From: Deltaproteobacteria bacterium HGW-Deltaproteobacteria-19
Lineage (GTDB): Bacteria > Desulfobacterota > Syntrophia > Syntrophales > PHBD01
Assembly: GCA_002841865.1 (NCBI GenBank)
Contig: PHBD01000022.1
Span: 1 to 51,882 of the forward strand
Direction of reading: 5' to 3'
DNA: 51,882 nucleotides
Of this stretch, positions 1 to 51,882 are shown in pieces. The notes beneath the pieces are model-generated. The model made no database searches. It was given only the letters and a program-made list of their open reading frames with translations, and had not been told where the DNA came from. Every line of letters begins with the position of its first letter. Within the stretch, counting starts at the first letter, position 1. Made by a program: the position numbers and the translations under genes.

Positions 1-165
1 CTTCTGGGAAAGGAAGCGGACCTCGACCGGATCGGGCGGATCGCCTTCACCCGCCAGGCGGCGGAGGAAGGCCGGACCCTCTTGGCCCGCTTCATCCGGC
101 ACCTCCTGGGGCGGGAGATTAAATCGATCCAGGTCCTGCGCGCCGTGCGGCGCCTGGAGGGATAG
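1..165 (+). CDS. C-terminal 54 residues of an unidentified protein (5' end outside window)
   Basis: Frame 1 is open from the first base to a TAG at 163-165 and encodes 54 residues rich in Arg, Leu and Glu that end in a predicted amphipathic helix. The stop lies two bases before the uvrC ATG at 168, so the gene is probably cotranscribed with uvrC. No signature motif falls in this tail. It could be the last helices of a small oxidoreductase or flavodoxin-like protein, but I do not recognise it. The reading frame is well supported by the tight spacing and the codon pattern. Confidence 0.55.
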   Translation, partial: LLGKEADLDRIGRIAFTRQAAEEGRTLLARFIRHLLGREIKSIQVLRAVRRLEG

Positions 166-167
166 CC

Positions 168-1971
168 ATGGACCGGCCCACCCTGGATGCCATCGTGGAC
201 GGCGCCCCCCGGGGACCCGGCGTCTATCTCATGAAGGACCGGGAAGGGAACATCCTCTACGTCGGCAAGGCCAAGGACATCCGCAATCGCCTCCGGAGCT
301 ACGCCGGCGGAACGGACGGGCGGTTCATGATCCCCTTCCTCGTCGGCCGCCTCCACAACGTGGAGTTCATCGTCACCGCCACGGAGAAGGAAGCCCTCCT
401 CCTTGAGAACACCCTCATCAAGGAGCACCGCCCCCGCTACAATGTCGATTTCCGGGACGACAAGGCCTACTTCCACATCCGCCTCGACACGCGGGACCCG
501 TTCCCGCGCTACCAGCTCGTCCGCCGCCCGCGCAAGGACGGCGCCCGCTACTTCGGGCCCTTCCCGTCGAGTACCTCGGCCCGGGAGACCCTCTCCTTTC
601 TCCACGGCCTCTTCCCCCTTCGTACCTGCCGGGACGCGGACTTCCGCGGCCGCCGCCGGCCCTGCCTGGAGTTCCAGATCCGCCGCTGTTCCGCCCCCTG
701 CACGGGCCTCATCGAGGCGGCTCCCTATGCTGCCCTCGTGAAGGACAGCCTTGCATTCCTGGAGGGCCGGGAGCGGGTGCTCCTGGCGGACCTCCGCCGG
801 CGGATGGAAAAGGCCGCGGAGGCGTTCCGATTCGAAGAGGCAGCCCTGCTCCGCGACCGCATCGGGTCGATCGAGCGGGTCCTGGAAAAGCAGCACGTCC
901 TTTCCATGACCTACCGCGATCGGGACGTCTTCGGTATCCACGGGGAGGAAAGCCTGACCCAGGCCTGCGTCCTCTACGTCCGGAAGGGGAAGGTCACGGG
1001 GCAGCGCCTCTTCCCCCCGATCCGCCTCGCCCTCGATCGGGAGGAGATCCTCTCGGCCATCCTGAAGCGCTACTACGACGGGGAGACCCACATACCGCCG
1101 GAGATCCTCCTGCCTGGCGACATCCCGGACCGGGAGGTCGTCGCCGAATGGCTGAGCGAACGGAGCGGACGGCGGGTCACGCTTTCCGTCCCCCGGAGGG
1201 GGGAGCCGCGAAAGCTCGTGGAGATGGCCGTCCGGAACGCCGGGAATGCCGTCGAGACGGCGCGTTCGACCGGGTCCGATCCCCGGGCGGCCCTGGAACT
1301 GGCCATGCAGAAGCTCGGCCTGAAGAAGATCCCGGAGCGGATCGAGTGCTTCGACATCGCCAGCATCGGGGCGGAGGTTGCCGTCGGCTCCAAAGCGGCC
1401 TTTACGGCGGGGCGGGCCGGGCATCGACGACTACGGCATGATGTACGAGGTTCTCCGGCGGCGCCTCTCCGGGGACAGTGAACTGCCCGACCTGATCGTT
1501 GTGGACGGCGGGAAAGGGCACCTGCGGGTGGCCCTGTCGGCCCTTCGGGACACCGGCACGACAGGTGTGGAAGTCATTGCCCTGGCCAAGGAATCCCGGG
1601 AGCATCCGCCCGGAGGCAGAGAGGTCCGCGGCGACCGGGTATTCCTGCCCGAACGCAGGGACCCCCTCGACCCGGCCCGCTGGCCCCCGCTCCTGCACCT
1701 GCTCCAGCAGGTCCGCGACGAGGCGCACCGGTTCGCCCAGGACTATCTTCACCGGCGCAAGACCAAAAAAGATCTCTCCTCCGCCCTGGACGGGATCCCC
1801 GGCATCGGCCCGACCCGCCGCAAGGCGCTGCTTTCGGCCTTGGGCTCCGCGGCCGCCGTTCGCAAAGCCGACGTCCCGACCTTGCAAAAGGCCGGCGGGA
1901 TTGGTAAGAAAACCGCTGAGAGGATCGCCGCCTTCTTCCGGGAATTGCCGGGCGGCCCGGCTGGTTCATGA
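168..1971 (+). pseudogene. uvrC: UvrABC excinuclease subunit C, disrupted by an internal deletion with frameshift
   Basis: UvrC makes both incisions of nucleotide excision repair with UvrA and UvrB. Frame 168-1481 carries the GIY-YIG nuclease domain (about residues 10-95), the Cys-rich and UVR (UvrB-binding) region and the start of the RNase H-like endonuclease domain up to CFDIAS (Asp396). Homology then continues in another frame from about 1414 to 1971 with PGIDDYGMMYEVL, the VDGGKG motif and tandem helix-hairpin-helix motifs. At the junction near 1405-1420 about 14-15 codons normally found between the GSxxxF strand and the DDY segment are missing, and the frame changes. Acidic residues on both sides of the gap remain. 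Either this is a real inactivating lesion or a sequencing/assembly error in a GC-rich repeat (cggggcgggccggg). The intact downstream frame argues that the lesion is recent or artefactual. The TGA overlaps the mntP ATG. Confidence 0.85.
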
Positions 1972-2531
1972 GTTTTCTTTCCATCCTGATCATCGCCGTG
2001 GGTCTCGGCATGGACGCCTTCTCCGTGGCCATCGGCATCGGCGCCTCCCGGCAGCGCGTTTCCCCCGGCCCCGTTCTCCGGCTCTCGATTTCCTTCGGGG
2101 CGTTCCAGTTTTTCATGCCGATCCTCGGCTGGCTGGCGGGAAGAACCGTCGTCGAGCGGATCTCCGAGTACGATCACTGGGTGGCCTTCGGGCTCCTCCT
2201 CATCGTGGGCGCCCGGATGATCCATGAATCTCTCGCCGGGAACGGAAAGGAGCGGGAAGACCGGGGCGACCCGACGCGCGGCTGGACGCTCCTGATGCTC
2301 TCGGTGGCCACGAGCATCGACGCCCTGGCGGTGGGGATGACCATGGCCCTGCTCAAGACGCCCATCCTGTACCCGAGCGCCGTCATCGGCTTCGTCGCCT
2401 TCGGGATGACCATGGCGGGGATGCTGGCCGGAAGCCGGCTGGCGTCTCTCTTCGGCCGAAAGGTGGAACTGGTGGGAGGGCTGATCCTGATCGGCATCGG
2501 CATCCAGATCGTCATCGAACACATGACATGA
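1968..2531 (+). CDS. mntP: Manganese efflux pump MntP family protein
   Basis: This 187-residue polytopic inner-membrane protein is of the MntP (formerly DUF204/YebN) family, which exports Mn(II). Six hydrophobic segments form two homologous three-helix halves. Each half carries the expected acidic motif: GLGMDAFSVA near residue 14 and ATSIDALAVG near residue 112. Length and motif spacing match the family. The ATG overlaps the uvrC stop (ATGA), so the genes are translationally coupled. No Mn riboswitch (yybP-ykoY) was noticed upstream, as expected for an internal operon gene. Family assignment is strong; metal specificity is by family only. Confidence 0.92.
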   Translation: MSFLSILIIAVGLGMDAFSVAIGIGASRQRVSPGPVLRLSISFGAFQFFMPILGWLAGRTVVERISEYDHWVAFGLLLIVGARMIHESLAGNGKEREDRGDPTRGWTLLMLSVATSIDALAVGMTMALLKTPILYPSAVIGFVAFGMTMAGMLAGSRLASLFGRKVELVGGLILIGIGIQIVIEHMT

Positions 2532-2549
2532 CCGGTCCGGGAGGTTTCC

Positions 2550-3125
2550 ATGAGACGTGAAGGCGGATCGCACGGAGAAACGGCTGGAATCCCCAGGTTC
2601 CACCTGCTGCGCTCGGAGCTGGGCATCGCGGCGGTGGTCCGGAGCACCGGCCTCATCGTCCACATCTATCTTCCCGCTCCCCGCCATGATCTGTCCCGCA
2701 GGATCGGCCTCGACTTCCCCGAGGCGCTCCCGTCGGTGACCGGATCGAATGGAAAGATGGAAAAAGCCCTTGGCCGTCTCCTTCGCGGGGAGGCTGCCCC
2801 TGTGCCTTTCGAGGAACTGGAGATGGCCCCTCTGGCTCCCTTCCGGCGTCTGATTCTCATGGAAACGGGTCGGATTCCCCGGGGAAAGGTGAGGACCTAC
2901 GGCTCGCTGGCCGCCGCCGCGGGCCGTCCCGGCGCGGCCCGGGCCGTCGGCTCTGCGATGGCATCCAACCCCTTCCCCCTGGCAATCCCCTGCCACCGGG
3001 TCGTCCGTTCCGACGGCAGCCTGGGCGGCTTCGGCGGCGGCCTGGCCCTGAAACGGGCTCTGCTGGAACGGGAGGGGATCCTGTTTGACGGGCGGGGCCG
3101 GGTTCGCCCTGAATTTCTCATCTGA
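2550..3125 (+). CDS. ogt: Methylated-DNA--[protein]-cysteine S-methyltransferase
   Basis: This suicide DNA-repair protein transfers the methyl group from O6-methylguanine (or O4-methylthymine) to its own cysteine. The 191-residue protein has a divergent N-terminal ribonuclease-like half and the canonical C-terminal DNA-binding half. Features include a helix-turn-helix with RTYGSLAAAAGRP-type sequence, the active site IPCHRVV with nucleophile Cys148, and the GGFGGG turn followed by LKRALLEREG. The start at 2550 follows GGGAGG at a short spacing. It lies 18 bp after mntP, so uvrC, mntP and ogt form a small operon with two DNA-repair genes. Ogt and Ada-C are hard to tell apart from sequence alone; no Ada regulatory domain is present. 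Confidence 0.93.
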   Translation: MRREGGSHGETAGIPRFHLLRSELGIAAVVRSTGLIVHIYLPAPRHDLSRRIGLDFPEALPSVTGSNGKMEKALGRLLRGEAAPVPFEELEMAPLAPFRRLILMETGRIPRGKVRTYGSLAAAAGRPGAARAVGSAMASNPFPLAIPCHRVVRSDGSLGGFGGGLALKRALLEREGILFDGRGRVRPEFLI

Positions 3126-3225
3126 GTCATCCACAGAGGTTCGCGGCGAGACGCGTACCCATGATTCCGGATGCGGGAGAACCGGGGAACCGGGGTCCCG
3201 GATCGCCAGGAAGGAGGCACCGGTC

Positions 3226-4200
3226 ATGAAGGCATTGGAAATCCTGAGGAAAAAGAAGCAAGAACAATCCAATCAGGGCATGCACTCCTCGCCGTCCCCA
3301 CCCGCGTCACCGACACCGGCCGGGTCCTACGAGCCGGTCAAACCCAAGGCCGGGGGCTGGCGAGCACTGCCCTTCCTCCTCATCCTGGGGGTCGTCCTTG
3401 TCCTTTCCGCCGCCTATGATTTCCTCCGCGAGTCTGATCCTTTCAGGCTTTGCGAGGCCTACCTGAAGCAGAACCCCCAGATCCGCCAGGAGGTGGGAGA
3501 GGTCCGGGACGTGAAGCCCTGGTTCCCCGTCAGCATCAGCACCTCCGGGCAGTTTGGACGGGCCTCCATGACCTTCCTCGTGGAAGGAACGACGGGATCA
3601 ACCAAGGTCCAGGCGACCCTGGCGAAACAGCGCGGCGCCTGGAAGATCCTGACAGCCTCTTACGAGGATCGGCAGGGAAGGATGCAACCTCTCGTCGTTG
3701 AGACGCCCCGGGCGGAGCGCTCCGGCGACATCCCCGTCACCGTGCGCAAGTCCGCCGCCGCGGAGCCCCTCAGGGAGGGCCTGCTGCACCTGAAGCAGAA
3801 CAGGCTGGAGCAGGCCGTCGCCTCCTTCAGCCGGGCCATCGAGGCGGATCCGACGAACGACACGGCCCACTACCTGCGGGGCCGGGCCCTGGCGAGACAG
3901 AACCAGGAAGTGCGCGCCGTGGCGGACCTCAACCGCGCGGTGGCGCTGAACCCCAGAAACGCCGACGCATATAACTGGCTGGGATGGATCCACAGCAGGA
4001 GCAAGCGGTACGACGAGGCCATCACCACACTCACGAAGGCCATCGAGCTTCGTCCGAACAACGGCTGGGCCTACTACAACCGGGGGAACTGCTACTATCG
4101 GAAGGGGGAAATCGCGAAATCCATGGAGGATGCCGGGATGGCCTGCACCCTGGGAATCAAGGACGCCTGCAAGGCCCAGGAACGGCTGAAAAAAACCTGA
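3226..4200 (+). CDS. Membrane-anchored tetratricopeptide repeat protein
   Basis: The start at ATG 3226 is chosen because AAGGAGG lies at 3211-3217; the frame is open further upstream but without a ribosome site. The 324-residue product has a Lys/Gln-rich N-terminus, a Pro-rich linker, one transmembrane segment (about residues 43-62), a middle domain of about 90 residues without a recognised motif, and three consecutive TPR units (about residues 185-290) followed by a short Cys-containing helix. The architecture suggests a cytoplasmic-membrane protein with a periplasmic TPR scaffold. No partner is evident: the next gene, an acyl-CoA ligase, begins 40 bp downstream. Function is unknown beyond protein-protein interaction. 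Confidence 0.8.
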   Translation: MKALEILRKKKQEQSNQGMHSSPSPPASPTPAGSYEPVKPKAGGWRALPFLLILGVVLVLSAAYDFLRESDPFRLCEAYLKQNPQIRQEVGEVRDVKPWFPVSISTSGQFGRASMTFLVEGTTGSTKVQATLAKQRGAWKILTASYEDRQGRMQPLVVETPRAERSGDIPVTVRKSAAAEPLREGLLHLKQNRLEQAVASFSRAIEADPTNDTAHYLRGRALARQNQEVRAVADLNRAVALNPRNADAYNWLGWIHSRSKRYDEAITTLTKAIELRPNNGWAYYNRGNCYYRKGEIAKSMEDAGMACTLGIKDACKAQERLKKT

Positions 4201-4240
4201 GCGGCAGCACGATCTCCAACGCCGGGAGGAATCAGGAAGC

Positions 4241-5752
4241 ATGAACCTCATCACGCTCGCCGACGACAACCTCAGCCGCTTCGGCGAATACCCGTTCCTG
4301 GTCTTCGAAGGGGAGACTTTCACCAATGCGGGAATCCTCCGGGATGCCAACCGGCTGGCCGTCGGCCTGGGAAGGCTCGGCATCGGCAGGGGCAACCGGG
4401 TGGCGGTGCTGCTGCCCAACTGCCCCGAAGTCATCGTCGGCTACCAGGGAATCCTTCGGTGCGGCGCCGTCATCGTCCCGATCATCCCGTCCGTGGGGGA
4501 GACGGAGCTGCTCCACATCCTGAACGACTGCGAGGCCGCGGGGCTCATCACCAGCCGGGAGATCATCGAGCGCCACAGAAAACTCCCTGAATCCGTAAAG
4601 ACCCTGCGGCACTTCATCCTCACCGGAGACGACCATCCACCAGGCACGCTCTCCTTCCGCTCGCTGCTGAAAGAAGACAGCGGCGATCCGACGGGCGTGG
4701 CGGAACAGGATCGGGCCGTCATTCTCTACACGGCCGGGACGACATGGAACCCCAAGGGCGTGATCCTGACCCACGCCAATCTATACTCCAATGCCGTCAA
4801 CGCGGCCCGCGCCCACGGAACGAAGGCGTCGGACGTGACGCTGGTGGCCCTGCCCCTGTCCCACTCCTTCGGGATCACGACCATGAACAAGGCCTATCAG
4901 TACGGCAATCTGCACGTCCTGCTGCGGAAATTCCAGGCGGAGGAGGCCTTCGCCCTGATCGAGAGACACCGGGTGACCGATTTCCCGGGAGTCCCGGCCA
5001 TGTTCATGATGATGCTGGCCAGCCCGGAGGCGGCGAAGCACGACCTCTCGTCGCTGAAGAAATGCCTGGCCGGGTCGGCGCCCTTTCCCCTCCCAGCGCT
5101 CCGGCGCTTCGAGGAGACATTCCACTGCACCGTGTACCCGGCTTACGGGCTCTCGGAGGCGGCGCCGGCGGTCAGCACCAATTACCAGGGCCGTCCCGTC
5201 AAGCCTGACTCCGTCGGCCAGCCGATCCCTTCCGTGGACGTGCGGATCGTCGACGACCGGGATCTGGATGTCGCCCCCGGAGAGGTGGGGGAACTGATCG
5301 TCCGTGGTCCCAGCGTTGCGGCCGGCTACCTGAACCTCCCCGAGGAGACCGCCCGGATCTTCCGGGAGGGCTGGCTGTACACGGGAGACATGGCGCGGAT
5401 GGACGAGGACGGTTACCTGTACATCATGGAGCGGAAAAAAGACCTGATCATCCGCGGCGGCTTCAACATCTATCCACGCGACATCGAAGAGGTTCTCCAC
5501 CACCACCCGGCCGTCCGGGACGCCGTGGCCGTCGGCATGCCCGATCCGGTCGTCGGGGAAGAGGCCGTCGTTTACGTGGAGCTGAGACAGGATGCGACCG
5601 CCACGGAAGAGTGCCTCCTTCAGCACTGCAGGGATCATCTCTCCCGGCACAAGTGGCCCCTGCGCGTGGTTGTCGTCGATCATCTGCCGCGTAATCCCAT
5701 GGGCAAGATCCTGCGGAGGGAACTGCGAAAGCGGGCAGCCTCCGGGGAATGA
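4241..5752 (+). CDS. AMP-dependent acyl-CoA synthetase/ligase (ANL superfamily) with an unusual P-loop
   Basis: The 503-residue enzyme has the full adenylate-forming fold. It carries a P-loop region YTAGTTWNPKGV near residue 165, the YGLSEAAP aromatic motif, the GWLYTGDMARMDEDGYLYI segment, the ERKKDLIIRGGFNIYP hinge and a C-terminal PMGKILRREL with the catalytic lysine. It should activate a carboxylic acid to acyl-AMP and then acyl-CoA; the substrate cannot be told. The family signature is normally SGTTGxPKG; here Trp (codon tgg) replaces the second glycine, a one-base change from ggg. GGGAGGA precedes the ATG. It resembles the fatty-acyl ligases used by syntrophs and sulfate reducers. The other ligase in the window (32795-34333) keeps the standard glycine. 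Confidence 0.88.
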   Translation: MNLITLADDNLSRFGEYPFLVFEGETFTNAGILRDANRLAVGLGRLGIGRGNRVAVLLPNCPEVIVGYQGILRCGAVIVPIIPSVGETELLHILNDCEAAGLITSREIIERHRKLPESVKTLRHFILTGDDHPPGTLSFRSLLKEDSGDPTGVAEQDRAVILYTAGTTWNPKGVILTHANLYSNAVNAARAHGTKASDVTLVALPLSHSFGITTMNKAYQYGNLHVLLRKFQAEEAFALIERHRVTDFPGVPAMFMMMLASPEAAKHDLSSLKKCLAGSAPFPLPALRRFEETFHCTVYPAYGLSEAAPAVSTNYQGRPVKPDSVGQPIPSVDVRIVDDRDLDVAPGEVGELIVRGPSVAAGYLNLPEETARIFREGWLYTGDMARMDEDGYLYIMERKKDLIIRGGFNIYPRDIEEVLHHHPAVRDAVAVGMPDPVVGEEAVVYVELRQDATATEECLLQHCRDHLSRHKWPLRVVVVDHLPRNPMGKILRRELRKRAASGE

Positions 5753-5874
5753 TCCCCGCCGCAGGCCGAACGGCTCATCGGTGGGGCAGGATTACCGATC
5801 GCCCGGGGGAACGCAGAGTCCTCCGGAGCACTCCAGGGAACATCATGAATACCAAAGCAAAGGAGAAATGCCCG

Positions 5875-6456
5875 ATGCCGAAGAACAAGACGGGAAAGAA
5901 GGTGCTGGTGCTTCTGGGAAGCCCGCGGAAGAAGGGGAACACGGCGGTCCTCGCCGGGGAGATCGCCCGGGGAGCCGCCTCGAAGGGGGCGGAGGTGGAG
6001 ACGGTGTTTCTCCACGGCATGAAGATCTCGCCCTGCCAGGGCTGCATGGCCTGCCAGAAAAAGAACGCGAAGCGCTGTGCCCTCGATGACGACATGCAGG
6101 CCCTCTACCCGAAACTCCTGGCCGCCGACGCCTGGGTCATCGCCAGTCCGGTCTACTGGTTCACCATGACCGCCCAGACGAAACTCTGGATGGACCGCTG
6201 CTTTGCCCTCCCCGCCTATGGGATGGACCCATTCCGGGGAAAGCGGATCGCCGTGGCCATGGCCTACGGCGGGGAAGACCCCTTCGACTCCGGCGCCGTC
6301 AACGCCCTCCGGGCCTTTCAGGATGCCTATGCCTACGTGGAGGCCGACCTCGTCGGCATGGTCTACGGCAGTGCCATGGAGGCCGGAAAGATCAAGGCCG
6401 ACGAAAAGGTGATGAAGGAGGCCCGGGCACTCGGAATGAAACTGGCAGGACCGTGA
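5875..6456 (+). CDS. Flavodoxin-fold NAD(P)H-dependent FMN reductase / iron-sulfur flavoprotein (Isf-like)
   Basis: The start ATG 5875 has AAAGGAG eight to nine bases upstream; an in-frame ATG at 5845 lacks a good site. The 193-residue protein begins with KVLVLLGSPRKKGNT, the FMN phosphate-binding loop, followed by a compact cysteine cluster CQGCMACQKKNAKRC (C-x2-C-x2-C-x7-C) and the SPVYWFTMTAQTKLWMDR segment typical of the family. The cysteine spacing fits the 4Fe-4S motif of archaeal and bacterial iron-sulfur flavoproteins, which shuttle electrons or reduce O2/H2O2 in anaerobes. Many related proteins keep only part of the cluster, so a bound Fe-S centre is inferred. It is a monocistronic gene between the ligase and tetR. 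Confidence 0.88.
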   Translation: MPKNKTGKKVLVLLGSPRKKGNTAVLAGEIARGAASKGAEVETVFLHGMKISPCQGCMACQKKNAKRCALDDDMQALYPKLLAADAWVIASPVYWFTMTAQTKLWMDRCFALPAYGMDPFRGKRIAVAMAYGGEDPFDSGAVNALRAFQDAYAYVEADLVGMVYGSAMEAGKIKADEKVMKEARALGMKLAGP

Positions 6457-6529
6457 CGAGCCAGGCCGGCGGGGAAGCTAAAATCCGCCGCGATAACGGG
6501 TCGGTTCCGATCCGTCATCAAAAAATCAC

Positions 6530-6557
6530 TTGACAATTTATCGGTGGTCCCTTAAGC
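6530..6557 (+). promoter_or_regulatory. Probable sigma70-type promoter of the tetR gene
   Basis: TTGACA at 6530-6535 is followed after 16 bp by TTAAGC at 6552-6557, a poor -10. The 18-bp palindrome at 6558-6575 begins immediately after it, so a bound repressor would cover the transcription start. The -35 is perfect and the -10 weak. Confidence 0.5.
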
Positions 6558-6575
6558 GGAGCGAACGTTCATTCC
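6558..6575. promoter_or_regulatory. Palindromic operator O1, likely bound by the adjacent TetR-family regulator
   Basis: GGAGCGAACGTTCATTCC is an imperfect dyad centred on GAAC/GTTC. The same sequence with three changes recurs at 7230-7247 before the efflux genes. Its location 33 bp before the tetR start suggests autoregulation. Confidence 0.7.
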
Positions 6576-6607
6576 AGACCTTTTCAAAAGGAGTTGCAGA
6601 CGTTTCC

Positions 6608-7183
6608 ATGAAAACACCCACCAAGCGCGACGAGATTCTGCAGGCAGCCTTGGAGCTGATCGCCGAGCATGGCTTCCACGGGGCACCCATGGCCATGATC
6701 GCCGAGAAGGCGGGTGTCGGGGCGGGAACGATCTACCGCTATTTCGAGACGAAGGACGTCCTGATCCGGCAGCTCTTCGAAGAGCTGAAAGCGAAGATCA
6801 TGGCGGCCCTCCTGGCAGGTCACCCAACCGGAAAACCCGCCCGGGAGCGGTTTTCCCATTTATGGAAGGTGCTGTTCCGCTACCTGGTCGCCAATCCGCT
6901 CCACCACCGGTACATGGAGCAGTATCACAACTCCCCCTACGGCGTGGCCCAGCACCGGGACAGGCTCCTGAACAAGCCGGACGAACAGGACCCCATCCGA
7001 TCTCTTTTCGAAGAGGGGATCGAACAGCAGATCCTGAAAGATCTCCCTATTATGGTGATGTTTTCCCTGGCCTTCGGACCCCTGTTCGGCCTGATCCAGG
7101 ATCAGCTCAACGGGTTCATCGAAATGGACGACGCCCTGATCGAAAAAACCGTAGGAGCATGCTGGGACGGGCTGAAACGGTAG
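6608..7183 (+). CDS. TetR/AcrR-family transcriptional regulator of the adjacent RND efflux operon
   Basis: The 191-residue regulator has an N-terminal helix-turn-helix (about residues 8-55: RDEILQAALELIAEHGF, then AEKAGVGAGTIYRYFETKD), the strongest signature of the family, and an all-helical ligand-binding C-terminal domain with the YMEQYHNSPY segment. AAAGGAG lies about 14 bp before the ATG, rather far, but no better start is in frame. Matching 18-bp palindromes lie before this gene and before the pump operon 155 bp downstream, so it very probably represses both and releases them on binding a pump substrate. It is encoded on the same strand as the operon rather than divergently. Confidence 0.92.
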   Translation: MKTPTKRDEILQAALELIAEHGFHGAPMAMIAEKAGVGAGTIYRYFETKDVLIRQLFEELKAKIMAALLAGHPTGKPARERFSHLWKVLFRYLVANPLHHRYMEQYHNSPYGVAQHRDRLLNKPDEQDPIRSLFEEGIEQQILKDLPIMVMFSLAFGPLFGLIQDQLNGFIEMDDALIEKTVGACWDGLKR

Positions 7184-7229
7184 AAAAGAAAGAACGGGCG
7201 GGGATCTGCCCCGCGTTTCCATACCGGAA

Positions 7230-7247
7230 GGAATGAACATTCATTCC
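7230..7247. promoter_or_regulatory. Palindromic operator O2 upstream of the efflux operon
   Basis: GGAATGAACATTCATTCC is a near-perfect dyad; its two halves differ only at the centre. It shares 15 of 18 positions with O1 at 6558-6575. It lies about 90 bp before the adaptor start in the 155-bp gap between tetR and the pump genes, where the operon promoter must be. Confidence 0.72.
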
Positions 7248-7338
7248 ACGCATATGTCCGAATGGTTCGACAGGAAATGAAACCCACGCCCGGAACGGGG
7301 CGAAGAACGACAGACAAGCAACGACATCGAGGTGTGGC

Positions 7339-8553
7339 ATGCAGATTTTCGAAAGAACAGGGCGGATGGCCGCCGCCGTGATTTTCCTGTGCATACTGAT
7401 CACTGCCGGCTGCGGGCAGCAGACGGGGGGGGGACCGCCGCAGGGCGGGCCGCCGGAAGTCGCCGTCATTACCATCCAGCCGCAGCCGGTAGCCACGACG
7501 ACGGAACTGGCCGGCCGGACCAAGGCCCACCAGATCGCCGAGGTGCGTCCCCAGGTGGGGGGCATTGTCCAGAGGCGCCTGTTCACGGAGGGCTCCGACG
7601 TAAGGGCCGGGCAGGTTCTCTACCAGATCGATCCGGCCACCTACCAGGCGGCGTTTGACAATGCCCGGGCCGCCCTGGCCCGGTCCGAGGCCAACCTGCC
7701 GGCGATCCGGCTGAAGGCCGAGCGCGTGCGGGAGCTCCTGGCCGACAAGGCCGTCAGCCAACAGGACTACGACGACGCGACGGCCGCCCTGAAACAGGCC
7801 GAGGCGGACGTCCAGTACTGGAAGGCTACGGTTGAAAACGCCCGGATCAACCTGAAATACACCTCCGTTACGGCGCCCATCTCGGGCCGCATCGGGAGAT
7901 CCAGCGTGACCGAGGGCGCCCTCGTCTCGGCCCAGCAGCCCGCATCCCTGGCCACCATCCAGCGGCTGGATCCCATGTACGTGGATGTTCCCCAGTCCAC
8001 GACCGAGCTCTTGCGGCTGCGGCGCAGCACAGAAGAGGGCCGCCTCGACCAGAACGGGACAAAGCAGAGAAAAGTCCGGCTCATCCTGGATGACGGCAGG
8101 CCCTATCCTTTGGAGGGGACCTTGGAGTTCCGGGACATCACGGTCGATCCGACGACCGGCTCGGTCGTCCTCCGGGCGGTCTTCCCCAATCCGAAGGGCA
8201 TCCTCCTGCCGGGCATGTACGTCCGGGCGGTGGTGCAGGAGGGCATCCACAAGCAGGCCATCCTCGTTCCCCAGCAGGCCGTGTCGCGGGATCCCAAGGG
8301 CAATCCCCTCGCACTGATCGTGGATGCCGAAGGGAAAGTCCAGCAGCGGATGATCACGACGGACCGCGCCATCGGCGACCAGTGGCTCGTCACCTCCGGT
8401 CTCGCGGCGGGCGAGAAGGTCATCGTCGAGGGCATGCAGAAGGCAAGGCCGGGCAGCACGGTAAAGGCCGTTCCTTTTGTTGCCGAGGAAGAAAAAAGTC
8501 CCGTGGCGGCGAACGGCACAACCCCGCAGCCGGCAGCAAAGAACGGGCGGTGA
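7339..8553 (+). CDS. RND efflux periplasmic adaptor (membrane fusion) lipoprotein, MexA/AcrA type
   Basis: The 404-residue protein bridges the inner-membrane pump and the outer-membrane channel. It starts with a lipoprotein signal whose lipobox ITAGC puts the lipidated cysteine at residue 25, followed by a Gly/Pro/Gln-rich linker. A barrel-sandwich (lipoyl-like) half near VRPQVGGIVQRRLFTEGSDV comes next, then a coiled-coil hairpin (about residues 100-160) ending in KAVSQQDYDDA, the second lipoyl half TSVTAPISGRIGRSSVTEG, a beta-barrel and the membrane-proximal domain. GAGGTG precedes the ATG by five bases. The pump gene starts six bases after the stop. Length and order match the AcrA/MexA family. 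Substrate is unknown. Confidence 0.93.
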   Translation: MQIFERTGRMAAAVIFLCILITAGCGQQTGGGPPQGGPPEVAVITIQPQPVATTTELAGRTKAHQIAEVRPQVGGIVQRRLFTEGSDVRAGQVLYQIDPATYQAAFDNARAALARSEANLPAIRLKAERVRELLADKAVSQQDYDDATAALKQAEADVQYWKATVENARINLKYTSVTAPISGRIGRSSVTEGALVSAQQPASLATIQRLDPMYVDVPQSTTELLRLRRSTEEGRLDQNGTKQRKVRLILDDGRPYPLEGTLEFRDITVDPTTGSVVLRAVFPNPKGILLPGMYVRAVVQEGIHKQAILVPQQAVSRDPKGNPLALIVDAEGKVQQRMITTDRAIGDQWLVTSGLAAGEKVIVEGMQKARPGSTVKAVPFVAEEEKSPVAANGTTPQPAAKNGR

Positions 8554-8559
8554 TCGGCA

Positions 8560-11500
8560 ATGCTGTCGAAATTCTTCCTGGATCGTCCGGTTTTCGCATG
8601 GGTCATCGCCATCATCATCATGGCGGCGGGGGGGCTTGCGATCTACAACCTGCCCATCTCCCAGTATCCCCTCATCGCGCCGCCGTCCATCGCCATCAGC
8701 ACCTATTATCCCGGGGCCTCGGCGGAGACCGTGGAGAACAGCGTCACCCAGATCATCGAGCAGAAGATGACGGGCTTCGAGAAGCTGCTCTACATGTCCG
8801 CCACCAGCGATTCCTCGGGCTCCTCCCGAATTGAGCTGACCTTCGAGGCGGGAACCGACCCGGATCTCGCCTGGGCCCAGGTGCAGAACAAGCTCCAGCT
8901 CGCCATGTCCAGCCTGCCCGACGTGGTCAAGAATCAGGGGGTCCAGGTCAGCAAGTCCACCCGGAACTACCTGATGGTCGTGGGCCTGATCTCGGAAGAC
9001 GGAAGCATGGACGGCAACGACCTGAGAGACTTCGCCGTCTCCAACCTGGAGAAGGTCCTGGCGCGGGTGCCCGGCGTGGGCGAGGTTCAGATCTTCGGCA
9101 GCGGCTACGCCATGCGCGTCTGGGTCGATCCCAACAAGCTCCGGGATTACAGCCTGACGATGGCGGAGGTGGTTGCGGCGCTCAGAACCTACAACGTGGA
9201 GGTCTCCGCCGGGCAGTTCGGCGGGGCCCCGGCGGTGAAGGGCCAGCGCCTGAACGCCTCCATCGTCGTCCAGAACATGCTCAAGACCCCCGAGGAGTTC
9301 GCCGCCATCCCTATCCGCATCAACCCGGACGGCTCCGTGGTTCGCATCCGGGACGTGGGCCGGACGGAGCTGGGAACCGAGGCCTACGACATCGCGGGCG
9401 CCTTCAACGGGAAGCCCTCCGCGGGCATCGCCATCCGGCAGGCCGCCGGCGCCAACGCGCTGGATACGGCCAACGGCGTCCGGGCGAAAATGGCGGAGAT
9501 GAGCCGGTTTTTCCCCGCGGGGATCACGATCGTCTATCCCCACGACACCACCCCCTTCATCCGGGTGGCCATCAATGAAGTGGTGAAGACCCTCTTCGAG
9601 GCGATCTTCCTGGTCTTCCTGGTCATGTGGCTCTTCCTGGGCAACATGCGGGCCACCCTGATCCCGACCATTGCCGTGCCGGTGGTCCTCCTGGGCACCT
9701 TCGGCATACTCGGTCTCTTCGGCTTCTCCATCAACATGCTGACCATGTTCGCCATGGTGCTGGCCATCGGGTTGCTCGTGGACGACGCCATCGTGGTGGT
9801 GGAAAACGTGGAGCGGATCATGAGCGAAGAAGGCCTTTCGCCACGGGAGGCCACCGCCAAGTCGATGGAACAGATCACGAGCGCCCTGATCGGCATCGGA
9901 CTCGTCCTCTCGGCGGTGTTCGGCCCCATGGCCTTTTTCCCCGGCTCCACAGGCATCATTTATCGCCAGTTCTCCGTGACCATCATCTCCTCCATGCTCC
10001 TGTCGGTCGTCGTGGCCCTGATCCTGACACCGGTGCTCTGCGCGTCTCTCCTCAAGCCGGTGGAGGCGGGACACGAACCGGGCGATAATGCGATTCCCTT
10101 CCTCCGTCCCTTCTTCCGCCGTTTCGACCGCTGGTTCTTCCATGTCCGGGACCTCTACACGAGGCTGGTCGGCCGGTCCCTGACCCGGAAACGGCGCTAC
10201 CTGGCCATTTTCATGGCGATCGTGGTCTGCATGGGATTCCTGTACCTCCGGATGCCCACGGGCTATCTTCCCGACGAAGACCAGGGGATCCTCCTTGCCC
10301 AGGTGATCATGCCGACGGGCTCCACGCTGGAGCAGACAGAGCAGGTCACCAGAAGGATCGAGCGCTATTTCCAGGAGAACGAGAAGGAGGCAGTGGCCTC
10401 GACGATGGGCATCAACGGGATCGGTTTTTCCGGAAGGTCTCAGAACAACGGCATGGTGTTCATCAAACTGAAAGACTGGGAGCTCCGCGACCGGAAAGAC
10501 CTGAAGGCGAAGGCCGTTGCGGGAAGGGCCATGGGCGCTCTCGCAGGCATCCGCAACGCCATGGTGTTCATCTTCGCACCGCCCGCCGTGTCTGAACTGG
10601 GCATGGCCAGGGGGGTCGACTTCCAGTTGCTGGACCGCGGCGGCCTCGGGCATGCCGCCCTGATCGACGCACAGAACCAGCTTCTCGGGCTCGCGGCCCA
10701 GGACCGGAGACTCACCTCCGTACGGCCCAACAGCATCCCGGACGTGCCGGAATACCGGGTTGACGTGGACTGGGGAAAGGCCGGGGCCATGGGTGCTCCC
10801 ATCTCTTCCATCCACAGCACGATCTCGGCGGCCTTCGGCGGTGCCTATGCCAACGACTTCATCAAGGACGGCCGGGTCAAGCGGGTGTACGTCCAGGCGG
10901 ACGCCCCCCACCGCATGCTGCCCAGCGACCTGGGAAAACTTTATGTCCGGAACACACAGGGAGAAATGGTCCCCTTTTCGTCTTTCGCCACAGGCCGCTG
11001 GACCTCCGGTCCTCCCCAGTTGTCGCGCTTCAACGGCTTCCCCTCCATCAACATCTGGGGCGAGCCGAAGCAGGGGATCAGTTCGGGAGAGGCCATGCAG
11101 GCCATGGAAGAGGCCGTGGCAAAACTGCCCAAGGGGATCGGCTACGACTGGACCGGCCTTTCCTACCAGGAGCGGATGTCCAGCTCCCAGGCACCCCTGC
11201 TCTACGCCTTCTCGGTCTTCGTGATTTTCCTGTGCCTGGCGGCGCTTTACGAGAGCTGGACCATCCCCATCTCGATCCTGCTGGTTCTTCCCCTGGGCGT
11301 GATCGGCGGCGTCATCGCCTCGAGCATGCGGGGGATGACCAACGACGTCTATTTCCAGATCGGCCTCCTGACCACCCTGGGCCTCACGACCAAAAACGCC
11401 ATCCTGATCGTGCAGTTCGCCAAGGGGGGTCTGGAAAGGGGCATGGGGCTGATCGAGGCCACGATGGAGGGGGCGAAGCTGCGTTTCCGGCCCATCGTCA

Positions 11501-11817
11501 TGACCTCACTGGCCTTCGGCTTCGGCGTGCTGCCCCTGGCCATCACCACCGGCGCCGGCGCGGGGGCGCAGAACGCCATTGGCACCGGCGTGCTGGGAGG
11601 GATGGTGACTGCCACCGTGCTCGTCGTCATCTTCTCACCGCTTTTCTACGTCCTGGTCGAGCGGGTCTTCGGCAAGCGGGGGAGGCTTGAAAAAACCGGA
11701 TCCGGCGGCGGGAATCGATTCCTGGGCACGCTGAAAGAGAGGCTTTTCCGGAAGCCCGGGAAACAGGGAGCGGCAGCAGTCAAGCCGGAGGACACCGGCC
11801 CGGCGGAGGAACACTGA
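8560..11817 (+). CDS. RND multidrug efflux transporter, HAE1 family (AcrB/MexB type)
   Basis: This 1085-residue proton-driven inner-membrane pump exports hydrophobic or amphiphilic compounds. The N-terminus FFLDRPVFAWVIAIIIMAAGG, two large periplasmic loops and 12 transmembrane helices follow the AcrB plan. The proton-relay residues are present: the aspartate pair in LAIGLLVDDAIVVVENVER of helix 4 and the lysine in LGLTTKNAILIVQFAKG of helix 10. The C-terminus is about 35 residues longer than AcrB and is Gly/Lys rich. The outer-membrane factor gene starts two bases after this stop. The HAE1 class rather than metal-efflux (HME) class is supported by these motifs. Confidence 0.96.
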   Translation: MLSKFFLDRPVFAWVIAIIIMAAGGLAIYNLPISQYPLIAPPSIAISTYYPGASAETVENSVTQIIEQKMTGFEKLLYMSATSDSSGSSRIELTFEAGTDPDLAWAQVQNKLQLAMSSLPDVVKNQGVQVSKSTRNYLMVVGLISEDGSMDGNDLRDFAVSNLEKVLARVPGVGEVQIFGSGYAMRVWVDPNKLRDYSLTMAEVVAALRTYNVEVSAGQFGGAPAVKGQRLNASIVVQNMLKTPEEFAAIPIRINPDGSVVRIRDVGRTELGTEAYDIAGAFNGKPSAGIAIRQAAGANALDTANGVRAKMAEMSRFFPAGITIVYPHDTTPFIRVAINEVVKTLFEAIFLVFLVMWLFLGNMRATLIPTIAVPVVLLGTFGILGLFGFSINMLTMFAMVLAIGLLVDDAIVVVENVERIMSEEGLSPREATAKSMEQITSALIGIGLVLSAVFGPMAFFPGSTGIIYRQFSVTIISSMLLSVVVALILTPVLCASLLKPVEAGHEPGDNAIPFLRPFFRRFDRWFFHVRDLYTRLVGRSLTRKRRYLAIFMAIVVCMGFLYLRMPTGYLPDEDQGILLAQVIMPTGSTLEQTEQVTRRIERYFQENEKEAVASTMGINGIGFSGRSQNNGMVFIKLKDWELRDRKDLKAKAVAGRAMGALAGIRNAMVFIFAPPAVSELGMARGVDFQLLDRGGLGHAALIDAQNQLLGLAAQDRRLTSVRPNSIPDVPEYRVDVDWGKAGAMGAPISSIHSTISAAFGGAYANDFIKDGRVKRVYVQADAPHRMLPSDLGKLYVRNTQGEMVPFSSFATGRWTSGPPQLSRFNGFPSINIWGEPKQGISSGEAMQAMEEAVAKLPKGIGYDWTGLSYQERMSSSQAPLLYAFSVFVIFLCLAALYESWTIPISILLVLPLGVIGGVIASSMRGMTNDVYFQIGLLTTLGLTTKNAILIVQFAKGGLERGMGLIEATMEGAKLRFRPIVMTSLAFGFGVLPLAITTGAGAGAQNAIGTGVLGGMVTATVLVVIFSPLFYVLVERVFGKRGRLEKTGSGGGNRFLGTLKERLFRKPGKQGAAAVKPEDTGPAEEH

Positions 11818-11818
11818 T

Positions 11819-13225
11819 ATGAACAGAAATATCCTTCTTTTCCTGGTTGTGATCGTGGCACTGCTGTCGGGGTGCACGATGGCCCCGAAATACACGAGGC
11901 CTTCCTCCCCCGTTCCCGCTGAATGGCCGACCGGGGCGGCCTATACCGAGACGAAGAAGGAATCCCCCGTGCCGGCGGTCCCGGAGCTACCCTGGCGGGA
12001 GTTCATCACGGACGAGCGCCTGCGGAAAGTCGTCGAGACGTCCCTATCCAGCAACCGCGACCTCCGCCTGGCCGTCCTGAATGTCGACAAGGCGCGGGCG
12101 CTCTACGGCATTCAGCGGGCCTCCCTGCTGCCGGCGGTCAATGCGACCGGCAGCATGTACAAGGAGCGCGTCCCGGCCGATCTCTCGAGCACCGGAGCGG
12201 CGAACATCACCGAAAAATACAGCGTCACGGGCGGCGTTTCGGCCTGGGAGATCGACTTCTTCGGCCGCATCCAGAGCCTGAAGGACGAGGCATGGGAGCA
12301 ATACATCGCCACGGACCAGGACCGCCGGAGCGCAGAGATCATGCTGATATCCGCCGTGGCGAGCACATACTATGCCCTGGCGGCGGACCGGGAGAACCTG
12401 AAACTGGCGGCCGCCACCCTGGAGGCGCAGGAGACAACCTACAAACTGATCCAAAAGCGTCACGACGTGGGGCTGGTCTCCGCGCTGCCCCTCAGGCAGG
12501 CGCAAAGCCAGGTGGAGGCGGCCCGGGGAAGCGTCGCCCGATATACACAACTGGTGGCGCAGGATGAGAACGCCCTGAATCTCCTGGCCGGTTCGCCCCT
12601 TCCGCCGGAGCTCCTGCCGGAATCGTTGGCAGGCCTCAGCCCCCCCAGGGACATCTCATCCGGCCTCTCCTCCGAACCGCTTCTGAAGCGACCGGACGTG
12701 CTGGCGGCGGAACACCGGCTCAAGGCATCCCATGCCAACATCGGCGCGGCCCGGGCAGCCTTCTTTCCCCGCATCTCCCTGTCAACCGCCATCGGGACTG
12801 CCAGCGCCGACCTGTCGGGGCTTTTCAGGGCAGGCTCCGCCACGTGGAGTTTCGCGCCGCAGATCGTGATGCCGATCTTCGACGCCCGGACATGGTCGGC
12901 CTACGAGGTGACGAAAGTAGCCCGGGAGATGGCGGTGGCCCAGTACGAGAAGGCGATTCAGACGGCCTTCCGGGAAGTGGCCGATTCCCTCGCCGTGCGG
13001 GGCACCGTAGAGCAGCAGATCGCGGCGCAGCAGTCCCTGGTTGAAGCGGTCGCGGAAACCTACCGCCTCTCCAATGCACGATACGAGAAAGGAATCGACA
13101 GCTATCTGAGTGTTCTCGACGCCCAGCGCTCCCTCTACAGCGCAGAGCAGGGGCTGATCGCCCTTCGTCTGGCCCGGTTTGCCAGCCTCGTCACCCTCTA
13201 CAAGGTACTGGGTGGGGGCGTCTGA
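11819..13225 (+). CDS. RND efflux outer-membrane factor lipoprotein, NodT/OprM family
   Basis: The 468-residue trimeric outer-membrane channel subunit completes the tripartite pump. The signal peptide ends in the lipobox LLSGC (Cys19), followed by the APKYTRP sequence typical of OprM-type lipoproteins. Two OEP repeats follow: the first with the VTGGVSAWEIDFFGRI strand near residue 137, the second with NIGAARAAFFPRISL near residue 303. The last segment, RYEKGIDSYLSVLDAQRSLYSAE, is the conserved coiled-coil and ends about 20 residues before the stop. It is the last gene of the operon, with a strong terminator 70 bp downstream. Confidence 0.95.
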   Translation: MNRNILLFLVVIVALLSGCTMAPKYTRPSSPVPAEWPTGAAYTETKKESPVPAVPELPWREFITDERLRKVVETSLSSNRDLRLAVLNVDKARALYGIQRASLLPAVNATGSMYKERVPADLSSTGAANITEKYSVTGGVSAWEIDFFGRIQSLKDEAWEQYIATDQDRRSAEIMLISAVASTYYALAADRENLKLAAATLEAQETTYKLIQKRHDVGLVSALPLRQAQSQVEAARGSVARYTQLVAQDENALNLLAGSPLPPELLPESLAGLSPPRDISSGLSSEPLLKRPDVLAAEHRLKASHANIGAARAAFFPRISLSTAIGTASADLSGLFRAGSATWSFAPQIVMPIFDARTWSAYEVTKVAREMAVAQYEKAIQTAFREVADSLAVRGTVEQQIAAQQSLVEAVAETYRLSNARYEKGIDSYLSVLDAQRSLYSAEQGLIALRLARFASLVTLYKVLGGGV

Positions 13226-13297
13226 CCGGCGGGCACCAATTCTCCCGCGCCGCTGCACGGATAGACCGATCCGATCTGACGCGAAGTTTGATTAAAA

Positions 13298-13327
13298 AAG
13301 GCCGCCATCCCTGCGAATGGCGGCCTT
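13298..13327. terminator. Bidirectional intrinsic terminator between the efflux operon and proB
   Basis: A perfect 11-bp stem (AAGGCCGCCAT / ATGGCGGCCTT) with an 8-nt loop is preceded by a run of A and followed by CTGTTT. It can therefore stop transcription from the efflux operon and from the convergent proB on the minus strand. Confidence 0.88.
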
Positions 13328-13353
13328 CTGTTTGTCGCTGCATCCTGTCAATC

Positions 13354-14502
13354 CTACCTCGTCCGGCGCGGCTCCTTGGAGACAGCCATGTTGTCCCGGT
13401 GGATGACTTCGTCATAGTCCTTGTAACCCAGGACCTGCTGGATCTTCGAGGTCTTGAGTCCCATGATCTTCCGAACGTCCTGGGCGCTGAAGTTGACCAG
13501 TCCCTTGGCCAGGAGCGTCCCCTGCTGATCGACGCAGATCACGGGATCTCCCACGCCGAAGTCCCCCTCCACGTCCACAACTCCCGACGGAAGCAGGCTT
13601 TTTCCTTGTTCCAGCAGGGCCTTCTTCGCCCCGTCGTCGAGGACGAGTTTTCCCCGGGAGCGGAGAGTAAAGGCGATCCAGTACTTGCGGCTGTTGAGGT
13701 GCTCGCTGGAGGGCAGGAAAAGGGTGCCGATCTCCTCCCCTTCCAGGATACCCGTCAGGACGTCCTTCCGCTTTCCCGAGGCGATGATGTATGGAATCCC
13801 GAAGGCGGTGACGCGGCGGGCCGCCAGAACCTTGCTTCGCATGCCGCCGGTCCCCACGTCGGAGGTCTCGTCCGTCGCCGCCGCCTGGATATCGTCGGTG
13901 ATCTCCTCGACGAGGTGGAGGATTTTTGCCTTCTTCGATTTGGCGGGGTTTCGGTCGTAGAGCCCCTCCGTGCTGGTGAGGTTGACCAGGAGGTTGGCTT
14001 CGACGATGTTGGCCACCATGGCGGCCAGGGAGTCGTTGTCGCCGAACTTGATCTCGTCGACCGCAACGGTGTCGTTCTCGTTGATGATGGGGATAACGCC
14101 CCACTCCATGAGGGTCGTCAGGGTGTTGCGGACATTGATGAACCGCTTCCGGTCCGTCAGGTCGCTCATGGTCAGGAGGACCTGCCCCACATAGACGCCG
14201 TGCCGGCCGAAGGCGTTCGAGTAGACCCGCATCAGCCGCCCCTGGCCGATGGCGGCGGCGGCCTGCTTCTGGGGCATGCTCTTGAGGGGGGTCGTGATGC
14301 CCATGCGGTGCTTGCCGGAGGCGATGGCACCGGAGGTGACGATGACCACCTGGCAACCCTTCGCGATCAGCCCGGCCACTTCGCCTACGAGCTGCTCGAT
14401 GATGTCCCGGTCGATCCCGTCCTTCCCCGTGATGACGGCCGAACCGATCTTGACGACAACCCGCTTTACCGACCCCAGGACTTCTTTCCGCATATTGTTC
14501 AC
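13354..14502 (-). CDS. proB: Glutamate 5-kinase
   Basis: ProB phosphorylates glutamate to gamma-glutamyl phosphate, the first step of proline synthesis. The 382-residue form has the amino-acid kinase domain (VVVKIGSAVIT near residue 15, VTSGAIASG, the INENDTVAVDEIKFGDND substrate/ATP segment, VGTGGMRSK) and a C-terminal PUA domain from about residue 285, as in the long E. coli-type enzyme that is usually feedback inhibited. The GTG at 14502 overlaps the obgE stop in GTGA; an ATG at 14493 is an alternative start. proA was not found in the window. The obgE-proB order is common in several phyla. Confidence 0.95.
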   Translation of the reverse strand: MNNMRKEVLGSVKRVVVKIGSAVITGKDGIDRDIIEQLVGEVAGLIAKGCQVVIVTSGAIASGKHRMGITTPLKSMPQKQAAAAIGQGRLMRVYSNAFGRHGVYVGQVLLTMSDLTDRKRFINVRNTLTTLMEWGVIPIINENDTVAVDEIKFGDNDSLAAMVANIVEANLLVNLTSTEGLYDRNPAKSKKAKILHLVEEITDDIQAAATDETSDVGTGGMRSKVLAARRVTAFGIPYIIASGKRKDVLTGILEGEEIGTLFLPSSEHLNSRKYWIAFTLRSRGKLVLDDGAKKALLEQGKSLLPSGVVDVEGDFGVGDPVICVDQQGTLLAKGLVNFSAQDVRKIMGLKTSKIQQVLGYKDYDEVIHRDNMAVSKEPRRTR

Positions 14503-15515
14503 CGGGTCCGCTTCCTATACTCCTCGATCTTCGCCGCCACGGCGTGAAGGACAGCCGGCAGCCCTTCTCCGGTAACTGCCGAAAAGGTATGGAGTTTTAT
14601 CCCTTTCGCGGCGAAGGTGTCAATTTCTTTTTTCAGCCTCTCCCGGACGTCCGTCAGGTCCGTCTTGTTGACGGCCACCACCTGGGGCTTCTCCAGGAGT
14701 GAATGATTGAACTGATCCAGCTCGGTGTTCACCGTTTCGTAGTTTTCCCAGCCGGATGCGGCGGCCTCGCCGGAGATGTCCAGAATGTGGAGCAGGACGG
14801 CGGTGCGCTCGATGTGGCGGAGAAACTGGATGCCCATGCCGTGGCCTTCCGAGGCCCCGCGGATGAGGCCCGGGATGTCGGCAACGACGAAGGACCCCTC
14901 GTCGCCGTACCGGACGACCCCGAGGTTGGGGACCAGCGTTGTAAACGGGTAGTCGGCGATCTTGGGTCGGGCGGCGGAGACGCGGGAGATGAAGGTGGAT
15001 TTGCCCACGTTCGGAAGCCCCACGATTCCCACATCGGCCAGAAGCTTCAGTTCCAGGAGGATCGTCCGCTCTTCGCCGGGCATGCCTTCCTGGGCAAATC
15101 GCGGCGTCTGGTGGGTGGATGTCTTGAAGAAGGAGTTCCCTTTCCCTCCGATGCCGCCATAGGCGACGGCAAATTCCCGGCCCTCTTCTGTCAGGTCCGC
15201 CAGGAGTTCGCCCGTTTCGGCATCCTTGACGAGGGTGCCGACGGGGACGCGGATCCGGATGTCCGGGGAGTTCCTGCCCGTCCGGTTGTTGCCGCCGCCG
15301 CGCCCCCCTCGATCGGCCGTATGATGCTGGCGGTATTTCAGGTCCAGGAGCGTCTGCAGGGCTGTCGTCGGCACAAGGATCACATCTCCGCCCTTGCCGC
15401 CGTCGCCGCCGTCCGGCCCGCCCCGGGGAACAAATTTCTCGCGCCGGAAACTGACACAGCCCTGGCCGCCGTCGCCGGCCTTAACGTAGATTTTTGCCTC
15501 GTCGATGAATTTCAT
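14499..15515 (-). CDS. obgE: Obg-family GTPase (CgtA)
   Basis: The 338-residue essential GTPase acts in late 50S ribosome assembly and stress control. The glycine-rich Obg fold occupies residues 1-158 (FIDEAKIYVKAGDGGQGCVSFRREKF and the GGDGGKGGDV repeats). The GTPase domain follows with the P-loop GLPNVGKST, the YPFTTL switch I, DIPGLIRGASEGHGMG and NKTD. There is no long C-terminal extension (OCT domain). It is the first gene of an obgE-proB pair and is separated from the ribosomal genes rpmA/rplU by a terminator and a repeat element, which is looser than the usual rplU-rpmA-obg operon. Confidence 0.96.
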   Translation of the reverse strand: MKFIDEAKIYVKAGDGGQGCVSFRREKFVPRGGPDGGDGGKGGDVILVPTTALQTLLDLKYRQHHTADRGGRGGGNNRTGRNSPDIRIRVPVGTLVKDAETGELLADLTEEGREFAVAYGGIGGKGNSFFKTSTHQTPRFAQEGMPGEERTILLELKLLADVGIVGLPNVGKSTFISRVSAARPKIADYPFTTLVPNLGVVRYGDEGSFVVADIPGLIRGASEGHGMGIQFLRHIERTAVLLHILDISGEAAASGWENYETVNTELDQFNHSLLEKPQVVAVNKTDLTDVRERLKKEIDTFAAKGIKLHTFSAVTGEGLPAVLHAVAAKIEEYRKRTR

Positions 15516-15641
15516 GGCGGACCGCCGACAAACCCCTTTCCAGATTGTTCAAAAATGCCCTGATGTGAAGTCCCCAGATGGGGTCCTCCGAAAGGAGATG
15601 GACGTTTCCGTCCCCTGCACACCCTTGCACTCGTATTGAAA

Positions 15642-15763
15642 ACGACCTCGCAAAAAGCCCGCAGACAAGGCGCGCAAACCATGAGGAGTGAGTCGTACTA
15701 CCAGTCCGTCGCAACGATGAAGGATAAAACGCAACGCAGTATCCGGGCTTTTGCCGAGGTCGT
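15642..15763. repeat. Palindromic intergenic element of about 122 bp with 20-bp terminal inverted repeats
   Basis: The left end ACGACCTCGCAAAAAGCCCG and the right end CGGGCTTTTGCCGAGGTCGT are inverted copies matching at 18 of 20 positions. The interior of about 80 bp carries a weaker dyad. It is non-coding by appearance and resembles a REP/MITE-like element. Only one copy is present in this window, so repetition in the genome is inferred. Confidence 0.6.
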
Positions 15764-15797
15764 CAGACGGCCCATTTTCAACAGCCAGGAAAAAAGA

Positions 15798-15825
15798 AAG
15801 GCACTTTTTAAATAAAAAGTGCCTT
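15798..15825 (-). terminator. Intrinsic terminator of rplU-rpmA
   Basis: A 12-bp stem (AAGGCACTTTTT / AAAAAGTGCCTT) with a 4-nt loop is followed on the minus strand by CTTTTTT-type sequence. It lies 60 bp after the rpmA stop. Confidence 0.88.
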
Positions 15826-15884
15826 CCCGTAAAACTGGCCGATCCATGAACAACGGTTCTCCGGAAAATCCGGATGACCGCGCC

Positions 15885-16142
15885 TCAGGCGGCGGCGTAT
15901 ACGCTGACTTTCTTGCGTGTTTTGTCTAATTTTTCGAACGCCACGACGCCGTCGATCTTGGCGAAAAGGGTGTAGTCCTTCCCCATACCGACGTTGTTGC
16001 CCGGATGGATCTTCGTTCCCAACTGGCGAATGATGATGGTGCCGGCGGTGATCTTCTGGCCGCCGAATGCCTTCACGCCCCGGCGCTGGGAATTGCTGTC
16101 CCGGCCGTTCCGGGAACTCCCCTGCCCTTTCTTGTGTGCCAT
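15885..16142 (-). CDS. rpmA: 50S ribosomal protein L27
   Basis: The 85-residue protein begins [20 protein letters not shown], the conserved N-terminus that reaches the peptidyl-transferase centre, followed by [27 protein letters not shown]. No N-terminal extension is present, so it does not need the Prp-type processing found in Firmicutes. It lies 12 bp after rplU, in the universal rplU-rpmA pair, and is followed by a terminator. Confidence 0.98.
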
Positions 16143-16154
16143 CGGGCCCTCCGT

Positions 16155-16466
16155 TTACAGAGAAATTTCTTTGATCTTCATTCGGGTGAGAAGCTGCCGG
16201 TGTCCCGTCTTCTTGCGGAATCCCTTGCGTCTCTTCATTTTGAAGACGATGAGCTTGGGGCCCTTTTCCTGGGCCATGATCTCTCCGACGACCTTGGCGC
16301 CCTCTACGAAAGGCTGGCCGATCCGGAGGTCTTCATCCTTCGAAACCAGGAGAACCTCGCTGAACACCACCGCGTCTCCCTTCTGCCCCTCGATCTTTTC
16401 GACCGCCAGGACGTCGCCTTCGGAAACCCGGTGCTGCTTACCACCCGTCTGGATGACTGCGTACAT
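16155..16466 (-). CDS. rplU: 50S ribosomal protein L21
   Basis: The 103-residue protein ([20 protein letters not shown], then the C-terminal [23 protein letters not shown] signature) is a core 23S-binding protein of the large subunit. I place the start at ATG 16466: GAAGGA lies nine bases upstream and the length matches the family. An in-frame ATG at 16475 directly abuts the Shine-Dalgarno and is less likely. It is the first gene of rplU-rpmA and is driven by the promoter at 16506-16534. Confidence 0.97.
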
Positions 16467-16505
16467 GATAGACATTCCTTCGCTGTCAGAAAAATTGGAA
16501 AAGGC

Positions 16506-16534
16506 TACCTACGCAATTCGCCGCCTTTTGTCAA
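16506..16534 (-). promoter_or_regulatory. Sigma70-type promoter of rplU-rpmA
   Basis: Read on the minus strand, TTGACA (16534-16529) is followed after 17 bp by TAGGTA (16511-16506), about 40 bp before the rplU start. The repeat at 16596-16738 lies upstream of this promoter, so it is not part of this leader. Confidence 0.6.
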
Positions 16535-16595
16535 CCAAAATTTCTTGGCCCCCACCGCTCACGATGCTCACTCTCGTACTTCCCGGAAGAATCGT

Positions 16596-16738
16596 CCATC
16601 CGCGGGGGCGCGGTCGGGGGTTTCCAGAGGGAGCATTAAGGAAGCTTTTCCATCCCTCCAGGGATTCAATCCAGATATGCATGACAAGGAAAAAATTCCG
16701 CGACCAACAGAAGCCCCCGTGACAGCCCCCGCGCCCGG
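16596..16738. repeat. Intergenic palindromic repeat R1, copy 1
   Basis: This 143-bp element starts CCATCCGCGGGGGCGCGG and ends in CCCCCGCGCCCGG. It closely matches 24466-24607: the left about 65 bp and right about 45 bp are nearly the same, and the middle about 35 bp differ. The ends are mutually complementary (GGGGGCGCGG... against ...CCCCCGCGCCC, and CGGGGGTTTCC against GAAGCCCCCG), so the RNA would fold into a long stem. It fills the gap between rplU and the radical SAM gene. Confidence 0.75.
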
Positions 16739-16779
16739 AATAAAATAACCGTCCATCCACAGGGGTACGGCCGTGCAAA

Positions 16780-19254
16780 TCATCGGAAGAAGGTCTTTGT
16801 CTTGAGAATATTCATGCGGGCCGCCTCCGCCACCGGAATGTCGAAGACCTGCGTGAGGATCTCGAGAGGACGGACGGACCCCGCCGGCCCCATGGCCACG
16901 TCAACCTCGACGGCGAAGGCCTCCGACTCCACAGAGAGACGCTTCACCAGCGGACGGACGTCCCGGGTTGTAATCTTGCCCTTCGCCTCACGGGTGACGG
17001 GAAAGTGCTCCGCTGCCAGGAACACCTCGGCACGGCCGGCCAGTCGCTCCCATTCCGCCGGGGAGGTCTCGCGGGGAATGGCGATCCGGAAGGTGAAACC
17101 CTCAACCTGCTCCGTCAGGGACCACCCGAAGGGAGGAATCTCCTCCACCGCCTCGATCATGAGACCCGTCGGCAGGAAGGCATTGATCCGCTCCGGCAGG
17201 GAGGACGGGGACGGGGCCTTCTCATGAACCTGAACCTCCAGGTACTCGGCCATGCTTTCCATGCCGACGGCGGTGGCCGATGCAAAGGAGACCTTCGGGT
17301 GGGGGTGGAATCCGCCGCTGAAGACAAAAGCCAGTCCGGCCTGTTTCATGGCCCGAAGGAGGGCTGACGACAGCTCCAGATGCGAGAGAAAGCGGGAAGT
17401 CCCCCGTTTGGCGAAGGTCATCCGGTAACAGACGGGGATTGCGGCGTCGGGCATCCGGATCCCTTCCTGCGTTTCCACTTCCGGAAGCGCTTCCCCCGCG
17501 GCCTCGACAATGCGAATGACGTCATGGTCGCAGGCGCCGCAGTTCGTGCATCCCGCCGTCCGGCAGTCCGCCGTGGTCTCTTCACGCCGGGCCCGCTCCC
17601 GCTCCTCCAGGAGATATTCCCTCTCCACACCGGCATCGATCCCGTCCCAGGGCAACGCCTCGTCGGTTCCCCGCGCCCGCAGGTAGTCCGCCGGGTCGAT
17701 CCCCGTCCGGCGGAGGGCCTCCTCCCAGAGGTCGAAACGATAGCGTTCCGACCAGCCGTCGAACCTGCACCCCAGGCGGAAGGCTTCCTCCAGGAGATCG
17801 CCCAGGCGGCCGTCCCCCCGGGAAAAGACACCCTCCAGGAGGCTCATCCGGGCGTCGTGCCACTTGACGGGCAGGTTCCGGTTCCGGATCCGTTCCCGGA
17901 AAAACCTCTGCTTCTCGAGGGTTTCCTCCAGGGACATCTGGGCGTCCCACTGAAAGGGCGTATGGGGCTTCGGCACAAAGGTGGAGAGGCTCACCGTCAC
18001 CTGCCCCCGCTTCCCCGCCACGCCCAGCGTCCGGTATGCCAGCCCGGCGATCCCCTCCAGATCGTCCTGGGTTTCTCCGGGGAGGCCGATCATGAAATAC
18101 AGTTTCAGGGATCGCCAGCCCGCCTCGAAGACCCGGGCGGCCGTCCGGAGAAGATCCTCCTCCGCGTTTCCCTTGTTGATCCGGTTCCGGAGGCGCTGGG
18201 TCCCCGCCTCCGGGGCCAGGGTGAAGCTAGTCTTGCGGACCCGCCGGACCTGCTCGATGAGGTTCCCGGTGAGGGTCTCCACGCGAAGCGACGGCAGGGC
18301 CAGGGCAACCCGGTCGTCGTAGTGTCGGGCCATCAGGTGCTCCAGGAGCGGCTCGATCCGGCTGTAATCGCCGGAGCTGAGCGACAGGAGCGAGAGCTCG
18401 TCGTACCCGGTGGCACAGAGCATTTCTCCGGCCATATCCACGAGCAGGGACGGGTCCCGCTCCCGGACGGGCCGCCAGACCATGCCGGCCTGACAGAAGC
18501 GGCAGCCCCGCGTACATCCCCGGGCAATCTCCAGATTCACCCGGTCGTGGACGGCTTTCACCAGGGGTACCACGGGCCGCCGGGGTACGCTCCACCGGTT
18601 GAGGTCCGCCACGACACGCTTCCGGATGCGTCCTGCCCGGGGCCGGGAAGGGACGTATACGCCCTCCAGTGCGGCCAGGCGATCCAGGATTTCCTGGCGT
18701 CCCTCTCCCCGTTCGCGGCCCTCCAGAACGGCCTCGGCAATCTCCGAAACGACCTCTTCCCCTTCCCCGACGGCAAAGGCGTCGATGAAGGCCGACACGG
18801 GGGCCGGGTTGAAGGCGCAGGGCCCACCGGCAATAATGAGGGGATCCTTGTCTCGCCGGTCGGCGGCCTTGAGAGGGATTCCTCCCAAATCCAGCATGCT
18901 GAGGATGTTGGTGTAGCAGAGCTCGTACTGGAGGGAAAACCCCACGAGGTCGAAGTCCCGGAGGGGAATCCGGGATTCGAGCGAACAAAGGGGAACGCCA
19001 GTCTCCCGGAGCTGGCGCTCCATGTCCGGCCAGGGGGCGAAGCAGCGCTCCACCAGGATGTCGGGCCGGGAGCCGAGGATCGAGTAAAGGATCTGGAGCC
19101 CCAGGTGGGACATGCCCACCTCGTAGGCATCGGGAAAGGCAAGGGCAAACCGGAGCCGGCAGGAGGCGGGATCCCTCCGCAGGGTGTTCACCTCGCCGCC
19201 GATGTACCGGCCGGGCTTCTCAACGGATAAAAGCAGTTCTTCCCAGTTCATCAA
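16780..19254 (-). CDS. B12-binding-domain radical SAM protein fused to a DUF2344 domain (TIGR03960/TIGR03936 type)
   Basis: The 824-residue protein has an N-terminal cobalamin-binding-like domain (about residues 20-200, with SHLGLQILY and GGPCAFNPAPV). A radical SAM domain follows with the CTRGCRFC cluster motif (C-x3-C-x2-C) near residue 245 and LAPEAGTQRLRNRINKG. A Cys-rich patch CRTAGCTNCGAC near residue 590 comes next, and the C-terminal DUF2344 domain starts near residue 620 (YRMTFAKRGTSRFLSHLEL, GFHPHPKVSFA). The family is widespread, often near rplU/rpmA, and its substrate is unknown; tRNA or ribosome modification has been suggested from context only. A shorter paralogue without DUF2344 lies at 46563-48293. 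Confidence 0.92.
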   Translation of the reverse strand: MMNWEELLLSVEKPGRYIGGEVNTLRRDPASCRLRFALAFPDAYEVGMSHLGLQILYSILGSRPDILVERCFAPWPDMERQLRETGVPLCSLESRIPLRDFDLVGFSLQYELCYTNILSMLDLGGIPLKAADRRDKDPLIIAGGPCAFNPAPVSAFIDAFAVGEGEEVVSEIAEAVLEGRERGEGRQEILDRLAALEGVYVPSRPRAGRIRKRVVADLNRWSVPRRPVVPLVKAVHDRVNLEIARGCTRGCRFCQAGMVWRPVRERDPSLLVDMAGEMLCATGYDELSLLSLSSGDYSRIEPLLEHLMARHYDDRVALALPSLRVETLTGNLIEQVRRVRKTSFTLAPEAGTQRLRNRINKGNAEEDLLRTAARVFEAGWRSLKLYFMIGLPGETQDDLEGIAGLAYRTLGVAGKRGQVTVSLSTFVPKPHTPFQWDAQMSLEETLEKQRFFRERIRNRNLPVKWHDARMSLLEGVFSRGDGRLGDLLEEAFRLGCRFDGWSERYRFDLWEEALRRTGIDPADYLRARGTDEALPWDGIDAGVEREYLLEERERARREETTADCRTAGCTNCGACDHDVIRIVEAAGEALPEVETQEGIRMPDAAIPVCYRMTFAKRGTSRFLSHLELSSALLRAMKQAGLAFVFSGGFHPHPKVSFASATAVGMESMAEYLEVQVHEKAPSPSSLPERINAFLPTGLMIEAVEEIPPFGWSLTEQVEGFTFRIAIPRETSPAEWERLAGRAEVFLAAEHFPVTREAKGKITTRDVRPLVKRLSVESEAFAVEVDVAMGPAGSVRPLEILTQVFDIPVAEAARMNILKTKTFFR

Positions 19255-19450
19255 TCCGCTGCCGCCTTTCGCGGCGTCCCTGCGGACCGTGGCGCCGCGC
19301 GGGACAGAAAGCCGGCTCGCCCGGCGGCGGCGCCGGAATCCGGGCGGTCCCTCCGTCTCCGGAAAGCATCGGCGATCGTGTGGGTTGCGGGTTTACAGGA
19401 AAGCAAGGCCGGCTGGAGGGAATGCTCGCCGCCCCGCCCTGCCTCGACCG

Positions 19451-20242
19451 TCATGCCCCCGTCTTTGGAAACCGCCCCGGCCTGGGACCGAAGGTGGGCG
19501 GACCCGCAAAGGCCTGGGCATACAGGAGCCATTGCTCCGTCACGGGACCGCTCCATTCGAGTCCCGTATCGTAGGGGTGGCGGCGCTGGGTGACGACGAG
19601 ACAGAAATCCTCCGCCGGCCCCCGGACGGTCTCATCGGCCGCTTCGGGTCCCCAGACCCAGGTATCTCCTTCCGGGGCCAGGAGTTCCAGCCGGATCAGC
19701 TTGTCGGGCGGATCGAGGCGGCGGTTGAAGAAGCTCCAGCCGAAGGTGATGTATCCCAGCTGGGCGATGTGGCGAAGCCGATCCGTGGCGGGACGCAGGA
19801 GCCCCAGGGCGTCGACGATGTTCTGGCCATGGGCCCAGGTCTCCATCAGGCGGGCCGTGGCCAGGGTCCGGACGCTCATGGGGGGGCCGAACCATTCGAT
19901 TCTGTCCTTTGCCTCCCGGCTTCCGAGAGCCCCCAGGAGGGATTCCCGCTCGCGGCGCCACCAGGCCAGCAGATCCGCCGGCGCCATCCGCCGTCCCTTG
20001 TCCAGGGTGACATCGAAGACCGTCTCGTCCGCCGGAAACGATGCCGACTGCGCCTGAAAGGCCTGCGGATCCGTCATCGCCAGGAACGCGGCACCGTCAA
20101 AGAAAGCCAGGTGGCTGATCTGATCCTGTACGGTCCACTCGGAAAACGGGGTCATGACCGACCACTGGTCATCTCGTATGTCCGCCACCAGGCCGTCCAG
20201 GGCCGCCTGTTCGTTTGCCAGGTCTGAAAGCAGATCCTTCAC
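19451..20242 (-). CDS. TIGR03084-type MDMPI/DinB-fold metal-binding protein
   Basis: The 263-residue protein has an N-terminal four-helix DinB/MDMPI domain (mycothiol-dependent maleylpyruvate isomerase N-terminal type). The putative metal-ligand histidines are in WTVQDQISHLAFFD near residue 44 and LMETWAHGQNIVDAL near residue 137. The C-terminal half is the wyosine-like domain of this family (GPEAADETVRGPAEDFCLVVTQRRH). Members are common in actinobacteria and some anaerobic proteobacteria, where the thiol cofactor and substrate are not established. Its start overlaps the stop of the upstream small gene (ATGA), so the two are cotranscribed. Confidence 0.78.
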   Translation of the reverse strand: MKDLLSDLANEQAALDGLVADIRDDQWSVMTPFSEWTVQDQISHLAFFDGAAFLAMTDPQAFQAQSASFPADETVFDVTLDKGRRMAPADLLAWWRRERESLLGALGSREAKDRIEWFGPPMSVRTLATARLMETWAHGQNIVDALGLLRPATDRLRHIAQLGYITFGWSFFNRRLDPPDKLIRLELLAPEGDTWVWGPEAADETVRGPAEDFCLVVTQRRHPYDTGLEWSGPVTEQWLLYAQAFAGPPTFGPRPGRFPKTGA

Positions 20243-20640
20243 GTCGCGTCTCCATCAGGCAGCCGGACCGGGTATTTCCATGGGTTCTGGAGGATCTCCC
20301 GGTGCCTGTTCAGGGAAAACCGTCGGGGGAAATCGGCCCGTTCGAAATACGGGAGGGCATCCGCCCGGAAACCGTTCAGGAGCTCTGCAAAAACGGTCTC
20401 CCGGTCGGCGTTGTTCACAAAGGTCCGCTCCTTCCGGTACTCGTAAATACCTTCGGGACCAAAGACCCGCCGGGTGAGGTCAAAGTGACCGGGGTCGTCG
20501 AAATGGGATTTCTCGAAAGGCACCCTGACCCGGATGTACAGCTCCACCTTCGTCGTGTCCGCCGCGATGGGCCGCGACAGATTCCAGACCTCCAGGACAA
20601 GGCCGTTGGACAGTTGAATGTTCTCGACGATCTTGCTCAT
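20239..20640 (-). CDS. Conserved protein of unknown function (133 residues)
   Basis: The start is set at ATG 20640 because GGGGGAG lies just upstream; the frame runs on to 20736 without a site. The soluble product begins MSKIVENIQLSNGLVLEVWN and continues with alternating strands (TKVELYIRVRVPFEKS), a FDLTRRVFGPEG segment and a C-terminal ALPYFERADFPRRF helix, with no signal peptide or membrane segment. I do not recognise the family beyond conserved hypothetical. Its stop overlaps the start of the MDMPI-type gene downstream, suggesting a shared role. Confidence 0.7.
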   Translation of the reverse strand: MSKIVENIQLSNGLVLEVWNLSRPIAADTTKVELYIRVRVPFEKSHFDDPGHFDLTRRVFGPEGIYEYRKERTFVNNADRETVFAELLNGFRADALPYFERADFPRRFSLNRHREILQNPWKYPVRLPDGDAT

Positions 20641-20744
20641 GATCTCCCCCTGTCCGCTCCGGGACCGGCTTCCCGTCGAAGGAACGCCGGCCCTCCGGGC
20701 CTCTGGAAACAGCCGCCGGAGCGGACCTCTTACCATCTTTGCCC

Positions 20745-20773
20745 TTGACCTGCAATTCCATTCCTCCTATATA
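20745..20773 (+). promoter_or_regulatory. Sigma70-type promoter of purU
   Basis: TTGACC (20745-20750), a 17-bp spacer and TATATA (20768-20773) lie 55 bp before the purU ATG. Both hexamers are close to consensus. Confidence 0.65.
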
Positions 20774-20828
20774 GCCCCGGGGAGGCGTTCCATTTTCCTT
20801 TCATTCCGAACCCTTGAGGAGACGAACC

Positions 20829-21686
20829 ATGAACGGGCCCAATGCCGTCCTGCTCCTGTCCTGTCCCGACCAGAAGGGGCTGGTGGCAAACATCTCCAAC
20901 TTCATCTTCCAGCAGAACGGCAATATCGTCCACGCCGCCCAGCACACGTCCATGAGGAAGAAGATCTTCTTCATGCGCATCGAATGGGAGCTGGAAGGAT
21001 TCAACATCCCCCGGGACGAAATCGGCGACGTTTTCAAGCATACGGCCCGGAAGTTCGACATGACCTGGAGCCTGCACTTCACGGATACGGTCCCCCGGAT
21101 GGCCATTTTCGCCTCCCGCCACCTCCATTGCCTCTACGACCTGATGCTGCGGCACAGGATGGGGGAGTTCCGGGCGGAGATCCCCGTGGTCATCGGCAAC
21201 CATGAAGAACTGCGGTCCTTGGTGGAACCCTTCGGCCTCCGCTTCGAGTGCTTCCCCATCACGCCGGACACCAAGGTCAGCCAGGAGAAGAAGGAGATCG
21301 CCCTCCTGAAGAAGGAGAGGATCGACGCCATCGTCCTGGCGCGGTACATGCAGATCCTGAGCGGCAGATTCATCAGGGAATACCCCAACCGGATCATCAA
21401 CATCCACCACTCCTTCCTTCCCGCCTTCGCCGGCCCGAAGCCCTACCAGCAGGCCTACGACCGGGGCGTGAAGATCATCGGCGCCACGAGCCACTATGTG
21501 ACGCAAAAGCTGGACGACGGGCCGATCATCGCCCAGGACGTCATCAAGATCAGCCACCGCGACTCCGTGGAGGACATCCAGCTCAAGAGCCAGGATCTGG
21601 AACGGATCGTTCTCGCCCGGGCCGTGCGCCTCCACCTGGAGAACCGCATCCTTCCCTACGGCTCGAAAACGGTCGTTTTCGAATAG
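20829..21686 (+). CDS. purU: Formyltetrahydrofolate deformylase
   Basis: The 285-residue enzyme hydrolyses 10-formyl-THF to THF and formate. An N-terminal ACT domain (LLLSCPDQKGLVANISNFIFQQNGNI) is followed by the formyltransferase domain with the active-site stretch INIHHSFLPAFAGPKPY and the SHYVTQKLDDGPIIAQDV segment containing the catalytic aspartate. The ATG at 20829 follows GAGGAGA; an upstream TTG in frame (20814) is less likely. In a strict anaerobe it may supply formate or balance one-carbon pools for purine synthesis; hpt and purE lie within 5 kb. Confidence 0.95.
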   Translation: MNGPNAVLLLSCPDQKGLVANISNFIFQQNGNIVHAAQHTSMRKKIFFMRIEWELEGFNIPRDEIGDVFKHTARKFDMTWSLHFTDTVPRMAIFASRHLHCLYDLMLRHRMGEFRAEIPVVIGNHEELRSLVEPFGLRFECFPITPDTKVSQEKKEIALLKKERIDAIVLARYMQILSGRFIREYPNRIINIHHSFLPAFAGPKPYQQAYDRGVKIIGATSHYVTQKLDDGPIIAQDVIKISHRDSVEDIQLKSQDLERIVLARAVRLHLENRILPYGSKTVVFE

Positions 21687-21698
21687 GCCCCGTCCGTC

Positions 21699-22514
21699 AT
21701 GAACCGGGGACCCGATTTCGTCCATCTCTGCCAGCCCGGCGGCCAGTCATGCGGCGCCTGCTGCGGCATTTACAACTACGCCGACAGCACCCGGGAATCT
21801 CTCGTCCGGCGCTTCCGGCGGCGGACCGCCCTCTATCGCCGCCTGGCCGGCCCCGATTTCGACCCGGCAGCCTTTTCGCACCTCGTCATGGAAGGCGAGG
21901 ACCCGACAAAGCGCTACGAGGTCATCTACTGTTGCGAGTTCGTCGGTTTCCTCAACGACGAAGAAACGCGGGTAGGCTGCCTCCTCCACCCGATGCAGAA
22001 CGGGGGTCGGGACCTGCGGGATGCTTCCTTCTACGGCCGCGAGCTCTGCGACGGCCACTTCTGCCCCAGCTACACCTACCTGGCCCCGGCGGAGCAGCGG
22101 GCTCTCGTGGATCTTCTGGACGACTGGTACCTCTATGGTCTGTGCGTGACGGACATCGATTTCGCCAAGGAGTATTTCCGCCTTGTCAGCGAGCGGGTCG
22201 GCCGTATGCCCCCGCCGCAGGCCTTCCGGGAAGGACCGATGCGGCAGGCGGCCCTCGCCTGGTTCGAGCTCAAGCTTACCTGGCCCTTCCGCTCCCCCGA
22301 CGTGAACCGGCTGGGGAAATACTACTTCGACGGCTCCCAGTACATGATCTCCTTCATCGACTACGACGCCCTGGGATGCGAACGATCCCCCTTCGACCGG
22401 ATCTTACTCAGTCTTTCCTCGGAGCTCCGGACCCCGGATGATCTCCGGCGGGCGGAGGCGATCCTGGAATCCCACATCGAGACCTTCGCCCGGGCCTTTG
22501 ACAGCAAGGCGTGA
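21699..22514 (+). CDS. Conserved protein with a CxxCC-type cysteine cluster
   Basis: The 271-residue soluble protein lies 12 bp after purU. The N-terminus holds QSCGACCG, a CxxCC motif like that of YkgJ-type zinc/Fe-S cluster proteins, followed by further cysteines at EVIYCCEF, VGCLLHP and the ELCDGHFCPSY segment. That makes eight or more cysteines in the first 130 residues, consistent with one or two bound metal ions or clusters. The C-terminal half is helical and Arg/Asp rich with no cysteine clusters. No enzymatic motif is visible. It is cotranscribed with purU by spacing. Confidence 0.7.
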   Translation: MNRGPDFVHLCQPGGQSCGACCGIYNYADSTRESLVRRFRRRTALYRRLAGPDFDPAAFSHLVMEGEDPTKRYEVIYCCEFVGFLNDEETRVGCLLHPMQNGGRDLRDASFYGRELCDGHFCPSYTYLAPAEQRALVDLLDDWYLYGLCVTDIDFAKEYFRLVSERVGRMPPPQAFREGPMRQAALAWFELKLTWPFRSPDVNRLGKYYFDGSQYMISFIDYDALGCERSPFDRILLSLSSELRTPDDLRRAEAILESHIETFARAFDSKA

Positions 22515-22528
22515 AGAAGGATTTCGGG

Positions 22529-22557
22529 TTGACAGGGATGGGCGCATAAGATATGGA
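22529..22557 (+). promoter_or_regulatory. Probable promoter of hpt
   Basis: A perfect TTGACA at 22529-22534 and TATGGA at 22552-22557 are separated by 17 bp, about 28 bp before the chosen hpt start. The transcript would have a very short leader. Confidence 0.55.
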
Positions 22558-22584
22558 AAATCGGCAACATAAGGAGGGATGGCG

Positions 22585-23115
22585 ATGGAGACCATGAGAA
22601 AGTCGGTTCTCTATTCCCGGGAAGCCATCCGGGGAAGGGTTCTCGAACTGGGGGAAGAGGTCTCCAGTGCCTACGAAGGCCAAAATCTCGTCGTGATCGG
22701 CGTCCTGAAGGGGGCCTTCATCTTCATGGCCGACCTCATCCGGGCTCTTCGCATTCCCTGCCGGATCGACTTCGTCCGTCTCGCCAGCTACGGCTCCGGC
22801 ACGGAGACCTCAGGCCGGATCGAACTCACCAAGGACATCGAGACCGACATCGCCGGGAAAGACGTCCTCATTGTCGAGGACATCGTCGACACGGGCCTCA
22901 CCCTGACCTACCTCGTGGAGAACCTGCAGGCCCGGAGTCCCCGGAGCCTGAAGGTTTGCGCCTTCATCGACAAGAAACTCCGCCGGAAGGTCCCCTTCGA
23001 GGCGGACTTCGTGGGATTTACCATGGACGACGGTTTCGTCGTCGGCTACGGACTCGACTTCGACGAACAGGGCCGCTTTCTTCCCGACGTCTGCGTCCTG
23101 AACGCGGAGAAGTGA
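22585..23115 (+). CDS. hpt: Hypoxanthine phosphoribosyltransferase
   Basis: The 176-residue purine-salvage enzyme makes IMP (and GMP) from hypoxanthine or guanine and PRPP. The PRPP loop VLIVEDIVDTGLTL lies near residue 95. The flexible-loop sequence RLASYGSGTETSGRIEL, KKLRRKVPFEADFVGF and the C-terminal VVGYGLDFDEQGRFLPDV all match the family. AAGGAGG at 22571-22577 gives seven bases to ATG 22585; the ATG at 22579 is too close. It is probably transcribed from its own promoter. Confidence 0.95.
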   Translation: METMRKSVLYSREAIRGRVLELGEEVSSAYEGQNLVVIGVLKGAFIFMADLIRALRIPCRIDFVRLASYGSGTETSGRIELTKDIETDIAGKDVLIVEDIVDTGLTLTYLVENLQARSPRSLKVCAFIDKKLRRKVPFEADFVGFTMDDGFVVGYGLDFDEQGRFLPDVCVLNAEK

Positions 23116-23170
23116 AGGCGGGTCCAGGCTTCCGGCAGGCCGGAAGGAAACCACGCAGCAAGGAGGAGCC

Positions 23171-24175
23171 ATGATCATCCGGTGCGAAGCATGCGGGACG
23201 AAATACCGCTTTGACGATACCCTGATGGAGGCCGAAGGAGCCTGGGTGCGGTGCACTCACTGCGAGGCCGTATTTTTCCAGCAGAATCCGAACCGGGAGG
23301 CGCCGCGGCCCGAACCGGAAAAGCTGGTGGAGGAACCTGAGGCACCTCCCCAGGAAATGTCCGAAGCCTCGGACCTCAAGATCCTGCTGCCCGGGAGCAC
23401 ACACCCCTCCGATACGGCCCGGCAGGGCGACACGGTCATGCTGGCCGCGGACCGAATCCGGGAGACCCTTCGCGAAGCGGAGCCCCGGCGCATGCCCGTG
23501 GACTATCCCCCGCCGGCCATGGACAAGCCGTCCCGGATGGAAGAAAACGAGGAAGAGGAAGAGCCGCTCCCTCCCGAGATGGAGGCCCCACGGCGTCGCC
23601 CTTCCTTCCTTCTTATTTTCATGTCGGTTCTCCTTATTCTGCTGATCGGCGGGACGGCATTCCTCTTCCTGTATCCCGACGTGCGGCGGGCTGTCATCTC
23701 GGACCTCGTCTCCTCCGTCCCCGCTCTGGAAGCCGTATTCGGCAAGGATCTCCAGTCGGCGGAGATCAACCCCGCCGATATCCGGATCCAGCAGGTCCGA
23801 CGCCGCATCATGGCCAATGTCTTGCTGGGAGATCTGCTGATCGTGGAGGGAACGGCCCAAAATACCTCTTCTAACACGGTATCCCGAATCCGCATCCAGG
23901 GAAGGTTGTACGACCCGGCGGACCAGATCGTGCGCAGCCGCATTTCCTATGGAGGAAATCACCTCACCGACGCCGAACTGGCGAGCCTCACGGAAGAAGA
24001 CCTGCAGAAACGCCTGTCCTTCCCCCAGATCACACCCGCTCCCAAGGACAGCCTGGCCCCCGGCGCGGCGATTCCGTTCATGATCGTCTTCGCCCTGGAC
24101 AAGGCCGGAGTGGACAAAACGGGGATCATCAAGACGGGGGTTATCCCGCTGGACGCGGAGCGCGCGCTGCCGTAG
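23171..24175 (+). CDS. Zinc-ribbon (MJ0042-type) membrane protein with DUF3426-like domain
   Basis: The 334-residue protein begins with the zinc-ribbon CEACGTKYRFDD...VRCTHCEAVFF (two CxxC knuckles within the first 40 residues). An acidic, Pro/Glu-rich linker follows to about residue 140, one transmembrane helix (about residues 145-170) and a C-terminal extracytoplasmic beta domain (about residues 200-325) like the FxLyD/DUF3426 fold, with ADIRIQQVRRRIMANVLLGDLLIVEGTAQN. In Desulfobacterota such genes are common and lack a known role; a sensor or envelope-assembly role is a guess. AAGGAGG precedes the start, and a strong terminator follows at 24204-24230. Confidence 0.82.
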   Translation: MIIRCEACGTKYRFDDTLMEAEGAWVRCTHCEAVFFQQNPNREAPRPEPEKLVEEPEAPPQEMSEASDLKILLPGSTHPSDTARQGDTVMLAADRIRETLREAEPRRMPVDYPPPAMDKPSRMEENEEEEEPLPPEMEAPRRRPSFLLIFMSVLLILLIGGTAFLFLYPDVRRAVISDLVSSVPALEAVFGKDLQSAEINPADIRIQQVRRRIMANVLLGDLLIVEGTAQNTSSNTVSRIRIQGRLYDPADQIVRSRISYGGNHLTDAELASLTEEDLQKRLSFPQITPAPKDSLAPGAAIPFMIVFALDKAGVDKTGIIKTGVIPLDAERALP

Positions 24176-24203
24176 CACGGGTTGGAAAAAAACAGATGAC
24201 GAA

Positions 24204-24230
24204 GGGGGACGGATATCCAATCCGCCCCCC
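24204..24230 (+). terminator. Intrinsic terminator after the zinc-ribbon membrane protein gene
   Basis: The stem GGGGGACGGAT / ATCCGCCCCC has one mismatch and is followed by TCTTTTATTTTTTCCC. It lies 28 bp after the stop at 24175. Confidence 0.85.
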
Positions 24231-24325
24231 TCTTTTATTTTTTCCCTTTTTTTACAGAAATCAGGCGCCGATGGGGGTTCGCATGTGGAACAGGGCTTCC
24301 CTCGCGCTCAGAAGCGTTTTTTCGA

Positions 24326-24418
24326 CCCTGCATCGCCTCGCTCCGCTGCAAAGTCATAACTCGCGCCTGGCGGCGCTCAGACAGATGACTTTGCGGGCGC
24401 TGCGCTGTGACGGCAGGG
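24326..24418. repeat. Long imperfect palindrome
   Basis: CCCTGC (24326-24331) and GCAAAGTCAT (24348-24357) are mirrored by ATGACTTTGC (24385-24394) and GCAGGG (24413-24418). The dyad spans 93 bp and is non-coding by appearance. It may be another mobile palindromic element or the remains of one. Confidence 0.5.
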
Positions 24419-24465
24419 TACCCCGAAAAAGCCGCTATTCGCGCTCCGGGAAGCCCCACTCCCCG

Positions 24466-24607
24466 CCATCCGCGGGGGCGCGGCCGGGGGTTTCCAGAGG
24501 AGCGATTAGGACTTTTTTTCCATCCCTCCAGCCTTCCTGGCCGTCGACGAGGGATCGCGGAAAAAAAGGCCGCGACGGCGGAAGCCCCCGTGGCAGCCCC
24601 CGCGCCC
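24466..24607. repeat. Intergenic palindromic repeat R1, copy 2
   Basis: This 142-bp second copy of the 16596-16738 element is in the same orientation, with the same CCATCCGCGGGGGCGCGG start, the shared CCATCCCTCCAG block and the shared GAAGCCCCCGTG.CAGCCCCCGCG end. The middle differs. Because this copy lies between convergent genes while copy 1 lies upstream of rplU, the element is not a gene-specific leader. Confidence 0.75.
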
Positions 24608-24625
24608 TGATGCGAAGTCATAGAA

Positions 24626-24660
24626 AAGAGGGGAACGGATGAGATATCCGCCCCCCTCTT
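24626..24660 (-). terminator. Probable terminator of the purE-yrdC pair
   Basis: AAGAGGGG-AA-CGGAT pairs with ATCCG-CC-CCCCTCTT around a 5-nt loop. On the minus strand a short CTTTTC follows. It lies 18 bp after the YrdC stop. Confidence 0.6.
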
Positions 24661-24677
24661 CCTGTCCCGAATCGGTA

Positions 24678-25316
24678 TTACATCTTTCCCAGAATCCGCC
24701 AAATGTCCTCCCCGGCGATCGCCCCCTGCCGGAGGATGACCGGGACACCGCCGGAGACGTCCACGAAGGTCGATCCCAGCCCGCCGGCGGTGGCGCCGCC
24801 GTCCGCCACAGCATCGATGGCGTCCCCGATCTGCGCCAGGACCTCGCTCGCCGTATTGCATTCCTTTGCCCCGGAGCGGTTGGCGCTGGTTGCGGTGACG
24901 GGCTTCCCGAGGGCCGCCGCAATGGCCCGGGCCGCCGGTAAACCGGAAAGACGGATTCCGATCTTCCCGGTGCTCGCCGTCAGGACCGGCAGGATCATCC
25001 CGGAGGCCCTGAAAACCAGGGTGAGCGCCCCGGGCCAGAAGGCGTCGATCAGCCTGTGGCCCGCGGCCGGGATCTCTTCCACCAGCGGGTCCAGGTCCTC
25101 GATGCGGCCGATAATCAGGGAGACGGGGCTCTTGAAGTCCCGCCCCTTGGCGGCGAAAATCCGGTCCACCGCGACAGGATTCGTGGCATCCGCCCCGAGG
25201 CCGTAGAACGTCTCGGTGGGATAGGCGACAAGGTGACCGTCCCGGAGGAGGCCTGCGATCCGCTCGACGGTTCGCTGATCGGGTTGTTCGGGGTGGATTT
25301 CGATCCGGTCGGCCAC
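24678..25316 (-). CDS. L-threonylcarbamoyladenylate synthase (Sua5/YciO/YrdC/YwlC family)
   Basis: The 212-residue protein is of the YrdC fold, which makes threonylcarbamoyl-AMP from threonine, bicarbonate and ATP for t6A37 modification of ANN-decoding tRNAs. Motifs present: GHLVAYPTETFYGLGADATN near residue 30, RPLxxP-like KGRDFKSPVSLIIG, and TATSANRSGAKE near residue 140. It lacks the extra C-terminal Sua5 domain, so it is the short form. It lies downstream of purE on the same strand with a 69-bp gap. YciO paralogues of unproven function are the main alternative. Confidence 0.9.
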   Translation of the reverse strand: MADRIEIHPEQPDQRTVERIAGLLRDGHLVAYPTETFYGLGADATNPVAVDRIFAAKGRDFKSPVSLIIGRIEDLDPLVEEIPAAGHRLIDAFWPGALTLVFRASGMILPVLTASTGKIGIRLSGLPAARAIAAALGKPVTATSANRSGAKECNTASEVLAQIGDAIDAVADGGATAGGLGSTFVDVSGGVPVILRQGAIAGEDIWRILGKM

Positions 25317-25385
25317 GACCGTTCCTTTCGGGGGGAACGCTCCCGCTTCTTCGCCCCTCCCGGAGCGAACACGGGCGCTGCCTTC

Positions 25386-25901
25386 TTACGCGTTCAGCTT
25401 TTTCATCATGCCCTCGTGCCGGGCTTCCACGTCCTTCGCCATGCCCTCCGCAAAGGCGTCGAGGCGCTTCCGCAGGCGGGCGTCCGTGAGGGCGAGGATC
25501 CGGACCGCCAGGAGGGCGGCGTTCTTCGCCCCCGCCTTGCCGATGGCCATGGTCGCCACGGGAATTCCTCCGGGCATCTGGACCGTGGCGAAAAGGGCGT
25601 CAAGCCCCTGAAGAGACGTCGCGTCAATGGGAACCCCGATGACGGGCAGCGGGGTCTGGGATGCAATCACTCCGGCCAGGTGAGCCGCCGCACCGGCGCC
25701 GGCAATGATCACGCGGACCCCTCGCCCGGCGGCGCCGGCCGCAAATTCCGCAGTCCGTTGCGGCGCCCTGTGGGCGGATGTCAGGAAGATCTCGTGGGGC
25801 ACCTGGAAGTCCCGGAGGATCTTCGCAGCCTCCTCCATCACGGAAAGATCCGAGTCGCTCCCCATGACGATGCTCACCAGCGGGGCCTTTGTCCCTTTCA
25901 T
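25386..25901 (-). CDS. purE: N5-carboxyaminoimidazole ribonucleotide mutase (class I PurE)
   Basis: The 171-residue enzyme converts N5-CAIR to CAIR in purine synthesis. The N-terminal VSIVMGSDSDLSVMEEA loop binds substrate phosphate. SAHRAPQRTAEF carries the catalytic histidine, followed by IIAGAGAAAHLAGVIAS and VIGVPI and the QMPGGIPVATMAIG segment. It is class I (needs PurK in the cell); purK is not in this window. With hpt and purU this gives three purine-related genes within 5 kb, though not in one operon. Confidence 0.96.
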   Translation of the reverse strand: MKGTKAPLVSIVMGSDSDLSVMEEAAKILRDFQVPHEIFLTSAHRAPQRTAEFAAGAAGRGVRVIIAGAGAAAHLAGVIASQTPLPVIGVPIDATSLQGLDALFATVQMPGGIPVATMAIGKAGAKNAALLAVRILALTDARLRKRLDAFAEGMAKDVEARHEGMMKKLNA

Positions 25902-26062
25902 GTCCCTCCGGCCTCCTTTCGGATCGTAGAGAATGCGGATCCATTACCACAGATTCACCGGGTCCGCGAGACCTCTTGACGTCGCTGCCGTTTGATATTA
26001 AAAGGACTTATCGTAATAATCCGGAATAAAAAAGCTTTTAAACACGATGGCAAGAGGGGGCC

Positions 26063-26674
26063 ATGATCGCCGACAAGATCTTCTGGCTGGGCCATTCAAG
26101 CATCCTGATCCGGAGCGATAAGACCGTCTACATCGATCCCTGGAAGGTCCGGACGAAGGACAAGGCGGACCTCATCCTGATCAGCCACAGTCACGGGGAC
26201 CACCTGTCGCCGGGTGATGTAAAGCAGATCCGGAAGGATGATACGGTCATCGTCACCACCGCCGATGCCGCACCCCGGCTGTCCGGCGATATCCGGGTCC
26301 TGAAGCCCGGGGAAAACCTCACCGCCCACGGCATTCCGGTGGAAGCGCTCCCCGCATACAACACAAACAAGGCATTCCATCCCCGGGCCAACGACTGGAT
26401 CGGATTCATTGTCACGGTGGAAGGCAAGCGGATCTACTACGCCGGCGACACGGACTGCATTCCGGAAATGGAAACCATCCGGGCGGACGTCGTCATTTTT
26501 CCGGTCGGGGGAACCTATACGATGACCGCCGCCGAGGCGGCCAAGGCAGTCAACATCATCAAGCCGGAGGCGGCCATCCCCATCCACTGGGGCGACATCG
26601 TAGGCTCCGCCGCGGATGCCCGGACCTTCCAGGAACTCTGCAAGGTGCCGGTGGTCATCAAGAAACCCCTGTAG
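26063..26674 (+). CDS. Metallo-beta-lactamase-fold hydrolase (UlaG/UPF0173-like)
   Basis: The 203-residue protein has the metal motif SHSHGDHLS (HxHxDH) near residue 52, an upstream WLGHSSILI strand, the FIVTVEGKRIYYAGDTDCI segment with the bridging aspartate, and a C-terminal IPIHWGD with the last metal-ligand histidine. It is a compact UlaG-like enzyme; members hydrolyse lactones, phosphodiesters or act on unknown substrates. GAGGGGG precedes the ATG. A possible promoter (TTGACG, 17-bp spacer, TAAAAG) lies about 60 bp upstream. Confidence 0.87.
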   Translation: MIADKIFWLGHSSILIRSDKTVYIDPWKVRTKDKADLILISHSHGDHLSPGDVKQIRKDDTVIVTTADAAPRLSGDIRVLKPGENLTAHGIPVEALPAYNTNKAFHPRANDWIGFIVTVEGKRIYYAGDTDCIPEMETIRADVVIFPVGGTYTMTAAEAAKAVNIIKPEAAIPIHWGDIVGSAADARTFQELCKVPVVIKKPL

Positions 26675-26845
26675 CCGTCGGTTGATAAAGGGCCGCCTGC
26701 CGCGTTCCCCTCATCCGGAACCATTTGTACGGCTCATGACTCGGGATTTCGGGAGCCTCGCATGCAACCCTTTGCGAACGGCCATGGAACAGAATTTGAT
26801 TAGCGGACTGGGGCAAAAGGCCCGCCGGGACAGAAGGAGTGAGCG

Positions 26846-28438
26846 ATGAGACGATGGAACGGCTGGGGAGACGACACGGAAGGCTACACCCTGCCCGAAT
26901 CGGCTGTGAAGTTCCTGTGCAAGGCAATCGGCCCGGGGACCCCCCCGCGGGATGCATCCCTGGAAGATGTCCTCCTTCGGGTTCCTCCCTCGCGGCTGCC
27001 GTCGCACCCGATGATCTCGACGGATCCGGAGGACCGGCTGCGGCATGCCCGCGGCCAGAGCCTCCCGGACTGGATCGCCCTCCGCAGCGGCCTGATCGAC
27101 TCGTTTCCCGACGGCGTCGCCCGGCCGTTCACCGGTGAAGACGTCCGGAACCTGCTCGACTATGCGAAGCGCAACTGGGTGAGGGTGATCCCCTATGGCG
27201 GGGGCACCAGCGTAGCGGGCCATATCAACCCGCTTCCCGGCGGAGAGCCCGTCCTGACAATGGACCTGTCGCGGATGAACCGCCTGCTCATGTTCGACGA
27301 ACGGAGCCACCAGGCCGTCTTCGAGGCGGGAGTGGCAGGACCGGACCTGGAAGCGCAGCTCCGGTCACGGGGATACACCCTCGGCCACTTTCCGCAGTCC
27401 TTTGAATACTCCACCCTCGGCGGCTGGATCGCGACACGCTCCAGCGGCCAGCAGTCCCTTGGTTACGGGAGGATCGAGCGGCTCTTTGCGGGCGGACGGA
27501 TGGAGACTCCCTCGGGCACCCTGGAACTGCCTCCATTCCCGGCATCCGCCGCGGGGCCGGACCTTCGGGAGACCGTCCTGGGCTCGGAAGGCCGTTTCGG
27601 GATTCTCACCGAGGCGGTGGTGCGGGTGACTTCGATTCCCCAGACCGAGGAAATCCATGCCCTGTTTTTCCCCGATTTCGAAATGGGCGGCGAGGCGGCC
27701 AGGCGGATGCTGTGGTCGGGCATCCCCCTCTCCATGCTGCGTCTGAGCACTGCCCGGGAGACAGAGGCCACCCTTGCCCTGGCGGGTCACGAGTTCCTCA
27801 TCGGCGCACTGGAACGGTACCTCTCTGCCCGGGGCGTAACAAGACACAAGTGCATGCTCCTCTTCGCCGTCTCCGGCAATGAGCGGATTGCGAAGACGGC
27901 CCGCAGGGAAGCCCTGGCGGTCGCCACCGACTGCGGCGGCATCGCGGCGGGCAAGACCTTCGGCAAGGAGTGGCACAAGAACCGCTTCCGGACACCCTAT
28001 CTGAGGAACGCCCTGTGGGAGGCGGGATACGCCGCGGACACGCTGGAGACGGCCGTTCCGTGGTCGTCCATCCCCAGGATGATCCGGGAGATCGAGCGGG
28101 CCTTGGAAGAGGCCATCGCCGAGACGGGAGAAAAGGTCCTCTTCTTCACCCACCTGTCCCACCTGTATCCCTGGGGCTCCAGCCTCTACACAACCTACCT
28201 GTTCCGGCTGGCGGAGGACCCGGAGGAAAGCCTGCGCCGCTGGCGGCACTTCAAGGACGGGGCCAGCAAGACCATCGTTGCCCATGGGGGAACCATCAGT
28301 CATCAGCACGGCGTGGGCTTGGATCACGCGCCCTACCTGCCGGCGGAGAAAGGCGCTCTGGGAATGGCCGTCCTGGGCGATCTCTGCCGCCGGTTCGATC
28401 CCTCGGGAATCATGAATCCCGGGAAACTGATCGGGTAG
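26846..28438 (+). CDS. FAD-binding oxidase related to alkyldihydroxyacetonephosphate synthase
   Basis: The 530-residue protein belongs to the VAO/PCMH flavoprotein superfamily. It begins RRWNGWGDD, typical of AGPS-like proteins. An FAD-binding type 4 domain follows with VIPYGGGTSVAGH and GGWIATRSSGQQSLGYGRIE, then a C-terminal domain with WHKNRFRTPYLRNAL and GGTISHQHGVGLDHAPYL. True AGPS makes the ether bond by swapping acyl for alkyl on DHAP and uses a His cluster (SHHHGVG); here the central His is Gln. Alkyl-DHAP synthesis is therefore possible but not certain; a glycolate/lactate-type oxidase is the alternative. It sits 86 bp before glpD, which produces DHAP, the AGPS precursor. Confidence 0.85.
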   Translation: MRRWNGWGDDTEGYTLPESAVKFLCKAIGPGTPPRDASLEDVLLRVPPSRLPSHPMISTDPEDRLRHARGQSLPDWIALRSGLIDSFPDGVARPFTGEDVRNLLDYAKRNWVRVIPYGGGTSVAGHINPLPGGEPVLTMDLSRMNRLLMFDERSHQAVFEAGVAGPDLEAQLRSRGYTLGHFPQSFEYSTLGGWIATRSSGQQSLGYGRIERLFAGGRMETPSGTLELPPFPASAAGPDLRETVLGSEGRFGILTEAVVRVTSIPQTEEIHALFFPDFEMGGEAARRMLWSGIPLSMLRLSTARETEATLALAGHEFLIGALERYLSARGVTRHKCMLLFAVSGNERIAKTARREALAVATDCGGIAAGKTFGKEWHKNRFRTPYLRNALWEAGYAADTLETAVPWSSIPRMIREIERALEEAIAETGEKVLFFTHLSHLYPWGSSLYTTYLFRLAEDPEESLRRWRHFKDGASKTIVAHGGTISHQHGVGLDHAPYLPAEKGALGMAVLGDLCRRFDPSGIMNPGKLIG

Positions 28439-28524
28439 AAAAACCCGACACGCCCGGACGGACGAAACCGCCACCGAGGCAGCGAAGGATAACGGCGGGC
28501 CTGCAAAAAAGGGAGGAATGGACA

Positions 28525-30318
28525 ATGGATGGAACTGCCGGGAGAGACAGGATCTGGTCGAAGCTGGGTCGTCCCTGGGACCTCTTGATCGTCGGCGGAG
28601 GCATCACCGGCGCCGGATTGCTCCGGGAGGCCGTCCGGCTGGGTCTGCAGGCCCTGCTGGTGGAGCAGAAGGACTTCGCCTGGGGGACGTCGAGCCGCTC
28701 GTCCAAGCTCGTCCACGGCGGGCTCCGGTACCTGAAGGAAGGCGACCTGCTCCTGACACGCGCCGCCGTTCAGGAGCGGCAGGAACTCATGGTGGAAGGT
28801 CCGGGCCTTGTCGATCCCCTCGGATTCCTCCTCTCCGTCTACAGGGGGGATTCGCCGGGGCGGCTCCTGTACGGGATCGGCCTCTCCGTCTACGACCTCC
28901 TGGCCATGCGTTGGGACCACACGTACCACCCGCCGGAGGAATTCCAGATGCTGGCGCCCCACATCTGCCGGGAAGGACTCCAGGGGGGATTCTGTTACGG
29001 CGACGCGCAGACGGACGACGCCCGCCTGGTTCTGCGGGTCCTCCTCGAGGCCACGGAGGCAGGAGGAAAGGCGCTCAATTACGTGTCGGCCGAGGAGCTC
29101 CTCATCGAGGAAGACCCGTCCTCCGGACGGCGGACCGTCGCCGGGGCGGTGCTCCGGGACCTGGCGGGAGAACGCCGGGCCGAGGGGCGGGCCCGGGTTG
29201 TTGTGAACGCCACGGGCGCCTGGGCGGACATCCTCCGGTCCCAGGTCCACGCCCCGCCCCGGATGCGTCCGCTTCGGGGAAGCCACCTGATTTTCCCCGC
29301 CTGGAGGCTCCCGATGGCCCAGGCCCTTTGCTTCATCCATCCAGCCGACGGCCGGCCGGTTTTCATCTTTCCCTGGGAGGGGATCACCCTTGTGGGCACC
29401 ACCGATGTGGACCATCTCGAGAACCTCCAGGAAGAGCCGGCCATCTCACCGGACGAAACGGCTTATCTGCTGGCCGCCGTGGAGGCTCAATTCCCCGGCC
29501 TGAATCTGGGACCGGAGGACGTCATCTCTTCCTTTGCCGGCGTCCGCCCCGTCATCGGTACGGGAAAAGCGGATCCGTCGCAGGAATCCAGGGATCACGT
29601 CATCTGGGAGGAGGAGGGGCTCCTGACGGTGACAGGAGGAAAGCTCACCACGTTCCGCCTGATCGCCCATGACGTGCTGCGGGCAATCCGCCCCCACCTG
29701 CCGGAAGATGCAGCGCGCCGCCTGGAGACCATCGAGGACTCGCCGGCCCTGAATCCCGTCGCCATGGATATCCTGGCGGAGACAGGGCTTGAAGGAGGTA
29801 CGCAGCGCCGGATCATCGGCCGATACGGTGCGGCGGCACCTCTTCTGATCGCGGGTGCGGCAGAGCAGGAGTTGGAGATCATTCCCGGAACGAATACGAT
29901 ATGGGCCGAACTGCGGTGGGCGTGCCGGATGGAAGGAGTGGTGCACCTGGACGACCTCCTGCTCAGGCGTGTCCGGATCGGACTTCTCCTTCCCTATGGC
30001 GGGGCGGAATTCATGGAGCGGTTCGGGTCGATCTGCCGGGCGGAACTGGGATGGGACGACGCCCGCTGGCAGGAAGAGAAAACGGCTTACCTGGAGCTCT
30101 GGAAACGCTGCTACAGCCTACCGCCCCGGGAGGAGATCCCGGACTGGAAGCAGTTTCTGGAAAAGTCCCTCCAGAACCGGGACGAAAGGAGGCGGATCAG
30201 GCGCCGCAGGCGGATCCGCAAGGCCATCATCGCCGGGATCGTCGTCGGTGCGGCGGCAGGCCTGACGGCCTGTTATCTCCACGGGAAAAAGGAACGGGAC
30301 GAAGAAGAACCGGATTGA
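28525..30318 (+). CDS. glpD: FAD-dependent glycerol-3-phosphate dehydrogenase with a C-terminal membrane tail
   Basis: The enzyme oxidises sn-glycerol-3-phosphate to DHAP, passing electrons to quinone. The 597-residue protein has the N-terminal FAD motif LLIVGGGITGAGLLREAVRLG, the SSRSSKLVHGGLRYL signature, GTTDVDH in the substrate domain, TVTGGKLTTFR, and a DAO C-terminal helical domain (CRMEGVVHLDDLLLRRVRIG). Unlike standard GlpD it continues for about 50 residues with a very basic stretch (RRRIRRRRRIRK), a predicted transmembrane helix (AIIAGIVVGAAAGLTACYL) and an acidic end. GGGAGGA lies before the ATG at 28525. The tail may fix the enzyme to the membrane. Confidence 0.92.
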   Translation: MDGTAGRDRIWSKLGRPWDLLIVGGGITGAGLLREAVRLGLQALLVEQKDFAWGTSSRSSKLVHGGLRYLKEGDLLLTRAAVQERQELMVEGPGLVDPLGFLLSVYRGDSPGRLLYGIGLSVYDLLAMRWDHTYHPPEEFQMLAPHICREGLQGGFCYGDAQTDDARLVLRVLLEATEAGGKALNYVSAEELLIEEDPSSGRRTVAGAVLRDLAGERRAEGRARVVVNATGAWADILRSQVHAPPRMRPLRGSHLIFPAWRLPMAQALCFIHPADGRPVFIFPWEGITLVGTTDVDHLENLQEEPAISPDETAYLLAAVEAQFPGLNLGPEDVISSFAGVRPVIGTGKADPSQESRDHVIWEEEGLLTVTGGKLTTFRLIAHDVLRAIRPHLPEDAARRLETIEDSPALNPVAMDILAETGLEGGTQRRIIGRYGAAAPLLIAGAAEQELEIIPGTNTIWAELRWACRMEGVVHLDDLLLRRVRIGLLLPYGGAEFMERFGSICRAELGWDDARWQEEKTAYLELWKRCYSLPPREEIPDWKQFLEKSLQNRDERRRIRRRRRIRKAIIAGIVVGAAAGLTACYLHGKKERDEEEPD

Positions 30319-30395
30319 ACCGACGTCCGTCCCCTCCTGCCGGTCCCATATACACAGGTACTCCGAAAAGGCGGGAGGCGCAGGCCTCGTCTCTT

Positions 30396-31397
30396 TCAGA
30401 TAATCTGGTCCAGAAACAGGAAAAGGACTGCCGAGACCAGGGCGGAAATCGGAATTGTCAGGACCCAGGCCCAGATAATGTTGCCGGCGACCCCCCATCG
30501 CACCGCGGAGAGGCGCCTCGTGGCTCCCACCCCCATGATCGCCCCCGTAATCGTATGAGTCGTGCTGACGGGGATGCCGAAAATGGTGGCGCCGATCAGG
30601 GAGGTCGCGGCAGCCGTCTCGGCGGAGAATCCCCCGATCGGCCGAAGCTTGGTGATGCGGGTCCCCATGGTCTTGACGATTCTCCATCCTCCCGCCATCG
30701 TCCCCATGGCGATAACGAGGTTGCAGATGATGACGATCCAGAACGGGATGTGGAAGGTCGGTCCCAGGTAGCCGCTGCTGAAGAGGACAATGGCGATGAT
30801 GCCCATGGTCTTCTGGGCGTCGTTCATTCCATGCCCCAGACTGTGGACCGCCGCCGAGACAAGCTGGAGCTTCCGGAAAACCGAGTCCGTCTTCGAGGCG
30901 GAAAATTTCCTGGTCACGTTGAGCACAATCGCCATGTACGTGAATCCCAGCACCAGGCCGATCATCGGGGAAAGGACGATGAAACTGGCCGTCTTGATGA
31001 TCCCGTCCCAGACAAGAAACGCCATCCCCCCCTTCACCACGCCGGCGCCGATCAGGCCCCCGATCAGGGCATGGGAGGAACTGCTGGGCAGGCCGAACCA
31101 CCAGGTGAGCAGATTCCAGGCAATTGCCCCCCCCAGTGCGGAGAGGATCAGGGTATTGTCGATGATGACCGGGTTGACGATGCCTGTGCCGATGGTCTTT
31201 GCGACGGGGGCGCCGATCATGAAGGCCGCCAGGAAATTGAACGTGGCGGCCCAGTAGACGGCGTAGCGGGGGGTAAGGACTCGCGTGGAAACAACGCACG
31301 AGATTGAATTCGCGGCGTCGTGAAAGCCGTTGATGAAGTCGAAGACAAGGGCGATGAGGATGATGAAAATCACCATCGCCAGGGAAGCGCTAACCAT
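30396..31397 (-). CDS. pit: PiT-family inorganic phosphate transporter
   Basis: The 333-residue polytopic protein has the family's duplicated signatures: FDFINGFHDAANSIS near residue 22 and GHGMNDAQKTMGI near residue 190, with PSSSSHALIGGLIGAG and PVSTTHTITGAIMGVGA, and about ten hydrophobic segments. It takes up metal-phosphate with protons or sodium at low affinity. It overlaps the DUF47 gene by eight bases, the usual pit-DUF47 operon in which the PhoU-like partner modulates transport. Confidence 0.94.
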   Translation of the reverse strand: MVSASLAMVIFIILIALVFDFINGFHDAANSISCVVSTRVLTPRYAVYWAATFNFLAAFMIGAPVAKTIGTGIVNPVIIDNTLILSALGGAIAWNLLTWWFGLPSSSSHALIGGLIGAGVVKGGMAFLVWDGIIKTASFIVLSPMIGLVLGFTYMAIVLNVTRKFSASKTDSVFRKLQLVSAAVHSLGHGMNDAQKTMGIIAIVLFSSGYLGPTFHIPFWIVIICNLVIAMGTMAGGWRIVKTMGTRITKLRPIGGFSAETAAATSLIGATIFGIPVSTTHTITGAIMGVGATRRLSAVRWGVAGNIIWAWVLTIPISALVSAVLFLFLDQII

Positions 31398-32019
31398 GTT
31401 TCAGGACGATGCCTTCCACAATGTTGGAAACGTCCTCGCAGGTATCGATGGACTCTTCGACACGCTCGAGAATCTCCTTCCATTTGATCAGCTCGAACAC
31501 ATCCCCCTCCTGCTCGAACAGGCGTGCCATCGCCTGCCGGAGGATGTAGTCCCCCTCGTTCTCCAACGTGTTGATCTCCACGCAGGCCTTCATGATCATC
31601 TCAGCGTTCTTCTTGTTCCGAAGGGCGTGGACGATCATTTTAACCAGGGCAATGGAGTTGTTGACGATGATGCCCAGTTCCCGGATCTCCCGCGAGGCGC
31701 TTTTGACCTTGTAGAGGTACATCCTCGCCGCCGCGGCCTCGATCAAATCGAGGATGCTGTCCATTTTATTGGCCAGGGCATAGATGTCTTCCCGGTCCAG
31801 TGGGGTCAGGAAGGTCTTGTGCATCTTCTCGTAGATCAGATGGGTAATCTTGTCGGCCTCGTGCTCGATCTCCTTCATGCGGGCGACCTTGCCCTCGGAG
31901 TGATCGTAGTTGTCCACGATCTCCATGAAGAGGCGGCCACCTTCTTCGATCTTGTCCGCAAGATCCTCGAAGTGATCGAAAAATTTCTCCTCTTTCGGAA
32001 TGAAAATCATGGCTTGCAA
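31390..32019 (-). CDS. DUF47-family PhoU-like phosphate transport regulator
   Basis: The 209-residue all-helical protein has the signature ADKITHLIYEKMHKTFLTPLDREDIYAL near residue 65 and repeated E-x3-D metal-binding helices (EIEHEAD), as in the PhoU superfamily. It is the upstream gene of the pit operon and probably binds metals and controls the transporter. The start ATG is preceded by GGAAGGAG. No Pho box was found in the promoter region. Confidence 0.92.
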   Translation of the reverse strand: MQAMIFIPKEEKFFDHFEDLADKIEEGGRLFMEIVDNYDHSEGKVARMKEIEHEADKITHLIYEKMHKTFLTPLDREDIYALANKMDSILDLIEAAAARMYLYKVKSASREIRELGIIVNNSIALVKMIVHALRNKKNAEMIMKACVEINTLENEGDYILRQAMARLFEQEGDVFELIKWKEILERVEESIDTCEDVSNIVEGIVLKHG

Positions 32020-32287
32020 CTCCTTCCCGGCTTGGATAGCCTGCGGGGCGAATGCTGATTACCACAACACGGGGGTATTGTAAACAGGTTGCAGCATATT
32101 GAACGTTTCGTTAAACAGAGGATCCTTCAGATCCATGATTCAAAACATCACCATGCATGTCTGATAGATGATATCATCAATAATATCAATATAAAAATCA
32201 CTTATCCGCGGCATTCACGCTTCTGGCACGAACCTTCCATGCCTCAAGGATCAAAAGACAGAAAGAGCATCCAAGGAGGTTTGCAAA
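32020..32287. promoter_or_regulatory. AT-rich divergent regulatory region with a perfect palindrome and a sigma54-like site
   Basis: The region is strikingly AT-rich for this genome. GATGATATCATC (32167-32178) is a perfect 12-bp dyad. TGGCACGAACCTTCC (32224-32238) matches the sigma54 consensus TGGCAC-N5-TTGC except that C replaces the conserved G of the -12 element, so it is only a candidate. It points toward the small gene at 32288 and lies about 50 bp upstream of it. Confidence 0.4.
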
Positions 32288-32563
32288 ATGAGAAAGAGCA
32301 TGCACATCGCCATCCTGGTCGGAGTCATGATCTGCATGACTGCCTCGTTCGGATTCGCCGAATACGCCGCCGCCGGGAAGGACAATTTCCCGTATTTCCA
32401 GTTCGGGTGCCTGGTGCTGGGCGGCATGTTCATCGTTTCCCTCAAGCAGCGCTTCCCCCAAATCTACATGAAGGAAGCGGTCGGTTCTTTCGCCCTTTAC
32501 ACCGTGCTGGTGGCCCTCTTCACGAATCCTGTCGTGGACGCGATCCGGCTCATGGTTCAGTAA
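32288..32563 (+). CDS. Small exported or membrane protein of unknown function (91 residues)
   Basis: AAGGAGG at 32274-32280 and the coding pattern support the gene. The product starts MRKSMHIAILVGVMICMTASFGFAEYAAA, a good signal peptide with a likely cut after FA-E near residue 25 or an uncleaved helix. A second hydrophobic stretch (FGCLVLGGMFIVSL) and a third (AVGSFALYTVLVALFTNPVVDAIRLMV) follow, so a two- or three-helix membrane protein is likely. I recognise no family. A 13-bp stem follows 14 bp after the stop, so it is probably a single-gene transcription unit. Confidence 0.7.
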   Translation: MRKSMHIAILVGVMICMTASFGFAEYAAAGKDNFPYFQFGCLVLGGMFIVSLKQRFPQIYMKEAVGSFALYTVLVALFTNPVVDAIRLMVQ

Positions 32564-32576
32564 TCATGAACGACCC

Positions 32577-32607
32577 GGGCTTTCCGCCGTCCCCCGGCGG
32601 AAAGCCC
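32577..32607 (+). terminator. Intrinsic terminator after the small membrane protein gene
   Basis: A perfect 13-bp stem (GGGCTTTCCGCCG / CGGCGGAAAGCCC) with a 5-nt loop is followed by TTTCC. The T-tract is short, so termination may be partial. Confidence 0.7.
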
Positions 32608-32698
32608 TTTCCGATCCGCCCTCGCCCCCGGGAAAAAGAAGATTTCCAACTCCAACCATTTGTGCTCTCTTAATTTCTAGTTGATCCCACAATCAATC

Positions 32699-32727
32699 TT
32701 GTGCAGACCCTGTCAATCTGTTACATT
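32699..32727 (+). promoter_or_regulatory. Possible promoter of the ligase-ptsP operon
   Basis: TTGTGC (32699-32704), 17 bp, TACATT (32722-32727) lie in an AT-rich 190-bp stretch before the ligase. This gives a leader of about 60 bases. Hexamers are only moderately close to consensus. Confidence 0.4.
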
Positions 32728-32794
32728 CTTGCTCCAACAAGTTTCGTAACTAGCTATTTTTTCAGATGAAATAAACCGCTGAAAGGGAAAAGAG

Positions 32795-34333
32795 ATGGCT
32801 TTTTCGTTCAAGAACCTGCGGGACATGATTCAGACACAAGGGGAGCGATTCGGCGACAAGGTGGTAATCCGTTTTCACGATGAGGACGTAACCTATCGCG
32901 AACTGGACGAGCGGAGCAGCCGTGTCGCCAATGCCCTGAAGCGCCTCGGGATCCGGAAGGGCGACCGGGTGTGCCTCCTGATGGACAACGGCCCCGAATT
33001 CTACTATGCCTTCTTCGGGATCATCAAGCTCGGGGCTATCGCCGGCCCCGTCAACTGCTGGTGGCAGACCGGCGAGATCCAGTACCTCCTCAACGATTCC
33101 GGCGCGGTGGCCCTCTTTGTCGACGCCCCCTACCGGACCCACTCGGACCGGGTGCGGGGAGAGACACCCGCCCTGAAGCACATGATCGCCCGGGGATTTG
33201 AAGCGGACGGATACCTTTCCTTCGACGATTTTCTGCAGGGCGACAGCAGTTTGGAAGACGTCCCGATCGGTCCGGACGACATCTCCACCATCGTCTACAC
33301 CTCCGGCACCACGGGCAATCCCAAGGGGGTTCTTCTGTCCCACGGCAATATCCTGACCAATTCCTGGCAGGCCACGAAGCTCGCCGACATCAGCGAGCGG
33401 GAAGTGGTCATGTGCTTTCTGCCCCTGTTCCACGTCAACGGCCTCGTCATCACCGGCACGGCCCCCATGGCCGTGGGCGCCCAGATCGTCCTGCGGAAGA
33501 ATTTCTCCGCCTCCGACTTCTGGGACACCGTCGCCCAATACCGGGTCAACATCTTCAGCGGCGTCCCCACGGTCTACCAGATTCTCCTGAACACCCCCGG
33601 GAGCGAAAAAGTCGACGTCAGCTCGCTGCGCTACGGCGTCTGCGGCGCCGCCCCGATGCCGGTGGAAACGATCCGCCGGTTCGAGGAGACGTTCAACATG
33701 ATCATCGTCGAGGGCTACGGCCTCACGGAGGGAACCGCCGGCGCCACAGCCAACCCCATCAACGGCGTCCGCAAGATCGGCTCCATCGGAATCCCCTTCG
33801 AGGACAGCGAGATCCGGATCGTCGATGACGACGACCGGGAGGTCCCGCAGGGCGAAGTCGGGGAGATCACCATCCGCGGCGGCCATGTCATGAAGGGATA
33901 CTTCAACAAGCCCGAGGAGACCGCCCAGACCCTGCGCGGCGGCTGGCTCCACACCGGAGACATGGCCTACACGGACGCCGACGGCTACCTCTTCATCGTG
34001 GACCGGAAGAAGGAGATGATCATCCGGGGCGGCGAGAACATCTACCCCAAGGAACTGGAAGGCATCCTCTTCACGCACCCGAAGATCCTGGAGGCCTCCG
34101 TCGTAGGGGTCCCCGACCCGATCTACGGGGAGGAGGTGCTGGCCTGCGTCGTCGTCCGTCCCGGCGAGACCCTCGGGGAAGAGGAACTGCGGGACTGGTG
34201 CCGTGAGAACATGGCCTCCTACAAGGTGCCCCGGTACGTCGACTTCCGGGATTCCCTGCCGAAGAACATCATCGGCAAGGTCCTCAAGAAGGAGCTCCGC
34301 GGCATTCTCCAGAAGGAGGGGAGGATCCGGTAA
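32795..34333 (+). CDS. Long-chain/medium-chain fatty-acid--CoA ligase (ANL superfamily)
   Basis: The 512-residue enzyme has the complete motif set: STIVYTSGTTGNPKGVLLSH near residue 170, the EGYGLTEG motif near residue 308, GWLHTGDMAYTDADGYLFIVDRKKEMIIRGGENIYP and the catalytic lysine in PKNIIGKVLKKEL near the end. It should form acyl-CoA from a fatty or aromatic acid with ATP. The P-loop is canonical, unlike the ligase at 4241-5752. AAAGGG lies before the ATG. The downstream ptsP starts only three bases after this stop, so the two are almost certainly one operon. Confidence 0.94.
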   Translation: MAFSFKNLRDMIQTQGERFGDKVVIRFHDEDVTYRELDERSSRVANALKRLGIRKGDRVCLLMDNGPEFYYAFFGIIKLGAIAGPVNCWWQTGEIQYLLNDSGAVALFVDAPYRTHSDRVRGETPALKHMIARGFEADGYLSFDDFLQGDSSLEDVPIGPDDISTIVYTSGTTGNPKGVLLSHGNILTNSWQATKLADISEREVVMCFLPLFHVNGLVITGTAPMAVGAQIVLRKNFSASDFWDTVAQYRVNIFSGVPTVYQILLNTPGSEKVDVSSLRYGVCGAAPMPVETIRRFEETFNMIIVEGYGLTEGTAGATANPINGVRKIGSIGIPFEDSEIRIVDDDDREVPQGEVGEITIRGGHVMKGYFNKPEETAQTLRGGWLHTGDMAYTDADGYLFIVDRKKEMIIRGGENIYPKELEGILFTHPKILEASVVGVPDPIYGEEVLACVVVRPGETLGEEELRDWCRENMASYKVPRYVDFRDSLPKNIIGKVLKKELRGILQKEGRIR

Positions 34334-34336
34334 CCC

Positions 34337-36667
34337 ATGGACGGTCCCGAGGGCGAACGAAGCAGTTTTTCCATCATCGAGGACGTGGGGAGAATCATCT
34401 CCACATCCGCCAACGCCGACCAGACCCTCCAGGAGGTGGTGCGCCTGGTGGCCCGGAAGATGGAGGTGGACGTCTGCTCCATCTATCTCCTGGAGCGGGA
34501 CCGCCATTGCCTCACCCTCGTGGCCACGGTGGGCCTGAATCCAGATTCGGTCGGCCGGATCTGCATGAACATCGACGAGGGGTTGGCCGGCCTTGTCCTC
34601 GAGGAATCGGCTCCCCTCCTGGTGCAGAATCCCTCCTGCCATCCCCGGCACAAGTACTTCCAGGGCAGCGGGGAGGAGCGATACTGTACCTTCCTGGGGC
34701 TGCCGCTGATCTACCACGGCGAGATGCTGGGGGTCCTGGTGGTACAGACGGAAAGGGCGGATGCGCTGCGCGAGGCGGACATCCCCGTCTTCTCGACCAT
34801 CGCCTCCCAGATCGCCGGAGCCGCGGCTTACGCAGTCCTGCTCAGGAACCTCAAGCGGACGGAAGAGGAAACGGCGGGCCTCAAGGAGCGCCTCCAGCAG
34901 GCGGAGAAGGCCCGGACGGAAAAGAAGGAAAGAAAGAAAGGCCCCCTCCGGGGCATCCCTGTCTCTCCGGGATTCGCGGAGGGGTTCGCCTATTTCTACC
35001 GGGAGACCCTCGGCTTTGCGGACATCTACTTCCGGGAGATCGACAACATCCCGCTGGAGATCACACGGTTCGAGGCAGCCCTCAAGGAAGCGGAGAACCA
35101 GATCTTTCACATTTTTTATGACTTCCAGGAGGAACTGTCGCCGGGCGATGCGGCCATTTTCCAGGCCTACCTGATGTACCTCCGGGACGGCGGGCTCAGG
35201 AAAAGGGTTCTCGACACCATCCGGAAAGGGTACGCCGCCGAGTATGCCCTGAAGGAGACGATCCTGGAATACACGAAAGTGTTCTCCCGCATCGAGGATC
35301 CCTATCTCCGGGAACGGGGCCACGACATCGAGATCGTGGGCAAGCGGATCCTCGAAAACCTTCTGGGGTTCAACGAGGAAATCCGGACGTTCAAAAAGAA
35401 AACCATCCTCGTCGCCGCCAATATCTCGCCGGCAGAGCTGATCCGCTTCCGCCAGGAGAACCTCAAGGGCATCATCCTGACGAAGGGTGGCGAGACTTCC
35501 CATGTCACGATCCTCGCCCGGTCCTTCGAGATTCCCATGGTCATCGGCGTCCCGGGCATTCAGAACGAGGTCCGGGAGGACGGCTTCATCATCGTCGACG
35601 GCACCTCCGGGTACGTCTTCCCGAACCCGACTCGCCTCGTTGTCCGGGAGTACCAGCGGATGGAGAGCGAGAAAGTCCGTCGAAACGAACGGCTCGACGG
35701 CCTCCGGACCCTTCCGGCGATGACCATGGACGGGTTTCATGTCCGCATGGGGGCCAACATCGGCCTCTTGTCGGACCTGGACCTGGTGGAGAAGTACGGC
35801 GCCGATCACATCGGCCTGTACCGGACGGAATTCCCTTTCCTGTCCCGCGCCCGCTTCCCCTCCGAAGACGAGCAGGCCCACCTGTACCGGCGGATTCTCA
35901 AGGGCGCCGGGGGACGTCAGGTGACCATCCGGACCCTCGACGTCGGAGGGGACAAGTTCCTGGCCTACATGGACTATCCAAGGGAGGACAATCCCTACCT
36001 GGGCTGGCGCTCGATCCGCGTATCCCTCGAATTGACGGACATCTTCCGGGAGCAGCTCCGGGCGATCCTCCGGGCCTCCGCTTCGGGACCGCTCCAGATC
36101 CTGTTTCCCATGATCACCTCCGTCACGGAGATCAAGGAGATTCTCTCCATCCTGGAACAGGAGAAGGAAATCCTCTCCCGGCAGGGCATTCCATTCGATC
36201 CGGACATCCCGGCGGGGATCCTGGTCGAGGTTCCCGCAGCGGCGGCGATTCTCGAAAGCCTCGTCAAGTACGTCTCCTTCGTCAGCATCGGCACGAACGA
36301 CCTGATCCAGTACGTGCTGGCGGTTGACCGAAACAACCAGAAAGTGGCGTCCCTTTACAATCCCATGCACCCGGCGGTAATCGCCACGATCGCCCGGGTG
36401 GCGTCGGTCTGCCGCGAACGGGGCGTTCCCGTCGGAATCTGCGGCGAGTCCGCTGCGGACCCGCGCCTGGCTTACCTTTACATGGGCATGGGAATCGACC
36501 GGCTGAGCATGAACGCTGCGGCGGTTCCGGTCGTCAAGGATCTTCTGCGGAGAGTGAAACGGTCCGAGGCGGAGGAGGCCCTCCGGGAAGTACTCCTGCA
36601 GGAGGAGGCGACAGGCATCTCCCTCTTTCTGGACGAGCGGATCGGCCCGCTTGCGGTTCAGGCGTAG
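34337..36667 (+). CDS. ptsP: Phosphoenolpyruvate--protein phosphotransferase with N-terminal GAF domain (EI-Ntr type)
   Basis: The 776-residue protein is the entry enzyme of the nitrogen-related PTS. An N-terminal GAF domain (about residues 10-170: IISTSANADQTLQEVVRLVARKMEVDVCSIYLL) leads through a coiled linker into enzyme I. The HPr-binding domain follows, then the phosphohistidine site GGETSHVTILARS (near residue 390), and the PEP-binding barrel with the TLDVGGDKFLAYM, LVEVPAAA and GTNDLIQYVLAVDR segments. The barrel ends at GICGESAADP with the active cysteine near residue 702. All catalytic residues are present. No HPr (NPr) or EIIA-Ntr gene is in the window. Confidence 0.94.
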   Translation: MDGPEGERSSFSIIEDVGRIISTSANADQTLQEVVRLVARKMEVDVCSIYLLERDRHCLTLVATVGLNPDSVGRICMNIDEGLAGLVLEESAPLLVQNPSCHPRHKYFQGSGEERYCTFLGLPLIYHGEMLGVLVVQTERADALREADIPVFSTIASQIAGAAAYAVLLRNLKRTEEETAGLKERLQQAEKARTEKKERKKGPLRGIPVSPGFAEGFAYFYRETLGFADIYFREIDNIPLEITRFEAALKEAENQIFHIFYDFQEELSPGDAAIFQAYLMYLRDGGLRKRVLDTIRKGYAAEYALKETILEYTKVFSRIEDPYLRERGHDIEIVGKRILENLLGFNEEIRTFKKKTILVAANISPAELIRFRQENLKGIILTKGGETSHVTILARSFEIPMVIGVPGIQNEVREDGFIIVDGTSGYVFPNPTRLVVREYQRMESEKVRRNERLDGLRTLPAMTMDGFHVRMGANIGLLSDLDLVEKYGADHIGLYRTEFPFLSRARFPSEDEQAHLYRRILKGAGGRQVTIRTLDVGGDKFLAYMDYPREDNPYLGWRSIRVSLELTDIFREQLRAILRASASGPLQILFPMITSVTEIKEILSILEQEKEILSRQGIPFDPDIPAGILVEVPAAAAILESLVKYVSFVSIGTNDLIQYVLAVDRNNQKVASLYNPMHPAVIATIARVASVCRERGVPVGICGESAADPRLAYLYMGMGIDRLSMNAAAVPVVKDLLRRVKRSEAEEALREVLLQEEATGISLFLDERIGPLAVQA

Positions 36668-36677
36668 CGGGGAACCG

Positions 36678-37238
36678 TCAGGACTCCGGGACGGCTTCTG
36701 TTCCGGCGGACTGCTTTTCCTCCAGGCAGCGGGACACGGTGGCCATCAGCTGTTCCAGGAGTCCCGTGTCCATGCCGGGATGATACCGGGTGGGAGAGGG
36801 ATCGGCGGAGTTGAGGCTGCCGACGGCCCGACCCTTCAGGATCAGCGGGGCCATCACAATGGATTTGAAGAAAAACTTCCGCCGCCGGGGGAGAAGCCGG
36901 TAGAAGGGCTTGAGCCCCTCGTTGGCCAGGACGGGTGCTGTCCCATCACCGAGAAGCTCCTGGAGCGTCTCCAGGCGAACGACGTTCAGCACGTCTTTGA
37001 GCGCCGGGGCCTGGCGGAGTTTCACAAGAAGATCCAGCGCCTCCGGGGTGTCCGTCAGGGAAATCCACACGTAGGGGATTTCAAAGGCCTCCCGGACCCC
37101 CGTCACGAGGGTCTCGAAGAGCTTCCCCTCGTCCCCGCAGGCCGGCAGGGCCTCCCCGATTCGGGCGTACTTCCTGGCGATCTCCTTGTTCTTCCTGAGC
37201 GTTTCCATCTGTTCCCGCCGGTCGGTCTGATCTTTCAC
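36678..37238 (-). CDS. GAF-fold protein of the DUF484 type
   Basis: The start is taken as GTG 37238 because GGGGGAG lies just upstream; ATG 37205 is an alternative. The 186-residue soluble protein has an N-terminal helical segment (LRKNKEIARKYARIGEAL) and a GAF-like domain with VWISLTDTPEALDLL, then SIVMAPLILKGRAVGSLNSADPSPTRY, typical of the DUF484 branch that lacks a known ligand. It lies 14 bp downstream of xth on the same strand, so both are cotranscribed, and it is convergent with ptsP, whose stop is 10 bp away. Confidence 0.78.
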   Translation of the reverse strand: MKDQTDRREQMETLRKNKEIARKYARIGEALPACGDEGKLFETLVTGVREAFEIPYVWISLTDTPEALDLLVKLRQAPALKDVLNVVRLETLQELLGDGTAPVLANEGLKPFYRLLPRRRKFFFKSIVMAPLILKGRAVGSLNSADPSPTRYHPGMDTGLLEQLMATVSRCLEEKQSAGTEAVPES

Positions 37239-37252
37239 GTTCTCTCCCCCTC

Positions 37253-38038
37253 TCAACGCTCGAATTCCGCCAGGACGACGGTGTGGTCCGAAGGCTTCTC
37301 GGCCATCCGCGGCCCCAGATCGATATCGCAGCGGACGGACCTCGCCGCCAGGGGCGCCGTGGCCAGGATGTGATCCACCCGCCAGCCAAGCCCCCGCTCC
37401 GCCGCCTTGGGCATCCGGTAATCGAAGAAACTGAACTGCTTCGGCTCGCCGGGGTGGTGCTTCCGGAAGACGTCGATGAGCCCCCAGGAGGTGACGCCCC
37501 GGAAAGCCTCCCAAACATCCGGTGCAAAGCAGACGTGTCCCAGGAGCCGCTTCGGGTCGTGGACGTCGATGGGCTCCGGCGCGACGTTCAGGTCGCCGAC
37601 CCACGCGAGGGGCTTTCCCGGCGACAGGTTCCGCTCCAGGCAGTCCCGGAAGCGCCGGAACCATTCGAGCTTATAGGTAAAATACGGCGTCTCCCGCTCC
37701 CGACCCTGGGGAACGTAGGTGTTGATCACCGTGAGGCCCCCGAAATCGACGCGGATCAGGCGGTCCTCGTCCCGGGGTCCCCCGTCGTCAAGGCCGAAAG
37801 ACACGTTCCGCGGCTCTTCGAGGGACAGCACCGCCACGCCGTTGTACTGCTTCCCGCCCCGGAAGGCGGCCCGGTATCCCAGGGCTGCGAAGTCGCCGGC
37901 GGGAAACCGGGCGTCGTCCACCTTGGTCTCCTGGAGACACAGGACGTCGGGGCGGTTCGCCTCGATCCAGGGAAGAAGGATGTGGAGGCGGGAACGGATG
38001 GAGTTGACGTTGTAGGTGGCGATCCGGAGCAGGGCCAT
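37253..38038 (-). CDS. xth: Exodeoxyribonuclease III (AP endonuclease, ExoIII/Ape1 family)
   Basis: The 261-residue repair enzyme cleaves at abasic sites and degrades 3' ends. Motifs: TYNVNSIRSR near the N-terminus, VLCLQETKVDD (metal-binding Glu), TYVPQGRE, WVGDLNVAPEPIDVHDP (Asp/Asn of the active site) and the final KPSDHTVVLAEF (Asp-His pair). Length and order match E. coli Xth. It is divergent from the umuD-like gene, and its -35 overlaps the SOS-type site at 38113-38128. Confidence 0.96.
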   Translation of the reverse strand: MALLRIATYNVNSIRSRLHILLPWIEANRPDVLCLQETKVDDARFPAGDFAALGYRAAFRGGKQYNGVAVLSLEEPRNVSFGLDDGGPRDEDRLIRVDFGGLTVINTYVPQGRERETPYFTYKLEWFRRFRDCLERNLSPGKPLAWVGDLNVAPEPIDVHDPKRLLGHVCFAPDVWEAFRGVTSWGLIDVFRKHHPGEPKQFSFFDYRMPKAAERGLGWRVDHILATAPLAARSVRCDIDLGPRMAEKPSDHTVVLAEFER

Positions 38039-38082
38039 TTTCCTCTTGTTTCGGGAAGATCCGGGATAGGAAAAGTGGGGTT

Positions 38083-38112
38083 TCTATAGCACAGAATTTT
38101 TCCCGTTGACAA
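38083..38112 (-). promoter_or_regulatory. Promoter of xth
   Basis: On the minus strand TTGTCA (38112-38107), 18 bp and TATAGA (38088-38083) lie about 45 bp before the xth ATG. The -35 overlaps the -35 of the divergent umuD-like gene. Confidence 0.5.
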
Positions 38113-38132
38113 TAGAACGAACGTTCTATAAA
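38106..38132 (+). promoter_or_regulatory. Promoter of the umuD-like gene with an operator between its hexamers
   Basis: TTGACA at 38106-38111 and TATAAA at 38127-38132 flank the palindrome at 38113-38128. The 15-bp spacing is shorter than ideal. A protein on the palindrome would block the promoter. Confidence 0.55.
38113..38128. promoter_or_regulatory. SOS (LexA-like) box, GAAC-N4-GTTC type
   Basis: TAGAACGAACGTTCTA is a perfect 7-2-7 dyad. It contains GAAC-N4-GTTC, the LexA-box form known from Gram-positive bacteria, and its position in the promoter of error-prone polymerase genes fits SOS control. No lexA gene is in the window. The TetR operators at 6558 and 7230 share the CGAACGTTC or similar core but have a different centre. 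Confidence 0.6.
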
Positions 38133-38141
38133 TGGAAGGCC

Positions 38142-38579
38142 ATGGACGAGAGACGAACCGCCGAGACCGCCGCCCCGATCCCCCCCGCCCTCCCCGGCCG
38201 GGTGCTTCCCCTGGCGGGAGAGGTCCGGGCCGGGTTCCCCTCCCCGGCGGAGGAGGAGCTCCGGGACATCCTCTCCTTCGACGAGTATCTCGTGCCCTTC
38301 CCCGACGCGTCCTTTCTCGTGCAGGCAAAAGACGACTCCATGGCCGGCGAGGGGATCCGGAAGGGGGATCTCGTCATCATCGAGCGGGGGCGGGCGCCGA
38401 GGCACGGCGATGTCGTCCTGGCGGAGGCGGACGGTGCGTGGCTTCTCCGGTACTTCTGCCGGGAGAAGGGGCGCGTCGTCCTCCGGACGGCCGACCCGAA
38501 GGATGCACCCGTCGTCCCCCGGTCGGAGCTGCGCCTCGGCGGCGTGGTGACCGCGGTGGTCCGCAAGTATCACAAGTAA
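38142..38579 (+). CDS. UmuD-like (LexA/peptidase S24 C-terminal) protein with Arg at the catalytic-Lys position
   Basis: The 145-residue protein resembles E. coli UmuD, the self-cleaving partner of an error-prone polymerase. It has the cleavage region VRAGFPSPAEEE (Ala30-Gly31, LexA-like Ala-Gly rather than Cys-Gly), the serine in QAKDDSMAGEGI (Ser66), GDLVIIERGRAPRHGDVV and the final LGGVVTAVVRKYHK. UmuD's catalytic lysine (K97 in DGEFTVKKL) aligns with Arg103 in DGAWLLRYF, so self-cleavage may be weak or lost. The start at ATG 38142 follows GGAAGG closely; an upstream TTG would overlap the promoter. There is no DNA-binding domain, so it is not LexA. Confidence 0.85.
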   Translation: MDERRTAETAAPIPPALPGRVLPLAGEVRAGFPSPAEEELRDILSFDEYLVPFPDASFLVQAKDDSMAGEGIRKGDLVIIERGRAPRHGDVVLAEADGAWLLRYFCREKGRVVLRTADPKDAPVVPRSELRLGGVVTAVVRKYHK

Positions 38580-38598
38580 GACGCAAGAAGACTCCCCC

Positions 38599-38652
38599 GC
38601 CCTTCCCGCCGGGCGCTCCACCCCCGCCACTCCGCGGCGGGAAGGGCTTTTT
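38599..38652 (+). terminator. Intrinsic terminator between the umuD-like gene and the polymerase gene
   Basis: A perfect 13-bp stem GCCCTTCCCGCCG / CGGCGGGAAGGGC (38599-38611, 38635-38647) with a 23-nt loop is followed directly by TTTTT. It lies 20 bp after the umuD-like stop, so the polymerase gene may depend on readthrough or its own promoter. Confidence 0.75.
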
Positions 38653-38737
38653 CGGGAGCGGAGGAGAGAAACGCCGCATCCCCCGTCTCCGCCCCGTCCG
38701 GAGAACCGGCGACGCTCCCGATTTCGAGGTACGACCC

Positions 38738-40093
38738 GTGGCGCTCTCCGGCGGCAGAACCGACGACATTCTTTTCAGCATCTCCTCGTGGCCCCGGGCG
38801 ATTCTCCACGTCGACGGGGACGCCTTCTTCACCTCCTGCGAAGAGGCCATCCACCCGGAGCTGCGCGGGAAGCCCCTCATCACAGGGGGCGAGCGGGGCA
38901 TCGTGGCCTGCGCCAGCTACGCCGCCAAGCGGATCGGGATCAAGCGGGGCGTCTCCCTCCCGGAGGCGAAACGGATCTGCCCGGGACTGATCGTCCTCCC
39001 CTCGGACTACGAGACCTACAGCCTCTTTTCCCGGCGGATGTTCAACATCATCCGGCGCTACACCCCCGACGTGGAGGAGTACTCCATCGACGAGGCCTTC
39101 GCCGACCTCACGGGCATGCGCCGGGCCCTCCGGGCCTCCTACGAAACCATCGCGGACCGGATCCGCAGGGAGATCATCAAGGAGCTGGGGATCACCGTCT
39201 CCGCGGGGCTCAGCCTCACGAAGGTCCTCGCCAAGGCGGCCTCGAAGCACCGGAAGCCCGACGGGTTCACCGTCATCCCCGGCCGGGCCATCGCCTCCTA
39301 CCTCCGGGACCTGCCGGTGGGGAAGCTCTGGGGCATCGGCCCCGCCACCACGAACTACCTGAACAAGATGGGCGTCCGGACGGCCCTGGAGTTCGCCCGC
39401 CTCCCCGAGGAGACGGTGAAGCGGCGCCTCACCAAGCCAGGAGTGGAGATCTGGCGGGAGATCCGGGGGGAGTCGGTCTATCCCGTCACGGCGGAGGAGA
39501 AGAGCACCTACTTCTCCATCAGCAAGACGAAGACCTTCGCCCCACCCTCGGCGGACCCGGATTACCTCTTCGCCCAGCTCCTCCGGAACGTTGAGTCGGC
39601 CTGCATCAAGGCCCGGCGCTACGACCTGGCGCCCCGGAGCCTCGTCCTCTTCCTCAAGCGGCAGAACTTCTCCCTCGCCGCCGCGGAGGTGCGCCTCACC
39701 CGCCCGTCCTCCTATCCCCTGGAGCTGTCGGAAGTCCTCCGGGACGCCTTCGGCGGCCTGCGGGAGCGGCACGTCCTCTACCGGGCCACGGGCGTCATCC
39801 TCATGGATCTCATGCCGGACGCCCAGGTCCAGTACTCCCTTTTCGAGGACGCCCTCCGGGCGGAGCGGGTCGAGCGGCTCTACGAGGCGGCCGACGCGGT
39901 GGGGGCGAAATACGGCAAGCACGCGCTCCACCTGGGTGGCTCCCACCTCATCGAGGAGCGGGGCAAGGGCCGGCGGGGCACCCCCACCGTCCGGGAGCGG
40001 ACGGTCCTCTACGGCGAGACCCGCCGGAGGCACCTGTCCCTGCCGATCTTCCACGGGAAGATGGACGGACCTCCAGGAGCCGGGGAGGAATGA
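38738..40093 (+). CDS. dinB: Y-family DNA polymerase (DinB/UmuC-like)
   Basis: The 451-residue translesion polymerase has the active-site carboxylates in ILHVDGDAFF (Asp26) and YSIDEAF (Asp118, Glu119), the VACASYAAKRIGIKRGVSLPEA finger motif, and helix-hairpin-helix (LPVGKLWGIGPATTNYLNKMGV). A little-finger region follows; length and motifs are closer to Pol IV (DinB) than to UmuC. The GTG 38738 is chosen because GAGGT lies seven bases upstream; the frame is open far upstream in out-of-frame sequence of the umuD-like gene. The C-terminus has no beta-clamp motif I can name. With the umuD-like gene it makes a DinB-type mutagenesis cassette. Confidence 0.92.
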   Translation: MALSGGRTDDILFSISSWPRAILHVDGDAFFTSCEEAIHPELRGKPLITGGERGIVACASYAAKRIGIKRGVSLPEAKRICPGLIVLPSDYETYSLFSRRMFNIIRRYTPDVEEYSIDEAFADLTGMRRALRASYETIADRIRREIIKELGITVSAGLSLTKVLAKAASKHRKPDGFTVIPGRAIASYLRDLPVGKLWGIGPATTNYLNKMGVRTALEFARLPEETVKRRLTKPGVEIWREIRGESVYPVTAEEKSTYFSISKTKTFAPPSADPDYLFAQLLRNVESACIKARRYDLAPRSLVLFLKRQNFSLAAAEVRLTRPSSYPLELSEVLRDAFGGLRERHVLYRATGVILMDLMPDAQVQYSLFEDALRAERVERLYEAADAVGAKYGKHALHLGGSHLIEERGKGRRGTPTVRERTVLYGETRRRHLSLPIFHGKMDGPPGAGEE

Positions 40094-40096
40094 GAC

Positions 40097-40161
40097 GGAG
40101 GCCGGGATAACCGTTTGACGATTTGCCCTTTTCCAAGTAAACATCATGGCGGTCGGCCTCC
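40097..40161. promoter_or_regulatory. Promoter and inverted repeat before the methylase gene
   Basis: TTGACG (40115-40120), 17 bp, TAAACA (40138-40143) form a possible promoter about 90 bp before the methylase start. It is framed by GGAGGCCG (40097-40104) and CGGCCTCC (40154-40161), so the transcript start could be hidden in a large stem or bound as an operator. The frame alone is suggestive, not proof. Confidence 0.4.
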
Positions 40162-40234
40162 AGAAATCCTCCCTTTTTTATCACCGTGACCGCATGGAAA
40201 GATTTATGCCGAATCCTTCAGGAAGGTTGACGCC

Positions 40235-42442
40235 TTGATCGAACGCGACTTCGATATCCCTTTCATCGCCGACCTTGCCCTCCGGGAGAAACAGATCCAG
40301 CAGAATTACCGCCCGGTGATCGCCGTCCACAAATGGTTCGCCCGGCGTCCGGGTACCCTTTTCCGCGGACTCCTCCTCTCCGAGTTTGCCTCAAAACCCC
40401 TGAAGGACTGCTTTTATGAAGGAAACGACTTCCACGGACGCCGCATCGCCGATCCCTTCATGGGCGGCGGCACCCCGCTCCTGGAAGCCAACCGGACCGG
40501 TTGCGACGTCCTCGGATACGACATCAATCCCATGGCCTGGTGGATCGTCAACCGGGAGATCGAGCACCTCGATCTGAAGAAATATTCCGATGCGGCGGCG
40601 ACATTGAGGAACACCCTGGAGGCGGAGATCGGTCCCCTCTATCGGACCCGCTGCACGCTCTGCGGATCGTCCAACGCCCATGCAAAATATTTTCTCTGGG
40701 TCAAGACAAGAACCTGCGCGCAGTGTCATGAAAGGTTCGATCTGTTCCCCGGGTATCTCCTGGCTGAAGACGTCCGGCATCCGAAAAATGTTTTTATCTG
40801 TCCCCAATGCGGTGAACTGACGGAAACGGAAAACAAGCAGCATCCTGGCGATTGCCTGTCTTGCCACGCACCGTTGATCAGGAATGGTCCGGCGGGTCGG
40901 AACAGTTGCAAATGCCCTCACTGCCAATCCGTCAACACATATACGGATGCCGGAAACGGTCCGCCCCGGCATCGGCTTTTCGCCATGGAGTATGTTTGCC
41001 TGGACTGCCGGGAGAACCATCTGGGCCGCTTTTTTAAGAAGCCCGATCAGGATGACCTTGAGCATGTCGAGAGTGCTGCCGGACGATGGGCGGGCATACA
41101 ATCGCCATTCGTTCCCGATGATGAGATCCCCGGCGGCGTCGAGACGGATCGTCTGCACCGTTGGGGATACCGGCGTTACCGGGAAATGTTCAACGAACGT
41201 CAGCTGCTGGGACTGGAGCGGAGTGCCTGCCTGACTCGGACGATTCCTGATGAACGAGTGAGAAACGCCCTGGCCACCAATCTCTCCGACTTGCTGCGGT
41301 ATCAGAACATGCTCTGCCGTTATGACACGATGGCTTTAAAGTCCCTGGATATCTTCTCTGTTCACGGATTCCCCGTCGGCCTCATCCAGTGCGAATCAAA
41401 CCTGCTTGGCATTGTGGATCCGGTGAAGGGGACCTGCATCGGCAGCGGAGGATGGGCCAACATCATCGACAAGTACCGAAAGGCTAAGGCCTATTGCGAC
41501 CATCCCTTCGAGGTACGCCATCAGGGAGGAAAAAAACAAACCATCCCTGTTCGGAATGAATGGATCGGCGACCGCTGGAATGGGGACGGCCGGAAGAAGC
41601 AAAGAGATGTGAATTTGATTTGCGGAGACGCGGCGGTTTCGGAAATACCCGAAGCCTCGTTGGACGCCGTCTTTACCGATCCCCCCTATTTTGGGAACAT
41701 CCAGTATGCCGAGTTGATGGATTTTTGCTATGTGTGGCTTCGGCGTCTGGCAGGTCTGAATCACCCTGCCTTCAGAAGCCAATCCACCAGACACAGGAAT
41801 GAATTGACAGGCAACGTCAATATGGGACGCGGCCTGGTTCATTTCACGGAGGGCATCTCTTCCGTCTACCGGCGGATGGCCAAAGCCCTGAAGCCGGGGT
41901 GCCCGCTCGCGTTCACGTATCACCATAACGATCTCAAGGCCTATTATCCCATCGCCGTGGCTATTCTTGATGCCGGCTTGACATGTTCGGCTTCATTGCC
42001 TTGCCCAGGTGAAATGGGCGCCTCTATCCACATCAAGGGGACCGGCTCTTCCATCATTGATACAGTCTTCGTCTGTAGATCGACGGGACGGATCCCTCGA
42101 TCCTGGATTCCGCAATCACCGGAAGGGGTTGCAGAACTTGTCCGCAGAGACTTGGAGAAATTGAAGGCGGGAGGCATCCATCCCACACATGGGGACGCTC
42201 GATGTATTGCCTATGGTCACCTGACCCGGCTGGCCGTCTGGCATCTTCGAACAGACTGGAAGAAGAACGAGGAAACATCCAATCGGATTGAAAAAGTGGC
42301 CCACTGGCTGTTTGCCTTCGGCGGCTGGCTGGAAGTAGAAAGGTGCCTGGCCGATCAAACATCAGATCAGCCCTTTGCTTTGATGCCAATGATCGCCGAG
42401 CATGTTTCGGAATACGGGGGGCAAGATGAAATATCCTTTTGA
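40235..42442 (+). CDS. DNA methylase with three zinc ribbons (COG1743/DUF1156 type)
   Basis: The 735-residue protein begins with DLALREKQIQQNYRPVIAVHKWFARRPGTLF, like the DUF1156 N-terminus. The AdoMet motif DPFMGGGTPLLEANRTG with YDINPMA lies near residue 70, and the catalytic DPPYFGNIQYAELMDFCYVWLRR near residue 483, as in N6-adenine/N4-cytosine methylases. Between them are CxxC pairs of three zinc ribbons (about residues 135-275: CTLCG...CAQC, CPQCG...CLSC, CPHC...CLDC). It probably methylates adenine or cytosine in DNA. A TTG or ATG start other than 40235 cannot be excluded. The next gene starts 16 bases before this stop. Base composition is lower in G+C than in the flanks, suggesting transfer. 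Confidence 0.85.
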   Translation: MIERDFDIPFIADLALREKQIQQNYRPVIAVHKWFARRPGTLFRGLLLSEFASKPLKDCFYEGNDFHGRRIADPFMGGGTPLLEANRTGCDVLGYDINPMAWWIVNREIEHLDLKKYSDAAATLRNTLEAEIGPLYRTRCTLCGSSNAHAKYFLWVKTRTCAQCHERFDLFPGYLLAEDVRHPKNVFICPQCGELTETENKQHPGDCLSCHAPLIRNGPAGRNSCKCPHCQSVNTYTDAGNGPPRHRLFAMEYVCLDCRENHLGRFFKKPDQDDLEHVESAAGRWAGIQSPFVPDDEIPGGVETDRLHRWGYRRYREMFNERQLLGLERSACLTRTIPDERVRNALATNLSDLLRYQNMLCRYDTMALKSLDIFSVHGFPVGLIQCESNLLGIVDPVKGTCIGSGGWANIIDKYRKAKAYCDHPFEVRHQGGKKQTIPVRNEWIGDRWNGDGRKKQRDVNLICGDAAVSEIPEASLDAVFTDPPYFGNIQYAELMDFCYVWLRRLAGLNHPAFRSQSTRHRNELTGNVNMGRGLVHFTEGISSVYRRMAKALKPGCPLAFTYHHNDLKAYYPIAVAILDAGLTCSASLPCPGEMGASIHIKGTGSSIIDTVFVCRSTGRIPRSWIPQSPEGVAELVRRDLEKLKAGGIHPTHGDARCIAYGHLTRLAVWHLRTDWKKNEETSNRIEKVAHWLFAFGGWLEVERCLADQTSDQPFALMPMIAEHVSEYGGQDEISF

Positions 42443-43454
42443 AGCTACAATCGAAGAAATCCTGGCGCAGCCCGACCAATATATCGATGCGGTCTTTTCC
42501 TGCCTGGAGTCGGAATTCCTTGTCATGCCCAAGGGTACGGGGTTCATCGATTATCCCGTTTTCGAAAAAGGGTACGAGGCACTGAAGGCGGCAACGGCCG
42601 GATTCAGCGATCTGAAAGCCGAAAGAATCGTTCCGGTTATCAAAAGCATGCCGATTTCCTTTGTCGTTCTTCGGGCCATGCTGGGATTCACGCCTTCCGA
42701 GTGGGGGTACATCACAACCCGGCGCACTGGCATCGCTGTATCCCAGGGATATGCTCGGACCTTCGACCGGAGGGTCCGCATGAATCCTGAAGTACCGCTG
42801 AAACCGTCCGGGATGATTGCAGCAAGGCTTGAAGCGTTGGTGAAAACTGCCTGTATTCTGCTCTGCCAGGGGGTGCCGGATGTTCAGACGGATCAGATCC
42901 ACAGGCTTGACAAGGCGGATACGAAACGAGGGTTGGATAGTATCCGCCACCTTGCTGCCATGGGAGCGCCCTATGCCATGCTTCTTTACGAACGGTTCCT
43001 TGGAAGACCCTTCGCCGGTCACCGGGATTCCGTGAGTGAACTAGTGGGTGACAGCCTTGAGTCAGCCATAGAGGATGTCCTCTCCCGTGCCGGGATCAGT
43101 TATCGCAAAACAAAACGGGCCGAGAAAATTGAAGGGTTCGATCAGACACCCGATTTCATCATCCCCAGTGAATTCAATCCCCAGGTTGTCATCGAAGCAA
43201 AAATCACAGAGGACGACGGGACGGCGCGGGACAAAGTAACCCGCATCCTCCGCCTGGTGACACTCAGTCACAATCAGGAAATATCGTCAAAACAGAGATA
43301 TGAAGTCATTGCCTGCATCGGTGGAAGAGGATTCGGCGAGAGGCGGGAAGACATGAGACGGCTGATCGAATCAACACATGGGAAAGTCTTCACACTGAAA
43401 ATGCTGGACCGTATGCTTGACCACTCAAGGCTGCGGGAATTCCGCACCCGGTGA
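42426..43454 (+). CDS. Putative PD-(D/E)xK restriction-like endonuclease paired with the methylase
   Basis: The start ATG 42426 follows GGGGGG and overlaps the end of the methylase gene. The 342-residue protein is mostly helical up to about residue 235 with no recognisable domain. Its C-terminal third holds the nuclease-like signature TPDFIIPSEFNPQVVIEAKI: Asp243, Glu257, Lys259, as in PD-x(10-30)-(D/E)xK enzymes. The rest of the core follows, with KQRYEVIACIGGRGFGERREDM. Together with the adjacent methylase this suggests a restriction-modification pair, though cleavage is not shown. It lies in the lower-GC island, and I know of no named family. Confidence 0.75.
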   Translation: MKYPFEATIEEILAQPDQYIDAVFSCLESEFLVMPKGTGFIDYPVFEKGYEALKAATAGFSDLKAERIVPVIKSMPISFVVLRAMLGFTPSEWGYITTRRTGIAVSQGYARTFDRRVRMNPEVPLKPSGMIAARLEALVKTACILLCQGVPDVQTDQIHRLDKADTKRGLDSIRHLAAMGAPYAMLLYERFLGRPFAGHRDSVSELVGDSLESAIEDVLSRAGISYRKTKRAEKIEGFDQTPDFIIPSEFNPQVVIEAKITEDDGTARDKVTRILRLVTLSHNQEISSKQRYEVIACIGGRGFGERREDMRRLIESTHGKVFTLKMLDRMLDHSRLREFRTR

Positions 43455-43504
43455 AATGAAAGACCAATGCTGTTGCTGCTGAGAAAACGGAAAGGAGGGA
43501 CGCC

Positions 43505-43768
43505 ATGATCCTTTTCACCATCGGCTTCACGAAGAAAAACGCCCGGGAGTTCTTCACCCTCCTCCACCGGCCCGGCCTGAAGCGAGTGGTGGATGTCCGC
43601 CTGAACAACACGTCCCAGCTGGCGGGCTTCACGAAGAAGGGAGACATCGAGTTCTTCCTGAAGGAGATCTACGGCCTCGATTACATCCATCTCCCCGAAC
43701 TGGCGCCGACGGCGGAGATCATGGAGGCGGGCAGGAAGGGCGGCGATATCGACATCCGCCACCTCTAG
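43505..43768 (+). pseudogene. Truncated DUF488-family protein (87 residues)
   Basis: The N-terminus MILFTIGFTKKNAREFFTLL and the segment VVDVRLNNTSQLAGFTKKGDIEFFLKEIYGLDYIHLPELAPT are typical of DUF488, whose members are 120-180 residues and end with a Cys/His segment (LLCSEA..HCHR). Here the frame stops after DIDIRHL, and the missing half is not found in another frame in the 67 bp before the next gene. A GGAGGG lies before the ATG. It is thus a decayed or truncated gene with the N-terminal half only. A short functional form is less likely. Confidence 0.7.
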
Positions 43769-43835
43769 GAAATCCACGGCCCTCCGCAGCCGGGTTCCGC
43801 CCCGGGACGGCAGGAAAAATCCGAAAGGACACCGC

Positions 43836-44222
43836 ATGGAACAGCAGATTCTCTTCTGGCTCTACCTGGTAAACCTGACGCTTCTGATCCTGCACGAGAT
43901 GGACTCGGCCTATTGGAAGGAGTGGGAACTGTTCCGCCTCCCCGGGGGACTCGCGGGCTTTCTCTGGATCCACCTACCCCCCTGGCTGGCGGGCCTCTAT
44001 GGCCTCGTGCTCGTGGACCGGGGGGCCGCCGCGGGGCTCGTTCTCTCCCTGGTCGTCAGCGCCGGCGGGATCTTCGCCTTCGCCATCCATCACTTCTTTC
44101 TGGCGAAGGGCCGGTCGGAGTTCGATACCGTCACATCGAGACTGATCCTCTGGCTGCTCCTGATCGGCGGCCTGACCCAGGGATTCTGGACGATCCGGAT
44201 AATGGTCCGGCTGCCGGGATGA
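43836..44222 (+). CDS. Small four-helix membrane protein (128 residues), DUF6713-like
   Basis: The product has four hydrophobic segments (about residues 5-20, 40-60, 67-90 and 103-120) and a characteristic N-terminal ILHEMDSAYWKEWELFRLPGG that recurs in small conserved membrane proteins annotated as DUF6713, from memory. AAAGGA lies before the ATG. No charged catalytic cluster or transporter motif is seen. Function unknown. Confidence 0.72.
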   Translation: MEQQILFWLYLVNLTLLILHEMDSAYWKEWELFRLPGGLAGFLWIHLPPWLAGLYGLVLVDRGAAAGLVLSLVVSAGGIFAFAIHHFFLAKGRSEFDTVTSRLILWLLLIGGLTQGFWTIRIMVRLPG

Positions 44223-44260
44223 GACGGAGCCCTTCCGGTCTCCGCTCGCTCCAGGAACCT

Positions 44261-44473
44261 TCACCTCACGGCCTTGCCGGGAACCGGCTCATGGGCCTTG
44301 CGGCCATGGACCCGCTCATAGGCCTGGCAGAAGGGGCAGGCCCCGGCCTCGATGGTCCGGACAAAGGAATATGCAGATCCGGCCTGTGTCTTCCGGGCGC
44401 GGCGGCAAACCGGGCAGGAGGCGCAGATCCCCGCCAGGAAGCGGTCCGTTGACGTGATTTCGTGCTTTTTCAT
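44261..44473 (-). CDS. Small zinc-cluster protein (70 residues)
   Basis: The ATG 44473 gives a 70-residue protein with two cysteine knuckles: CASCPVC near residue 17 and CPFC near residue 47, which would bind one zinc or an Fe-S cluster. It is basic overall (KKHEITSTDRF...RARKTQAG). AAAGG lies 11 bases upstream. A divergent TfoX-like gene begins 93 bp away. The family is not recognised; a short regulator or RNA/DNA-binding zinc ribbon is a guess. Confidence 0.6.
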   Translation of the reverse strand: MKKHEITSTDRFLAGICASCPVCRRARKTQAGSAYSFVRTIEAGACPFCQAYERVHGRKAHEPVPGKAVR

Positions 44474-44565
44474 GATGAATAAACCTTTTCGGGTATTTTC
44501 CGCAGCGGATTTTCCGGTAGAGTCAACCCCGGTGTCAAGGATAAACAGAAAGGGAAAGGCTGACC

Positions 44566-44913
44566 ATGGCGTACGACAAGCAACTGGAAGAGAGGATCCA
44601 GGGCATCGTCGACCGATGGAAGGACCTGTCGGCAAAGAAGATGTTCGGCGGGATCTGCTACCTCATGAAGGGCAACATGATGTGCGGCATCTGGAAGGAT
44701 TCCCTGATCGTCCGGGTAGGGCTCGGGGGGTTCCAGGAGGCCCTGGACGCCCCCCACGCCCGCCCCTTCGACGTGACCGGCCGGCCCATGGCGGGCTGGG
44801 TCATGGTGGGTCCGCGGGGCGTCGAGAAAGACGCCGACCTCAAAGCCTGGCTCACGAAGGCGCAGGCCTTCGTCCGGACGCTGCCCGCCAAGCCGGGAAA
44901 GGAGAGACCATGA
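44566..44913 (+). CDS. TfoX N-terminal-domain protein
   Basis: The 115-residue protein is a stand-alone TfoX/Sxy N-terminal domain: KMFGGICYLMKGNMMCGIWKDSLIVRVG matches the MFGGxxxMxxGxMxxGxxxxxLxLR signature, followed by DVTGRPMAGWVMV. In Gammaproteobacteria TfoX regulates competence, but the lone N-terminal form is widespread and has no proven role. AAGGGAAAGG lies before the ATG. Its stop overlaps the deacetylase start (ATGA), which suggests a functional link. Confidence 0.9.
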   Translation: MAYDKQLEERIQGIVDRWKDLSAKKMFGGICYLMKGNMMCGIWKDSLIVRVGLGGFQEALDAPHARPFDVTGRPMAGWVMVGPRGVEKDADLKAWLTKAQAFVRTLPAKPGKERP

Positions 44914-45662
44914 ACGTGATCTTTCACGAAGACTTCTACCAGACCTACACCTCGGATCCGGCAGCGGAAGCCGGCCGGATGGAGTCGATCGTCAGCGTCC
45001 TCGACGGCCGGGTAGATTTTCTCCGTGCCGAGCCCGCCGCGGAGGCGGACATCGCCGCCGTCCACACGGACACCCACATTCACCACGTCCGCGCTTACGG
45101 CCTCTACGACCTGGCGGCCCTCGCCGCCGGCGCGACGATCCAGGCGGCCATGATCGGGCTGGAAGATCCGGCTTTCGCCTTGGTCCGCCCGCCGGGGCAC
45201 CATGCCTCGGCCGGCCGCTCCTGGGGCTTTTGCTACTTCAACAACATGGCCGTGGCGGTGGCGAAGCTCAAGCGGGAGGGGCGGATCGAGCGGGCCTTCA
45301 TCCTGGACATCGACCTCCACTTCGGCGACGGGACGGTCAACATCCTCGGCTCGCAGGACTTCGCAACCATCGTCAACCCCTCTGCATCCCGGGCCTCGGA
45401 CTATCTCCGACAGGTGGAGGAAGCCCTCCCCTCGGAGGGAGTGGGCCTGATCGCCGTGTCCGCCGGCTTCGACTACGGCAAGGGGGACTGGGGCGGAGTC
45501 CTGGCCCCGGAGGACTACCGGGAGATCGGAAGGATGGTCCAGGAGGCGGCGATCGACTGCGGCGCCGGCTGCTTCGCCGTCCTTGAGGGCGGATACAATC
45601 ACCGCGTCCTGGGGGTCAACTGCCTGGCGTTTCTCGAAGGCCTGGGCGACCTGCCCTGGTAG
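44910..45662 (+). CDS. Histone deacetylase-fold amidohydrolase (acetylpolyamine/class II HDAC-like)
   Basis: The 250-residue enzyme has the Zn-dependent arginase/deacetylase fold. It has the catalytic His pair in RPPGHHASAGR, the zinc ligands in DIDLHFGDGT (Asp and His) and in SAGFDYGKGD (Asp), and the catalytic-site GGYNH tyrosine. It is shorter than the usual 300-350 residues, mainly at the N-terminus and in loops. Likely substrates are acetylated polyamines or proteins, or short acyl amides; acetoin utilisation protein (AcuC)-like function is an alternative. Its 3' end overlaps the convergent EamA gene by 47 bp. Confidence 0.88.
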   Translation: MNVIFHEDFYQTYTSDPAAEAGRMESIVSVLDGRVDFLRAEPAAEADIAAVHTDTHIHHVRAYGLYDLAALAAGATIQAAMIGLEDPAFALVRPPGHHASAGRSWGFCYFNNMAVAVAKLKREGRIERAFILDIDLHFGDGTVNILGSQDFATIVNPSASRASDYLRQVEEALPSEGVGLIAVSAGFDYGKGDWGGVLAPEDYREIGRMVQEAAIDCGAGCFAVLEGGYNHRVLGVNCLAFLEGLGDLPW

Positions 45663-46569
45663 CCGGCGGGGTACGGTTGACGAGTGCAACGCCCCCGACG
45701 ACCAGGACGGCCCCGACCAGGAGCGACAGGTCGACCGTCTCGCCCAGGAGCAGCCAGCCCAGGAGAACGCCGCTGACGGGGACGAAGTTGATGAAGATCC
45801 CCGCCCGGGAGGGTCCGATCGCCCGGATGCCCTCGTAGTACCAGAGAAAGCCGAGAACCGTCCCGAACACGCCCAGGTAGGCGATCCCCATCCAGGTCAC
45901 CCAGCCGTAGCCCGGGACCTGCCGGAGCATCCCTTCCGCGACTGCCGGCGGCAGGAGGAAGAGCATCCCCAAAACACAGGAGGCGGTCACCGCAAGGAGA
46001 GGACTCATTCCATCCATGGCCACCTTCCCGATGAGCGAATAGGCCACCCAGCTCGCCACGCACCCCAGGATGTACAGCTCGCCGGCCCCGATCCCCCCGT
46101 GGAGGATCTCCGCCGGGTTCCCCCGGGTGATGACCACGACGGCCCCCGCCAGGGACAGGAAGATCCCCGCCAGCCTGCCGCCGGTCATCCGCTCACGGAA
46201 AAGCAGGGTCGCGAAGAGGGCGATGAAGACCGGGTTGTTCGCCACGATGAGGGACGCACGGCCGGCGGTCACCGTCTGGAGACCCAGGAAGAAAAAGACG
46301 TTGTAGCCGAAGACGCCCGTCAGGCCCAGGAGGATGACCCAGAAAACCTGGCGGCCCCGGAGCCGGATCCGCGGCCCCTCCCGGCGGAGGACCAGCGGCA
46401 CCAGGATAAGACAGGCGGCGAAAAAACGCAGGAAGGATCCGGCAAAAGGACCCGCCTCCCGGGCGGCGACGCGGGCGGCGACGAAGGTCCCGCCCCACAG
46501 GACGGCAGTCAGCAGAAGACGGAGGTAAACGCCGCAGACCGCGGCGGACGGATTCTGCGGACCTACCAT
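45616..46569 (-). CDS. EamA/DMT-family transporter
   Basis: The 317-residue protein has ten predicted helices in two EamA domains: LRLLLTAVLWGGTFVAARVAAREAGPF at the start and AGELYILGCVASWVAYSLIGKVAM in the middle, each with the short loops of the family. It is a drug/metabolite transporter (RhaT/YdcZ superfamily); substrate unknown. The ATG overlaps the stop of the upstream radical SAM gene by seven bases, so they form an operon. Its last 20 residues are not conserved in the family and overlap the HDAC gene. Confidence 0.9.
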   Translation of the reverse strand: MVGPQNPSAAVCGVYLRLLLTAVLWGGTFVAARVAAREAGPFAGSFLRFFAACLILVPLVLRREGPRIRLRGRQVFWVILLGLTGVFGYNVFFFLGLQTVTAGRASLIVANNPVFIALFATLLFRERMTGGRLAGIFLSLAGAVVVITRGNPAEILHGGIGAGELYILGCVASWVAYSLIGKVAMDGMSPLLAVTASCVLGMLFLLPPAVAEGMLRQVPGYGWVTWMGIAYLGVFGTVLGFLWYYEGIRAIGPSRAGIFINFVPVSGVLLGWLLLGETVDLSLLVGAVLVVGGVALVNRTPPATRAGRPGLRETPGS

Positions 46570-48293
46570 CCCGCCGCTCCCCATTCCTCCGGAGGCGCCC
46601 ATCCCGCCAAGGCATCCCGGTATTCCCTGCGGAGCAGGTCCACAGGAACACCGTGATCGATGAAACTCCACGGCAAGATCTCGTCGGGGGCCTTCCGGCG
46701 GTAGACGTAGAAGTCGGGGTTGACGTTCACCGCCTTCAGGGACTCCGTCCAGTTGCCCCCGGAGCGGTGGACGGCCAGGAGGATGTCTGCCGTCCGGCGG
46801 TCTCCCAGCGACAGGAGGGCCTGCACGTAGTTCCATTTCGGCAGGTCCGAGAGGACCGTCACGGCCCTCTCCTTGCGGAAGGCCTGGACGATGCGCCGGA
46901 TCCGCCGCTGGACGGTCCTGACGTCCTCCAGGGGATGCCACTGGAAGGGCGTCGCCGGCTTGGGGATAAACTGGTTGAGGCTCAGGGTGAGGCGGCGAAA
47001 CCGCCGCTTTCCCTGCGAAGAGGCCAGAGCGCGATGCTGCACCGATCGTGTAAGTTCAATGATTGCCTCGACGTCGTCGTCCGTCTCGGTGGGGAGGCCC
47101 GTCATGAAGTAGAGCCGAAGGTTGGAAATCCCCCGGGCGATGAGCGCCTCCGCGGCCCCCAGGATCTGGTCCTCGTCGATCCCCTTCCGGATCACGTTCC
47201 GCAGCCGCTGCGTCCCCGCCTCCGGCGCCAGGGAAACCGTCTCCACACCGGACTTCGCCAGGAGATCTGCCATCTCCGCATCGAGCCGGTCCAGGCGGAG
47301 GGAGCCGATCGCCGCCCGGCCTCCCCGCTCCAGAATGGCCCGGCAGAGGAACCGCAGGTCCGGGTGGTCCGAGACGGCGGTCCCCAGGAGGCCGATCTTC
47401 CGGCCCTGCGCGATGCCCCGCTCGATGGAGGGGAGCAGGACCTCGGGCGGGCGGAATCGTGGGGGGCGATAGAGATACCCGGCGGCGCAGAAGCGGCACC
47501 CCCGGCCGCAGCCCCGGCTCACCTCGGTGAGGAACATCTCGCCGAACTCCGTCCCGGCGGTGGAGATGACCTGCTCCGTGGCAAACCGGCCGATCTCCCG
47601 AACCCGTCGTACGGCCACGCGCCCGGGGAGGCCGGGAAGAACGGGCTCCATGCCGGAGATCCGGGAATCCGGACCGTAGCGAACCTGCCAGAGGGATGGC
47701 ACATAGGCCCCGGGGATCTCCTCCTGGATCTTCCGGAGGGTCTCCTCCCGGGACAGACGCTCGCGCCGGGCCGCACCGTAGACGTCCATGAACTCCTGCA
47801 GCATCTCCTCCCCCTCGCCGAGGAGAAACAGGTCGAAGAACGGCGCCAGCGGCTCAGGGTTGAGGGTGAGGGCAACCCCTCCCCCGATGACGAGGGGATC
47901 CCGGTCTCCCCGCTGGGAAGCGGAAAGGGGTATCCGGGCCATATCGAGGATTTTCAGGATGTTGGGGTAGTCGTTCTCGAAGGAAACGGAAAAGGCCAGG
48001 AGATCGAAATCCGTCAGGGGGCGCTGCGACTCCAGGCTGAAAAGGGGAGTAGACCCCGGGGAGAAGAAGCCCTCGTCCCCGGGGTCGGGAAGAAATGTCC
48101 GTTCGCAGATCCAATCCGGACGCTCGTTCAGAAGCGCATAGACGACCTGGTATCCCAGGTTCGACATGCCCGTCCGGTAGGCGTTGGGGTAGGCCAGACA
48201 GACGGTGGCCGCCTCCGTCCAGGCCTTTCGGATCGCCCCTTCTTCGCCGTCCATCAGACGGGCGTATTTTTGCTTCAGCGTCCAGGAGTTCAT
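46563..48293 (-). CDS. B12-binding-domain radical SAM protein (TIGR03960-like, without DUF2344)
   Basis: The 576-residue protein has an N-terminal cobalamin-binding-like domain (SNLGYQVVYALLNERPDW, LAFSVSFENDYPNILKILDM, GEGEEML) and a radical SAM domain with RGCGRGCRFCAAGY near residue 260 (C-x3-C-x2-C) and SLAPEAGTQRLRNVIRKG near residue 350. The C-terminal region has DLPKWNYVQALLSLGDRR. It is a paralogue of 16780-19254, sharing order and motifs but ending before the DUF2344 domain. It lies downstream of ftsZ, a position seen in other Desulfobacterota. Substrate unknown. ATG 48293 has no strong Shine-Dalgarno. Confidence 0.9.
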   Translation of the reverse strand: MNSWTLKQKYARLMDGEEGAIRKAWTEAATVCLAYPNAYRTGMSNLGYQVVYALLNERPDWICERTFLPDPGDEGFFSPGSTPLFSLESQRPLTDFDLLAFSVSFENDYPNILKILDMARIPLSASQRGDRDPLVIGGGVALTLNPEPLAPFFDLFLLGEGEEMLQEFMDVYGAARRERLSREETLRKIQEEIPGAYVPSLWQVRYGPDSRISGMEPVLPGLPGRVAVRRVREIGRFATEQVISTAGTEFGEMFLTEVSRGCGRGCRFCAAGYLYRPPRFRPPEVLLPSIERGIAQGRKIGLLGTAVSDHPDLRFLCRAILERGGRAAIGSLRLDRLDAEMADLLAKSGVETVSLAPEAGTQRLRNVIRKGIDEDQILGAAEALIARGISNLRLYFMTGLPTETDDDVEAIIELTRSVQHRALASSQGKRRFRRLTLSLNQFIPKPATPFQWHPLEDVRTVQRRIRRIVQAFRKERAVTVLSDLPKWNYVQALLSLGDRRTADILLAVHRSGGNWTESLKAVNVNPDFYVYRRKAPDEILPWSFIDHGVPVDLLRREYRDALAGWAPPEEWGAAGW

Positions 48294-48366
48294 ACCGGGT
48301 TCCGTCCCCTTGTACCAGATTGTTGTGGGGAACTCAAAACCCGGAGGGGAAATATCCTCCTGTTTT

Positions 48367-49515
48367 TCAGTCCGCCTGCCGCCTCAGGAAGGCCGGCCTC
48401 TCCAGGTCGTCGTTGTCGTCAATGAGGCCGAGCTTCACCACCTTCATGTTGTCCAGGGAAACCTGCTTCCGCTTCCAAGCCGGCTCCCTGAGAGGATCCT
48501 CTGCGGATGAGGATCCCAGGTTGATTCCGGAAAGGGGCATCCGCTTTTTCCCGAGGGATCCGTCGAACCCGGTGGCGATCAGGGTGATCCGGATCTCGTC
48601 CCTCAGGTTCTCGTCGATGACGATCCCGAAGATGATGTTGGCGTCCTCGTGGGCCTCCGACTGGATGAGGGTGGACGCCTCGTTCACCTCGAAGAGGGTG
48701 ATGTCCGGGCTGCCCGTGATGTTCAGCAGGATTCCCTGGGCGCCCTGGATCGTGTTGTCCTCCAGGAGGGGCGACGAGATGGCCTTCTGGGCCGCCTCCA
48801 CCGCCCGGCTCTCTCCGTTCGCCGTCCCTGTCCCCATGAGGGCCATCCCCATCCCGGACATGATGTTCTTCACGTCGGCAAAATCCAGGTTGATGAGACC
48901 CGGAACGGTGATGAGGTCTGAGATCCCCTTGACGGCGTTGTAGAGGATCTCGTCGGCCTTCTTGAAGGCATCGGGGATGGAGAGCCCCCGCCCGCCGAGG
49001 CTGAGCAGCCGCTGGTTCGGGACGACAATGAGGGTGTCCACGATCTTCCGGAGCTCCGCGATCCCGTCGTCCGCCTGGGACGTCCGCTTTTTCCCCTCGA
49101 ACTGGAAGGGCTTGGTCACCACGGCGACGGTCAGTGCGCCCAGTTCCCGGGCGATGTCCGCCACGATGGGCGCTCCGCCCGTCCCCGTCCCGCCTCCGAG
49201 GCCGGCGGTGATGAAGACCATATCCGCCCCTTCCAGGTGGCGGTACATCTCATCCCGGACTTCCATGGTCGCAAGGCGCCCCACCTCGGGATCCGCCCCC
49301 GCCCCGAGCCCCCGGGTGGCCTCCGACCCGAGCTGGATTTTCACGGGTGACGCGTTTGCCCGCAGGGCCTGGGCGTCCGTGTTGGCGGCAAGAAAATCCA
49401 CCCCCTGCAGGTCGTAGGAGATCATCGTGTTGATGGCGTTTCCCCCGCCGCCGCCAACGCCGACCACCTTGATTTTTGCCGCGGCCATGCTCAATGAATC
49501 TGTCATTTCGAACAT
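48367..49515 (-). CDS. ftsZ: Cell division protein FtsZ
   Basis: The tubulin-like GTPase forms the cytokinetic Z ring. The 382-residue protein has KVVGVGGGGGNAINTM near residue 16, the tubulin signature GLGGGTGTGGAPI near residue 115, the T7 loop GLINLDFADVKNIM near residue 215, and the C-terminal peptide DDLERPAFLRRQAD that binds FtsA and other partners. The linker of about 40 residues is short. GGGGGAGGA lies just before the start, and ftsA ends nine bases upstream. Confidence 0.98.
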   Translation of the reverse strand: MFEMTDSLSMAAAKIKVVGVGGGGGNAINTMISYDLQGVDFLAANTDAQALRANASPVKIQLGSEATRGLGAGADPEVGRLATMEVRDEMYRHLEGADMVFITAGLGGGTGTGGAPIVADIARELGALTVAVVTKPFQFEGKKRTSQADDGIAELRKIVDTLIVVPNQRLLSLGGRGLSIPDAFKKADEILYNAVKGISDLITVPGLINLDFADVKNIMSGMGMALMGTGTANGESRAVEAAQKAISSPLLEDNTIQGAQGILLNITGSPDITLFEVNEASTLIQSEAHEDANIIFGIVIDENLRDEIRITLIATGFDGSLGKKRMPLSGINLGSSSAEDPLREPAWKRKQVSLDNMKVVKLGLIDDNDDLERPAFLRRQAD

Positions 49516-49524
49516 TTCCTCCCC

Positions 49525-50757
49525 CTAAAAGTTATCAAGAATCCATCTCTTCATCCGGTCCACCGCTCGGTCGATCACCTGTCCTTTTCCCTTGAAAGAC
49601 CGTTGTTGCTTGATTGCCTCCATGCCGCCGAATACCACCAATCCCACCCCCGTGGCGTACATGGGGCTGTTGACAATGTCAGCCAGTCCCACGACGTCCT
49701 GGGGACAGCCCCGGCGCACCGGGACGTTGAACACACGCTCCGCCAGTTCCGTGATCCCCTCCAGGAGGGCCGTACCCCCCGTGAGGACCACCCCCGCCGC
49801 CAGGTGGTCGTCGTAGCCGGAACGAACGATCTCCTTCTGGGCCATCATGAGGATCTCCTCCACCCGCGCCTCGATGATCCTTCCCAGGATCTGCCGGGAG
49901 ACCTCCCGGGGCTCCCGGCCCCCGACGCTGGGCACCTCGATGGTCTCATCCTTGGAGATCAGCGGAGGGTAGGCGCAGCCGTACTTGAGCTTGATCTTTT
50001 CCGCCTCCGCCGCAGGCGTCCGGAGGCCCGTGGCGATGTCGCTGGTGATGTAGCTCCCCCCGACGGGCAGGACAGCGGTGTGGCGGATACTTCCTTCCGT
50101 GAAGACGGCAATGTCGGTGGTGCCGCCGCCGATGTCGAGGAGGGCCACCCCGAGGTCCTTCTCGTCCTCCCCGAGGGCGGCCAGGCTGGAAGCGAGTTGC
50201 TCCAGGACAATCCCCTGGATATCAAGGCCCACCCGGTTCACCGATTTCACGACATTCTGGATGGACGCGACGGAGCCGGTGACCATGTGCACCTTCGCCT
50301 CCAGCCGGACGCCGGACATCCCTACGGGCATCCGGACCCCTTCCTGTGTATCCACGGTATAGCTCTGGGGCAGGGTGTGGATGATCTCCCGGTCCAGGGG
50401 AATCGCCACCGCCTTGGCCGCCTCGATGGCCCGCTTCACGTCTTCATGATCCACCTCGCGGCCCTTCACCGCCACGATGCCCAGACTATTCTGTCCCTGG
50501 ATGTGGGCCCCGGCGACGCCGGCAAAGACGGACCGGATCTGGCAGCCGGAGATGCGCTCCGCCTCCTCCACAGCCCGGCGGATCCCCTCGACGGTGCTCT
50601 CGATGTTCACCACCACGCCCCTGCGGAGGCCTTCCGACGGATGGGACCCGATGCCGATGATGCTCACCCCCTGCTCCGTCAATTCCCCGACAACGGCGCA
50701 GGTCTTCGTTGTCCCGATGTCCAGACCGACGATGACCGATTTTGCTTTTCCTGCCAT
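49525..50757 (-). CDS. ftsA: Cell division protein FtsA
   Basis: The 410-residue actin-like protein tethers FtsZ to the membrane. The phosphate 1 motif GLDIGTTKTCAVVGE lies near residue 11, the phosphate 2 motif LDIGGGTTDIAVF near residue 202, and the adenosine motif VVLTGGTALLEGITELAE near residue 331. The protein ends in the amphipathic membrane-targeting helix DRMKRWILDNF. It lies in the order murB-ftsQ-ftsA-ftsZ; the start follows GGAAGAA about six bases away. Confidence 0.98.
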   Translation of the reverse strand: MAGKAKSVIVGLDIGTTKTCAVVGELTEQGVSIIGIGSHPSEGLRRGVVVNIESTVEGIRRAVEEAERISGCQIRSVFAGVAGAHIQGQNSLGIVAVKGREVDHEDVKRAIEAAKAVAIPLDREIIHTLPQSYTVDTQEGVRMPVGMSGVRLEAKVHMVTGSVASIQNVVKSVNRVGLDIQGIVLEQLASSLAALGEDEKDLGVALLDIGGGTTDIAVFTEGSIRHTAVLPVGGSYITSDIATGLRTPAAEAEKIKLKYGCAYPPLISKDETIEVPSVGGREPREVSRQILGRIIEARVEEILMMAQKEIVRSGYDDHLAAGVVLTGGTALLEGITELAERVFNVPVRRGCPQDVVGLADIVNSPMYATGVGLVVFGGMEAIKQQRSFKGKGQVIDRAVDRMKRWILDNF

Positions 50758-50778
50758 GAGTTCTTCCCCGTTCCTCCA

Positions 50779-51621
50779 TTACATCCGGTATTCCTTACTC
50801 GGTTCGGCATTCCCAGCCGGGCCGAGGATCTCCTTCTTCTGCACCGTCACCTTCGACGGATCGTCCAGATCCACCCCTGCATACCGCGGCCGCCCCGTCC
50901 GCCGCTCCAGGTCTGTCATGACCGTTGCGAGGCGGGCCAGTTTCTCGTCGTATTTCTCGAAGCCAAGCTTCAGGCACAGCCCCGACGTGGTCACGACGGA
51001 GAGGCCGGCGACCGGATCCAGGTGGACGCTGGCGATGTCCTGAATATTGGGATGGGTCTTGGTTTCCGCCAGTTTGTTCAGGAAGGCCACCGCCTTCATG
51101 AACCCTGCGTCCACGGCGGCCTGGTTTTCATACCCGGTCACCACCGGGAAATCGATGTCATCGTTTTTCTCCACCCGCTTGAAAAGGACCCCCGCCGGGT
51201 CCATGAAGTGCAGCCTGTCTTTCCCTTTCACGATCGCCCGGACGGTCCGCTCCTGCACCCGGATGACCATGCGGTCGGGAAGCTCCAGGCCCACCGAGAC
51301 CTCGCGGACCCAGGGATTCTGCTTCACCCGCCGGGCGACCTTCTCGCGGTTCACCACCAGGATGCTCACGGAGGGCCGGAGAGCCGCCAGCGCCAGCACT
51401 TCCTGCTCGGTGATCTCCTTGCAGCCCCGGACGACCGTTTCCCTGAGTCCGAAGTAGGGCGCCTGGACGATCCCGTAAAAGATCCCGATCATGCCCGCCG
51501 TCATCAGCGCCACGATCGACAGGAGCAGCAGGGCCGAAAGCGCTTCCCGGAGGAACGGCCCCCGGGTCCTCTGAATTCTGTTTCTCCGGGTCCGGAGCTT
51601 GTTCCGAAGCGAAGTCCTCAC
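50779..51621 (-). CDS. ftsQ: Cell division protein FtsQ
   Basis: The 280-residue bitopic protein links the cytoplasmic division ring to the septal peptidoglycan synthases. A basic cytoplasmic N-terminus ([15 protein letters not shown]) is followed by one transmembrane helix (about residues 27-50). A POTRA domain comes next ([26 protein letters not shown]), then the FtsQ domain ([23 protein letters not shown]). The start is GTG 51621, overlapping the murB stop (GTGA). The C-terminus EYRM is short compared with E. coli FtsQ. Confidence 0.93.
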
Positions 51622-51882
51622 GCCGGCCCCCCCACAATGCGAACCTCCGTCTCCAGAGTCACGCCGGTCTTTTCACGAACGCGCTCCCGGACCAGATCGA
51701 TCAGGGACAGGACGTCCCCGGCCCGGGCCTTTCCCAGGTTGACGATGAAATTCCCGTGCTTCTCCGAGACCTGTGCGTCGCCGATGCGAGTCCCCTTGAG
51801 GCCCGCCTCCTCGATCAGCTGCCCCGCCGGGATATCCCTGGGGTTCTTGAAGATCGATCCGGCGCTTCGGTACTCCAGCGGA
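51618..51882 (-). CDS. murB: UDP-N-acetylenolpyruvoylglucosamine reductase, 3' part (5' part outside window)
   Basis: The last 87 codons encode the C-terminal domain of MurB, the second enzyme of UDP-MurNAc synthesis: [48 protein letters not shown] and [17 protein letters not shown]. The active-site Ser region ([10 protein letters not shown]) and catalytic Glu near the end (LETEV) are visible. It continues past the window edge at 51882. Its stop overlaps the ftsQ start. Confidence 0.95.

What the first reader, a model, noticed from the sequence alone, without database searches (positions are those of the whole stretch)
40235..43454. Two-gene methylase-nuclease island, candidate minimal restriction or defence module
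The sequence shows overlapping genes: a DUF1156/COG1743-like DNA methylase with three internal zinc ribbons and intact DPFMGGGT and DPPY motifs, and a 342-residue protein with a PD-x(13)-E-x-K nuclease signature (Asp243, Glu257, Lys259). Known families containing DUF1156 methylases, such as DISARM-related arrays, carry helicases or DUF499/DUF3780 partners; none is present here. G+C is lower than in the flanks by eye. The combination may be an undescribed compact restriction-modification pair with recognition carried by the methylase ribbons or the nuclease N-terminus.
Basis: partly seen in the sequence, partly recalled or inferred. Interest (0 to 1): 0.72.

Follow-up and report, generated by a model that had tools for sequence, protein, structure and literature searches.

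The report
Two-gene type II restriction-modification system
Two overlapping bacterial genes encode a DNA-marking enzyme and a DNA-cutting enzyme that together look like a compact restriction-modification system, with a cutting enzyme of a family that the searched databases have no model for.

Summary
Window 40235-42442 encodes a 735-aa DUF1156/COG1743-like DNA methylase with three zinc-ribbon-like CxxC pairs, an intact DPFMGGGT and an intact DPPY. It overlaps by 17 nt a 342-aa protein with PD-x13-E-x-K (42426-43454). The pair has the lowest G+C in the window (55% against 64%). It lies in a segment (40057-43807) that a same-genus genome replaces with another gene.

The pair is a conserved unit. 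All 84 loci fetched with the nuclease as bait carry the methylase directly upstream; 79 show the same 17-nt overlap; no third gene of any relevant kind recurs. A predicted structure of the nuclease resembles the type II restriction enzymes BstEII and BsoBI over its whole length. Distant nuclease relatives sit beside unrelated methylases, and distant methylase relatives beside NotI-like and EcoO109I-like enzymes.

Best reading: an ordinary two-gene type II restriction-modification system, probably with a palindromic site. Its nuclease has no match above threshold in Pfam, NCBIfam or PADLOC. Activity and recognition site are untested.

The parts
40220..40226 (+). Shine-Dalgarno-like AGGAAGG, 8 nt before the TTG start of the methylase
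   Evidence: read directly in the sequence; not tested
40235..42442 (+). DUF1156/COG1743-like DNA methylase, 735 aa, predicted N6-adenine (or N4-cytosine) type
   Evidence: NF042963 DUF1156_antiphage E 5e-23 but 81 bits against a cut-off of 1000; PADLOC PglXI, HmaB, DUF1156_MTase, MTase_II; model pLDDT 87.8, pTM 0.88; Trm11-like SAM fold Z 17.9, 183 residues
40451..40474 (+). SAM-binding motif DPFMGGGT (residues 73-80)
   Evidence: D73, P74, F75, G77, G78, G79 each 53 of 53 rows
40643..41599 (+). Large insert (about residues 137-455) between strand 2 and strand 3 of the methylase core, likely target-recognition region, with three zinc ribbons at residues 140-258
   Evidence: secondary structure of the model, alignment range 4-617 with only ~180 residues matched, cysteine counts; the recognition role is inferred
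41678..41689 (+). Catalytic motif DPPY (residues 482-485)
   Evidence: invariant in 53 of 53 rows
42426..42442 (+). 17-nt overlap of methylase end and nuclease start
   Evidence: same 17-nt overlap in 79 of 84 homologous loci, measured to the position aligned with (or extrapolated to) nuclease residue 1
42426..43454 (+). Predicted type II restriction endonuclease, 342 aa: helical N-terminal domain plus C-terminal PD-(D/E)xK domain (about 200-340)
43149..43202 (+). PD-x13-E-x-K active site (P242-D243, E257, K259)
   Evidence: D 68/68, E 67/68, K 68/68 rows
40057..43807 (.). Variable segment holding the pair and a DUF488 fragment; replaced by an AtuA-family gene in a same-genus genome
   Evidence: flanks align at 94% (to 40056) and 90% (from 43808) to G297

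Best explanation
It is a two-gene type II restriction-modification system. The upstream gene makes a DNA methylase (DUF1156/COG1743-like) that binds SAM and, through a large insert with three zinc ribbons, reads a short DNA site and methylates it, most likely on adenine N6 (inferred from DPPY). The downstream gene makes a separate PD-(D/E)xK endonuclease of BstEII/BsoBI-like whole-chain fold. It would act as a metal-dependent dimer that reads the same, probably palindromic, site by its own helical N-terminal domain and cuts unmethylated (foreign) DNA. The conserved 17-nt gene overlap would couple translation, so that the methylase is made together with and ahead of the nuclease. Shown here by sequence: gene pair, motifs, co-occurrence, overlap, variable location. 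Predicted: folds. Inferred: methylated base, dimer, shared site, translational coupling, defence function.
For: (1) 84 loci were fetched with a nuclease profile: the best 80 of 307 relatives in genome contigs (84,980 species genomes), and 4 viral contigs. All 84 have a methylase homologue directly upstream on the same strand; 79 have the same 17-nt overlap. Besides the pair, the most frequent gene cluster is in 9 of 84 loci; five of its 12 members were scanned and are histidine kinases or a response regulator, and its members lie 0.4-5 kb away. The next is in 4 (two members scanned: inositol monophosphatase). (2) In 297 genomes of the phylum, the 11 near-full-length methylase matches at 50% identity or more are in the same 11 genomes that hold a close nuclease, side by side. 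(3) Nuclease model (pLDDT 86.5, pTM 0.59): BstEII is the only one of the 50 listed Foldseek matches (of 111) with probability above 0.5 (E 1e-3, prob 1.00); VIA Z 10.5, 249 of 286 residues, 4.2 A; BsoBI Z 10.3, 245 of 311, 4.5 A; then PspGI Z 8.8, 158 residues. (4) D/E/K conserved. (5) Distant nucleases (~30% identity) lie directly downstream of an unrelated PF01555-type methylase in 5 of 5 loci where the upstream DNA is held (L037, L038, L039, L044, L129). (6) Weak relatives L019-L021 each adjoin at least one methylase gene (Pfam for L020, tblastn for L019 and L021), and the two nucleases scanned (L019, L020) pass Pfam's DpnII cut-off. (7) Other DUF1156-like methylases sit beside NotI-like (2 loci) or EcoO109I-like (1 locus) enzymes, all above Pfam cut-offs. 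(8) Methylase and nuclease identities correlate, Mantel r 0.84, 0 of 2000 permutations as high, 52 loci; species relatedness not controlled.
Against: No activity, site or methylation data. The nuclease has no Pfam, NCBIfam or PADLOC match above threshold, and a profile of 68 homologues finds no PDB sequence, so the type II assignment rests on predicted fold and context. VIA's own note gives typical best Z of 7-8 for models without a clear match and about 14 for mostly helical ones, so Z 10.5 is good but not beyond doubt; pTM of only 0.59 and low pLDDT at residues 194-208 leave the domain orientation uncertain. The named models that score best for the methylase (NF042963 antiphage DUF1156, PglXI, HmaB) are of multi-gene systems (recalled), though NF042963 is far below its cut-off. 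One of 68 nucleases lacks E257 (L113, glycine), one (L072) is split, and one intact nuclease (L094) lies behind a split methylase. The co-occurrence was gathered with the nuclease as bait, keeps the closest 80 of 307, and only 48 of 84 loci hold 1.5 kb or more on both sides of the pair.
Confidence: 0.88

Rival explanations
1. The nuclease has no site recognition of its own; methylase and nuclease form one complex in which the methylase's zinc-ribbon insert supplies specificity for both reactions, as in type I-like or type IIH-like enzymes.
For: Large conserved insert with ribbons in the methylase; tight pairing, fixed overlap and correlated divergence.
Against: Nuclease relatives at ~30% identity sit beside an unrelated ~300-aa methylase that is too short for such an insert. 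The nuclease matches complete type IIP enzymes over residues 2-338.
Confidence: 0.07
2. A stripped-down BREX-related, Pgl or DISARM-like system in which the methylase marks self and the nuclease is the effector.
For: The methylase's best named models include NF042963, PglXI and HmaB, and the published topology of BREX-related methylases (insert after strand 2; PMC12839542, passage read) agrees with the model.
Against: No third gene recurs in more than 9 of 84 loci, and the two most frequent clusters are, by the members scanned, two-component signalling and inositol monophosphatase genes; 8 flanking window genes give no PADLOC hit. Three halophile plasmid loci that do carry DUF499 have methylases only ~30% identical.
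Confidence: 0.03
3. A modification-dependent (type IV-like) nuclease beside an orphan methylase.
For: No direct evidence; it cannot be excluded from sequence alone.
Against: A nuclease cutting methylated DNA beside an active methylase of the same site would be self-toxic; the two genes are nearly always together, and a viral contig (L133) carries a 48%-identical methylase with no match to this nuclease in the locus, as expected for protection against such a restriction enzyme.
Confidence: 0.02

Closest known systems
BstEII and BsoBI (type IIP restriction endonucleases, PDB 9ibq, 1dc1)
   Same: Whole-chain fold of the predicted nuclease: Z 10.5 (249 of 286 residues, 4.2 A) and Z 10.3 (245 of 311 residues, 4.5 A), from helical N-terminal domain to PD-(D/E)xK core
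   Different: Only 14% and 9% identity; no sequence-profile match; specificity unknown
DUF1156/COG1743 methylases of BREX-related and DUF499-SWI2/SNF2 systems (PMC12839542, PMC7641849; passages read)
   Same: Family traits: DUF1156-like N-terminus (weak, E 0.014), insert after core strand 2, DPPY
   Different: The operons described there carry a DUF499 ATPase with a helicase-nuclease or PglZ; here only one nuclease. Identity to such methylases on three halophile plasmids is ~30%
Pairs of DUF1156-like methylases with NotI-like or EcoO109I-like enzymes (loci L171, L182, L185)
   Same: Two adjacent genes, one related methylase (680-742 aa) and one type II endonuclease
   Different: Methylase only 25-33% identical; nuclease of another family
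DpnII and BanI (Pfam PF04556, PF24447)
   Same: Remote relatives of the nuclease, L019 and L020, pass the DpnII cut-off (23.8 and 23.5 against 23 bits), and L019 shows a sub-threshold BanI hit
   Different: The window's nuclease itself hits neither model; the link runs through 28-29%-identical C-terminal stretches of about 115-120 residues

Membership tests
Type II restriction-modification system (type IIP) | Separate, adjacent genes for one methylase and one endonuclease | tested here: met
   84 of 84 fetched loci; 79 of 84 with the same 17-nt overlap
Type II restriction-modification system (type IIP) | Endonuclease of a known nuclease fold with intact active site | tested here: met
   Predicted PD-(D/E)xK, BstEII/BsoBI-like; D, E, K conserved. 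Prediction only.
Type II restriction-modification system (type IIP) | No ATP-dependent translocase or specificity subunit required | tested here: met
   By gene content only: no such gene recurs beside the pair (48 of 84 loci hold 1.5 kb on both sides), none among 8 flanking window genes
Type II restriction-modification system (type IIP) | Methylase and nuclease act on the same site; methylation blocks cleavage | not testable with these tools
   Needs biochemistry and methylome sequencing
Type II restriction-modification system (type IIP) | Palindromic site cut within or at the site by a homodimer | not testable with these tools
   Inferred from a single methylase gene and BstEII/BsoBI resemblance
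DUF1156/COG1743 methylases | DUF1156 N-terminal domain above the curated cut-off | tested here: not met
   PF06634 15.9 bits against a cut-off of 24; a resemblance, so the report says DUF1156-like
DUF1156/COG1743 methylases | Match to anti-phage DUF1156 equivalog NF042963 | tested here: not met
   81 bits against a cut-off of 1000
BREX / BREX-related systems | BrxC or DUF499-type ATPase and PglZ or helicase-nuclease in the operon | tested here: not met
   No such gene among 8 flanking window genes and no such recurring third gene
DISARM | Helicase DrmA, DrmB and DrmC beside the methylase (genes recalled) | tested here: not met
   No PADLOC match in 8 flanking genes

The most novel reading that the evidence does not exclude
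The nuclease defines a new, widespread endonuclease family. The zinc-ribbon insert of the methylase also contributes recognition for cleavage, in a methylase-nuclease complex held together by fixed translational coupling, giving a hybrid between type I and type II restriction.
Probability: 0.08. Interest if true: 0.6.

Novelty: new member of a known kind. Interest (0 to 1): 0.36.

Why it matters
If correct, it adds a restriction endonuclease family that none of the three protein-family libraries searched names, with 307 relatives in one scan of 84,980 species genomes. It also indicates that a methylase family described, in the two papers whose passages I saw, from multi-gene BREX-related and DUF499 systems also serves in compact two-gene type II systems with several unrelated nucleases. 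Practically, it offers candidate new cutting specificities and lets annotators name a gene that one plasmid record calls hypothetical.

Tried and rejected
Rejected: BREX, Pgl or DISARM remnant (no relevant third gene). Rejected: DUF488 ORF as a third component. It is a truncated fragment (87 aa, 79 of 145 positions of PADLOC PDC-M45C), and blastp with it finds nothing among the ORFs of the 84 loci (0 of 84 at E 1e-5; a very divergent DUF488 could be missed). Considered: an XRE-type HTH in the nuclease N-terminus, suggested by eye; dropped because the whole-chain match to BstEII/BsoBI explains the helical domain better.

Led nowhere: sequence search of the nuclease against PDB (0 hits), plasmids (1 record, distant) and phage records (none); the methylase in phage records (none). 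Repeats at the segment's ends: nothing convincing. Paper searches listed no paper that I recognised as describing this pair: DUF1156 in 3 papers, COG1743 in 1; no BstEII structure paper turned up. Of the listed papers I read passages of two and only the listing entries of the rest. Families not appearing in the structure searches are not thereby excluded.

The umuC GC3 printed used a wrong frame and was recomputed. In one search locus L094 was measured from the 5' half of a split methylase (888 nt); its 3' half ends at 7017 with the nuclease starting at 7001. The 4 other loci without the 17-nt overlap have gaps of 9-48 nt.
Full report
WHAT IS THERE. The methylase starts at TTG 40235 behind an AGGAAGG box and ends at 42442; the nuclease starts at ATG 42426 and ends at 43454. 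The stretch is distinctly lower in G+C (55.3% against 63.7%), and tetranucleotides deviate most there. In a genome of the same genus (G297), the flanks align at 94% up to 40056 and at 90% from 43808, but the stretch between holds an AtuA-family gene instead. The pair therefore sits in a variable segment together with a truncated DUF488 gene (43505-43768).

METHYLASE. Library hits are weak and come from DUF1156 methylases, PglXI, HmaB and several type II methylase models, one of 731 aa. AlphaFold gives a confident model (pLDDT 87.8, pTM 0.88). Its core matches Trm11/Trm14-type SAM enzymes (Z 17.9, 183 residues aligned, model range 4-617). The core is split: motif DPFMGGGT in the first part, DPPY at 482-485 in the second, and about 320 residues inserted after strand 2, with three zinc ribbons. 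The cysteines and both motifs are highly conserved in 53 aligned rows. PMC12839542 describes an insert after strand 2 for BREX-related methylases (passage read). DPPY suggests adenine N6 (family knowledge); this was not tested.

NUCLEASE. No Pfam, NCBIfam or PADLOC model matches above threshold, and no PDB sequence does; sub-threshold Pfam hints include TPD, EcoRII-C and PDDEXK_11. A model from 68 sequences (pLDDT 86.5, pTM 0.59) matches BstEII (Foldseek E 1e-3, prob 1.00; VIA Z 10.5, 249 of 286 residues, 4.2 A) and BsoBI (Z 10.3, 245 of 311 residues, 4.5 A) over nearly the whole chain, then PspGI (Z 8.8). The lower rows, Z about 5-8, mix nucleases with unrelated Rossmann-like proteins, so only the top rows are used; the tool warns that best Z of 7-8, or more for helical models, can arise without kinship. 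D243, E257 and K259 are kept in 68, 67 and 68 of 68 rows.

CO-OCCURRENCE. A nuclease-profile scan of 84,980 species genomes found 307 relatives; the best 80 were kept, and a scan of viral contigs gave 4. All 84 have a methylase homologue directly upstream on the same strand; 77 of the 84 methylases are full-length by the filter, the others being cut by contig ends or, in L094, split. In 79 of 84 the overlap is 17 nt, measured to the position aligned with or extrapolated to nuclease residue 1. Besides the pair, the most frequent gene cluster is in 9 of 84 loci (histidine kinases and response regulators by the 5 of its 12 members scanned, 0.4-5 kb away), the next in 4 (inositol monophosphatase, 2 of 4 scanned); 48 of 84 loci hold 1.5 kb or more on both sides. 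In 297 genomes of the phylum, 22 have a nuclease match: 11 close ones all beside the methylase; 4 distant ones (29-33%), 3 of them directly behind a PF01555-type methylase and 1 cut by the contig end; 4 fragments only; and 3 weak matches (L019-L021) next to methylase genes. From the methylase side, the 11 near-full-length matches of 50% or more are in the same 11 genomes.

WIDER FAMILY. Beyond the close group, methylases of about 25-37% identity and 680-1003 aa have other partners (15 loci examined): two NotI-like enzymes, one EcoO109I-like, and four with a ~260-aa upstream protein. That ~260-aa protein also sits before related methylases on Tabrizicola, Acidiphilium and Rhodococcus plasmids and shows a YPDF...E(I/T/V)KG pattern. 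The partners of the remaining 8 of the 15 were not identified. On three halophile plasmids a ~30% methylase lies with DUF499, in two of them with an annotated 'alkaline phosphatase', which recalls the BREX-related systems. One viral contig (L133) has a 48%-identical methylase and no match to the window's nuclease in the locus, which runs about 2.9 kb past it, plausibly a phage's protection against such a system (inference).

MECHANISM. The simplest account is a type II restriction-modification system: the methylase protects the host's sites and the nuclease cuts unprotected ones. The nuclease's relatives lie beside unrelated methylases and its fold resembles self-sufficient type IIP enzymes. 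Recognition for cleavage therefore most likely lies in the nuclease, not in the methylase ribbons. The fixed overlap suggests translational coupling. Site, base and activity remain to be shown.

LIMITS. The co-occurrence count used the nuclease as bait and keeps the closest 80 of 307. The Mantel correlation (r 0.84, 52 loci) does not control for species relatedness. REBASE and AlphaFold DB were not available and PHROGs was not searched, so a described relative there cannot be excluded; seven paper searches listed none that I recognised.

Noticed in passing
L035:4706-5590 (G083); also L036:202-862, L042:7909-8652, L043, L041: Internally deleted copies of the pair. In L035 the first 189 methylase residues run in frame straight into nuclease residues 224-330, giving one 294-aa ORF; L036 and L042 hold other deletions, and L035 and L036 both rejoin at about nuclease residue 224.
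   Followed up: partly
window 43505-43768: Truncated DUF488 gene inside the same variable segment (matches the first 79 of 145 positions of PADLOC PDC-M45C, E 1e-32).
   Followed up: partly
L177-L180, L210, L211, L214: A second compact pair: a ~260-aa protein with YPDF...E(I/T/V)KG sits directly before a DUF1156-like methylase (proteins 52% identical or more across seven loci). No Pfam match (4 of 7 scanned), no PADLOC match (2 of 7), no PDB sequence match (1 of 7). Possibly another unnamed restriction enzyme family.
   Followed up: partly
84 loci, e.g. window 42426-42442: The gene overlap is 17 nt in 79 of 84 loci from many phyla, an unusually fixed arrangement.
   Followed up: partly
L019-L021: Remote relatives of the nuclease sit beside methylase genes, in L020 and L021 between two of them; L019 and L020 pass the Pfam DpnII cut-off.
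   Followed up: no
L129: A viral contig carries a terminase-like gene (by eye) and, about 1.6 kb downstream, the small-methylase plus distant-nuclease pair.
   Followed up: no
window 38106-40093 and L211: umuD/umuC-like genes lie directly before the pair here and near a DUF1156-like pair on an Acidiphilium plasmid; a umuC match is in 2 of 84 other loci, so probably chance.
   Followed up: yes
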